Shown piece after piece: positions 1 through 36,697 of a stretch of DNA of 36,697 nucleotides. Position 1 is the first letter of the stretch. Each line of letters begins with the position of its first letter. The position numbers were made by a program, and so were the translations under genes. The stretch is from an uncultured Ruminococcus sp. (GTDB taxonomy: Bacteria; Bacillota; Clostridia; Lachnospirales; Lachnospiraceae), in contig CAJFGR010000042.1 of NCBI GenBank assembly GCA_904377845.1, forward strand, positions 1 to 36,697, given 5' to 3'. The notes beneath the pieces were generated by a model. It was not told where the DNA came from. It was given only the letters and a program-made list of their open reading frames with translations, and did no database searches.

Positions 1-22
1 AGAGAAAGAAAGGTTGTAGAGT

Positions 23-961
23 ATGAAAACAAAAGTAACCGAATTATTAGGAATTGAATATCCGATCATTCAGGGAGGAATGGCCTGGGTTGCTGAGTAT
101 CATCTTGCAGCCGCCGTATCCGAAGCCGGCGGCTTGGGACTGATCGGTGCTGCGAGTGCGCCGGCTGACTGGGTGCGTGAACAGGTCAGAGAAGCGAAGA
201 AGCTCACTGACAAGCCATTTGGAGTAAATATCATGCTCATGAGTCCGTATGCGGATGATGTGGCAAAAGTTATCGTGGAGGAAGGCGTGAAGGTCGTTAC
301 GACAGGCGCTGGTTCTCCGGAGAAATATATGAAGATGTGGAAAGAAGCCGGAGTCAAGGTAATCCCGGTTATCGCATCCGTAGCGCTTGCAAAGCGTATG
401 GAGAGATGCGGAGCTGACGCACTTGTTGCAGAGGGAACAGAGGCCGGCGGACATATCGGTGAGAATACGACAATGGTACTTGTACCGCAGGTCGTAGATG
501 CGGTGAGTGTTCCGGTAATCGCAGCTGGCGGTATTGCCGACGGAAGAGGAATTGCGGCGGCATTTATGCTTGGCGCCCAGGGCGTACAGATGGGAACTCA
601 CTTTGTGGTTACGAATGAATCTCAGGTTCATGAAAATTATAAAGACATGATTATCAAGGCAAGAGATATTGACTCAAGAGTAACAGGACGTTCGACAGGA
701 CATCCGGTACGTGCCCTGAGAAATCAGATGACAAAAGAATATTTAAAGAAAGAACAGGAAGGCGCGCCGTTTGAGGAGCTGGAGCTCCTGACACTGGGCG
801 GATTAAGACGTGCGGTTGTAGACGGTGATGTGAAGACAGGAAGTGTAATGGCAGGACAGATCGCAGGAATGGTCAAGGAGAAGATGTCATGCCATGACCT
901 GATCCAGAAACTTGTAAAAGAGACAGATGATCTGATCGGAGGCAAAGGTTTCTATGAGTAA
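23..961 (+). CDS. fabK: Enoyl-ACP reductase II (FabK)
   Basis: FMN-dependent enoyl-acyl-carrier-protein reductase, which catalyses the last reduction of each fatty acid elongation cycle in the cytosol. The 312-residue protein has the family's usual length. It opens with the flavin-barrel motif PIIQGGMAWV (residues 14-23), and the GTEAGGHIG motif places the conserved active-site histidine at residue 144. The AAGGI and GVQMGTHF phosphate-binding loops follow. An AAGAAAGG ribosome binding site lies about 9 bases before the ATG. Its last 8 bases overlap fabD, and the rest of the fatty acid synthesis genes follow. FabK in this context, rather than FabI, is typical of Clostridia and Streptococcus. 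The alternative call, nitronate monooxygenase, is less likely given the operon. Confidence 0.95.
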   Translation: MKTKVTELLGIEYPIIQGGMAWVAEYHLAAAVSEAGGLGLIGAASAPADWVREQVREAKKLTDKPFGVNIMLMSPYADDVAKVIVEEGVKVVTTGAGSPEKYMKMWKEAGVKVIPVIASVALAKRMERCGADALVAEGTEAGGHIGENTTMVLVPQVVDAVSVPVIAAGGIADGRGIAAAFMLGAQGVQMGTHFVVTNESQVHENYKDMIIKARDIDSRVTGRSTGHPVRALRNQMTKEYLKKEQEGAPFEELELLTLGGLRRAVVDGDVKTGSVMAGQIAGMVKEKMSCHDLIQKLVKETDDLIGGKGFYE

Positions 962-1874
962 GATCGCATTTATGTTCCCGGGACAGGGAGCACAGAAAGC
1001 CGGAATGGGCAAAGATTTTTATGAACAGAGTGAAACAGCAAGGAAAGTCATCGACAAGGCGACGGAACTGCTGGATATAGATATGAAAGCATTATGCTTT
1101 GAAGAAAATGATAAGCTGGACCAGACAGAGTATACACAGGCAGCGCTTGTGACTGTCTGTATGGCAATGGAACACGTATTAAGAGAGCGCGGGCTGAAAG
1201 CTGACGTGACGGCAGGATTGAGCCTTGGCGAGTACTGCGCGATCGCATCGGCAGGCGGAATGAGCACGGAGGACGCCATCACAACAGTGAGAAAGCGCGG
1301 TATCCTTATGCAGAACGCAGTGCCGGGCGGAAAAGGAACGATGGCGGCAGTGCTGGGTATGAAAGGCGAGGACATCGAGAAAGTCGTTGATTCGATCGAT
1401 GGCGTCACGATCGCCAATTACAACTGTCCGGGACAGATCGTTATCACAGGATGGAAAGAGAGCGTTGAGAAGGCTTCGGAGGAGCTGAAGGCTGCCGGAG
1501 CAAAGCGTGTAATGCCGCTGAATGTAAGCGGACCGTTCCACTCTCCGATGCTGGAAGAAGCAGGAAGAGAACTGGGACAGGTGCTCGCAGGCGTACAGCT
1601 CTCTGAGCTTGAGATCCCTTATGTGACAAATGTGACGGCAGAGTATGTGAGGGATATCTCCGAGACAAAAGCGCTTCTGGCAAAACAGGTGGCTTCATCT
1701 GTGCGTTGGCAGCAGAGTGTGGAGAATATGATCGCTGACGGAGTTGATACTTTCGTAGAAATCGGGCCGGGCAGGACGCTGGCAGGATTCATGCGCAAGA
1801 TCAACCGCGATGTGAAAGTATACAATGTCGGCACATGGGAAGATGTAGACAAGGTGGTAAGTGAATTATGTTAA
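954..1874 (+). CDS. fabD: Malonyl-CoA:ACP transacylase (FabD)
   Basis: Transfers malonyl groups from CoA to acyl carrier protein, supplying the two-carbon donor for elongation. The 306-residue protein shows the N-terminal FPGQGAQ motif (residues 8-14), the GLSLGEY nucleophile elbow with catalytic Ser90, and GPFHSPML with the partner His196. The GPGRTL motif sits near the C-terminus. These are the hallmarks of the acyltransferase family. Its start lies inside the end of fabK and its end overlaps fabG by 7 bases, so translation of the three genes is probably coupled. No separate promoter is visible. Confidence 0.96.
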
Positions 1875-2608
1875 ATGGAAAAGTTGCTGTAGTAACAGGC
1901 GCTTCCAGAGGAATCGGAAGAGCAATCGCCATAAAACTTGCATCCGAGGGCGCTACAGTAGTGATCAACTACAACGGCTCGAAAGAGCGCGCTGAGGAAG
2001 TGAAAAAGGAGATCGAGGAAAACGGCGGAACAGCTGATATCAGACAGTGCAATGTATCTGATTTCCATGCCTGCGAAGAGATGTTCAAAGAGATCATCGC
2101 AACATTCGGAAGAGTGGATATCCTCGTAAATAATGCAGGTATCACAAGAGACGGTCTGCTCATGAAGATGACAGAGGAAGATTATGACGCAGTTCTCAAC
2201 ACAAACCTGAAAGGAACATTCAATTGTATCCGTTTTGTAGCGCGTCAGATGATCAAACAGCGCGGCGGACGCATCATCAATATGGCGTCTGTATCCGGAG
2301 TGCTTGGAAATGCAGGACAGGCAAACTACTCTGCATCAAAAGCGGGCGTGATCGGACTGACAAAGTCTGCGGCAAGAGAACTTGCAAGCCGCGGGATTAC
2401 AGTAAACGCGATCGCACCAGGATTCATCAATACAGAGATGACAGAAGTGCTCTCCGATAAAGTAAAAGAGGGCGCTGTGGCACAGATCCCGCTGGGCAAA
2501 TTCGGCGAGACGGAAGACATCGCAAATGCGGCGGCATTTCTGGCAGGCGATGGGGCACGGTATATAACAGGACAGGTGCTGGGTGTAGACGGCGGAATGG
2601 CCATGTAA
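1868..2608 (+). CDS. fabG: 3-oxoacyl-ACP reductase (FabG)
   Basis: NADPH-dependent short-chain dehydrogenase that reduces 3-ketoacyl-ACP to 3-hydroxyacyl-ACP. The 246-residue protein has the Rossmann [10 protein letters not shown] motif (10-19), NNAG (88-91), and the catalytic triad Ser141, Tyr154 and Lys158 in YSASK. It also has the IAPGFI region, and the C-terminal DGGMAM matches FabG. Its start overlaps fabD. It is followed by a 289-base gap holding a long inverted repeat before fabF. Confidence 0.96.
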
Positions 2609-2637
2609 AACCAGATGGCCTTGTTGTGAGAAATTCC

Positions 2638-2774
2638 GCCGGAACGGTCTGCATTATCACTGCGGACGCGCTTCCGCTCGGACCGGAACGCAGCGGTACG
2701 TAAGGCCGCAAAGGACGCGGCCTAAGTGCCGGCGTTCCTCTACGGTCCTTAGTGACAACACAGACCGTTCCGGC
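2638..2774. repeat. Long palindromic intercistronic element between fabG and fabF
   Basis: This fills most of the 289-base gap between fabG and fabF, which has no credible ORF. Outer arms GCCGGAACGGTCTG (2638-2651) and CAGACCGTTCCGGC (2761-2774) are perfect 14-base complements. Inside, AGGCCGC (2703-2709) pairs with GCGGCCT (2717-2723), giving a two-level hairpin in RNA. There is no T-run, so it is not an obvious terminator. The rest of the gap up to the fabF ribosome binding site shows nothing recognisable. It could be a repeat insertion or an RNA processing or stability element. Confidence 0.7.
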
Positions 2775-2897
2775 TGCGTTATCGCAAAACGGGAACTTGG
2801 TTTTAGCGGAAGCTGATAGGGAAGCAGGATCGTGTGGGATAGTTTGGTTTAGAGGAGACGGGCGGTTGGCCTGTCCCGGAAAGGGATAGATTTAGAT

Positions 2898-4139
2898 ATG
2901 GAAAAGAGAAGAGTTGTAGTGACCGGGCTTGGGGCTGTAACGCCGATCGGAAATACGGTAGATGAGTTCTGGGCCGGTATTAAGGAAGGCAAGGTCGGGA
3001 TCGGACCGATCACGAAGTTTGATGCTTCTGATTTCAAAGTGAAGATCGCGGCTGAGGTAAAGGATTTTGTTGCGAAGGACCGTATGGATGCGAAGGCTGC
3101 CAAGAGAATGGAGCCATTTTCACAGTATGCGGTGGCAGCTGCCAAAGAGGCATTTGACGACGCCGGCATCAATATGGAGAATGAGGATCCTTACAGAGTC
3201 GGCGTGATCGTGGGCTCCGGTATCGGAAGTCTTCAGTGCGTGGAGACGAACTATGAAAAAATTATCACAAAAGGACCGAGCAGAGTACACCCGCTGATGG
3301 TTCCGCTGATGATCTCCAACATGGCAGCAGGAAATATTTCCATCCAGCTCGGATTGAAGGGAAAATGTACGAACGTCGTTACCGCATGCGCATCCGGAAC
3401 ACATTGTATCGGAGACGCCCTGCGTGCGATCCAGTACGGTGATGCTGACGTAATGGTTGCAGGAGGAACAGAGGCGGCAATCTGCCCGACAGGTATTGCA
3501 GGATTTACAGCTCTGACAGCACTTTCCGTAAATCCGAACCCGATGAAAGCTTCCCGTCCGTTCGATCAGGACAGAGACGGATTCGTGCTCGGTGAGGGCG
3601 CCGGCATCGTTGTCCTTGAGGAGCTGGAGCATGCAAAGGCGAGAGGCGCGCACATTTACGCAGAGCTTGGAGGCTACGGCGCTACAGGCGACGCATATCA
3701 TATCACTTCCCCGGCTGAGGACGGAGAAGGCGCCGGAATGGCTATGAAACTTGCCATGAAAGAGGCAGGCGTGGCACCGGAGCAGATTGATTACATTAAT
3801 GCCCATGGAACAAGTACACACCACAACGATCTGTTCGAGACAAAAGCAATCAAGTTTGCACTTGGCGATGCGGCGAAGAATGTTTCCATCAACTCTACAA
3901 AGTCCATGATCGGACATCTGCTCGGCGCTGCAGGCGGTGTGGAGTTTGTGACTTGTGTCAAGACGATCCAGGATGGCTTTATCCATCAGACAGTAGGAAC
4001 AGAAAATGTGGATCCGGAGTGTGACCTGAACTATACAGTCGGCGCACCGGTCGAGAAAGATGTGAATTGTGTGCTGACGAATTCTCTGGGATTCGGCGGT
4101 CATAATGCGACACTGTTGGTCAAAAAGTTTGAAGAGTAA
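2898..4139 (+). CDS. fabF: 3-oxoacyl-ACP synthase II (FabF)
   Basis: Condensing enzyme that joins malonyl-ACP to acyl-ACP during elongation. The 413-residue protein has the standard beta-ketoacyl synthase fold with catalytic Cys164 in TACASGTHC, His302 in NAHGTSTH and His339 in KSMIGHLLGAAGG. The usual PLND that follows the first His motif is HHND here. The start has AAGGGAT about 10 bases upstream. It is separated from fabG by a palindromic repeat and from accB by only 12 bases. Confidence 0.96.
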   Translation: MEKRRVVVTGLGAVTPIGNTVDEFWAGIKEGKVGIGPITKFDASDFKVKIAAEVKDFVAKDRMDAKAAKRMEPFSQYAVAAAKEAFDDAGINMENEDPYRVGVIVGSGIGSLQCVETNYEKIITKGPSRVHPLMVPLMISNMAAGNISIQLGLKGKCTNVVTACASGTHCIGDALRAIQYGDADVMVAGGTEAAICPTGIAGFTALTALSVNPNPMKASRPFDQDRDGFVLGEGAGIVVLEELEHAKARGAHIYAELGGYGATGDAYHITSPAEDGEGAGMAMKLAMKEAGVAPEQIDYINAHGTSTHHNDLFETKAIKFALGDAAKNVSINSTKSMIGHLLGAAGGVEFVTCVKTIQDGFIHQTVGTENVDPECDLNYTVGAPVEKDVNCVLTNSLGFGGHNATLLVKKFEE

Positions 4140-4151
4140 GAGGTGCGTACA

Positions 4152-4667
4152 ATGAAAGTTGAACAGGTATTGGAATTAGTTAAAGCTGTTTCAGATTCTG
4201 AACTTACAGAGTTTAAATACGAGGAAGACGGAGTAAAGCTTTCTCTCAAGAAAACAAGTGACAAGATCGTACAGGTACCGGCACCTGCTGCTCCGGTGGC
4301 AGCTCCTGTGATCGCACCGGCAGTAATGCCGGCAGCACCGGCTCCGGTTCCGTCGGCAGCACCTGCGGCACCGGCAAATGCACCTGCAGAGGCTCCGGCA
4401 GCAGCTCCGGAGACAGGAGATGATATACCGGCAGGTAATGTAGTAAAATCTCCGCTTGTCGGCACATTCTATGCAGCGCCGGCTGAGGACGCAGAGCCTT
4501 TCGTAAAAGTAGGCGACAGCGTAAAAGAAGGTCAGGTACTGGCAATTGTAGAAGCAATGAAGCTGATGAACGAAATCGAAAGTGACTATACAGGAACTGT
4601 AAAAGAGATCCTTGTAGAAAACGGCCAGGGCGTAGAATTCGGCCAGCCACTCTTTGTAATAGGCTAA
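4152..4667 (+). CDS. accB: Biotin carboxyl carrier protein of acetyl-CoA carboxylase (AccB)
   Basis: Carries the biotin that shuttles carboxyl groups between biotin carboxylase and carboxyltransferase. The 171-residue protein has a short N-terminal domain, a Pro/Ala-rich swinging linker (about residues 42-88), and a biotinyl domain with VEAMKLMNE, where Lys137 should be biotinylated. I chose ATG 4152 because AGAGGTG lies about 7 bases before it. A GTG at 4143, inside that ribosome binding site, would add three residues and is unlikely. It sits 12 bases after fabF. Confidence 0.95.
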
Positions 4668-4804
4668 GTCCGCATGCGCCGGGAAACAGCCGGCGCTGTG
4701 CAGGCTTGCCTGCTGACAGCGGCGGACGTTTCCCGGCATATGGCGGCAGCCATACAGCGAGATGAAGCTGCAAGGCAGCGGAATCGAGCTGTAAGTATGC
4801 GGAC
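4668..4804. repeat. Intercistronic repeat, family beta, copy 1 (accB-fabZ)
   Basis: This element starts at the base after the accB stop and fills the gap to the fabZ ribosome binding site. Outer arms GTCCGCAT (4668-4675) and ATGCGGAC (4797-4804) are complementary, and so are inner arms GCCGGGAAAC (4678-4687) and GTTTCCCGGC (4728-4737). The core contains the palindrome-like GCAGGCTTGCCTGC (4700-4713), CAGCGAGATGAAGC (4755-4768) and AGCGGAATCGAGCTGT (4777-4792). All three blocks recur, in the same order, at 23894-24018. The arms differ between copies but are self-complementary in each. Confidence 0.8.
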
Positions 4805-4824
4805 GGAAGAAAGGAAGCAGAATT

Positions 4825-5256
4825 ATGAACAGTTTAAATGTAGAACAGATCCAGGAGATTATTCCCCACAGACACCCATTTCTCCTTCTCGACAAGATCG
4901 AGGACTATGAGCCGGGACAGTATGCAGTGGGATATAAAGCAGTGACATACAGAGAGGATTTCTTCCGCGGACATTTCCCGCAGAAAGCGGTAATGCCGGG
5001 AGTCCTGATTCTGGAGGCGCTTGCCCAGACAGGAGCGGTTGCAATCTTAAGTATGCCGGAGAATAAAGGCAAGATTGCATTTTTCGGAGGAGTACAGAAA
5101 TGCCGCTTTAAAGGAATGGTATTTCCGGGAGATACACTGAAGCTTGAAACAAAGATTATTAAGAGCAAGGGACCTGTCGGCGTAGGCCAGGCAACAGCTT
5201 ATGTAGACGGAAAGGTAGTTGTCAGTGCGGAGCTGACATTTATGGTAGGAGAGTAA
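4825..5256 (+). CDS. fabZ: 3-hydroxyacyl-ACP dehydratase (FabZ)
   Basis: Hot-dog-fold dehydratase that converts 3-hydroxyacyl-ACP to trans-2-enoyl-ACP. The 143-residue protein has HPFLLLDKI near the N-terminus, catalytic His50 in RGHFPQKAVMPGV and Glu64 in LILEALAQTGA, all diagnostic. AAAGGA precedes the ATG. It follows a beta-type repeat element and lies 7 bases before accC. No FabA- or FabM-type isomerase is visible in the window, so unsaturated fatty acid synthesis must rely on genes elsewhere or on this enzyme. Confidence 0.96.
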   Translation: MNSLNVEQIQEIIPHRHPFLLLDKIEDYEPGQYAVGYKAVTYREDFFRGHFPQKAVMPGVLILEALAQTGAVAILSMPENKGKIAFFGGVQKCRFKGMVFPGDTLKLETKIIKSKGPVGVGQATAYVDGKVVVSAELTFMVGE

Positions 5257-5263
5257 GTAAGAG

Positions 5264-6601
5264 ATGATTGGAAAAGTATTGATTGCAAATCGTGGAGAAA
5301 TTGCTGTACGTATTATCCGTGCCTGCAGAGAGATGGGAATCGAGACAGTTGCAGTCTACTCAGAGGCGGACCGCGACGCTCTCCATACACAGCTCGCTGA
5401 CGAGGCCGTATGTATCGGACCGGCTCCGTCTTCCGAGAGCTATCTGAATATGCAGAATATCATCAGCGCAACGCTGATTTCCGGAGCGGATGCCATTCAT
5501 CCGGGATTTGGTTTCCTTTCTGAGAACAGCAAATTCGCAGAGCTGTGTGAACAGTGCAACATTACATTTATCGGACCGAAATCTCAGGTCATCCAGAGTC
5601 TTGGTAATAAATCCGAGGCAAGAAATACAATGATCAATGCAGGCGTTCCGGTTATCCCGGGAAGCAAAGACCCGATCTATGATGCGGAAGAAGGCGCAAA
5701 GATCGCGGCTGAGATCGGCTATCCGGTTATCGTCAAAGCAGCGCTTGGCGGCGGCGGAAAGGGTATGCGTGTGGCTCAGACGCCGGAAGAGTTCGAGAAC
5801 AGCTTTAATACGGCTCAGAAAGAGGCTCAAATGGCATTTGGCGATAATACGATGTATATTGAGCATTTTGTTCAGCATCCGCGCCATATCGAATTTCAGA
5901 TCCTTGCAGACGAGCATGGCAATGTGATCCATCTCGGGGAGCGTGACTGCTCCATTCAGAGAAACCACCAGAAAATGATCGAGGAATCACCATCTATCGC
6001 TCTTACGCCGGAACTTCGTGAGAAGATGGGAGAGGCGGCAGTGAAAGCAGCGAAAGCGGCTCATTATACAAATGCGGGAACCATCGAATTTTTGCTGGAG
6101 AAGAATAATAATTTCTACTTCATGGAGATGAATACAAGAATTCAGGTAGAGCATCCGGTTACGGAGTGGGTGACCGGCATCGATCTGGTCAAAGAGCAGA
6201 TCCGTATCGCTGACGGAAGACCTCTGAGCTACAAACAAGAGGACGTCCATATCACAGGACACGCTATTGAGTGCCGTATCAATGCAGAGAATCCGGCGAA
6301 GAACTTCCGCCCGTCACCGGGAACGATTACGGATATGTATCTGCCGGGCGGCAAGGGGGTTCGTATTGATTCTGCAATCTACAGCGGTTATACAGTTCCG
6401 CCGTATTACGACTCTATGCTGGCCAAACTGATCGTACATGCGAAGAACAGGAATGAGGCCATCCGCAAGATGCGCAGCGCCCTCGGTGAAGTGATCATAG
6501 AGGGGATTGATACTAACGTAGACTATCAATATGAGATATTGAATCATCCGGATTTTATATCAGGAAATATTGATATTGAATTTATTGAGAATTTGGGATA
6601 A
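5264..6601 (+). CDS. accC: Acetyl-CoA carboxylase, biotin carboxylase subunit (AccC)
   Basis: ATP-grasp enzyme that carboxylates the biotin on AccB. The 445-residue protein shows the N-terminal [14 protein letters not shown], the ATP-binding glycine loop [12 protein letters not shown], the carboxylase signature around [15 protein letters not shown], and [14 protein letters not shown]. The length matches bacterial AccC. It is tightly spaced after fabZ and followed by a family alpha repeat whose left arm begins at the stop codon. Confidence 0.96.
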
Positions 6602-6696
6602 CAGTTCAGCCATCTGATGTCAGTTCATGAGCAAAGAAGCGGCGCAGCCGCAGTAAGCACGTTAGTGCGGCTTTGCGAATGGCGCGACTGAACTGT
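6601..6696. repeat. Intercistronic repeat, family alpha, copy 1 (accC-accDA)
   Basis: Outer arms ACAGTTCAG (6601-6609) and CTGAACTGT (6688-6696) are complementary. Inside, GCAAAG (6631-6636) pairs with CTTTGC (6671-6676) and GCCGCA (6647-6652) with TGCGGC (6666-6671). The 40-base stretch 6647-6686 recurs at 8467-8506 with one difference by eye. It occupies the gap before accDA and has no T-run. Confidence 0.8.
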
Positions 6697-6730
6697 AACT
6701 ATTTGTCAGAATATCAGGAGGTAATCTCAG

Positions 6731-8455
6731 ATGAATCTGAAAGATATGTTTAAGAAGACAAGCGGCAGATCTCATTATATTTCTCTTCGGAATTCCCGCC
6801 CGGAAGTACCGACGGGGCTTCTGCGCAAATGTAATAAGTGCGGTGCGGCCATCATCGCGGAGGATGTGAAGAACGGATATTATATCTGTCCGAAGTGCCA
6901 CGGATATTTCCGTGTTCATGCTTACAGACGGATTGAGATGATCGCGGATGAGGGCTCTTTTGAAGAGTGGGATAAGGAGATGGATTTTGTCAATCCGCTG
7001 GATTTTAAAGGATACGAGGACAAGATCAATCATTTGAAAGAGCGGACGAATCTGAATGAGGCTGTTGTGACAGGAAAAGTCATGATCAATGGAAATCCTG
7101 CAGTAGTCGGCGTGTGCGACGGAAGATTTATGATGGCAAGCATGGGCTGGATCGTGGGAGAAAAGATCACAAGGGCTGTGGAGAGAGCCACACAGGAGAA
7201 GCTCCCTGTGATTATCTTTACCTGCTCCGGAGGCGCGCGTATGCAGGAGGGAATCGTGTCCCTGATGCAGATGGCAAAGACATCGGCGGCGCTTAAGAAA
7301 CACAGTGACGCCGGTCAGCTCTATATATCAGTGCTGACAGATCCTACTACAGGCGGTGTGACGGCAAGCTTTGCTATGTTGGGCGATATCATTCTGGCAG
7401 AGCCGAAGGCACTGATCGGATTTGCGGGGCCGCGTGTCATCGAGCAGACGATCGGCCAGAAACTGCCGAAAGGATTTCAGCGTTCTGAGTTCCTTCTGGA
7501 CCACGGATTCGTAGACCGCATTGTAGAGAGAGAAGAGTTAAAAGCTGTGCTCACACAAATCCTTGAGATGCATCATTCGGCTGATGCTTCAGAAGTGAAA
7601 GCTGCTCTTAAGGATGCGGCAGAGCAGAATGCGGATGATCCGGCTGAAACGGTAAAAGAACAGATCAGGGATTCACTGGACGCATGGGAGCGTGTGCAGA
7701 TTTCCAGAAAGAAAGACCGTCCGGTGGGAACAGACTATATCGATGCGCTGTTTACAGACTTTATGGAACTTCACGGAGACCGCTATTTTAAAGACGACCA
7801 TGCAATTGTCGGAGGAATCGCGTATTTCCACGGGATCCCCGTGACCGTGATCGCTCAGGCAAAGGGGAAGACGACAAAAGAGAATCTGGACCGCAACTTT
7901 TCCATGCCGTCGCCGGACGGATACCGCAAGGCGCTCCGTCTTATGAAGCAGGCTGAAAAATTCGGCCGTCCGGTCATCTGTTTCGTAGATACGCCGGGGG
8001 CATTCTGCGGACTGGAAGCGGAAGAGAGAGGACAGGGAGAGGCCATTGCCAGAAACCTGTTTGAACTTTCCGGCCTAAAAGTTCCGGTGCTCTCCGTTGT
8101 GATCGGCGAAGGCGGAAGCGGCGGTGCACTTGCCATGGCTGTCGCAGATGAAGTGTGGATGCTTGAAAATGCAGTTTATTCTGTTCTCTCACCGGAGGGA
8201 TTTGCAAGCATTCTCTGGAAAGACAGCAAGAGAGCCAGCGAGGCGGCAGAAGTCATGAAACTGACAGCCGGGGACCTGAAACGCCTCGGTATTATCGAGC
8301 AGGTGATTCCGGAGCCGGAAGCTTTCACGGATGAAAATATGGAAGGCGTATGTGAGGATCTGGACGGACGGATCGCTGCATTTTTGAAGAATTATACAGA
8401 GTATAGCGCAGATGAGCTGACCTTAAGGCGTTATGATAGATTCCGTAAGATGTAA
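6731..8455 (+). CDS. accDA: Acetyl-CoA carboxylase carboxyltransferase, fused beta and alpha subunits (AccD-AccA)
   Basis: This gene moves the carboxyl group from carboxybiotin to acetyl-CoA, making malonyl-CoA. One 574-residue reading frame holds both subunits that are separate in E. coli. The beta part (about 1-290) starts with a zinc ribbon of Cys34, Cys37, Cys53 and Cys56, followed by the crotonase-like core with SGGARMQEG and [10 protein letters not shown]. The alpha part (about 305-574) begins near [14 protein letters not shown] and contains FVDTPGAF and [11 protein letters not shown]. An AGGAGG-type site (caggaggtaatctcag) precedes the ATG. The fusion should enforce 1:1 stoichiometry. 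No stop or frameshift separates the halves. Confidence 0.95.
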
Positions 8456-8460
8456 GTAAT

Positions 8461-8515
8461 AGTTCAGCCGCAGTAAGCACGTTAGTGCGGCTTTGCAAAT
8501 GGCGCGGGCTGAACT
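8461..8515. repeat. Intercistronic repeat, family alpha, copy 2 (accDA-NMO)
   Basis: Arms AGTTCAGCC (8461-8469) and GGCTGAACT (8507-8515) are complementary. The interior repeats the family alpha core seen at 6647-6686, including the GCCGCA/TGCGGC stem around TAAGCACGTTAG. It is a shorter form of copy 1, lacking the extra left-hand segment, and begins 5 bases after the accDA stop. Confidence 0.8.
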
Positions 8516-8536
8516 GTTGCGGAAGAGAGGTTTAAT

Positions 8537-9589
8537 ATGAAGAATCTGAAGATTGGTGAAAAACTGACCCGTATCCCCCTGATCCAGGGCGGCATGGGCG
8601 TAGGTATAAGCCTTGGCAGACTGGCGGGATCGGTTGCAAAAGAAGGCGGCATTGGAATTATTTCCACTGCCCAGATCGGCTACAGGGACCCGGATTTTGA
8701 TGCGGATCCTGCCGGAGCCAATTTAAGAGCGATCGAGAGTGAGATGAAAAAGGCGCGCGCAATTTCGCCGGACGGGATCATAGGATACAATGTGATGACA
8801 GCACTGAAAGAACACGCTGCTCACATAAAGGCGGCTGTCAAAGCGGGCGCGGATATTATCATATCAGGTGCCGGACTGCCTACAGATCTTCCTGCGCTTA
8901 CCGAGGGAAGCAATACAAAGATCGCTCCGATCGTGTCCACCGACAAGTCGGCGAATGTGATCCTGAAATATTGGGACAGAAAATATAAGAGAACGGCAGA
9001 CCTTGTAGTGATCGAGGGCCCGCAGGCCGGAGGACATCTGGGGTTTAAGAAAGAGGAACTCTCGGAATACACACCGGAAACTTACGGCGAGGAAATACAG
9101 CGTATTATCCGGACTGTAAAAAAATACGGAGAGAAGTACGGCGCGGAGATCCCTGTTGTAGTTGCAGGCGGTATTTATGACAGCAGTGATGTGAAAAGAG
9201 TCATGGATCTGGGAGCCGACGGCGTGCAGGTGGCAACCCGTTTTGTCACGACGGAAGAGTGCGACGCAGATATCCGTTATAAAGAGGCGTATATCAATGC
9301 ATCTGAAAAGGATATCGCAATTGTAAAAAGTCCGGTGGGAATGCCTGGGCGTGCGATCATCAATCCGCTTATGAAACGGGTGGCGGACGGCGAGAAGATC
9401 CCTCACAGTCCATGTCACAGATGTCTGGCAAAATGCAGTCCTGCCGACATTCCGTATTGTATTACGGACGGACTGATCAATGCAGTGAAAGGAAATATTG
9501 AGGAGGGGCTGCTCTTCTGCGGAGCAAAGGCGTGGAAAGCGCAGAAGATCGATACTGTAAGAGAAGCGGTTCAGGAATTATTTGCCTGA
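8537..9589 (+). CDS. FabK/nitronate monooxygenase family flavoprotein
   Basis: A 350-residue FMN-binding barrel protein of the nitronate monooxygenase/FabK superfamily. It has PLIQGGMGVG (14-23), GPQAGGHLGF with a likely catalytic His167, VVAGGI and GVQVATRF. It is clearly a different subgroup from the fabK at the start of the operon. It is longer and ends in a cysteine cluster (Cys293, Cys296, Cys300, Cys308, spacing CxxCx3Cx7C), which could bind a metal or Fe-S centre. Its place between accDA and the MarR gene suggests a link to lipid metabolism, either a second enoyl reductase or an enzyme that detoxifies propionate-3-nitronate. The substrate cannot be told from sequence. Confidence 0.8.
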   Translation: MKNLKIGEKLTRIPLIQGGMGVGISLGRLAGSVAKEGGIGIISTAQIGYRDPDFDADPAGANLRAIESEMKKARAISPDGIIGYNVMTALKEHAAHIKAAVKAGADIIISGAGLPTDLPALTEGSNTKIAPIVSTDKSANVILKYWDRKYKRTADLVVIEGPQAGGHLGFKKEELSEYTPETYGEEIQRIIRTVKKYGEKYGAEIPVVVAGGIYDSSDVKRVMDLGADGVQVATRFVTTEECDADIRYKEAYINASEKDIAIVKSPVGMPGRAIINPLMKRVADGEKIPHSPCHRCLAKCSPADIPYCITDGLINAVKGNIEEGLLFCGAKAWKAQKIDTVREAVQELFA

Positions 9590-9606
9590 CGGAAAGGAGA
9601 AACCGG

Positions 9607-10059
9607 ATGGACCCACACGATACCATCAATGATATTCTGGTAAATCTGTTCAATGAGATATTGAAACTGGAAGAAGAGGCGATCATTACGGATGAGTTTA
9701 AGGACATCACAAATAATGATATGCACATCATAGAGGCAGTCGGGCTGTCCGGTGAAAATACCATGTCCGTAGTAGCGAAGAAGCTGGGGATTACGGCCGG
9801 ATCGCTTACGACGTCTGTAAACAATCTTGTCAATAAAAAATATGTGACAAGGAAGAGAAGTGAAGAGGACAGACGCGTTGTGTTCTTACAGCTGACCGCG
9901 AAAGGAAAACGGGCATACGAGCATCACCGTGAGTATCATCGCCAGATGACAGAAGCAGTAATCAATAAACTGGATGAGAATGAAGTGCCTGTCTTAATAA
10001 AGACACTTACCGGATTGTCAGAATTTTTCAGAGGTTATAATAACCAGATGAATAATTGA
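9607..10059 (+). CDS. fabT: MarR-family regulator, FabT-like
   Basis: Winged-helix MarR-family regulator of 150 residues. The wing-helix region runs from about MSVVAKKLGITAGSLTTSV (53-71) through the MarR hallmark RKRSEEDRRVVFLQLTAKG (82-100). In Streptococcus and related Firmicutes a protein of this family (FabT) represses fatty acid synthesis genes when acyl-ACP is abundant. Here it is the last gene of the operon, 17 bases after the flavoprotein, and would give feedback control. I chose ATG 9607 because AAGGAG lies 7 bases before it. A longer frame from 9532 would run into the preceding gene without a ribosome binding site. The fabT assignment rests on context. Confidence 0.8.
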   Translation: MDPHDTINDILVNLFNEILKLEEEAIITDEFKDITNNDMHIIEAVGLSGENTMSVVAKKLGITAGSLTTSVNNLVNKKYVTRKRSEEDRRVVFLQLTAKGKRAYEHHREYHRQMTEAVINKLDENEVPVLIKTLTGLSEFFRGYNNQMNN

Positions 10060-10079
10060 CGGAAAAGAAACAAAAAAAT

Positions 10080-10108
10080 TTGACCTTTTTACAAAAATGA
10101 GGTACAAT
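10080..10108 (+). promoter_or_regulatory. Sigma-A promoter for the H1-like gene
   Basis: TTGACC (10080-10085) and TACAAT (10103-10108) are separated by exactly 17 bases, a near-consensus vegetative promoter. The leader it would give contains the hairpin ACGGCC/GGCCGT (10148-10153, 10161-10166) and the arrangement at 10174-10210. Confidence 0.8.
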
Positions 10109-10173
10109 CCCTATGGAACATGAGGATTGAGTTGAATATTTAAGGACACGGCCGCAATAAGGCCGTAGTCGGA

Positions 10174-10210
10174 AATACTTGGTAAGTTATTTTTAGGAGG
10201 GACAAGTATT
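10174..10210 (+). promoter_or_regulatory. Leader hairpin enclosing the ribosome binding site
   Basis: AATACTTG (10174-10181) is perfectly complementary to CAAGTATT (10203-10210). The second arm ends directly before the ATG at 10211, and the ribosome binding site AGGAGGG (10195-10201) lies in the loop. This could modulate translation initiation. Whether it folds in the cell is unknown. Confidence 0.45.
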
Positions 10211-10777
10211 ATGGCAGTAAAGAAAACAACTGGGGCAGCAAAGACAACAGCTAAAACAGTAAAGGCTGAACCTGCAAAGGCTGAGACAAAAGCAGTAAAA
10301 GCGGAGCCGGCGAAAGAAACAGCGAAAGCAGAACCGGCAAAAGCAGCAGCCAAGACTGTAAAGGCAGAGAGCGCGAAAGCGATCGAGACAAAGAAAGACA
10401 CAACGAAAAAGCTTGAGACAAAAGCAGGAGTTTTAGTAGATACACCAGCAGAAAAGGCAGAAGAGAAAAAGACAACTGCAGCAAAGAAAACAACAGCAGC
10501 GAAAAAGACCACTGCAAAGAAGACTACTGCGAAGAAGACAACAACAACGAAGAAAGCAGCAGCTAAGAAAGCTGAGATCAAGACGGAGATGTACCTGCAG
10601 TTCGCCGGCAAAGAGTACTCTCAGGAAGAGATCCTTCAGAAGGTAAAAGATATCTGGACATACGATCTGCACCAGAATGTAGATGATATCAAAGATGTTC
10701 AGCTTTATCTGAAACCGGAAGAGTCCGCTGCATATTATGTAGTAAACGGCGTAGAGAGCGGAAAGGTAGTTCTGTAA
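10211..10777 (+). CDS. Histone-H1-like Lys/Ala-rich protein with C-terminal DUF6465-like domain
   Basis: A 188-residue protein in two parts. Residues 1 to about 124 are low-complexity and rich in Lys, Ala, Thr and Pro, with repeats such as AEPAKA and then AKKTTAKKTT, like histone H1 tails and bacterial nucleoid-associated proteins. The last 65 residues, from about EMYLQFAGKEYSQEEI, form a compact acidic domain that I associate with DUF6465 of Clostridia. There is no signal peptide or membrane segment. A DNA- or RNA-binding role is inferred from composition only. It is a single-gene transcript with its own promoter and a strong terminator. Confidence 0.8.
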   Translation: MAVKKTTGAAKTTAKTVKAEPAKAETKAVKAEPAKETAKAEPAKAAAKTVKAESAKAIETKKDTTKKLETKAGVLVDTPAEKAEEKKTTAAKKTTAAKKTTAKKTTAKKTTTTKKAAAKKAEIKTEMYLQFAGKEYSQEEILQKVKDIWTYDLHQNVDDIKDVQLYLKPEESAAYYVVNGVESGKVVL

Positions 10778-10794
10778 TAAAAGTGTGTACATAG

Positions 10795-10842
10795 AGATCC
10801 TCTGTTTACTGTAGTATTTACGGTAAACAGAGGATCTTTTTA
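10795..10842 (+). terminator. Rho-independent terminator after the H1-like gene
   Basis: Perfect 15-base stem AGATCCTCTGTTTAC (10795-10809) with GTAAACAGAGGATCT (10823-10837), running straight into a T-run. Confidence 0.95.
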
Positions 10843-10864
10843 TATGGGAATTTCTTTTCAGGCG

Positions 10865-10873
10865 TGATACAAT
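10865..10873 (+). promoter_or_regulatory. Extended -10 promoter for the HD gene
   Basis: TGA-TACAAT (10865-10873) has the extended -10 form. No good -35 is present at the expected distance. Confidence 0.45.
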
Positions 10874-10905
10874 AAGAAACGGAGAGCACTCATTACAGGA
10901 AAGAA

Positions 10906-11535
10906 ATGGAGATGACCGGGATGGAAACAAAACAGAATGATATGCAGAAACAGAGACTGGAGCAGCAGATCAGATTTATCATCGAAGTAGATAAAGTAAA
11001 AAATATTTTCCGCCAGACTTATCTGGCAGACGGGCAGCGCAAGGAGAATGATGCCGAGCATTCGTGGCATCTTGCGCTGTCCGCCGTGCTTTTAAAGGAG
11101 CACATGAAAGAAGACGTGGACCTGACGAAAGTGATGATCATGGTATTGATCCATGATCTGGTGGAGATTGACGCCGGAGATACTTATGCGTATGATGCGG
11201 CAGGCGCTGCCACAAAGCGGGAGCGGGAAATGAAGGCTGCCGATCGTATCTTCGGGATCCTTCCGGAGGATCAGGGCGCATATTTCCGAAAGCTCTGGGA
11301 TGAATTTGAAGAGTATGAGAGTGCAGACGCCAAATTCGCGCATCTGCTGGATAACTTCCAGCCCCTTCTGCTAAATGACGCGTCGGACGGCAGGAGCTGG
11401 ACAGAGCACGGGGTTCACAAGTCCCAGGTATGCAAGAGGAATGAAAAAATTCCTGAGACGTCGGAGATCGTATGGGAGAAGATGCTGGAGATCATGGATA
11501 AACATATCGAGGAAGGACATCTCAAAGCAGACTGA
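10906..11535 (+). CDS. HD-domain phosphohydrolase (YfbR/HDDC2-like)
   Basis: A 209-residue cytosolic protein with an HD metal-binding signature: HSWHLALSA, then LIHDLVEIDAGDTY, and a later conserved Asp near DNFQPLLLND. This pattern matches the HD_3/HDDC2 group, which includes 5'-deoxynucleotidases such as YfbR, so it probably removes phosphate from deoxynucleoside monophosphates. The exact substrate is not shown by sequence. Start 10906 has AGGA five bases upstream. The in-frame ATG at 10921 would shorten the protein by five residues and is also possible. It follows a terminator and has its own promoter-like sequence. Confidence 0.82.
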   Translation: MEMTGMETKQNDMQKQRLEQQIRFIIEVDKVKNIFRQTYLADGQRKENDAEHSWHLALSAVLLKEHMKEDVDLTKVMIMVLIHDLVEIDAGDTYAYDAAGAATKREREMKAADRIFGILPEDQGAYFRKLWDEFEEYESADAKFAHLLDNFQPLLLNDASDGRSWTEHGVHKSQVCKRNEKIPETSEIVWEKMLEIMDKHIEEGHLKAD

Positions 11536-11599
11536 AATCTGATGGCTTAATTGTTACGAAAATGTAGCGGTTTATCGATTCGGAAAGGGGAAGATCATC

Positions 11600-12328
11600 A
11601 TGTATGAAAAAGAAATCGAACAGCTTCAGAAAATCATAGATGACAGTGAAAGGATCGTTTTTTTCGGCGGGGCAGGAGTGTCAACGGAAAGCGGGATACC
11701 GGATTTCCGGAGCGCGGACGGAATCTACCACCAGAAATATAAATACTCGCCGGAGCAGGTGGTAAGCCACAGTTTCTTTATGAAATATCCGGAAGCCTTT
11801 TATGATTTCTACAAGGATAAGATGATGGCGCTGGATGCTAAACCGAACCCTGCACATTTAAAACTGGCAGAGCTTGAAAAAGCGGGAAAGCTTACCGCGG
11901 TAGTGACCCAGAATATCGACGGGCTTCATCAGGCGGCCGGAAGTAAGACGGTCTACGAGCTGCACGGAAGTATTCACAGGAATTACTGTATGAAGTGCGG
12001 GAAATTTTACGATGCGCGTTATGTGAAAGATTCAGAGGGAGTGCCGCGCTGCGAGTGCGGCGGGCTCATAAAGCCGGATGTGGTCCTGTATGAAGAAGGC
12101 CTTGATCAGAAGGTGATACAGGGAGCGGTCGAAGCGATCGCGTCTGCCGATACACTTATTATCGGAGGAACATCACTGGTGGTATATCCGGCAGCAGGTT
12201 TTATCGATTACTTCCGGGGAAAACATCTTGTCGTGATAAACAAGTCATCCACAGGAAGAGCCGTCCGTGCAGAACTCTCCATCTCCGCACCGATCGGAGA
12301 GATCATGGGGCAGATTGCGGTTCGGTAA
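11600..12328 (+). CDS. cobB: NAD-dependent protein deacylase, Sir2 family (CobB-like)
   Basis: Removes acyl groups from lysines using NAD. The 242-residue protein has the sirtuin motifs GGAGVSTESGIPDFRS (23-38), TQNIDGLH (103-110) and catalytic His122 in LHGS. The zinc site is Cys130, Cys133, Cys151 and Cys153 (CxxC...CxC). GGTSLVVYPAAG forms the NAD ribose pocket. An AAAGGGG site precedes the ATG at 11600. A shared terminator separates it from the convergent gene. CobB is used as the bacterial sirtuin name; class III-type residues for succinyl lysine were not assigned. Confidence 0.93.
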   Translation: MYEKEIEQLQKIIDDSERIVFFGGAGVSTESGIPDFRSADGIYHQKYKYSPEQVVSHSFFMKYPEAFYDFYKDKMMALDAKPNPAHLKLAELEKAGKLTAVVTQNIDGLHQAAGSKTVYELHGSIHRNYCMKCGKFYDARYVKDSEGVPRCECGGLIKPDVVLYEEGLDQKVIQGAVEAIASADTLIIGGTSLVVYPAAGFIDYFRGKHLVVINKSSTGRAVRAELSISAPIGEIMGQIAVR

Positions 12329-12339
12329 TCTGTGAAAAA

Positions 12340-12375
12340 CCCCGGAAAAGTTGCAGGACTTTACCGGGGCTCTTT
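12340..12375. terminator. Bidirectional terminator between sirtuin and CmpB-like genes
   Basis: CCCCGGAAAAG (12340-12350) pairs with CTTTACCGGGG (12359-12369) with one mismatch. T-runs follow on the + strand (CTCTTTTT) and on the - strand (TTTTTC). Confidence 0.9.
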
Positions 12376-12921
12376 TTAAAAGCAGTATGTATAAATAATA
12401 TCAGCGATAAACAGTATCAATAATATCAGGCTGACGGTATATAGTGTCCGGTCGGACATTTTGCCGGTCAGCTTTTTAAATAACGGCTGGAGCAGATAAA
12501 GGAAGACCATACCGCCGATGCCGAAACGGATGCTCGGATTCAGTGCGATCCTTCCTTCAAAATTAAAAGAAAACCGGGTATAATCCCAGAGCCATCCGCC
12601 CTGTGTGAACTCCATGATGTAGCTGGCTATAAGTTCCAGGACAGTCGTAATGACTACGATACCGATAAAAACGAGCACCGGCGTAATTAATACTTTTCCC
12701 AAATACAGACGTTTCTTCTGGAGTCCGCCAAGGAAAAGGAGCAGGATGAGCGCTCCGACTCCGTAGATGATACAGTACGGGCCAAAGAGGACGCCGCGGT
12801 TTGAGAATCCCCAGCGGTACACGACTACTTCCAGAAACACTTCGTAGATCCAGCCGAGGATCGAGTACATCATAAAATAGAGATAGTATTCTGCAAATTT
12901 TTTCTGTATATTTTGTTTCAT
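12376..12921 (-). CDS. CmpB-type (putative ABC transporter type IV) membrane protein
   Basis: A 181-residue integral membrane protein with about five hydrophobic helices. The N-terminal YSILGWIYEVFLE and the RGVLFGPYCIIYGVGA motif are typical of the family annotated as putative ABC transporter permease (CmpB, PF06541). No ATPase partner is adjacent, so a transport role is not established. A GAGGGGG site precedes the ATG on the minus strand. It lies 60 bases downstream of the methyltransferase gene and may be co-transcribed with it. Confidence 0.82.
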   Translation of the reverse strand: MKQNIQKKFAEYYLYFMMYSILGWIYEVFLEVVVYRWGFSNRGVLFGPYCIIYGVGALILLLFLGGLQKKRLYLGKVLITPVLVFIGIVVITTVLELIASYIMEFTQGGWLWDYTRFSFNFEGRIALNPSIRFGIGGMVFLYLLQPLFKKLTGKMSDRTLYTVSLILLILFIADIIYTYCF

Positions 12922-12981
12922 ATTTCCCCCTCGGTAAAATATTGGTTTTTAGCAATGATGTGCGGGCTGAACCGGAATGAT

Positions 12982-13839
12982 TCAGCGTTCCCACCGGCTG
13001 GAAGCGCCGCAGGGGAGCACCAGCCCTGATTCCGTTACCGGAAGCCCGATTTCCTGAGACTCCACATGACCATTCCATGGTTTTAATTCGGTGGCTATCA
13101 TGTAAGTGAGCACTGCCGGTGCAAGCCCGGTTGTGTATGAGTTTACCAGAAAGAACAGGGCGTCTTTTGACAGGATCTTTGTACACAGCTTAATGAGCGG
13201 ATGAATCATATCCTCGATCTTCCAGATTTCGCCTTTCGGGCCTCTCCCATAGGAAGGCGGATCCATGATGATGGCGTCGTAAGTATGTCCCCGCCGTATT
13301 TCGCGTTCTACGAATTTTACACAGTCGTCCACCAGCCAGCGGATCGGAGCGTCCTTCAGCCCGGAAGACACGGCGTTCTCTTTTGCCCATGTCACCATAC
13401 CCTTTGATGCATCCACATGAGTGACCTGCGCGCCTGCAGCTGCCGCGGCAAGGGTGGCGCCTCCGGTGTAGGCAAACAGATTCAGTACTTTGACCGGACG
13501 TCCGGCATTGCGGATCTTTTCAGAGAACCAGTCCCAGTTTGTCGCCTGCTCGGGGAAGAGGCCGGTATGTTTAAAACTGAACGGTTTCAGATTAAAAGTA
13601 AGCGAACCGTAATGAATCTGCCACTGTTTCGGCAGGCTGAAGAATTCCCATTCACCGCCTCCTTTTTTGCTGCGGTGATAATGTCCGTTCATGTGTTTCC
13701 ATCCTCTGGCGTTTCTGGGGGTGTCCCAGATGACCTGAGGATCCGGCCGTACAAGGATGTAGTCTCCCCAGCGTTCCAGCTTCTCTCCTTTTGAACAGTC
13801 AATGACTTCATAATCTTTCCAGTTATCAGCTATCCACAT
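12982..13839 (-). CDS. Class I SAM-dependent methyltransferase, RlmI/RlmK-like
   Basis: A 285-residue protein with the SAM-binding motif VLNLFAYTGGATLAAA, an acidic ribose-binding motif THVDASKGMV, and the catalytic-type motif MDPPSYGRG. This combination is that of the 23S rRNA cytosine/guanine methyltransferases RlmI and RlmK (Methyltrans_SAM family). The N-terminal PUA domain of RlmI is missing, replaced by about 115 residues rich in Trp and Lys. RNA methylation is therefore likely, but the target base is unknown. An AAAGGA site precedes the start, and the leader contains a CCCGCA/TGCGGG hairpin (13864-13881). Confidence 0.85.
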   Translation of the reverse strand: MWIADNWKDYEVIDCSKGEKLERWGDYILVRPDPQVIWDTPRNARGWKHMNGHYHRSKKGGGEWEFFSLPKQWQIHYGSLTFNLKPFSFKHTGLFPEQATNWDWFSEKIRNAGRPVKVLNLFAYTGGATLAAAAAGAQVTHVDASKGMVTWAKENAVSSGLKDAPIRWLVDDCVKFVEREIRRGHTYDAIIMDPPSYGRGPKGEIWKIEDMIHPLIKLCTKILSKDALFFLVNSYTTGLAPAVLTYMIATELKPWNGHVESQEIGLPVTESGLVLPCGASSRWER

Positions 13840-13945
13840 AAAATGATTCCTTTCTGAATATTTCCCGCATATGAGTGCGGGAGATAATTCTGTGTATTAT
13901 ATTGCGGTATGTTTTGTTAAAGTAATTGATAAGTAATTCCCAGTG

Positions 13946-13975
13946 ATTATAGCACAGATGATATAGAAAGAACAA
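13946..13975 (-). promoter_or_regulatory. Promoter for the methyltransferase gene
   Basis: On the minus strand, TTGTTC (complement of 13970-13975), an 18-base spacer and TATAAT (complement of 13946-13951), preceded by TGC in the extended -10 position. Confidence 0.6.
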
Positions 13976-13995
13976 TGGACGGCGAATATAAAATA

Positions 13996-14034
13996 CCTCA
14001 GGCAGTTTTTTGTATTTTAATGTTCTGCCTGAGG
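13996..14034 (-). terminator. Hairpin after the CotH-like gene, candidate terminator
   Basis: CCTCAGGCAG (13996-14005) pairs with CTGCCTGAGG (14025-14034). On the minus strand the stem is followed by TATTTTATATT, a weak U-rich tail, so it probably ends the lipoprotein-CotH operon. Confidence 0.6.
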
Positions 14035-14065
14035 GTATCGTGTCATTGTAATGGCATCTGCGGCT

Positions 14066-15469
14066 TCATTGGAAGAGATCTGCAATCTCTCCCATATCCG
14101 GAAGCCAGATGTCTGATGCGTCTATTCTGGTTTTTGTGTCTGCCTCCTGACCTGCAATAGTTGAAGGTATCGTTCCGTCCAACTGACTTCTCACACTCTG
14201 GGATCTGAGCAGGCAAAACTTGATAAACGTTTCCGTGCCGGTCAGATAATCTTCATAGGAGCAGAACGCAGTGGGATCTTTTTCTACATAGGGCGCGATC
14301 ATTCTGGCTGTCTCGGCAGATTTTTTCTCAAAATATCCGCTCTCGAAGTATTCATCTATGAAATAATCAAAATATTCGTGATATCGTGAAAAATATTCCT
14401 CTGTTTTCATCAGGTTATGATAGAGAGGCCGGTTCATCATGACTTCTCCGGCCGCGGGGGTGTCTATCGGATAATTTACATAGAGTCCGGCATCATTTAC
14501 GGGTTCGGGCATACCAAGAGAGTATGTGGCAAATGCCAGATTATAATCCCAGGGCAGAATGCTGATGACACCGTCTTCTTCATAAAGAAAATAATTATGT
14601 CCGGTTTTGCCCAGATAGCTGTCCAGATTTACGACAAATACCTGAACCGTAAAATATCTGAGCACTTCGTCTACGTTAACAGCAGATTCGATTTCTGTCC
14701 CTTGTCCTTCTGACAGGACCTTTAATGTTCGGATCAGACGCTGCCGGTCGGATTCCGTGCAGTCAAATTTTGCATGACGGAAAATATTATCGTAATCTTC
14801 GGGATTATCTGTTGTGTATTTCAGTGCCACATCGTTATTAGCATCTTCAAGCGAACGGTAGTCAGGTTTATACAGCATACCGTAATCTGCGCCGAAATTC
14901 CTGCGGGCAAATGCCTCCTCAGGCTCTTCCACAGCCAGAAATAATCCCCAGTCTTCTCCGTTTACTGTAACCCGGACATAGCTGCACAGGGGTGACGGGA
15001 CGTCCATAAAACTCATCATGTCATAGGCTATATAATTTTTCAGATAAGAATTATCCTGAAAGGAAGAATCCAGAGACATTTTATCCAGTCCGTAATATGT
15101 ATTTCCTTCCTGAAAATGATCAAATTCTATTTTGAGGCTGTACCTGTCGAGACCGTATTCTTCCACAAGTCTGCGCGAATTGTTTCCTTTGGCTCTCAGA
15201 CCTATGGAAGCGAAAAGTTCGCCGTCGATCTCTACATCGCATTCGGTATATTTTTCTTTTGGAGCTTCTTCAAGGAATTTATTCCAGTCGTCGATCTGAA
15301 TATCAATGTGGTGGACATAACTGTCATCGAAAATTCTCACAGAATATTCAGGGACTGAAGAAACCGGCGTAATCCCAAGTTTATCAGCTGACAGGAATAA
15401 CGCGGCTATAATACATGCGGCAGCGGCGAGGCTAATGCAGATTCTGTCAGTATATCTGTGCTTCAACAT
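14066..15469 (-). CDS. CotH-family secreted protein kinase-like protein
   Basis: A 467-residue protein with one N-terminal membrane segment (about residues 8-27), followed by a large extracellular domain. It has CotH-family marks: RAKGNNSRR, NGEDWGLFLAVEEPEE, NLDSYLGKTGHNYFLYEE and LPWDYNLAF. In Bacillus spores CotH is an atypical kinase that phosphorylates serine-rich coat proteins. Asp283 (in NLD) and Asp308 (in WDYN) look like the catalytic and metal-binding aspartates. ATG 15469 has GGGGTG upstream; GTG 15478, overlapping the previous stop, is an alternative. It is last in the operon with an RsgI-like lipoprotein, VTC and DUF4956 genes. Kinase activity here is inferred. Confidence 0.85.
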   Translation of the reverse strand: MLKHRYTDRICISLAAAACIIAALFLSADKLGITPVSSVPEYSVRIFDDSYVHHIDIQIDDWNKFLEEAPKEKYTECDVEIDGELFASIGLRAKGNNSRRLVEEYGLDRYSLKIEFDHFQEGNTYYGLDKMSLDSSFQDNSYLKNYIAYDMMSFMDVPSPLCSYVRVTVNGEDWGLFLAVEEPEEAFARRNFGADYGMLYKPDYRSLEDANNDVALKYTTDNPEDYDNIFRHAKFDCTESDRQRLIRTLKVLSEGQGTEIESAVNVDEVLRYFTVQVFVVNLDSYLGKTGHNYFLYEEDGVISILPWDYNLAFATYSLGMPEPVNDAGLYVNYPIDTPAAGEVMMNRPLYHNLMKTEEYFSRYHEYFDYFIDEYFESGYFEKKSAETARMIAPYVEKDPTAFCSYEDYLTGTETFIKFCLLRSQSVRSQLDGTIPSTIAGQEADTKTRIDASDIWLPDMGEIADLFQ

Positions 15470-15474
15470 ACCGG

Positions 15475-16146
15475 TCACCCCATATAGTCTCCGTTATATG
15501 AGACTAAGACTACGTTGCTGATCCCTTCGATCTGGGACAGTGCATTGATAAATGCGGACTCGCCTTCTTTAAAACGAATTTCATAGTTCAGCTCAATACA
15601 TCCGGGAGAAACCGATTTGCTCTTTAGGGAAATTGCATTTACCTGCCCTTTAATATATTCTTCAGCTTCTTTTTCTTTTTCAGCCGTCTCGCAGTGAACT
15701 ACCAGAATATAGGGGCGTTCTATATTTTTCCTGCCGGAGAATATCAGGAGGACAAGCCCGATAAATACACTTCCGAAGACCGCCAGCGGTATGAAACCGG
15801 CAGCAAGTACGATGCCTGCCGCAATGCTCCAGAAAAGAAATGCGATGTCCATAGGTTCTTTGATTGCTGTTCTGAAACGGACGATGGAAAGCGCACCGAC
15901 CATACCAAGCGAAAGTACTACATTGCTTGTGACGGCAAGTATCAGAAATGTAGTTATCAAGGTCAGTGCGACTAGAGTGGCCCCGAAAGATGCAGAGTAC
16001 ATCAGTCCGCAGTAACTCTTTTTATAAATAAAGAAAATGAAGAGCCCCATTGCAAAAGACAGAATGAGAGCGACCGCCATATCCAGAACAGAGATCGCAT
16101 TTACATTTTCTAAAAATCCTGATTTAAATATATCCTGAAATGTCAT
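15475..16146 (-). CDS. DUF4956 membrane protein
   Basis: A 223-residue protein with about four hydrophobic helices in the first 140 residues, including the conserved GMVGALSIVRFRTAIKEP segment that defines DUF4956, and a cytosolic C-terminal domain of about 80 residues with an ACT-like alternation. DUF4956 genes are often found next to VTC-domain polyphosphate-polymerase-like genes, as here, and are thought to form a membrane partner. The biochemical role is unknown. ATG 16146 is chosen because AAGGTGG lies 5 bases upstream; a GTG at 16155 falls inside that site. It lies 72 bases after the VTC gene, in a gap holding the hairpin TGAAGCC/GGCTTCA (16176-16201). Confidence 0.85.
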   Translation of the reverse strand: MTFQDIFKSGFLENVNAISVLDMAVALILSFAMGLFIFFIYKKSYCGLMYSASFGATLVALTLITTFLILAVTSNVVLSLGMVGALSIVRFRTAIKEPMDIAFLFWSIAAGIVLAAGFIPLAVFGSVFIGLVLLIFSGRKNIERPYILVVHCETAEKEKEAEEYIKGQVNAISLKSKSVSPGCIELNYEIRFKEGESAFINALSQIEGISNVVLVSYNGDYMG

Positions 16147-16218
16147 AGTGTCCACCTTTTCTTCATGTAATCCTGTGAAGCCTCCTGCCTTTAGGGCTTC
16201 ATAAAATCTATTCTGCTG

Positions 16219-16914
16219 TCAGCCAAAACGTCTGCAGACAGCATATTTTGAAAACGCACCGGTTTTTCTGTCAGGTACCTGTACTGCCATCCTGACAATA
16301 TCCGGCAGAAACGCGTCATATTTTACTTCAAGAACCGTATTTCCGGGTTCGGGTTCAAGAAAATTGGAAAGCGTCTTAAGAAAAACTGCCGGGGAAGTAC
16401 AAGTACGGATTTTTCTGTCAAGTGTAACGCGTACATTGCCCGGTGCAAATATAAATGCTTCTCTTTCGTAGCTGACAATTGTCCGGGGCATCAGAAGTTC
16501 GCCTCTTATTTTACTGTAAAGTTCAATCATAAGCGGATCTTTGCTTTCGAGGAGAAAGGCGATATCACCTTTTAACAGCTTCTCTGCCTGATCGAAGGAA
16601 AGGCGGACGCTGCGTTTGGCGCAAAGCTCGCCTTTTTTAATCTTCTTCTCAAGTTTAAGAAAACCAGGAGTTTCGCCGTAATACCGAAGCCGGAATTTTT
16701 CACGTTTATCTATTCCGGAGATCTTCTGGAGAAGGGCTTTGTCCTCCGGGGTATCAAAATAAAGGCTGTTTACCTGGTACCCTCCGTCCGGTCCGGCATG
16801 GCTGTCCCTTGGGAACAGCCTGCCGAGTCTGTCTGATATGATCCGGTCTTCCCCGGGGGTAATCAGATGCTTAAGTTCGTGACGGAAAGAAACGGGAGTT
16901 TTATTAATCATCAT
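16219..16914 (-). CDS. VTC-domain polyphosphate polymerase-like protein
   Basis: A 231-residue protein of the VTC family (triphosphate tunnel fold). Basic and acidic tunnel residues are visible: RHELKHLI at the start, KREKFRLRYY, GFLKLEKKIKKG, then KRSVRLSF, RVTLDRKIR and VLEVKYD near the end. In yeast this domain makes polyphosphate from ATP; bacterial relatives are poorly studied. Start 16914 (or 16911, two adjacent ATGs) overlaps the stop of the upstream lipoprotein gene, with GGAG 9 bases before, which suggests coupled translation. A longer frame from 17016 would only read the lipoprotein repeat in another frame and is rejected. Confidence 0.88.
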   Translation of the reverse strand: MMINKTPVSFRHELKHLITPGEDRIISDRLGRLFPRDSHAGPDGGYQVNSLYFDTPEDKALLQKISGIDKREKFRLRYYGETPGFLKLEKKIKKGELCAKRSVRLSFDQAEKLLKGDIAFLLESKDPLMIELYSKIRGELLMPRTIVSYEREAFIFAPGNVRVTLDRKIRTCTSPAVFLKTLSNFLEPEPGNTVLEVKYDAFLPDIVRMAVQVPDRKTGAFSKYAVCRRFG

Positions 16915-17908
16915 AGCCGGAATCTCCGTTGTCGTAACCGGAATCCCCGCTGTCGTCATAACCGGAATCGTTGTTTCCGTAATTGGAATTGCCGCTGTCA
17001 TAGCCGGAATCTCCATTGCCGGCCGATCCGGAGTTAGATGGCTGGGACGGTGCAGGGGCTGATGGTTGGGACGGGGGTGGCGTTACCGGCTTTGTTGTAG
17101 TGGTCGTCTGTCCTGAACTGTAACCGGAATTTCCGTCGTCATAGTTGGTTGCGCCGTCACTGTTTGCACCGTAATCTGTGTTGCCATAGTTTGTATTGCC
17201 ATAATTTGTGTTTCCGTAATTGGAGTCCCCGCTGTTCCCTGCATTGTTACTGCTGTTTGTATTATTTGAAGTACCGGATGTAGACGCCGGTTTGTCATCG
17301 TAATCTGTTACCCCGTCTCCTGTTGTGCCATAGTCAGTATCATCGTAGTCGGTTACCCCGTCGTTATCCGGGCCGTAGTCTGTATCGCCGTAATTGGTCC
17401 AGCCGTAAGTGCTCTCGCCGTTTACGGCGACCGGAGTGTTGATCTTCTCTGCACTTGTATATTTCTGGATTTCTGCCACAATACTATTTAAAAAATTTTC
17501 CGCGGGAAGAACAGAACCCTTTTCTATTTCGAGAGTGATCTGATGAGCTTCGCCATCTGTTTCTTCTACAAAATATCCGGCTTCATTGATCAGGGCGACC
17601 AGTTCACCGATAACAACGCGGCATTCTTTCCCTTCAAATCCGGTATAATCGGCTATTACTTTTTTACCGTCGTCATTGCGGCTTTCTATCTTTGTAACAG
17701 CTCCGTTTTCATCATAGAATACCGCAATTTCGGGATTGACTTTGAGGGAAATAACGCCTCCCTGCTCTTCTGTCTGAGTCTCGACTGCAGTGCCGGTCTG
17801 TGCTGCAGACGGCCCGGTCTGCTGCCTGCTTCCGCATCCGATGAGCCCTCCGAAGAGAGAAAGTGTTAATACAGTTGCAAGTGATACTATTAATGTTTTC
17901 TTTTTCAT
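16904..17908 (-). CDS. Lipoprotein with RsgI-type domain and Tyr/Asp/Gly/Asn repeat tail
   Basis: A 334-residue exported lipoprotein. It has a Lys-rich signal peptide and a lipobox LIGC with Cys25 as the lipidated residue. Residues 52-150 match the extracellular domain of RsgI anti-sigma factors, including the Asn58-Pro59 pair in LKVNPEIAV, where RsgI proteins are known to self-cleave. The cytosolic anti-sigma segment is absent. Residues 163-334 are low-complexity repeats such as NYGNTNYGNTDYG and DSGYDNGDSGYDD, with a Pro/Ser hinge. It is divergent from sigI-rsgI and has the same promoter type. It may act as an extracellular sensor, wall-matrix component or substrate of the CotH-like kinase; none of these is proven. 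Confidence 0.85.
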   Translation of the reverse strand: MKKKTLIVSLATVLTLSLFGGLIGCGSRQQTGPSAAQTGTAVETQTEEQGGVISLKVNPEIAVFYDENGAVTKIESRNDDGKKVIADYTGFEGKECRVVIGELVALINEAGYFVEETDGEAHQITLEIEKGSVLPAENFLNSIVAEIQKYTSAEKINTPVAVNGESTYGWTNYGDTDYGPDNDGVTDYDDTDYGTTGDGVTDYDDKPASTSGTSNNTNSSNNAGNSGDSNYGNTNYGNTNYGNTDYGANSDGATNYDDGNSGYSSGQTTTTTKPVTPPPSQPSAPAPSQPSNSGSAGNGDSGYDSGNSNYGNNDSGYDDSGDSGYDNGDSGYDD

Positions 17909-17954
17909 AATTCATTTACTCCTTTTCTTCTGAATTTTGTTTTTGGTTTTGATG

Positions 17955-17987
17955 TAGTATACGAAAGCAAAATCGTAAAAACGGGGT
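17955..17987 (-). promoter_or_regulatory. SigI-type promoter for the lipoprotein-VTC-DUF4956-CotH operon
   Basis: On the minus strand, ACCCCG (complement of 17982-17987), 18 bases, then CGTATACTA (complement of 17955-17963). The same two blocks with the same spacing occur on the + strand before sigI. Known SigI promoters have a C-rich -35 (ACCCCC-like) and a CGAA-like -10. No sigma-A consensus was noticed here. Confidence 0.7.
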
Positions 17988-18102
17988 GGGGAAGCCTTTT
18001 TTTGAAAAATATTTAAAATGTTTTGGTATTGCAAATCAAGTTTTCTGTTATATATATATGTATTTACATATATTTTACGAAAATTTTACGTGAATTTTAT
18101 AC

Positions 18103-18111
18103 TGATATAAT
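18103..18111 (+). promoter_or_regulatory. Possible sigma-A promoter upstream of sigI
   Basis: TGA-TATAAT (18103-18111) is an extended -10 with a weak TTTTAC-like -35 about 16 bases before. It could supply basal sigI transcription. The surrounding gap is very AT-rich. Confidence 0.5.
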
Positions 18112-18139
18112 ACACTTAACGCGCGAATTTTAAATTCAG

Positions 18140-18172
18140 ACCCCGAAAATAATTACTCAGCTTCGTATACTA
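18140..18172 (+). promoter_or_regulatory. SigI-type promoter for sigI-rsgI
   Basis: ACCCCG (18140-18145), 18 bases, CGTATACTA (18164-18172). It is identical in both blocks and in spacing to the minus-strand promoter at 17955-17987, consistent with SigI autoregulation. Confidence 0.7.
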
Positions 18173-18192
18173 TTATATAGGAGGAAAAATCG

Positions 18193-18930
18193 ATGAACGC
18201 TGGGCATGAGCTTGTGGAGCAGGTATATGCGGCCAAAACAGATACTGAAGCGGCTGACAGTCTTATACGTCAGTATATGGGATTCATACGGGCTGAAACG
18301 GCGAAATATATCCACCGTGCTCCTGTTGAAGGGCAGGACGAAGAACTTAGTATAGTACTGCTGGCTTTTTATGAAGCTATCCTTGGTTACGAGAAAAACC
18401 GCGGGGCGTTTCTTTCCTATGCTTCCAGGGGAATACGCAGCCGTATCATCGATTATTACCGTAAAGAAAAGAAACATACAAAAGTGACTTCACTTCATGA
18501 ACCTGTTCAGGACGAAGACAATGAAACCTGGAAGATTAATCAGTTAGAGAATCCGGAAAATGAAATTGAAAAGAGTCATCATATAAGTGCAACAAGAGAT
18601 GAGATTCAGGAATATGAGAAAACTCTTCAGGAATTCGGGATTTCATTTTCAGATGTGTCTGATAATTGCCCCCGGCAGAAGCGTACGCTTCAGGCGTGCA
18701 GACGGGTGCTTTCTGCAGCGAGAGAGAATCCCGAACTGCTGGATGAACTGCTTCGCACCAAGAAACTTCCGATGGCAGCGCTCTCAGAAAAATCAAAAAC
18801 CGATAAGAAGACAATGGAGCGGCACAGAAAGTATCTGGTAGCTATTTTGCTGGCGTTTACAAACGGGTATGAGATTATACGGGGACATTTGTACCATCTC
18901 ACCGGAAAGCGGGAAAACTCTGATACATAG
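18193..18930 (+). CDS. sigI: RNA polymerase sigma factor SigI
   Basis: A 245-residue alternative sigma factor. The N-terminal sigma-2 region contains the polymerase- and -10-binding segment with AFLSYASRGIRSRIIDYYRKE. The C-terminal region is not a classic sigma-4 but the SigI-specific C-terminal domain, with DNCPRQKRTLQACRRV and TDKKTMERHRKYLVAILLAFTNGYEIIRGHL, which ends SigI proteins. SigI controls heat-shock or cell-wall genes in Bacillus and cellulosome genes in Clostridium thermocellum. A GGAGG site precedes the ATG. rsgI begins 17 bases after its stop. Both a sigma-A-like and a SigI-like promoter lie upstream. Confidence 0.93.
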   Translation: MNAGHELVEQVYAAKTDTEAADSLIRQYMGFIRAETAKYIHRAPVEGQDEELSIVLLAFYEAILGYEKNRGAFLSYASRGIRSRIIDYYRKEKKHTKVTSLHEPVQDEDNETWKINQLENPENEIEKSHHISATRDEIQEYEKTLQEFGISFSDVSDNCPRQKRTLQACRRVLSAARENPELLDELLRTKKLPMAALSEKSKTDKKTMERHRKYLVAILLAFTNGYEIIRGHLYHLTGKRENSDT

Positions 18931-18947
18931 TAGAAACGGAGTCGAAC

Positions 18948-19853
18948 ATGGAAAAAGAGACAAAGTATCTGGTACTGGAAGTTCATAATGCATATGCGGT
19001 GGTCCTTAATAACAGCGGACAATTTATAAAGGCGGCGAACTGCGGATATAAGGTAGGAGATGTCGTTGGAAGTATCATTCCCATGATCTATCCTCAGGAT
19101 AAGAAGAAACGCAAAAATAATATTATCCGGCTGGCTGCAGGCCTGGCTGCCTGCATATGCCTGTGCGTGTTCGGAGGGTATGAATATCAATATATGTATA
19201 CGGAATATGGAAGTGTCCATATGCAGATTAACCCGGACGTAGAGATTACTCTGAGCCGATCGGGACGTGTCCTGGATATCGAGGGAGAAAATGCAGACGG
19301 AAAAGAATTGGTGGAAGATTATGAATATAAAGGAAAAGATAAAGAAACTGTTGTAGACGAGCTCGCGGATCTTGCTATAGAACAGCAGTATCTTACCGAT
19401 ACCGGACGGATTTCCATTGAGGTTGATGCACGAAGTGATGAATGGGCGAAGAAGATGGAAACAGAAATATCGGAAGAGCTTAACAGCTATCTGCAGGAGC
19501 AGGGTCTGACAATAGAAATAGCTATCGGTCGTGCAGAAGACGGGAACGGTACAGAAGACAAAGAGATTCTGGAAGAATCACAGTCTGTAACCATCCCGAT
19601 TCCCGGGACAACAGATGAGACAGATGACTCTGCAGCAGAAAGTGATGATGACAGCGATGACGGAGTAACAGACTATTCTGTACCGTCCGGATCCTCTTCT
19701 GCTTCGTCCACTACGCCATCCTCGTCCTCTTCCGTACCGGTACAGAGCGATTCGGGCTATGATAGCGGCGGAAACAGCTCATATGACAGCAACGGAAACA
19801 GTTCTTATAGTGACAGTTCCTACAGCAGTTCGGATGACGACGATGATGACTGA
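18948..19853 (+). CDS. rsgI: Anti-sigma-I factor RsgI
   Basis: A 301-residue transmembrane anti-sigma factor that should hold SigI at the membrane. Residues 1-50 form the cytosolic RsgI N-terminal domain (YLVLEVHNAYAVVLNNSGQF...GDVVGSIIP). A basic stretch KKKRK precedes one membrane helix (about 59-78). Residues 88 to about 185 are the extracellular RsgI domain with Asn95-Pro96 in QINPDVEI, the site of autoproteolysis in studied homologues. The C-terminal about 80 residues are a Ser/Asp/Tyr-rich tail ending in a run of aspartates, instead of a carbohydrate-binding module as in C. thermocellum. The tail resembles that of the divergent lipoprotein. Confidence 0.92.
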   Translation: MEKETKYLVLEVHNAYAVVLNNSGQFIKAANCGYKVGDVVGSIIPMIYPQDKKKRKNNIIRLAAGLAACICLCVFGGYEYQYMYTEYGSVHMQINPDVEITLSRSGRVLDIEGENADGKELVEDYEYKGKDKETVVDELADLAIEQQYLTDTGRISIEVDARSDEWAKKMETEISEELNSYLQEQGLTIEIAIGRAEDGNGTEDKEILEESQSVTIPIPGTTDETDDSAAESDDDSDDGVTDYSVPSGSSSASSTTPSSSSSVPVQSDSGYDSGGNSSYDSNGNSSYSDSSYSSSDDDDDD

Positions 19854-20058
19854 GTTGTATGGTAATGAGGCGGGGACGGATTCTGATGTTTATGTTGAAA
19901 GGAAAATAGACGGGTTCCAGATCAGGAAAGGTGTTCTGGAGCTCGTTTTTATTGCTCATGTTTTCTGCAGTTGTTTTCTGTCTGTTGCGGCTTCACTGTT
20001 GAGCATAGTCGTGCAATCACTAATCCCCTTAACTATGTACAAACGGAAAAGAAAATAA
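19846..20058 (+). CDS. Possible small single-span membrane protein
   Basis: A 70-residue frame whose ATG overlaps the rsgI stop by 8 bases. It has an acidic, soluble N-terminus (MTELYGNEAGTDSDVYVE), one hydrophobic stretch from about residue 31 to 60, and a basic KRKRK end, a plausible tail for a membrane protein. No clear ribosome binding site is seen, so it would depend on coupling with rsgI. No family was recognised. It could be a chance frame. The rest of the gap (20059-20151) shows no other coding signal. Confidence 0.3.
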   Translation: MTELYGNEAGTDSDVYVERKIDGFQIRKGVLELVFIAHVFCSCFLSVAASLLSIVVQSLIPLTMYKRKRK

Positions 20059-20151
20059 AATGAGTGACGGAAAACAAAAGAAAAGCCACAGAATGTATGT
20101 TGGATTGTGTGGAAAAACAATGTTTCACAGTAAAATCGCCGTTGATTCGCG

Positions 20152-20180
20152 TTGACTTAATATATACTATGAAGTATAAT
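20152..20180 (+). promoter_or_regulatory. Sigma-A promoter of the microcompartment operon
   Basis: TTGACT (20152-20157), a 17-base spacer and TATAAT (20175-20180) form a near-consensus promoter. The inverted repeat TATACT-ATGA-AGTATA (20163-20178) overlaps the spacer and -10, and GGATTGTGT occurs at 20102-20110 and 20194-20202. Both are candidate operator sequences. Confidence 0.8.
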
Positions 20181-20227
20181 TAATTTAATTGCAGGATTGT
20201 GTAAATCCAGATTGGAGTGAGGTTGAA

Positions 20228-20590
20228 ATGGTTCAGGAACATAAGCCGGAACGTATCGTACAGGAACTTGTTCCCGGCAAGGAAATTACCATCGCCCACC
20301 TGATTGCAAGTCCCGATATTACGCTTTACGAGAAGCTTGGGCTTGACCCGAGGGTAGAGTACAGCAAGTCCGCTATCGGTGTGTTGACGATCAGTCCGGC
20401 GGAGACTGCGATCATTGCCGGAGATATCGCTATTAAAGCGGCGGGCATTGAGCTTGGATTTGTGGACAGGTTCAGCGGTACGTTGATCGTAACCGGTACG
20501 ATCTCGGAGACAGAGGCGGCGATCCGGGCGGTCCTCGAATATGTGAAGGACAAGATGGGCTTTTCTGTATGTGAGATAACAAGGACGTAA
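20228..20590 (+). CDS. pduU: Microcompartment shell protein, PduU/EutS type
   Basis: A 120-residue circularly permuted BMC-domain shell protein that should form hexamers in the facet of the compartment. It follows the PduU/EutS pattern: RIVQELVPGKEITIAHLIASP, AIGVLTISPAETAIIAGDIA, GFVDRFSGTLIVTG, and the C-terminal ITRT. I chose ATG 20228 because GGAGTGAGG lies before it; a TTG-initiated longer frame from 20189 starts too close to the promoter. It is the first gene of the operon and lies 4 bases before the PduV/EutP gene. Confidence 0.92.
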   Translation: MVQEHKPERIVQELVPGKEITIAHLIASPDITLYEKLGLDPRVEYSKSAIGVLTISPAETAIIAGDIAIKAAGIELGFVDRFSGTLIVTGTISETEAAIRAVLEYVKDKMGFSVCEITRT

Positions 20591-20594
20591 TATA

Positions 20595-21059
20595 ATGAAG
20601 AAAATAGTACTGGTAGGCAGGAGCGAATGCGGAAAGACCACACTGACGCAGGCTCTGAAAGGTGAAACAATACACTATCACAAGACCCAGTACGTGAACA
20701 ATTTTGATGTGATTATCGACACTCCCGGGGAATACGCGCAGACAAAGCATCTTGGATATGCGTTGGCGCTGTATACATATGAGGCAGATGTAGTGGGAAT
20801 GCTTTTATCGGCAACCGAACCCTACTCGCTGTATCCGCCCTGTTGTACGGCTACCTGCAATCGGGAAGTGATCGGGATCGTCACAAAGATCCACGACGAA
20901 CGCGCGGATGTTGCGAGGGCGGAAAGGTGGCTCAGGCTTGCGGGATGCAAAAAGATCTTCTATGTGGATTCCAAGTGTTATGAGGGGATTCCCGAGATAC
21001 TGGAGTACCTGAAAGAAGACGGAGATGTACTCCCGTGGGAAAAAGATGAAAACCAATAA
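20595..21059 (+). CDS. pduV: Small GTPase-like protein, PduV/EutP family
   Basis: A 154-residue Ras-like P-loop protein with GRSECGKT (8-15) as Walker A and DTPGEY as the switch II/G3 motif. In place of the usual NKxD it shows VTKIHDERAD. PduV/EutP proteins accompany microcompartments and are linked to their positioning in the cell, with GTPase or kinase activity debated. It immediately follows the PduU gene, as is common in pdu and eut operons, and a second promoter separates it from the aldolase gene. Confidence 0.9.
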   Translation: MKKIVLVGRSECGKTTLTQALKGETIHYHKTQYVNNFDVIIDTPGEYAQTKHLGYALALYTYEADVVGMLLSATEPYSLYPPCCTATCNREVIGIVTKIHDERADVARAERWLRLAGCKKIFYVDSKCYEGIPEILEYLKEDGDVLPWEKDENQ

Positions 21060-21078
21060 AAACCAACATTGAAATAGG

Positions 21079-21141
21079 TTGACTACTGTGGGATTGTGTG
21101 GTAATATTCAAAAAGAAACAACACAAAACAAAATGTTTTGT
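21079..21141 (+). promoter_or_regulatory. Internal promoter and candidate operator before the aldolase gene
   Basis: TTGACT (21079-21084), 17 bases, TAATAT (21102-21107). The spacer contains GGATTGTGT (21091-21099), also present twice near the first operon promoter. Just after the expected start of transcription, ACAAAAC (21123-21129) and GTTTTGT (21135-21141) form an inverted repeat with a 5-base centre, suitable for a repressor. Confidence 0.7.
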
Positions 21142-21162
21142 AGAATCCAAGGAGGAGAAGAG

Positions 21163-21981
21163 ATGCAAAACGAATACGAAATCAAAAAAGAAATGTGTGA
21201 AATCGGTAAACGAGTTTACAATCGTGGAATGGTTGCTGCAAATGACGGTAACTTTTCTGTAAAACTCAATGACCATGAGTTTTTATGTACACCGACAGGT
21301 GTCAGCAAAGGGTTCATGACACCGGAGTACATCTGCAAGGTTGATGAGAATGGTAATGTTCTTCAGGCAAACAAAGGATTCAGACCTTCATCAGAGATCA
21401 AGATGCATATGCGTGTTTATCAGAAAAGACCGGATGTAAAATCAGTTGTACATGCTCATCCGCTGTACGCTACAACATTTGCGATCGCAGGTATTCCGCT
21501 GACACAGCCGATCATGCCTGAGGCAGTTATCGCACTTGGATGTGTACCGATCGCTCCGTACGGAACACCGTCTACAATGGAGATTCCGGATGCAGTTGAG
21601 CCTTATCTTCAGCATTTTGATGCAGTTCTCCTTGAGAACCACGGCGCACTGACATATTCTGACAGCCTTCTTGCAGCATATATGAAGATGGAATCTGTAG
21701 AGTTCTATGCACAGCTGTTATGGCAGACAATGCAGATCGGCGGACCTCAGGAGTTCAGCAAAGAGCAGGTTGAGAGACTGTACGAGATCAGAAGACAGAT
21801 GGGACTTCCGGGAAAGCATCCGGCTAACCTCTGCCCGAATGCACAGGCAGGCAAACCGAGCTGCCATACATGCAGCGGTTCCTGCGGCAGCAAGACAGTT
21901 GCTTCCTCAACAGTTGGAAACACAGATGCTGATCTGGTTGCTTCTATCACAAAGAAAGTTATGGAACAGCTTGGTATGTAG
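21163..21981 (+). CDS. Class II aldolase, L-fuculose-phosphate type, with C-terminal encapsulation peptide
   Basis: A zinc aldolase of 272 residues that probably cleaves fuculose-1-phosphate (or rhamnulose-1-phosphate) to dihydroxyacetone phosphate and lactaldehyde. It has GNFSVK, Glu78 in PSSEIKMH as the likely catalytic acid, and zinc ligands His97, His99 (HAHP) and His160 (ENHG). After the aldolase domain, at about residue 222, comes a Cys-rich stretch (Cys224, Cys234, Cys237, Cys241), a Ser/Thr linker and an amphipathic helix DADLVASITKKVMEQLGM. That helix resembles encapsulation peptides, so the enzyme is probably packed inside the shell. ATG 21163 has GGAGGAG just upstream; an upstream extension to 21079 would run through the promoter. 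Confidence 0.88.
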   Translation: MQNEYEIKKEMCEIGKRVYNRGMVAANDGNFSVKLNDHEFLCTPTGVSKGFMTPEYICKVDENGNVLQANKGFRPSSEIKMHMRVYQKRPDVKSVVHAHPLYATTFAIAGIPLTQPIMPEAVIALGCVPIAPYGTPSTMEIPDAVEPYLQHFDAVLLENHGALTYSDSLLAAYMKMESVEFYAQLLWQTMQIGGPQEFSKEQVERLYEIRRQMGLPGKHPANLCPNAQAGKPSCHTCSGSCGSKTVASSTVGNTDADLVASITKKVMEQLGM

Positions 21982-21992
21982 GAGTTCCGCCT

Positions 21993-22514
21993 ATGAATGA
22001 ACAGGATATTACCAATGCGGTAAAATCCGTGTTGGCTCAGATGAAAGAGACGGCACCGGCTGAAACAAAACCTCACATCTGCAAATGCAAAAAGCATCAG
22101 ATGACGCTGGCACTTGCCAATGCCCTGATCGAGAAGGTAAAGGCAAAGGCTTCGAAAATGGGCGTGGACGTTGTGGTCGCTGTCTCGGACAAGGCCGGGA
22201 GGCCGGTAGCCATCCAGTGTATGGACGGCGCATACATAGCTAGTTTCGACATTGCATTAAATAAGACTTATACATCCGCAAGCCTGAAAATGTCTACTGC
22301 ACAGCTGGCAGAGCTGAGCCAGCCGGGACAGGATCTTTACGGAATCCAGTTTACGAATAATGGAAAGATCGTGATCTTCGGAGGCGGAGAAGTCCTTGAG
22401 TATGACGGGCGTATCGTCGGAGCTCTCGGAGTGAGCGGAGGCACGGCAGCAGAGGATACAGCCATTGCGGCGTATGGAAAAGAAGTCTTTAAGGAGGTAT
22501 TAGAGTGTCTGTAA
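21993..22514 (+). CDS. PduO C-terminal/GlcG (HbpS-like) domain protein
   Basis: A 173-residue protein. Residues 1-17 (MNEQDITNAVKSVLAQM) form an amphipathic helix like an encapsulation peptide, followed by a linker with HICKCKKH. Residues 35-173 match the GlcG/HbpS family, the C-terminal domain of PduO: TLALANALIEKVKAKASKMG, AVSDKAGRPVAIQCMDGA, FGGGEVLEYDGRIVGALGVSGG. The domain binds haem or cobalamin-related ligands in some members. The adenosyltransferase half of PduO is absent, which fits a B12-independent pathway. A GGAG site precedes the ATG, and the end overlaps pduP by 10 bases. Confidence 0.85.
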   Translation: MNEQDITNAVKSVLAQMKETAPAETKPHICKCKKHQMTLALANALIEKVKAKASKMGVDVVVAVSDKAGRPVAIQCMDGAYIASFDIALNKTYTSASLKMSTAQLAELSQPGQDLYGIQFTNNGKIVIFGGGEVLEYDGRIVGALGVSGGTAAEDTAIAAYGKEVFKEVLECL

Positions 22515-23893
22515 ATGAACAGATGGTTCAGGACATCGTACAGGAAGTTATGGCAAAGATGCAGATTGCATCTGATGTGACAGGCGACAGAGGAGTCTTC
22601 ACTGACATGAACGAGGCGATCGAGGCGGCTAAAAAGTCCCAGAAGATCGTTGCAAGAATGTCTCTGGACCACAGAGAAAAGGTTATCTCCAACATCCGCA
22701 AAAAGATCAAGGAGAATGCAGAAATCCTTGCGCGCATGGGCGTACAGGAAACCGGCATGGGAAATGTCGGACATAAAATTTTAAAACACCAGCTTGTTGC
22801 TGAGAAGACACCGGGAACAGAAGATATTACAACTACGGCATGGTCCGGAGACAGGGGACTTACTCTGATAGAAATGGGACCGTTCGGAGTTATCGGTGCG
22901 ATCACACCGTGTACAAACCCGAGTGAAACAGTACTCTGCAACACGATCGGAATGTTCGCGGCAGGAAACACAGTCGTATTTAATCCGCATCCGGCAGCAA
23001 TCAAAACATCGATCTATGCGATCAACCTTGTAAATGAGGCGTCTGTAGAGGCGGGCGGCCCGGACAACATTGCCTGCACCGTTGAGCATCCGACACTTGA
23101 AACAAGCAATATTATGATGAAGCATCCGGCAATCCAGCTCATCGCTGCTACAGGAGGCCCGGGAGTTGTTACCGCGGTCCTTTCTTCCGGAAGAAGAGGA
23201 ATTGGAGCAGGAGCAGGTAACCCGCCTGCACTTGTAGATGAGACGGCGGACCTGAGAAAAGCAGCTGAGGATATCGTAAACGGATGTACATTTGACAATA
23301 ACCTTCCATGTATTGCCGAAAAAGAGATCGTAGCCGTAGATTCAGTTGCAGATGAACTGATGAACTATATGATCAATGAACAGGGATGCTATCTTGCTTC
23401 CAAAGAAGAGCAGGATGCGCTTACCGCAGTAGTTCTCAAAGGCGGAAAACTGAACAGAAAATGTGTGGGACGTGATGCAAAGACACTGCTCGGAATGATT
23501 GGTGTTACGGTTCCGGATAATATCAGATGTATCACATTTGAGGGACCGAAGGAGCATCCGCTGATCGCGACAGAGCTTATGATGCCGATTTTAGGTGTTG
23601 TTAGGGCGAAGGACTTTGACGATGCAGTAGAGCAGGCTGTATGGCTTGAGCATGGCAACCGCCATTCTGCACACATCCATTCAAAGAACATCGACAATAT
23701 CACAAAATATGCGAAAGCGATCGATACGGCGATCCTCGTAAAAAACGGACCGTCTTATGCGGCATTGGGATTTGGAGGCGAAGGATTCTGTACATTCACG
23801 ATCGCCAGCAGGACAGGCGAGGGTCTGACAAGCGCAAGCACATTCACAAAGAGAAGACGCTGCGTCATGACAGACAGTTTGTGTATACGTTAA
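22505..23893 (+). CDS. pduP: CoA-acylating aldehyde dehydrogenase (PduP)
   Basis: A 462-residue aldehyde dehydrogenase that oxidises propionaldehyde or lactaldehyde to the acyl-CoA, with NAD, inside the compartment. Residues 3-20 (VNEQMVQDIVQEVMAKMQ) are a typical encapsulation peptide. The catalytic Cys269 sits in TFDNNLPCIAEKE. GAITPCTNPSET and GAGAGNPPALVDETAD are family marks. The start is GTG 22505, 7 bases after AAGGAGGT, inside the end of the preceding gene. The next ATG is at residue 7 and would cut the peptide. Confidence 0.94.
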   Translation: MSVNEQMVQDIVQEVMAKMQIASDVTGDRGVFTDMNEAIEAAKKSQKIVARMSLDHREKVISNIRKKIKENAEILARMGVQETGMGNVGHKILKHQLVAEKTPGTEDITTTAWSGDRGLTLIEMGPFGVIGAITPCTNPSETVLCNTIGMFAAGNTVVFNPHPAAIKTSIYAINLVNEASVEAGGPDNIACTVEHPTLETSNIMMKHPAIQLIAATGGPGVVTAVLSSGRRGIGAGAGNPPALVDETADLRKAAEDIVNGCTFDNNLPCIAEKEIVAVDSVADELMNYMINEQGCYLASKEEQDALTAVVLKGGKLNRKCVGRDAKTLLGMIGVTVPDNIRCITFEGPKEHPLIATELMMPILGVVRAKDFDDAVEQAVWLEHGNRHSAHIHSKNIDNITKYAKAIDTAILVKNGPSYAALGFGGEGFCTFTIASRTGEGLTSASTFTKRRRCVMTDSLCIR

Positions 23894-24018
23894 GCCATGC
23901 ACTTATGACACATAAATGTGTATGCAGGCTTGCCTGCGGATACACATTTGATGTGGCAGAAGTATACGGCGCACGCCGGCAGCGAGATGAAGCAGAGCGG
24001 AATCGAGCTGTGCATGGC
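23894..24018. repeat. Intercistronic repeat, family beta, copy 2 (pduP-ADH)
   Basis: This begins at the base after the pduP stop and fills most of the 159-base gap. Outer arms GCCATGCAC (23894-23902) and GTGCATGGC (24010-24018) are complementary, as are AAATGTGTAT (23914-23923) and ATACACATTT (23940-23949). Conserved blocks shared with 4668-4804 are GCAGGCTTGCCTGC (23924-23937), CAGCGAGATGAAGC (23980-23993) and AGCGGAATCGAGCTGT (23996-24011). The arm sequences are unrelated to those of copy 1. Confidence 0.8.
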
Positions 24019-24052
24019 GTAAAGAGAAAAACAGTAGTAGGAGGTAAATAAC

Positions 24053-25219
24053 ATGGAAATGAATTCCGCTAATGTGGAAGCTGTTGTAAAACAGGTACTT
24101 GAAAGTATGCTTGACAAGAAGATACCTTCACAGTCAGCTCCGGCAGCAAGCCAGGCTGTTCCGAAGACAGCTCATGTTGCTATGCTGACATCGCTTGAGC
24201 ATTATGATATTAAAGAGTTCCCGATCCCGGAAGTGGGAGGTACAGATGCACATGAATTCAAAAAAGATCCGTTCGGACTGATCCCGGTAGCGCTCGGACA
24301 TGAGGGAACCGGCGAAATTGTCAAAATGGGTAAGAACGTGAAGGTTGACAGCGCAGGAAAACCGTTGAAGGTTGGCGACAAGGTCGTTACATGTATGATC
24401 TTCCATGATGATCCGGACATCGAGATGTTCGATCTGAATAAGAAGAATGTGGGAGGCGCTGATGTATACGGACTTCTTCCGGACGATGACATTCATCTGA
24501 ACGGATGGTTCTCAGATTACATCCTTATCCGTGAAGGTTCTTCTGTATTTAACGTAAGTGACCTTGATCTTGATTCCAGAATCCTGATCGAGCCATGTGC
24601 AGTTCTTGTACATGCAGTAGAGAGAGCTAAAACGACAGGAATTTTAAGATTCAACAGCAGAGTTGTCGTACAGGGATGCGGACCGATCGGTCTGATCTGT
24701 ATCGCGGTTCTCCGTACACTTGGTGTTGAGAACATCGTTGCAGTAGACGGTAATCCGCAGAGACTTGAGTTCGCTAAGAAAATGGGTGCAGACAAGTCTG
24801 TAAACTTTATGGAATACAAAGGAATCGAGGCTCTTTCAGGAGCAGTGAAAGATGCATTTGGCGGACATCTTGCAGATTTTGCATTCCAGTGTACCGGATC
24901 ACCGGCAGCACATTCGAACATCTACAAATTCATCCGCAACGGCGGCGGACTTTGTGAACTTGGATTCTTCATCAACGGCGGAGACGCTACGATCAATCCG
25001 CACTTTGATCTTTGCTCTAAAGAGATCAATCTGGTCGGCTCATGGGTATATACGCTGAGAGATTATGCGACCACTTTTGATTTCCTGAAGAGAGCACAGG
25101 CAATCGGACTTCCGATGAAAGAACTGATCACTCACAGATTCCCGCTGGAGGAGATCAATGAGGCTCACAGAACAAATCTTGCACAGAAAGGCCTTAAGAT
25201 CGCTATCGTTAATAAATAA
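24053..25219 (+). CDS. Zinc-type alcohol dehydrogenase with encapsulation peptide and an apparent internal deletion
   Basis: A 388-residue medium-chain dehydrogenase. Residues 4-22 (NSANVEAVVKQVLESMLDK) resemble an encapsulation peptide. GHEGTGEIV (82-90), EPCAVLVHAVERA (180-192) and the Rossmann motif QGCGPIGL (207-214) are typical of the zinc ADH family. In normal members about 14-17 residues with the catalytic-zinc Cys (GxCGTD) lie between the PxPEVG segment and TDAHEF. Here FPIPEVG runs straight into GTDAHEF (residues 56-69), so the cysteine is missing. The frame is intact. Either the enzyme is inactive or altered, or the sequence here is wrong. Confidence 0.85.
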   Translation: MEMNSANVEAVVKQVLESMLDKKIPSQSAPAASQAVPKTAHVAMLTSLEHYDIKEFPIPEVGGTDAHEFKKDPFGLIPVALGHEGTGEIVKMGKNVKVDSAGKPLKVGDKVVTCMIFHDDPDIEMFDLNKKNVGGADVYGLLPDDDIHLNGWFSDYILIREGSSVFNVSDLDLDSRILIEPCAVLVHAVERAKTTGILRFNSRVVVQGCGPIGLICIAVLRTLGVENIVAVDGNPQRLEFAKKMGADKSVNFMEYKGIEALSGAVKDAFGGHLADFAFQCTGSPAAHSNIYKFIRNGGGLCELGFFINGGDATINPHFDLCSKEINLVGSWVYTLRDYATTFDFLKRAQAIGLPMKELITHRFPLEEINEAHRTNLAQKGLKIAIVNK

Positions 25220-25230
25220 GGTGGATCATT

Positions 25231-25584
25231 ATGGGAGAAGCAGTAGGTATGTTGGAGGTCTTCGGGCTGGCCACGGCATTTGCGGCGGCTGATGCCGGAT
25301 GCAAAGCTGGCAATGTATGGCTCGAAAAATTCGACAAAAATAAACCGGCGAATGCAGATGAATTACCTGTACCGCTGATCGTCATGGTCAAATTCCGTGG
25401 AAGCGTATCCGATGTCACGGCGGCGCTTGAAGCGGCAAAGGCAAGAGCCGAAGAGCTTGCGGGCGTTGTAACCGAATATAAGATCGCAAGACCGACAGAG
25501 GATACAGAGAAGATGCTGAAGCTTACCGGATTAGATAAAGGTGAACCACATATCATCAATGAAAAAGATATTGAAGAGATTTAG
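25231..25584 (+). CDS. Single-BMC-domain shell protein with inserted loop
   Basis: A 117-residue BMC-domain protein: AVGMLEVFGLATAFAAADAGCKAG, then VPLIVMVKFRGSVSDVTAALEAAKARAEE and YKIARPTEDTEKML. Compared with PduA-type proteins it has a longer loop between the second strand and the pore (about residues 33-47, KFDKNKPANADELPV) and about 20 extra residues at the C-terminus. It is expected to occupy facet positions, with a pore different from its neighbours. It follows the ADH gene by 11 bases and precedes the PduA-like gene by 13. Confidence 0.85.
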   Translation: MGEAVGMLEVFGLATAFAAADAGCKAGNVWLEKFDKNKPANADELPVPLIVMVKFRGSVSDVTAALEAAKARAEELAGVVTEYKIARPTEDTEKMLKLTGLDKGEPHIINEKDIEEI

Positions 25585-25597
25585 GAGGAAATGAACA

Positions 25598-25879
25598 ATG
25601 GCAATGGCACAGCAGGCATTAGGAATGGTTGAAACAAGAGGACTTACGGCAGCAATCGAGGCTGCAGATGCAATGACAAAGGCAGCAGAGGTTACTCTGA
25701 TCGGAACAGAGAAGATCGGAAGCGGACTCGTAACAGTAATGGTACGCGGAGATGTAGGAGCTGTCAAAGCTGCTGTAGAGACAGGCGCAGACGCAGCAGG
25801 AAGACTTGGCGAATTAGTTGCTACACACGTAATCCCGAGACCGCACAACGATGTTGAGAAGATCCTTCCTACTGTATAG
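25598..25879 (+). CDS. pduA: BMC-H shell protein, PduA/PduJ type
   Basis: A 93-residue hexameric shell protein, nearly a textbook PduA/Pdu[19 protein letters not shown], the pore-lining [22 protein letters not shown], and [14 protein letters not shown]. It probably forms the main facet material, with a pore lined by the SG pair that passes small polar molecules. An AGGAGG site precedes the ATG. Long DNA stretches are nearly identical to the gene at 26226. Confidence 0.93.
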
Positions 25880-25927
25880 TCATACTGCTTGCGGGAGGTC
25901 CTTACATTAAAGCAAAGGAGCAGTCTC

Positions 25928-26212
25928 ATGGGAAACGCGTATGGATTTTTTGAGATCCCGAGTGTTACGGCGGCGGTAGTCGCAGTTGATATCATGTGCA
26001 AGACAGCAGATGTGCAGTTTGTCACATGGGAGAAAAAACTGGGCGGACGCTTAGTTACGATCATCATCCGCGGTGACGTATCCGCTGTAAAACAGGCTGT
26101 CGAAGCTGCTGAGGCAGGCGGAATCAAAAAGCCTGTGTGCGCTGTAGTGATCCCGAGCCCCCATGAGGAGGTACTCAAGATCGTTAACGGCAGTGCGAAC
26201 AGAGTAAGTTAG
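25928..26212 (+). CDS. BMC-H shell protein with divergent pore
   Basis: A 94-residue BMC-domain protein: [20 protein letters not shown], pore segment [25 protein letters not shown], and [13 protein letters not shown]. It differs from its PduA-like neighbours by Phe-Phe in place of Met-Val-Glu near the start and by KLGGR at the pore, giving a more basic opening. ATG 25928 is preceded by AAAGGAG; a longer TTG frame from 25889 lacks support. Confidence 0.88.
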
Positions 26213-26225
26213 GAGGCAGTTTAAG

Positions 26226-26630
26226 ATGGCAGAAGAAAAGAAAACAACAACAGCCAAAGCGCCGGCAAAAACTGTACGAAGAGTGAGAAAGACGGCGCAG
26301 AAGGCAGAAACGGTTCAGGAACAACCTACAATTCAGAAGGAGGAAAGAAAAATGTCACAGGAAGCATTAGGAATGGTTGAAACAAGAGGTCTGGTAGCAT
26401 CAATCGAGGCAGCAGATACAATGTTAAAAGCTGCGAACGTAGTTCTGGTAGGAACAGAGAAGATCGGAAGCGGACTTGTAACAGTAATGGTACGCGGAGA
26501 TGTAGGAGCTGTTAAATCAGCAGTTGAGTCCGGAGCAGAGGCTGCAGGAAGACTCGGCGAATTAGTTGCTACACACGTAATCCCGAGACCGCACAACGAT
26601 GTGGAGAAGATTCTTCCGGTTCTTAAATAA
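26226..26630 (+). CDS. BMC-H shell protein with basic N-terminal tail and probable second internal start
   Basis: A 134-residue PduA-like protein with a 42-residue N-terminal extension rich in Lys, Arg, Thr and Ala ([20 protein letters not shown]). The shell domain from [13 protein letters not shown] onward is almost the same as the gene at 25598, including [19 protein letters not shown]. Both ATG 26226 (after AGGAGGCAG) and the internal ATG 26352 (after AAGGAGG at 26337-26343, 8 bases spacing) have strong ribosome binding sites. Two products, of 134 and 92 residues, are therefore likely, as known for PduB and PduB'. The basic tail could bind cargo, other shell proteins or nucleic acid; its role is not known to me. 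Confidence 0.88.
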
Positions 26631-26635
26631 TCTGG

Positions 26636-26712
26636 GATTATTGAAAAGTCAATAATCGCGTATTATCGACGAATCAATGGTGGGGACTGATCAGGCAACT
26701 GTATCAGTTCCC
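26636..26712 (+). other. Two hairpins in the shell gene-pduL gap
   Basis: GATTATTGA (26636-26644) pairs perfectly with TCAATAATC (26649-26657) around an AAAG loop. GGGGACTGAT (26682-26691) pairs with ATCAGTTCCC (26703-26712) with one G-T. Neither has a T-run, so they look like RNA processing or stability structures, not terminators. The gap has no gene. Confidence 0.55.
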
Positions 26713-26736
26713 TGCAAATACAAGGAGAATTGAGAT

Positions 26737-27387
26737 ATGGATAACAGTAATGTGGCATTAATTACAAAGCTGGTTCTGGAAGCAGTTGAAAAACAGAAAT
26801 CATCCGATGATGCAGGATATCTTGTCCCCATCGGAGTGTCCGCAAGACATATCCATCTTACACAGGAACACGTCGAAGTGCTGTTTGGAAAAGGCTATCA
26901 GCTCACCAAGAAAAAGGAGCTGATGGGCGGACAGTTCGCATCAAATGAGACCGTGACGATCGTAGGAATTAAACTCAGAGCAATCGAAAATGTCAGAGTT
27001 TTGGGACCTGTCAGAAAACAGACGCAGGTTGAGATCTCCGCGACAGATGCAATTAAGCTCGGCGTCAAAGCTCCGATCAGAGAGTCCGGAAATGTTGCAG
27101 GAAGTGCACCGATCGCTGTTGTCGGACCGAAAGGTGCCCTTTATCTTAAAGAAGGATGCATCATTGCGATGCGGCATATACATATGTCCCCGAGAGATGC
27201 CATGGCAGCCGGTGTGCATGACGGAGATATTGTATCGGTAAAAGCGGACAATGAAAGAGGAACAATATTCAACCACGTAAAGATTCGGGTAGACGACAGC
27301 TTCACTCTTGAGATGCACATCGATACCGATGAAGCAAATGCTGCAAAGATCGCAACCGGAGATACGGTGAGGATTATATCATGCTGA
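26737..27387 (+). CDS. pduL: Phosphate propanoyltransferase (PduL)
   Basis: A 216-residue zinc-dependent phosphotransacylase that converts the acyl-CoA made by PduP to acyl phosphate and recycles CoA inside the shell. Two PduL domains carry the zinc histidines: VSARHIHLT (His38, His40) and MRHIHMSPRDA (His147, His149). The N-terminal helix NVALITKLVLEAVEKQK is an encapsulation peptide. AAGGAG precedes the ATG. Its end overlaps the eutN gene by 7 bases. Confidence 0.94.
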   Translation: MDNSNVALITKLVLEAVEKQKSSDDAGYLVPIGVSARHIHLTQEHVEVLFGKGYQLTKKKELMGGQFASNETVTIVGIKLRAIENVRVLGPVRKQTQVEISATDAIKLGVKAPIRESGNVAGSAPIAVVGPKGALYLKEGCIIAMRHIHMSPRDAMAAGVHDGDIVSVKADNERGTIFNHVKIRVDDSFTLEMHIDTDEANAAKIATGDTVRIISC

Positions 27388-27647
27388 TAGGAAAAGTTGT
27401 CGGAAGTGTTGTTTCAACACGCAAATGTGAAAATTTGGTCGGAAATAAATTTATGATCGTAGATATACTGGAGCATATGCATTCCGGCGCAGACCAGCTT
27501 ATTGCGATCGATAAGATCGGAGCGGGAATCGGCGAATATGTGCTCGTGGCACAGGGCAGTGCGGCAAGAATCGGAAGCGGTATGCCGGATGCGCCGATCG
27601 ATGCAGCGATCGTGGGAATTATTGACGACGGATCAGGACTGGAGTAG
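27381..27647 (+). CDS. pduN: Microcompartment vertex protein, EutN/CcmL/PduN family
   Basis: An 88-residue pentameric vertex protein that caps the corners of the shell. The pattern MLIGKVVGSVVSTRKCENLVGNKFMIVD...DKIGAGIGEYVLVAQGSAAR...PIDAAIVGIID is characteristic of the family. It is the only vertex gene in the window. It overlaps the pduL stop and is followed after 7 bases by the PduS-like gene. Confidence 0.94.
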   Translation: MLIGKVVGSVVSTRKCENLVGNKFMIVDILEHMHSGADQLIAIDKIGAGIGEYVLVAQGSAARIGSGMPDAPIDAAIVGIIDDGSGLE

Positions 27648-27654
27648 TGGAATT

Positions 27655-28977
27655 ATGGATATGAAAGAATTAAGCAGCATATTGCAGCAGAACGGTATCG
27701 TTGGTGCAGGTGGTGCAGGATTTCCGACATATGCAAAACTGGATGAACGTGCAGATACGATCATCCTGAACTGTGCGGAATGTGAACCGCTCCTGAGGCT
27801 GCACAGACAGCTTCTTGAAAAGCACGCCGCCGAGATCGCAGATATGTTCCATACGATCGCTGAGACCGTTGGAGCGAAAGAAGCGATTATCGGTATTAAG
27901 AAGGCATATAAGAAGACGATCGAAGCAGTAGATGCTGTTATTGAAAAATATCCGGAAATGAGACTTGGATTGCTGGATGAAGTCTATCCTGCCGGCGATG
28001 AAGTAGTTCTTATCTATGAAGTGACAGGAAAAGTTGTACGCCCCGGCGGACTCCCGATCGAGAGCGGCGTCGCGGTATTCAATGTAGAGACTGTTTACAA
28101 TGCATACAGGGCTTTGCATGAAAATACACCTGTGGAAGATAAGCTGGTGTCTGTTGTTGCAGAGGTAGAGAATCCGATTACAGTTCGTGTTCCTATCGGT
28201 ACGCCTCTTGACGAGGTTGTAGCGCTTGCAGGACACGTCACAACACCGAACCCGGTGTATTTTGTAGGCGGTCCTATGATGGGCAACATCGGAACAGGCG
28301 CCCAGCCGGTAACAAAGACGACGAATGCAATTCTCGTACTGCCGGAAGATCATTATATTGTTCAGAAGAAATTAAAGAAAAATTCAATCGATATGAAACG
28401 TGCAGCAGCGTGCTGCTGTCAGTGTACGATGTGTACGGACTTATGTCCGAGACATCTGCTCGGACATCCGATCGAGCCAAATAAGTTCATGCTTGCAGCA
28501 ACCTGCAAGGATATACAGGAGCCGAACATTTTTGTTAACACAATGTTCTGTTCTTCCTGTGGTGTCTGTGAGCTGTACTCCTGTTTCCAGGGACTTTCCC
28601 CGAGAAGCCTCATGGCCGAATACAAGGCAGGACTGAGAGCAAACGGTATCCGGGCTCCGAAGGTTGAAGCAAAACCGGTAGGACCGGAGAGAGAATACAG
28701 AAAAGTTCCGATGGAAAGACTGATGGCAAGAATTGATCTGACGAAATATAACAGGGAGGCACCTCTCGATGAATCTGAGGTTCCGGTAAAGAAAGTTAAG
28801 ATCATGATGAGCCAGCATATCGGTGCACCGGCGTCACCGGTTGTCAAGAAAGGCGACAAGGTGACAAAGGGACAGATGATTGCTGAACCTGGCAAAGGAT
28901 TAAGCGTAGGCATCCATGCATCAGTTACAGGTACAGTGACCGAAGTAAATGACAAATATGTTATCATAGAAACTTAG
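27655..28977 (+). CDS. pduS: Cobalamin-reductase-like Fe-S flavoprotein (PduS, RnfC-like)
   Basis: A 440-residue RnfC-like electron-transfer protein. GIVGAGGAGFPTYAK (15-29) is the NAD(H)/FMN entry motif. Two Fe-S clusters are shown by cysteines at 254-264 (CCQCTMCTDLC) and at 299, 302, 305 and 310 (CxxCxxCx4C). SLBB-like and lipoyl-like segments end the protein (KVTKGQMIAEPGKGLSVGIHASVTGTV). In Salmonella PduS reduces cobalamin, but a B12-independent locus points to NADH recycling or electron export, probably with the adjacent PduT-like shell protein. I chose ATG 27655; the frame extends upstream inside the vertex gene without support. Confidence 0.9.
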   Translation: MDMKELSSILQQNGIVGAGGAGFPTYAKLDERADTIILNCAECEPLLRLHRQLLEKHAAEIADMFHTIAETVGAKEAIIGIKKAYKKTIEAVDAVIEKYPEMRLGLLDEVYPAGDEVVLIYEVTGKVVRPGGLPIESGVAVFNVETVYNAYRALHENTPVEDKLVSVVAEVENPITVRVPIGTPLDEVVALAGHVTTPNPVYFVGGPMMGNIGTGAQPVTKTTNAILVLPEDHYIVQKKLKKNSIDMKRAAACCCQCTMCTDLCPRHLLGHPIEPNKFMLAATCKDIQEPNIFVNTMFCSSCGVCELYSCFQGLSPRSLMAEYKAGLRANGIRAPKVEAKPVGPEREYRKVPMERLMARIDLTKYNREAPLDESEVPVKKVKIMMSQHIGAPASPVVKKGDKVTKGQMIAEPGKGLSVGIHASVTGTVTEVNDKYVIIET

Positions 28978-28993
28978 GAAGGACGTGCAGGCA

Positions 28994-29542
28994 ATGAGTA
29001 AGGCAATTGGAATGGTAGAATATAAGACTGTTTCAGCAGGCATTACCGCAACGGATGCAATGGTAAAGACCTCTGAAGTCAGTATAATCGAAGCTCAGAC
29101 AGTATGTCCGGGTAAGTATATTGCGATCATTACAGGTGACTTAAGTGCCGTAAAAGCAGCGGTAGACAATGCCAAAGAGCTGCACGGTTTCCACCTGATC
29201 GACAGTTTTGTGCTCGGAAACCCGCATGAGTCTATTTTCCCGGCGATCTATGGAGCATCTAAGATTGAAGATGTATCAGCGCTTGGTATTTTTGAGACGT
29301 ATGACGCTGCATCCATTATCGTGGCGGCCGATGAAGCGGCTAAGACAGCGATCGTTGATCTGATCGAGCTGCGTATCGCAAGAGGTATGTGCGGAAAATC
29401 ATATATGCTGCTGACAGGCGAAGTTGCTGCTGTTGAGGCAGCGATAGAGCGGGCAAAAGAGGCAGTAAAGGATAGAGGAATGTTTCTCGATTCGTCAGTT
29501 ATTGCCCATCCGGATGCTCAGATTCGCGACGCAATTTTATAA
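28994..29542 (+). CDS. pduT: Tandem BMC-domain shell protein with Fe-S pore (PduT type)
   Basis: A 182-residue trimeric shell protein with two BMC domains: SKAIGMVEYKTVSAGITATDAM and SALGIFETYDAASIIVAADEAA. Cys38 in AQTVCPGKYIA matches the cysteine that holds a 4Fe-4S cluster at the three-fold pore in PduT. It may carry electrons across the shell and sits next to PduS. ATG 28994 is preferred; a GTG at 28985 is too close to the ribosome binding site. Confidence 0.92.
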   Translation: MSKAIGMVEYKTVSAGITATDAMVKTSEVSIIEAQTVCPGKYIAIITGDLSAVKAAVDNAKELHGFHLIDSFVLGNPHESIFPAIYGASKIEDVSALGIFETYDAASIIVAADEAAKTAIVDLIELRIARGMCGKSYMLLTGEVAAVEAAIERAKEAVKDRGMFLDSSVIAHPDAQIRDAIL

Positions 29543-29549
29543 AGCTATG

Positions 29550-29630
29550 AACAGACAGGCTCTCCCCTGCTAAAAACTGCAGTACTGCGGTGCACGCCGC
29601 ATAAGTGCAGAGCGGTCGGAGGGTCTGTTT
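29550..29630. repeat. Palindromic element between pduT and deoR, possibly related to family beta
   Basis: Arms AACAGAC (29550-29556) and GTCTGTT (29623-29629) are complementary, with CTCTCC/GGAGGG-like sequence next to them. The centre has the 10-base palindrome GCAGTACTGC (29579-29588), then GCACGCCG and GCAGAGCGG, which also occur in that order in the beta element at 23894-24018. The kinship is weaker than between the two clear beta copies. Confidence 0.45.
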
Positions 29631-29653
29631 TGGCGTAAACAGGAGGCAGTGAG

Positions 29654-30424
29654 ATGCTTGCAATAGAAAGACGTAACGAGATCCTGGAAAAGCTTCAGAC
29701 AGACAGAAGAGTTGTTGTGAGCGAACTGAGCCAGCTGTACGATGTTTCGGAAGAGACGATCCGAAGAGATCTCGAGAAGCTAGTAAATGACGGCTATGCC
29801 ATAAAAAGTTATGGGGGAGCTGTCATTAATGAGAACGTTAATATTGAACTGCCATTTAATATCAGAAAGAATCGGAATATTTTAGGTAAACAGCACATAG
29901 CGGAATTGGTTGCCGGGCTGGTGAATGATGGCGACAGCATTATGCTGGACGCCAGCACCACTGCAGTGTATATTGCGAAAGCCCTGCAGGAGAAAGGAAA
30001 GAAAAATCTGACCATCATTACCAATTCCATCGAGATTATCATAGAGCTGTTTGATGTGCAGGACTGGACAATTCTGTCAACCGGCGGTGCATCGCGGGAG
30101 GGATCATTTGCACTTGTGGGACCGCAGACAGACAGGATGCTCAGCAACTACCATGTTGATAAAGCAATTATCTCCTGTAAAGGCATTGATGTATCGGCAG
30201 GATTTACGGATTCAGATGATCTGCATGCCAATAATAAGAGAACAATGCTCAAGTCGGCAAAGGACAGAATTCTTGCGATTGACAGCAGTAAATTTGACCG
30301 GATAGCATTTACGGAGATAGGAACTCTGGATGATCTCACGGCAGTAATAACCGATGAGAAGCCGGAGGAAAAATGGCTCCAGGTATTTAAAGATTCGGGA
30401 ATACAGTGTATCTATCCTCAATAA
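29654..30424 (+). CDS. DeoR/GlpR-family transcriptional regulator
   Basis: A 256-residue DeoR-type regulator. The N-terminal helix-turn-helix is ERRNEILEKL...VSELSQLYDVSEETIRRDLEKL. The C-terminal sugar-phosphate-binding domain contains DGDSIMLDASTTAVYIAKAL and TNSIEI, then CKGIDVSAGFTD. These proteins usually repress sugar catabolic operons until a phosphorylated intermediate binds, here possibly fuculose- or rhamnulose-1-phosphate. Its place inside the microcompartment operon makes it the best local candidate for control of the promoters at 20152 and 21079. An AGGAGG-type site precedes the ATG. Confidence 0.9.
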   Translation: MLAIERRNEILEKLQTDRRVVVSELSQLYDVSEETIRRDLEKLVNDGYAIKSYGGAVINENVNIELPFNIRKNRNILGKQHIAELVAGLVNDGDSIMLDASTTAVYIAKALQEKGKKNLTIITNSIEIIIELFDVQDWTILSTGGASREGSFALVGPQTDRMLSNYHVDKAIISCKGIDVSAGFTDSDDLHANNKRTMLKSAKDRILAIDSSKFDRIAFTEIGTLDDLTAVITDEKPEEKWLQVFKDSGIQCIYPQ

Positions 30425-30469
30425 GAGACATTGAATGATACATGAAAACCGGATAAAGAGAGGACAGCT

Positions 30470-31615
30470 ATGAAAAGCTTTGATATTAAAACAAAAATTT
30501 ATTTTGGAGATCAGGCACTTGACCGGCTTGCAGAGATCCCTTATCAGAAAGTTCTGGTTGTGACTGATCCGTTCATTGCCCATGGTGAGCTGATTGATCT
30601 GGTTACAGAACCGCTGAAGAAGGGCAATAAACAGTTTGAGATTTTTAAAGATGTTGTGCCTGATCCGCCGATCGAAAAGATCAGCGAAGGCGTAAAGAAG
30701 ATGCTCGATTACAGACCGGATGCAATTGTGGCGGTCGGTGGAGGGTCTGCGATTGACTCATCCAAGTCTATCAGGGAGTTTGCGCTGCGTGTAGACCATT
30801 ACGCAGAAGTCGGATTGATCGCGATTCCGACAACAAGCGGAACAGGTTCCGAGGTGACCTCTTTTGCGGTAGTTACAGATCCTGCGGAAAAAGTAAAATA
30901 TCCACTTGTATCTTATTCTATGATGCCGGATGAGGCAATTTTGGATGCTGAACTGGTTAAGAGTGTGCCTCCGTCAGTAACAGCTGATACCGGAATGGAC
31001 GTATTTACTCATGCGTTAGAGGCGTGTGTCAGCATAAACCGCAGTGATTTCTCCAATGCGCTCGCGGAAAAGGCAATTGAGATCTGTGGTGTGTTCCTGC
31101 TCAGGGCATTCCTGGATGGAAGTGATATGCATGCAAGACAGAAAATGCATTCCGCTTCCTGTCTTGCAGGACTCGCATTTAACACAGCGTCACTTGGACT
31201 GAATCATGGAATGGCACATCAGCTGGGAGCAACATTCCATATCCCGCACGGGCGTGCCAATGCTATGCTTCTTCCGCATATCATAGAGTTCAACAGTGAT
31301 ATTAATAAGCACAGCAAAAGCCGTAAAGAGTATCTTCCGGCAGTGAAGAGATACTCCACTGTAGCTCAGATACTGGGATTAAGCAGCTATAATAAAATTA
31401 TGACAGTGAGATCCCTTGTGAACTGGGTACAGTTTATGTTAAAGGAAATGGATATTCCATTATCAATATCACAGATGGGTACGATATCAGAAGAGGAATA
31501 TTTCGGAGCAATCGATCGTATGGCAGATGCCGCACTGGCGGATGCCTGCACGGCGACAAACCCGAGAGTGCCGTCAAAAGATGATGTGATAAGGATTTAT
31601 AAAAATCTCTGGTAG
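30470..31615 (+). CDS. pduQ: Iron-dependent 1-propanol/1,2-propanediol dehydrogenase (PduQ type)
   Basis: A 381-residue group III alcohol dehydrogenase that regenerates NAD by reducing propionaldehyde or lactaldehyde. It has VAVGGGSAIDSSKS (NAD binding), PTTSGTGSEVTSFAV, and metal ligands Asp177, His181 (DVFTHALEA), His246 (GLNHGMAH) and His260 (IPHGRANA). No encapsulation peptide is visible. It lies 45 bases after the regulator and is followed by a strong terminator, ending the locus. Confidence 0.92.
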   Translation: MKSFDIKTKIYFGDQALDRLAEIPYQKVLVVTDPFIAHGELIDLVTEPLKKGNKQFEIFKDVVPDPPIEKISEGVKKMLDYRPDAIVAVGGGSAIDSSKSIREFALRVDHYAEVGLIAIPTTSGTGSEVTSFAVVTDPAEKVKYPLVSYSMMPDEAILDAELVKSVPPSVTADTGMDVFTHALEACVSINRSDFSNALAEKAIEICGVFLLRAFLDGSDMHARQKMHSASCLAGLAFNTASLGLNHGMAHQLGATFHIPHGRANAMLLPHIIEFNSDINKHSKSRKEYLPAVKRYSTVAQILGLSSYNKIMTVRSLVNWVQFMLKEMDIPLSISQMGTISEEEYFGAIDRMADAALADACTATNPRVPSKDDVIRIYKNLW

Positions 31616-31626
31616 AGGAAAGCGTG

Positions 31627-31668
31627 AAAAAAGACCGGAACTTATTCGAAAGAGTTCCGGTCTTTTTT
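31627..31668 (+). terminator. Rho-independent terminator of the microcompartment operon
   Basis: AGACCGGAACT (31632-31642) pairs perfectly with AGTTCCGGTCT (31653-31663). A-run and T-run flanks extend the stem and give the tail. Confidence 0.95.
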
Positions 31669-31732
31669 CTTTCTGCCCAATACGAATTACAGAACCTTTC
31701 ATCGGCTGTAAGTGTTTTCTTCCCTTGCCATA

Positions 31733-31741
31733 TGCTATCAT
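31733..31741 (+). promoter_or_regulatory. Possible promoter of the Bce-type transporter operon
   Basis: TGC-TATCAT (31733-31741) is an extended -10. The sequence TGTTTT at 31713-31718 is a weak -35, 17 bases upstream. Confidence 0.4.
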
Positions 31742-31770
31742 GGAACCATACAACAAGGGAGGTACTGGTA

Positions 31771-32544
31771 ATGAATACGGTTCTTGAAATTAACAGTTTA
31801 AAGAAATATTACGGAAAGCCGGGCAATCAGACGAAAGCTCTGAACGGGATCACACTTCAGGTAATGGAAGGAGAATTCCTCGGGATCATGGGGAGCAGCG
31901 GTTCGGGAAAATCGACGCTGTTAAACTGCATTGCCACAGTGATACAGCCAAGCAGCGGCAGGATCATGATGCGGGGAACGCAGATCCAGTCCCTGAAAGG
32001 GAAAAAGCTTGCACAGTACAGGGGAAGGGAGATAGGATATCTGTTTCAGAATTTTGAGCTGATCGATAATCTGACAGGAAGGGAAAATATTATGCTTCCG
32101 ATGTCTCTTCACAATGTTCCGGATAAAGAGAGCAGGGAGAGACTGACGCGTCTGGCATCTTATTTTGAGATTACGGATGTACTTGATAAGTTCCCATCCC
32201 AGATGTCGGGAGGACAGAAGCAGCGCGTTGCGGCGACAAGAGCATTGATCATGGATCCGGGTATCATACTCGCGGATGAGCCAACGGGAGCGCTCGACTC
32301 CAAAAACGCAAAAACACTGATGAAAAAGCTTGCAGGGCTGAATGAGGAAGAGAATACGACGATCCTTATGGTAACTCATGACTCTAATGCGGCAAGTTAC
32401 TGCAAAAGGATTCTGTTCATTCAGGATGGACAGATCTTTCATGAACTAAGGCGGGATACTCCGGATGAAACACGAATGGACTTTTATGAGAGGATACTGA
32501 AAGTTATGTCACAGCTGGGAGGAGGAAGCGCAAATGTTCTTTGA
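31771..32544 (+). CDS. bceA: ABC transporter ATP-binding protein, BceA type
   Basis: A 257-residue ATPase of the MacB/BceA group. Walker A is GSSGSGKST (41-49), the Q-loop is YLFQNFELID, the signature is MSGGQKQR (145-152), and Walker B is IILADEP (165-171). With the following large permease and two-component genes it matches modules that sense and resist cell-wall-active peptides such as bacitracin. I chose ATG 31771 because GGAGGT lies 7 bases before it; the frame upstream passes through the terminator. The exact substrate cannot be inferred. Confidence 0.9.
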   Translation: MNTVLEINSLKKYYGKPGNQTKALNGITLQVMEGEFLGIMGSSGSGKSTLLNCIATVIQPSSGRIMMRGTQIQSLKGKKLAQYRGREIGYLFQNFELIDNLTGRENIMLPMSLHNVPDKESRERLTRLASYFEITDVLDKFPSQMSGGQKQRVAATRALIMDPGIILADEPTGALDSKNAKTLMKKLAGLNEEENTTILMVTHDSNAASYCKRILFIQDGQIFHELRRDTPDETRMDFYERILKVMSQLGGGSANVL

Positions 32545-34612
32545 GCTTATTGCACGCAACAGTAAACGAAGCAGAAAAGAGAACGGGCTGTTTTTTGCGA
32601 CGCTTCTGGTCTCGGTTATAGCGTTTTATATTATACTTTCTCTTTCACGGCAGGATGTTATGCTCTTCCTGCAGGAAATGGAAAGTGATGCGGTAAATCG
32701 TCTCCTTACAATGATCCCTATATTTTATGTGATGACGCTGGTCGTCCTGTTCTTTTTGATCTATTTTGCAAGCAAGTTCCAGCTTGAACGGCGCAGGCAC
32801 GAATTCGGGATGTATCTGATGATGGGAATGACGCGGAACAGACTTTTTGTACTCCTTCTTGCGGAAGATATACGAAGCAGTATCATTGCCCTGCTGATCG
32901 GGCTCCCTGCAGGAATATTCGTGTCGGAGCTGATCAGTCTGATCACTGCCCGGCTGGTGGGACTGGGGATCATCGGACACAGGTTCACGCTGTCGATTTA
33001 TGCCATTCTGCTGGCAGCTGCAGGTTTTTTCATTATTAAGCTGGCAGCATTCCTGATCCTGAGCGCGAAGATCAGCCGCCAGGAAATCGGTTCACTTCTG
33101 GCAGAAAAACCGGAAGGAACAAAGAGACAGCATCCGGCTCCTGTGTATGGTATGGCTCTTTTTGCAGGCATTCTTAGCCTCGGAACCGCGTATTATCTGG
33201 CAATCCGGGGAATATCCTGGAACCAGATCCGGATGATGGGGCTTACGGTACTTCTGGGGTTTGTCGGAACTCTGCTGTTTTTCTATGGACTCAGATATAT
33301 ATTCAACCTGATCATAAAAGCAGGGAAACGGGATCAGCGTCTGCATATATTCAATGTGCGTCAGTTGCAGGAAAATGTAGTCCGCCAGTCAGGCACAATG
33401 GCGATCAGCTCTCTTCTGATCCTTGGAGCGCTCTGCTGCTTTGGGGCAGGAGTGGCCATCGCGGCATATTACGGGCAGTCCGAAGATCATGTCCTGGACT
33501 ACACATTCATACCGGAATATACGGATGAGCCGAATCAGGAACAGGCTGCGGAGGACGTATTTGACACACTGCGGGAGTACGGTCTGGACACGGAGTTTTC
33601 AGATCTGTTTGAAATGAAGATCGGAGATATCCGCACGGCAGATGATTTTGAAAATTCATATTCAATGGATAATGTGATTGATCAGGTTGCCGAATTTCCT
33701 GCTTCAGATGACAGAGATGTACTTTTAAACAATTTAGGGTTCGCGGACTTTCCGTCTTTGCTCTCTCTCTCCGGCTATAATGAACTGCTTCGCACGGCAG
33801 GACTTCCGGAGGTGGAACTGGGGGAAAAGGAAGGGGCTGTATATATGGACAGCAGTTTCGTCAATGACGGCCGTATTAAGATCATGAATGAGATCCTTGC
33901 GGACCGTCCGGAAGTTGAAATTAGCGGGAATCCTCTTTGGCTGACCGGCAAGGTTCAGACGACAGCGGTCGTGACAGATTATTCGATCACCCTGTCTTTT
34001 GCCCTGATCCTGCCTGATGATCTGTTTCAATATTACACGCAGGATCAGTATGATGTCTATGTCAACGGAGTGCTGGACAGCAGTGTCTCGGAAAAAACCG
34101 GGCTTATGCAGGCGATCGCAGGGATGAATGACAGATTAAATGAGACCGGCCTGAATTATGAGAGTTATCTGCAGAATATGGGGCGGCAGCTTTTCTATAT
34201 TGTTGCGGCAAGTTATATTACAATTTATCTGGCGATCATCTTTCTGATCGTGGCAAACACTGTGATCGGTGTCCAGTTCCTGATGAACCAGCAGAAAACG
34301 AACAGGAGATATAAAACCCTGGTCAGACTGGGCGCAATGTATGAAACACTTTGCCGATCTGCAAAGAAACAGATCAACTGGTATTTCGGAATCCCTGTAC
34401 TTGTGGCGGCTGTAAGCAGCCTGTTCGCAGTGCGGGCATTGTTCACGGGGATACTGTCGTCCATGACCCGGGGGACAGCCGGAGAGATGATGGTGATTTC
34501 TGCGGCTATGATTCTTGTGCTGTGTGTGATAGAATGCATCTATATGGCCGCAGTAAAGCGCTCCAGCAACAGGTATCTGCTGATACTTATGGCGCCGGAG
34601 CGGGAAGAATGA
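32534..34612 (+). CDS. bceB: ABC transporter permease, BceB type (FtsX domains)
   Basis: A 692-residue membrane protein with the layout of BceB. There are N-terminal and C-terminal FtsX-like groups of membrane helices, about ten in total, and a large extracellular domain of about 210 residues (roughly 320-540) between helices VII and VIII. That domain is the ligand-sensing part in known systems. The sequence KFQLERRRHEFGMYLMMGMTRNRL near residue 82 is the typical coupling helix region. It overlaps the ATPase gene by 11 bases. Confidence 0.9.
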   Translation: MFFELIARNSKRSRKENGLFFATLLVSVIAFYIILSLSRQDVMLFLQEMESDAVNRLLTMIPIFYVMTLVVLFFLIYFASKFQLERRRHEFGMYLMMGMTRNRLFVLLLAEDIRSSIIALLIGLPAGIFVSELISLITARLVGLGIIGHRFTLSIYAILLAAAGFFIIKLAAFLILSAKISRQEIGSLLAEKPEGTKRQHPAPVYGMALFAGILSLGTAYYLAIRGISWNQIRMMGLTVLLGFVGTLLFFYGLRYIFNLIIKAGKRDQRLHIFNVRQLQENVVRQSGTMAISSLLILGALCCFGAGVAIAAYYGQSEDHVLDYTFIPEYTDEPNQEQAAEDVFDTLREYGLDTEFSDLFEMKIGDIRTADDFENSYSMDNVIDQVAEFPASDDRDVLLNNLGFADFPSLLSLSGYNELLRTAGLPEVELGEKEGAVYMDSSFVNDGRIKIMNEILADRPEVEISGNPLWLTGKVQTTAVVTDYSITLSFALILPDDLFQYYTQDQYDVYVNGVLDSSVSEKTGLMQAIAGMNDRLNETGLNYESYLQNMGRQLFYIVAASYITIYLAIIFLIVANTVIGVQFLMNQQKTNRRYKTLVRLGAMYETLCRSAKKQINWYFGIPVLVAAVSSLFAVRALFTGILSSMTRGTAGEMMVISAAMILVLCVIECIYMAAVKRSSNRYLLILMAPEREE

Positions 34613-34659
34613 CAGGTTGAATACAAAGCGGAGGATTGTAACAGGAGGTGCAGGACAGG

Positions 34660-35400
34660 ATGAAGCAGATTGCAGTAGTCGAGGATGAACCGCTCATGCG
34701 TGAAGAGCTGGCGCTGATGCTCAGAAAAGCGGGATATGAAGCAATTGAGATCGGTGAATTTGACCATGTGACGGAGCAGCTGGAAAAAATTTCTCCGGAT
34801 CTTGTTGTCCTGGATATCAATCTCCCGGTCGTCAGCGGTTTTCAGATATGCCGGGAGATTAAAGGGAGAAGCTCATTTCCGGTTCTCGTGCTGACATCCC
34901 GGGATCAAATGCGGGATGAACTTTACGCCCTTGAACTTGGGGCAGACGAGTATCTGACAAAACCATGCCGCAGGGAGAGGCTCCTTGCCAGGGTATCCAA
35001 TGTGCTGAAGCGCTATGAAGGAAGGGCGAATCTCCTCGAGGGAGCGGGCTTTCTGCTGGACCGGCAGACCTATACACTATACATCAATAACAGTTCCACT
35101 GTACTTCCGAAGAATCAGGGAAAACTGCTTGAAACATTTCTTTCCAGCAAGGACAGGACGGTTACAAAAGATGAACTGTGTACAGCGTTGTGGGGTACAA
35201 CGGAGTTTATCGATGAAAATGCGCTGCAGGTCAATCTGACAAGGCTGAAAAAGACGATGACAGGGCTTGGAATGCCGCAGAAGATCACACCGGTCCGCGG
35301 TATTGGATATCGGCTGGAAAATGAGACGGGGACAGAGCAAGATCTCAGGGGGAAATTCGGACAAGAAAACTCTTTTGGGAATGGGGAGGAGCTGCGATGA
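34660..35400 (+). CDS. bceR: OmpR-family response regulator, BceR type
   Basis: A 246-residue two-domain regulator. The receiver domain has VVEDEP (6-11), phosphorylatable Asp52 in LVVLDINLPVVSG, and the switch Thr/Lys in LTSRD...LTKPC. The C-terminal OmpR-type winged helix contains ENALQVNLTRLKKTM and PVRGIGYRLE. ATG 34660 follows AGGAGG by about 11 bases; a GTG at 34648 lies within that site. It should activate the adjacent transporter genes. Its stop overlaps the kinase start by 4 bases (ATGA). Confidence 0.92.
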   Translation: MKQIAVVEDEPLMREELALMLRKAGYEAIEIGEFDHVTEQLEKISPDLVVLDINLPVVSGFQICREIKGRSSFPVLVLTSRDQMRDELYALELGADEYLTKPCRRERLLARVSNVLKRYEGRANLLEGAGFLLDRQTYTLYINNSSTVLPKNQGKLLETFLSSKDRTVTKDELCTALWGTTEFIDENALQVNLTRLKKTMTGLGMPQKITPVRGIGYRLENETGTEQDLRGKFGQENSFGNGEELR

Positions 35401-36479
35401 GAAACAGACTGCTTTATTTGTCCCGATATCTCCCATGGCTTGTTCTGCTGCTTGGGCTTGACGCAATGTCGACGCTGTTACTGTGGCTCTCCGATGCGGA
35501 GGATTTTGGTATACTGGTTCCTCTGATCCTGCTTGGGACTGTCCTGCTGTTCCTTGTTACGGTGCTTGTACTGATTGGTGTGGAGCAGAAGAGGAAAAAT
35601 GCATTTCGAATATTCCTGAACAATCCTGATCTTATCAATGAAGAAAATCTCATCCGGGCAGTCTGCGCATCTGAACGGGAATCCGTCCGCCTGCTTGGAA
35701 CTGTCCTGCGGAATAAGGAGCTTGCCAGCAGAAGAGCCAGGGCTGCGGCGGAGGATTATGAGGAATATGTGGAGGCGTGGGCGCATGAGACGAAGACTCC
35801 GCTTTCACTTCTGACAATGGTGCTGGACAATCAGGGAGACGAAATCCCCGCACCGGCTGCATTTAAGCTGGAGTATGTCCGGAGCCGTCTTCAGGAGTAT
35901 ATCAGTCAGATTCTCTACTACGCCCGGTTAAAAAGCGGCAGAAAGGATTACCTGTTCGAGTATGTGGATCTGAATGACTGCATCAGAGAGGTACTGGAAG
36001 ATTACAGTCTGCTCCTGAAGGAGAAGAATTTCAAAATTACCGAACAGGTGCCTGAACTTTCAGTGTTTACCGACCGGAGAGGAATCGAATTTCTGATCGG
36101 ACAGATCGTGAGCAACTCGGTGAAATACTGCTCTGTTATGTCACATGAATCGGCTGCTCCGGGTGATCCGGAGAAACAGGAAAGCGCCGGCAGACAAAAA
36201 CAGCCGGAACTTAAGATCAGTTTGGAGCAGTCGGAGACGGACGATGTGCTGCATATATGTGATAATGGGATCGGCGTGAAAGAATGCGACCTGCCTTATA
36301 TCTTTGAAAAAGGATTTACGGGGGACTCGGCGGATGCCGGAAAGAAAGCCAAAGCTACGGGAATGGGGCTGTACCTGTCAAAGAAGATGGCAGATGACTT
36401 GAACCTCGGGCTGGAAGCCAGGTCTGAGTACGAAAATGGATTTGAGATGTCAATCCGGTTCCCGCGGATCCGAGAATGA
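35397..36479 (+). CDS. bceS: Intramembrane-sensing histidine kinase, BceS type
   Basis: A 360-residue kinase with two membrane helices (about 11-31 and 38-61) joined by a very short external loop, the mark of intramembrane-sensing kinases that take their signal from the BceAB transporter. The phospho-acceptor is His130 in AWAHETKTPLSL. The ATP-binding domain has VSNSVKYC (N box), DNGIGV (G1) and ATGMGLYLSKKMA (G2), with a Gly/Gln-rich loop between. It ends the operon; no terminator with a T-run is next to it. Confidence 0.92.
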   Translation: MRNRLLYLSRYLPWLVLLLGLDAMSTLLLWLSDAEDFGILVPLILLGTVLLFLVTVLVLIGVEQKRKNAFRIFLNNPDLINEENLIRAVCASERESVRLLGTVLRNKELASRRARAAAEDYEEYVEAWAHETKTPLSLLTMVLDNQGDEIPAPAAFKLEYVRSRLQEYISQILYYARLKSGRKDYLFEYVDLNDCIREVLEDYSLLLKEKNFKITEQVPELSVFTDRRGIEFLIGQIVSNSVKYCSVMSHESAAPGDPEKQESAGRQKQPELKISLEQSETDDVLHICDNGIGVKECDLPYIFEKGFTGDSADAGKKAKATGMGLYLSKKMADDLNLGLEARSEYENGFEMSIRFPRIRE

Positions 36480-36640
36480 AATTCCGATTTTTCGTACCGG
36501 CTCAGGAGTAGAAAATCATTTGAAAAGTAGTTAGATACGGAATGATCGATTCACGTATCCGCGGACAGAGGAAAGGTTGATCCCGTCTCCGGTTACATAG
36601 AATAACGCAAACTAATAAATCAGAAAACCAGCTAAGAGCA

Positions 36641-36691
36641 AAACGGGCACGCGAAGAACTCCTTACGTCAGACAACTTCGCGTGCCCGTTT
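36641..36691. terminator. Strong hairpin at the end of the window
   Basis: AAACGGGCACGCGAAG (36641-36656) and CTTCGCGTGCCCGTTT (36676-36691) are perfect 16-base complements. There is no long T-run on the + strand. It could be a bidirectional terminator or another palindromic repeat. The remaining 36480-36640 shows no gene. Confidence 0.55.
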
Positions 36692-36697
36692 AACGCT

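Follow-up and report, generated by a model that had tools for sequence, protein, structure and literature searches.

The SigI literature that we found concerns envelope stress in Bacillus and the control of the cellulosome. In the parts of these papers available, Bacillales SigI promoters are given the consensus ACCCCC--AA-N15-CGAA, and those of Clostridium thermocellum SigI3 the consensus CCCYYAAA-N13-14-CGWA (PMC4711584, PMC6056542). Single A-to-T changes in the tract abolish activity for SigI3 (PMC6056542), and SigI6 binds the minor groove through K170, H171, and R172 (PMC10575876). Activation in C. thermocellum involves autocleavage of the anti-sigma factor RsgI, RseP, and ClpXP (PMC12203970), while WalR sites lie upstream of sigI in B. 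subtilis, where a sigma-A promoter exists besides the SigI promoter (PMC7478892). Among the matches listed from the open-licence literature, no paper dealt with the promoters or the regulon of SigI in Lachnospiraceae or Oscillospiraceae of the gut, and none dealt with an RsgI-like lipoprotein.

The window, by which we mean the whole stretch of 36.7 kb analyzed here, contains a sigI-rsgI pair and, running away from it, a lipoprotein operon. The features are as follows.

14066..15478, minus strand: CotH-family kinase-like protein with an N-terminal hydrophobic stretch
15475..16155, minus strand: DUF4956 membrane protein
16219..16914, minus strand: VTC-domain protein whose start, probably at 16914 or 16911, overlaps with the stop codon of the lipoprotein gene
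16904..17908, minus strand: RsgI-like lipoprotein with lipobox, RsgI_M domain, Asn58-Pro59 at 17737-17732, and repetitive acidic tail
17955..17987, minus strand: predicted SigI-type promoter of the lipoprotein operon; -35 ACCCCG at 17987-17982, T-tract at 17981-17978, -10 CGTATACTA at 17963-17955
18063..18101, plus strand: four TTWACA-like units with an 11-bp period, a response-regulator-type box between the twin sites and directed at sigI
18106-18111, plus strand: -10-like TATAAT, four bases past the last box unit
18140..18172, plus strand: predicted SigI-type promoter of sigI-rsgI; -35 ACCCCG at 18140-18145, A-tract at 18146-18149, -10 CGTATACTA at 18164-18172
18193..18930, plus strand: sigI, sigma-I-type sigma factor of 245 aa whose best matches are SigI models
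18948..19853, plus strand: rsgI, anti-sigma factor with RsgI_M ectodomain and acidic tail, Asn-Pro at 19230-19235

The best SigI models score below their curated cut-offs (TIGR02895, 169 bits against 185; NF006178, 175 against 306), and the TIGR02895 cut-off is reached in 0 of 299 genomes of the family. The rsgI product matches RsgI_M with 84 bits (cut-off, 25.3) and RsgI_N with 22.9, just under the cut-off of 25. Downstream of rsgI, positions 20189-21981 on the plus strand encode a BMC-domain shell protein, a PduV/EutP-like protein, and a class II aldolase-like protein, probably the beginning of a microcompartment cluster.

The twin sites both read ACCCCG-N18-CGTATACTA, and the coordinates, letters, and 18-base spacers given for them in the initial annotation are exact on both strands. 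Its statement that the blocks are constrained and the spacers differ also holds, with 15/15 identical positions in the blocks against 5/18 in the spacers. Beyond what that annotation lists, AAAA stands directly after ACCCCG at the sigI side and TTTT at the lipoprotein side, and in both -10 regions CT lies two bases past CGTAT. The sigI ATG at 18193 is 20 bases past the plus-strand CGTATACTA; the lipoprotein ATG at 17908 is 46 bases past the minus-strand copy. A search of the window with up to 3 mismatches returned the twins only, each with 0 mismatches, but the loose count is not significant alone because two matches were reached in 9 of 100 shuffles (mean, 0.38 matches at the same threshold). 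It is conservation that decides the matter and confirms that the twin sites are real: both are present in all 15 genomes of the same genus that carry SigI. On the sequence comparisons set out below, we read them as two promoters for the adjacent SigI, with a probability of about 0.87.

The wider comparison used the best 80 of 470 SigI relatives from named genomes, which come mostly from Lachnospiraceae and Oscillospiraceae with few from other families; the sampled loci are related, and the counts are not independent. Upstream of sigI, the loose motif was found in 79/80 loci and the strict motif in 72/80, compared with the loose motif in 46 of 1,440 random control windows from the same loci. 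None of 19 windows taken ahead of other sigma factor genes had it; a few of these windows may be out of place because of contig ends. The sole locus without a loose site, L170, keeps the layout by eye, with ACCTTG. An RsgI match follows sigI in 78 of the 80 loci, and 77 of these 78 proteins keep the Asn-Pro, the remaining one (L141) being cut at a contig end. Many record titles of the SigI loci (L103-L182) indicate chicken-gut isolates or assemblies, within this sample, where bias is possible.

The lipoprotein gene was found in 69/80 loci, and in each of these 69 a strict motif precedes it. In 10 of the 11 remaining loci the gene is unobservable because the sequence ends no more than 2.2 kb past the sigI start; the other, L171, has SigI and no lipoprotein found in 10.7 kb. 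Strict sites elsewhere in the 1.22 Mb of loci number 19, several of them at contig ends that cut off the lipoprotein, compared with 22 matches of the backwards-read pattern. The counts before sigI and before the lipoprotein gene support the view that the twins are SigI-type promoters. More than one strict site precedes the lipoprotein gene in 22 of the 69 loci. Examples are L120, L125, L129, L130, and L132, among others, where two sites of SigI type stand in tandem about 70 to 170 bases apart.

Within the genus, SigI is present in 15 of 58 genomes, and the lipoprotein occurs in the same 15 and is absent, together with SigI, from the other 43 (Fisher's p 3e-14, ignoring relatedness), a count that leaves aside two weak matches, one in G361 (E 6.8e-4) and an additional one in G371. 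A close VTC protein (62 to 100% identity) is found in the same 15 genomes. Seven SigI-less genomes carry distant VTC proteins (32 to 37% identity), and in all seven there was no strict site within 1.5 kb of the VTC gene nor in stretches of 4 to 12 kb; the loose pattern, with ACCC instead of ACCCC, had two matches around these genes.

The lipoprotein, VTC, DUF4956, and CotH genes follow in this order on one strand in 43/80 loci, many others being cut by contig ends. Nine roomy loci (L117, L120, L121, L122, L124, L146, L149, L170, and L177, more than 5.5 kb each) have the lipoprotein with no VTC, DUF4956, or CotH gene detected, and so the constant partner of SigI is the lipoprotein and not the VTC-DUF4956-CotH trio. 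The initial annotation had joined all four genes to the SigI regulon. The comparison supports this. The lipoprotein, which has the motif in 69/69 loci and shares its distribution with SigI in the genus, is the constant part, and the trio can be absent. In L149, the place of VTC after the RsgI-like lipoprotein is taken by a second lipoprotein-like gene (8995-9726). Inspection by eye of 13 loci, one of them cut at a contig end, revealed no genes that recur after cotH.

What, then, is this lipoprotein? Its sequence has a Pfam RsgI_M match (E 1.4e-13), as have all 53 lipoproteins scanned out of the 69 found, and its profile aligns with the RsgI profile with a probability of 98.9%. By profile it also matches PDB 8T9N, the structure of B. 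subtilis RsgI (E 1.8e-8). The AlphaFold2 model has a mean pLDDT of 79, with residues 51-165 mostly above 90 and a dip at 111-120. In a Foldseek search with this model, the only PDB matches with an E of 0.001 or less were the two chains of 8T9N (1.3e-6 and 7e-6), and the next four (E 0.004 to 0.05) were 8HEP, 8HER, 8HDJ, and 8HEQ, all C. thermocellum RsgI domains. Chain 8HEP_B, presumably a cleavage product of the RsgI domain, begins at the proline aligned with lipoprotein P59 and RsgI P96, which fits the described autocleavage of the RsgI periplasmic domain (PMC12203970, partial text). The Asn-Pro at the first strand is kept in 69/69 lipoproteins, and 65/69 have a signal sequence with a lipobox pattern; many tails are acidic and repetitive, that in the window being rich in serine and aspartate. 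The lipoprotein has no RsgI_N match, and it has neither the sigma-binding domain nor the transmembrane helix of an RsgI. By sequence and predicted structure it is an RsgI paralogue, with a lipid-anchored domain of the autocleavage type (RsgI_M); its recognition as such, and as the constant partner of SigI, is new here.

The function of the paralogue can be read in two ways. It may work at the surface with the CotH kinase and VTC, as their partner or substrate, the RsgI-like domain being merely a structural module. The lipoprotein stop codon overlaps the VTC start, the trio follows it in order in more than half of the loci, its tail is rich in serine and aspartate, and CotH of Bacillus subtilis is described to phosphorylate serine-rich repeats of CotB (PMC7821199, partial text). 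Set against this, the nine roomy loci have no trio but still carry the lipoprotein with its SigI-type promoter, and the Asn-Pro is kept in 69/69 lipoproteins. We give this explanation somewhat less than even odds. We favor, with moderate confidence, a role in feedback on the sensor, because the lipoprotein is tied to SigI, keeps the putative cleavage site, and also occurs without CotH.

The sequence of the sites bears on which sigma factor reads them. Both twins have a C-rich -35, a tract, and a CG-starting -10 (CGWA) at SigI spacing (CCCCG, AAAA or TTTT, 18 bases, CGTA). This is the form that the initial annotation had given for SigI promoters, with a C-rich -35 and a CG-starting -10, and it agrees with the published SigI consensus sequences (PMC4711584, PMC6056542, PMC10575876), as far as the available parts of these papers go. 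The motif stands before sigI, as expected for autoregulation. A consensus was built from the 43 sigI and 60 lipoprotein sites with the commonest spacing that were left once near-copies had been taken out; the conservation of CCCC and CGTA in it proves nothing because the search pattern fixed both. Outside the pattern, the conserved columns are the A before CCCC, the G after it, the tract, the T after CGTA (more weakly at lipoprotein sites), and the CT two bases on; spacer columns carry 0.3 to 0.4 bits. As a candidate SigI consensus the motif holds for this group and fails as a general one. When 30 SigI loci from across the family were compared, that of the window among them, the 200 bases upstream had the loose motif in 17/30 and the strict motif in 12/30, and the other, more distant SigI types there lacked it. 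Judged by these upstream regions, it is a motif of one group of SigI factors and not of all.

The published A-tract (AAA) is found at the sigI side, whereas the lipoprotein side has a T-tract. One could argue that SigI reads the sigI-side site alone and that the T-tract site belongs to another sigma factor with a C-rich -35 and a CG -10, as about 98% of the 91 strict lipoprotein sites have TTT, against the A-tract rule in the accessible text of PMC6056542. The 72 strict sigI sites, however, are about 74% AAA and about 26% TTT, which means that sites autoregulated by SigI include both tract forms, and the lipoprotein and SigI are present or absent together in all 58 genomes. We regard this explanation as improbable and keep the reading of both twins as SigI promoters. 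The conflict of the T-tract with the published rule makes these sites a test of how SigI reads the minor groove. R210, H211, and R212 are invariant across 17 aligned SigI proteins and resemble K170, H171, and R172 of SigI6, a likeness by description and not by alignment to SigI6.

In the window the blocks are mutually inverted, and they might be an operator whose inverted pair is bound by a regulator. The relatives separate the two readings. The lipoprotein gene lies in tandem after rsgI in 52 loci and is divergent in 17, and the promoter precedes it in both orders, which sets the promoter reading apart from any that needs the inverted layout. The 17 divergent loci form a single clade in the SigI tree (support, 100/99), so that a single rearrangement explains the divergent order; the root of the tree was placed for drawing only and does not show which gene order is older. 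In the 52 tandem loci each gene is preceded by these blocks in tandem arrangement, often with two before the lipoprotein, and the distance from block to sigI start is mostly 49 to 68 bases, as for a promoter. On the tandem loci we reject the operator, to which we leave very little probability. Least probable is that the twins are sigma-A promoters. The TATACT contained in CGTATACTA at both window sites is one base off the sigma-A -10, but a sigma-70 scan reported no site at either twin, the sigma-A -35 position is occupied by CCGAAA or CCGTTT, and most relatives have CGTATT or CGTATC with ACCCC-18-CG kept. On the scan and the loss of TATACT in relatives we reject this reading, and both support the non-sigma-A architecture first proposed for the twins.

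The region between the twin promoters contains a further element, new here and likewise absent from the initial annotation, the 11-bp repeat box directed at sigI. In the window, positions 18063-18101 are the only site that scores at least 20 on either strand. The best four-unit score is 19 to 21 of 24 in all 18 divergent regions (the window and the 17 loci), and a period of 11 outscores 9, 10, 12, and 13 in every one of them. Exactly nine bases past the last unit, 16 of these regions have TATAAT, TATACT, or TATATT, the exceptions being L104 and the window. A three-unit box lies upstream of sigI in 13/17 divergent and 37/63 tandem loci (0.13 and 0.41 expected from the frequency in the loci); in the same upstream regions the opposite strand had no such box, and no other period gave one. 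In many tandem loci, L134, L136, L139, and L144 among them, a GGTCGC that looks conserved by eye comes within some 10 bases of the end of the box, instead of the TATA box. The units resemble TTWACA, and we take them to look more like PhoP (Pho regulon) boxes, which are TTWACA-type repeats with an 11-bp period, and unlike the WalR box. Identity with a PhoP box was not confirmed: no PhoP-type box scoring at least 19 was found in 12 loci around PstS-like matches, which are themselves below the family cut-off.

Does the regulon extend beyond the locus? In the own genome (2.76 Mb), ACCCCG-N17-19-CGTATA occurs three times, as the twins and once within a small ORF on the opposite strand. The genome search proposed in the initial annotation thus recovered the twins and revealed no clear further members there. 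Own-genome near-matches (L066-L071) were rejected as promoters, lying inside or over ORFs according to the ORF lists. Scans of 7 whole genomes with one mismatch gave 68 matches compared with 94 in the control, and a second pattern in 38 genomes gave 127 compared with 83, of which 30 of the 127 were at SigI loci. There is no clear excess of sites beyond the locus in these scans, and at the stringency used the near-matches lend no support to a wider regulon in the own genome. Of 18 off-locus matches picked for inspection, 17 are inside ORFs. The exception, L296 (G043:C21, 16536-16563, minus strand), is a lone SigI-type site in another genus, 57 bases before a gene for a secreted protein, and on its sequence is a candidate extra member. 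The protein has a weak PepSY match, below the cut-off, and a long DDDRWDD-type tail like several of the lipoproteins here.

A recurrent match, ACCCCGAAGATTTTATTCCTTTTACGT[A/G]TA with a variant, in five places in four genomes, was rejected as a promoter. In four of the five (L061, L063, L064, and L065) it stands on the strand opposite an FMN riboswitch; the fifth, L062, has no Rfam match at gathering score and no close gene in its direction. In this genus the 5' edge of the FMN riboswitch carries an opposite-strand ACCCCG-N18-CGT-like match, a trap for SigI motif scans. An Rfam scan of window positions 12000-21000 gave no match.

We propose the following model for the locus. The N-terminal domain of SigI would read CGTAT(N)CT as the -10, and the C-terminal domain ACCCCG with the A/T-tract as the -35, and SigI RNA polymerase would start transcripts a few bases past the CGTATNCT blocks on both sides. 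The sigI-side promoter would autoregulate sigI-rsgI, and the second would drive the lipoprotein-VTC-DUF4956-CotH operon. By analogy with C. thermocellum and Bacillus, from which we carry over the activation route, RsgI would hold SigI in unstimulated cells; a surface signal would pull apart the self-cleaved RsgI ectodomain, and proteolysis would free SigI, so that both promoters fire. We hypothesize that the lipoprotein, which repeats the RsgI ectodomain on a lipid anchor, acts back on RsgI as a decoy or co-receptor, and that the 11-bp repeat box and the sigma-A-type -10 supply basal transcription of sigI. Taken as a whole, the locus might be a compact SigI module whose constant output is a self-cleaving, lipid-anchored sensor copy that feeds back on RsgI as a decoy or relay. 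In it, the class of a promoter would depend on tract polarity (A mostly for autoregulation and T for output), and the response-regulator box would gate entry. We put this fuller scheme forward tentatively and think it rather more likely to be wrong in some part than right in all.

Compared with known systems, the sites share with the Bacillales SigI promoters, such as that of B. subtilis sigI-rsgI, an ACCCC-type -35, a CG-starting -10, and an autoregulated sigI-rsgI (PMC4711584, partial text). They differ in having CGTAT for CGAA, an AAAA or TTTT tract, and a distance from the C block to CG that is one base shorter. The motif was not found here at mreBH, lytE, or bcrC, which belong to the Bacillus regulon. 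The box and TATAAT are comparable to the action of the response regulator WalR and a sigma-A promoter at B. subtilis sigI (PMC7478892, partial text). As in C. thermocellum SigI3 promoters, the C-rich block comes first and CGWA last, and the sigI side, with the A-tract between them, fits CCC-NN-AAA-N14-CGTA (available parts of PMC4711584 and PMC6056542). The lipoprotein side has the T-tract, and the targets here are not cellulosome genes. The gene content has a counterpart in NELoc-2 of Clostridium perfringens, a locus that combines VTC genes and CotH with a sigma-I gene and a putative anti-sigma protein (PMC2879425 Table 4; PMC11677781, PMC5964661); NELoc-2 is known from a gene list without promoters in the parts of these sources available, and the likeness is one of description and not of sequence. 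The accessory group of Gram-positive pel clusters has the same unit of VTC (polyphosphate polymerase), DUF4956, and CotH, and the available text describes no SigI, RsgI, or RsgI-like lipoprotein in it (PMC7112168). The twins provide a usable consensus and a small regulon, namely, sigI-rsgI, one lipoprotein, and often VTC-DUF4956-CotH.

The lipoprotein itself is closest to the periplasmic (SEAL) domains of RsgI (8T9N, 8HEP, 8HER, 8HDJ, and 8HEQ) in sequence profile, predicted fold, and Asn-Pro. It differs from the RsgI SEAL proteins in being lipid anchored, without transmembrane helix or sigma-binding domain, and with a self-cleavage that is putative here. The RsgI-like lipoprotein is a defined candidate for feedback in a self-cleaving signaling pathway and, if this is true, a duplicate of the sensor without its sigma-binding part would be a new kind of SigI feedback element.
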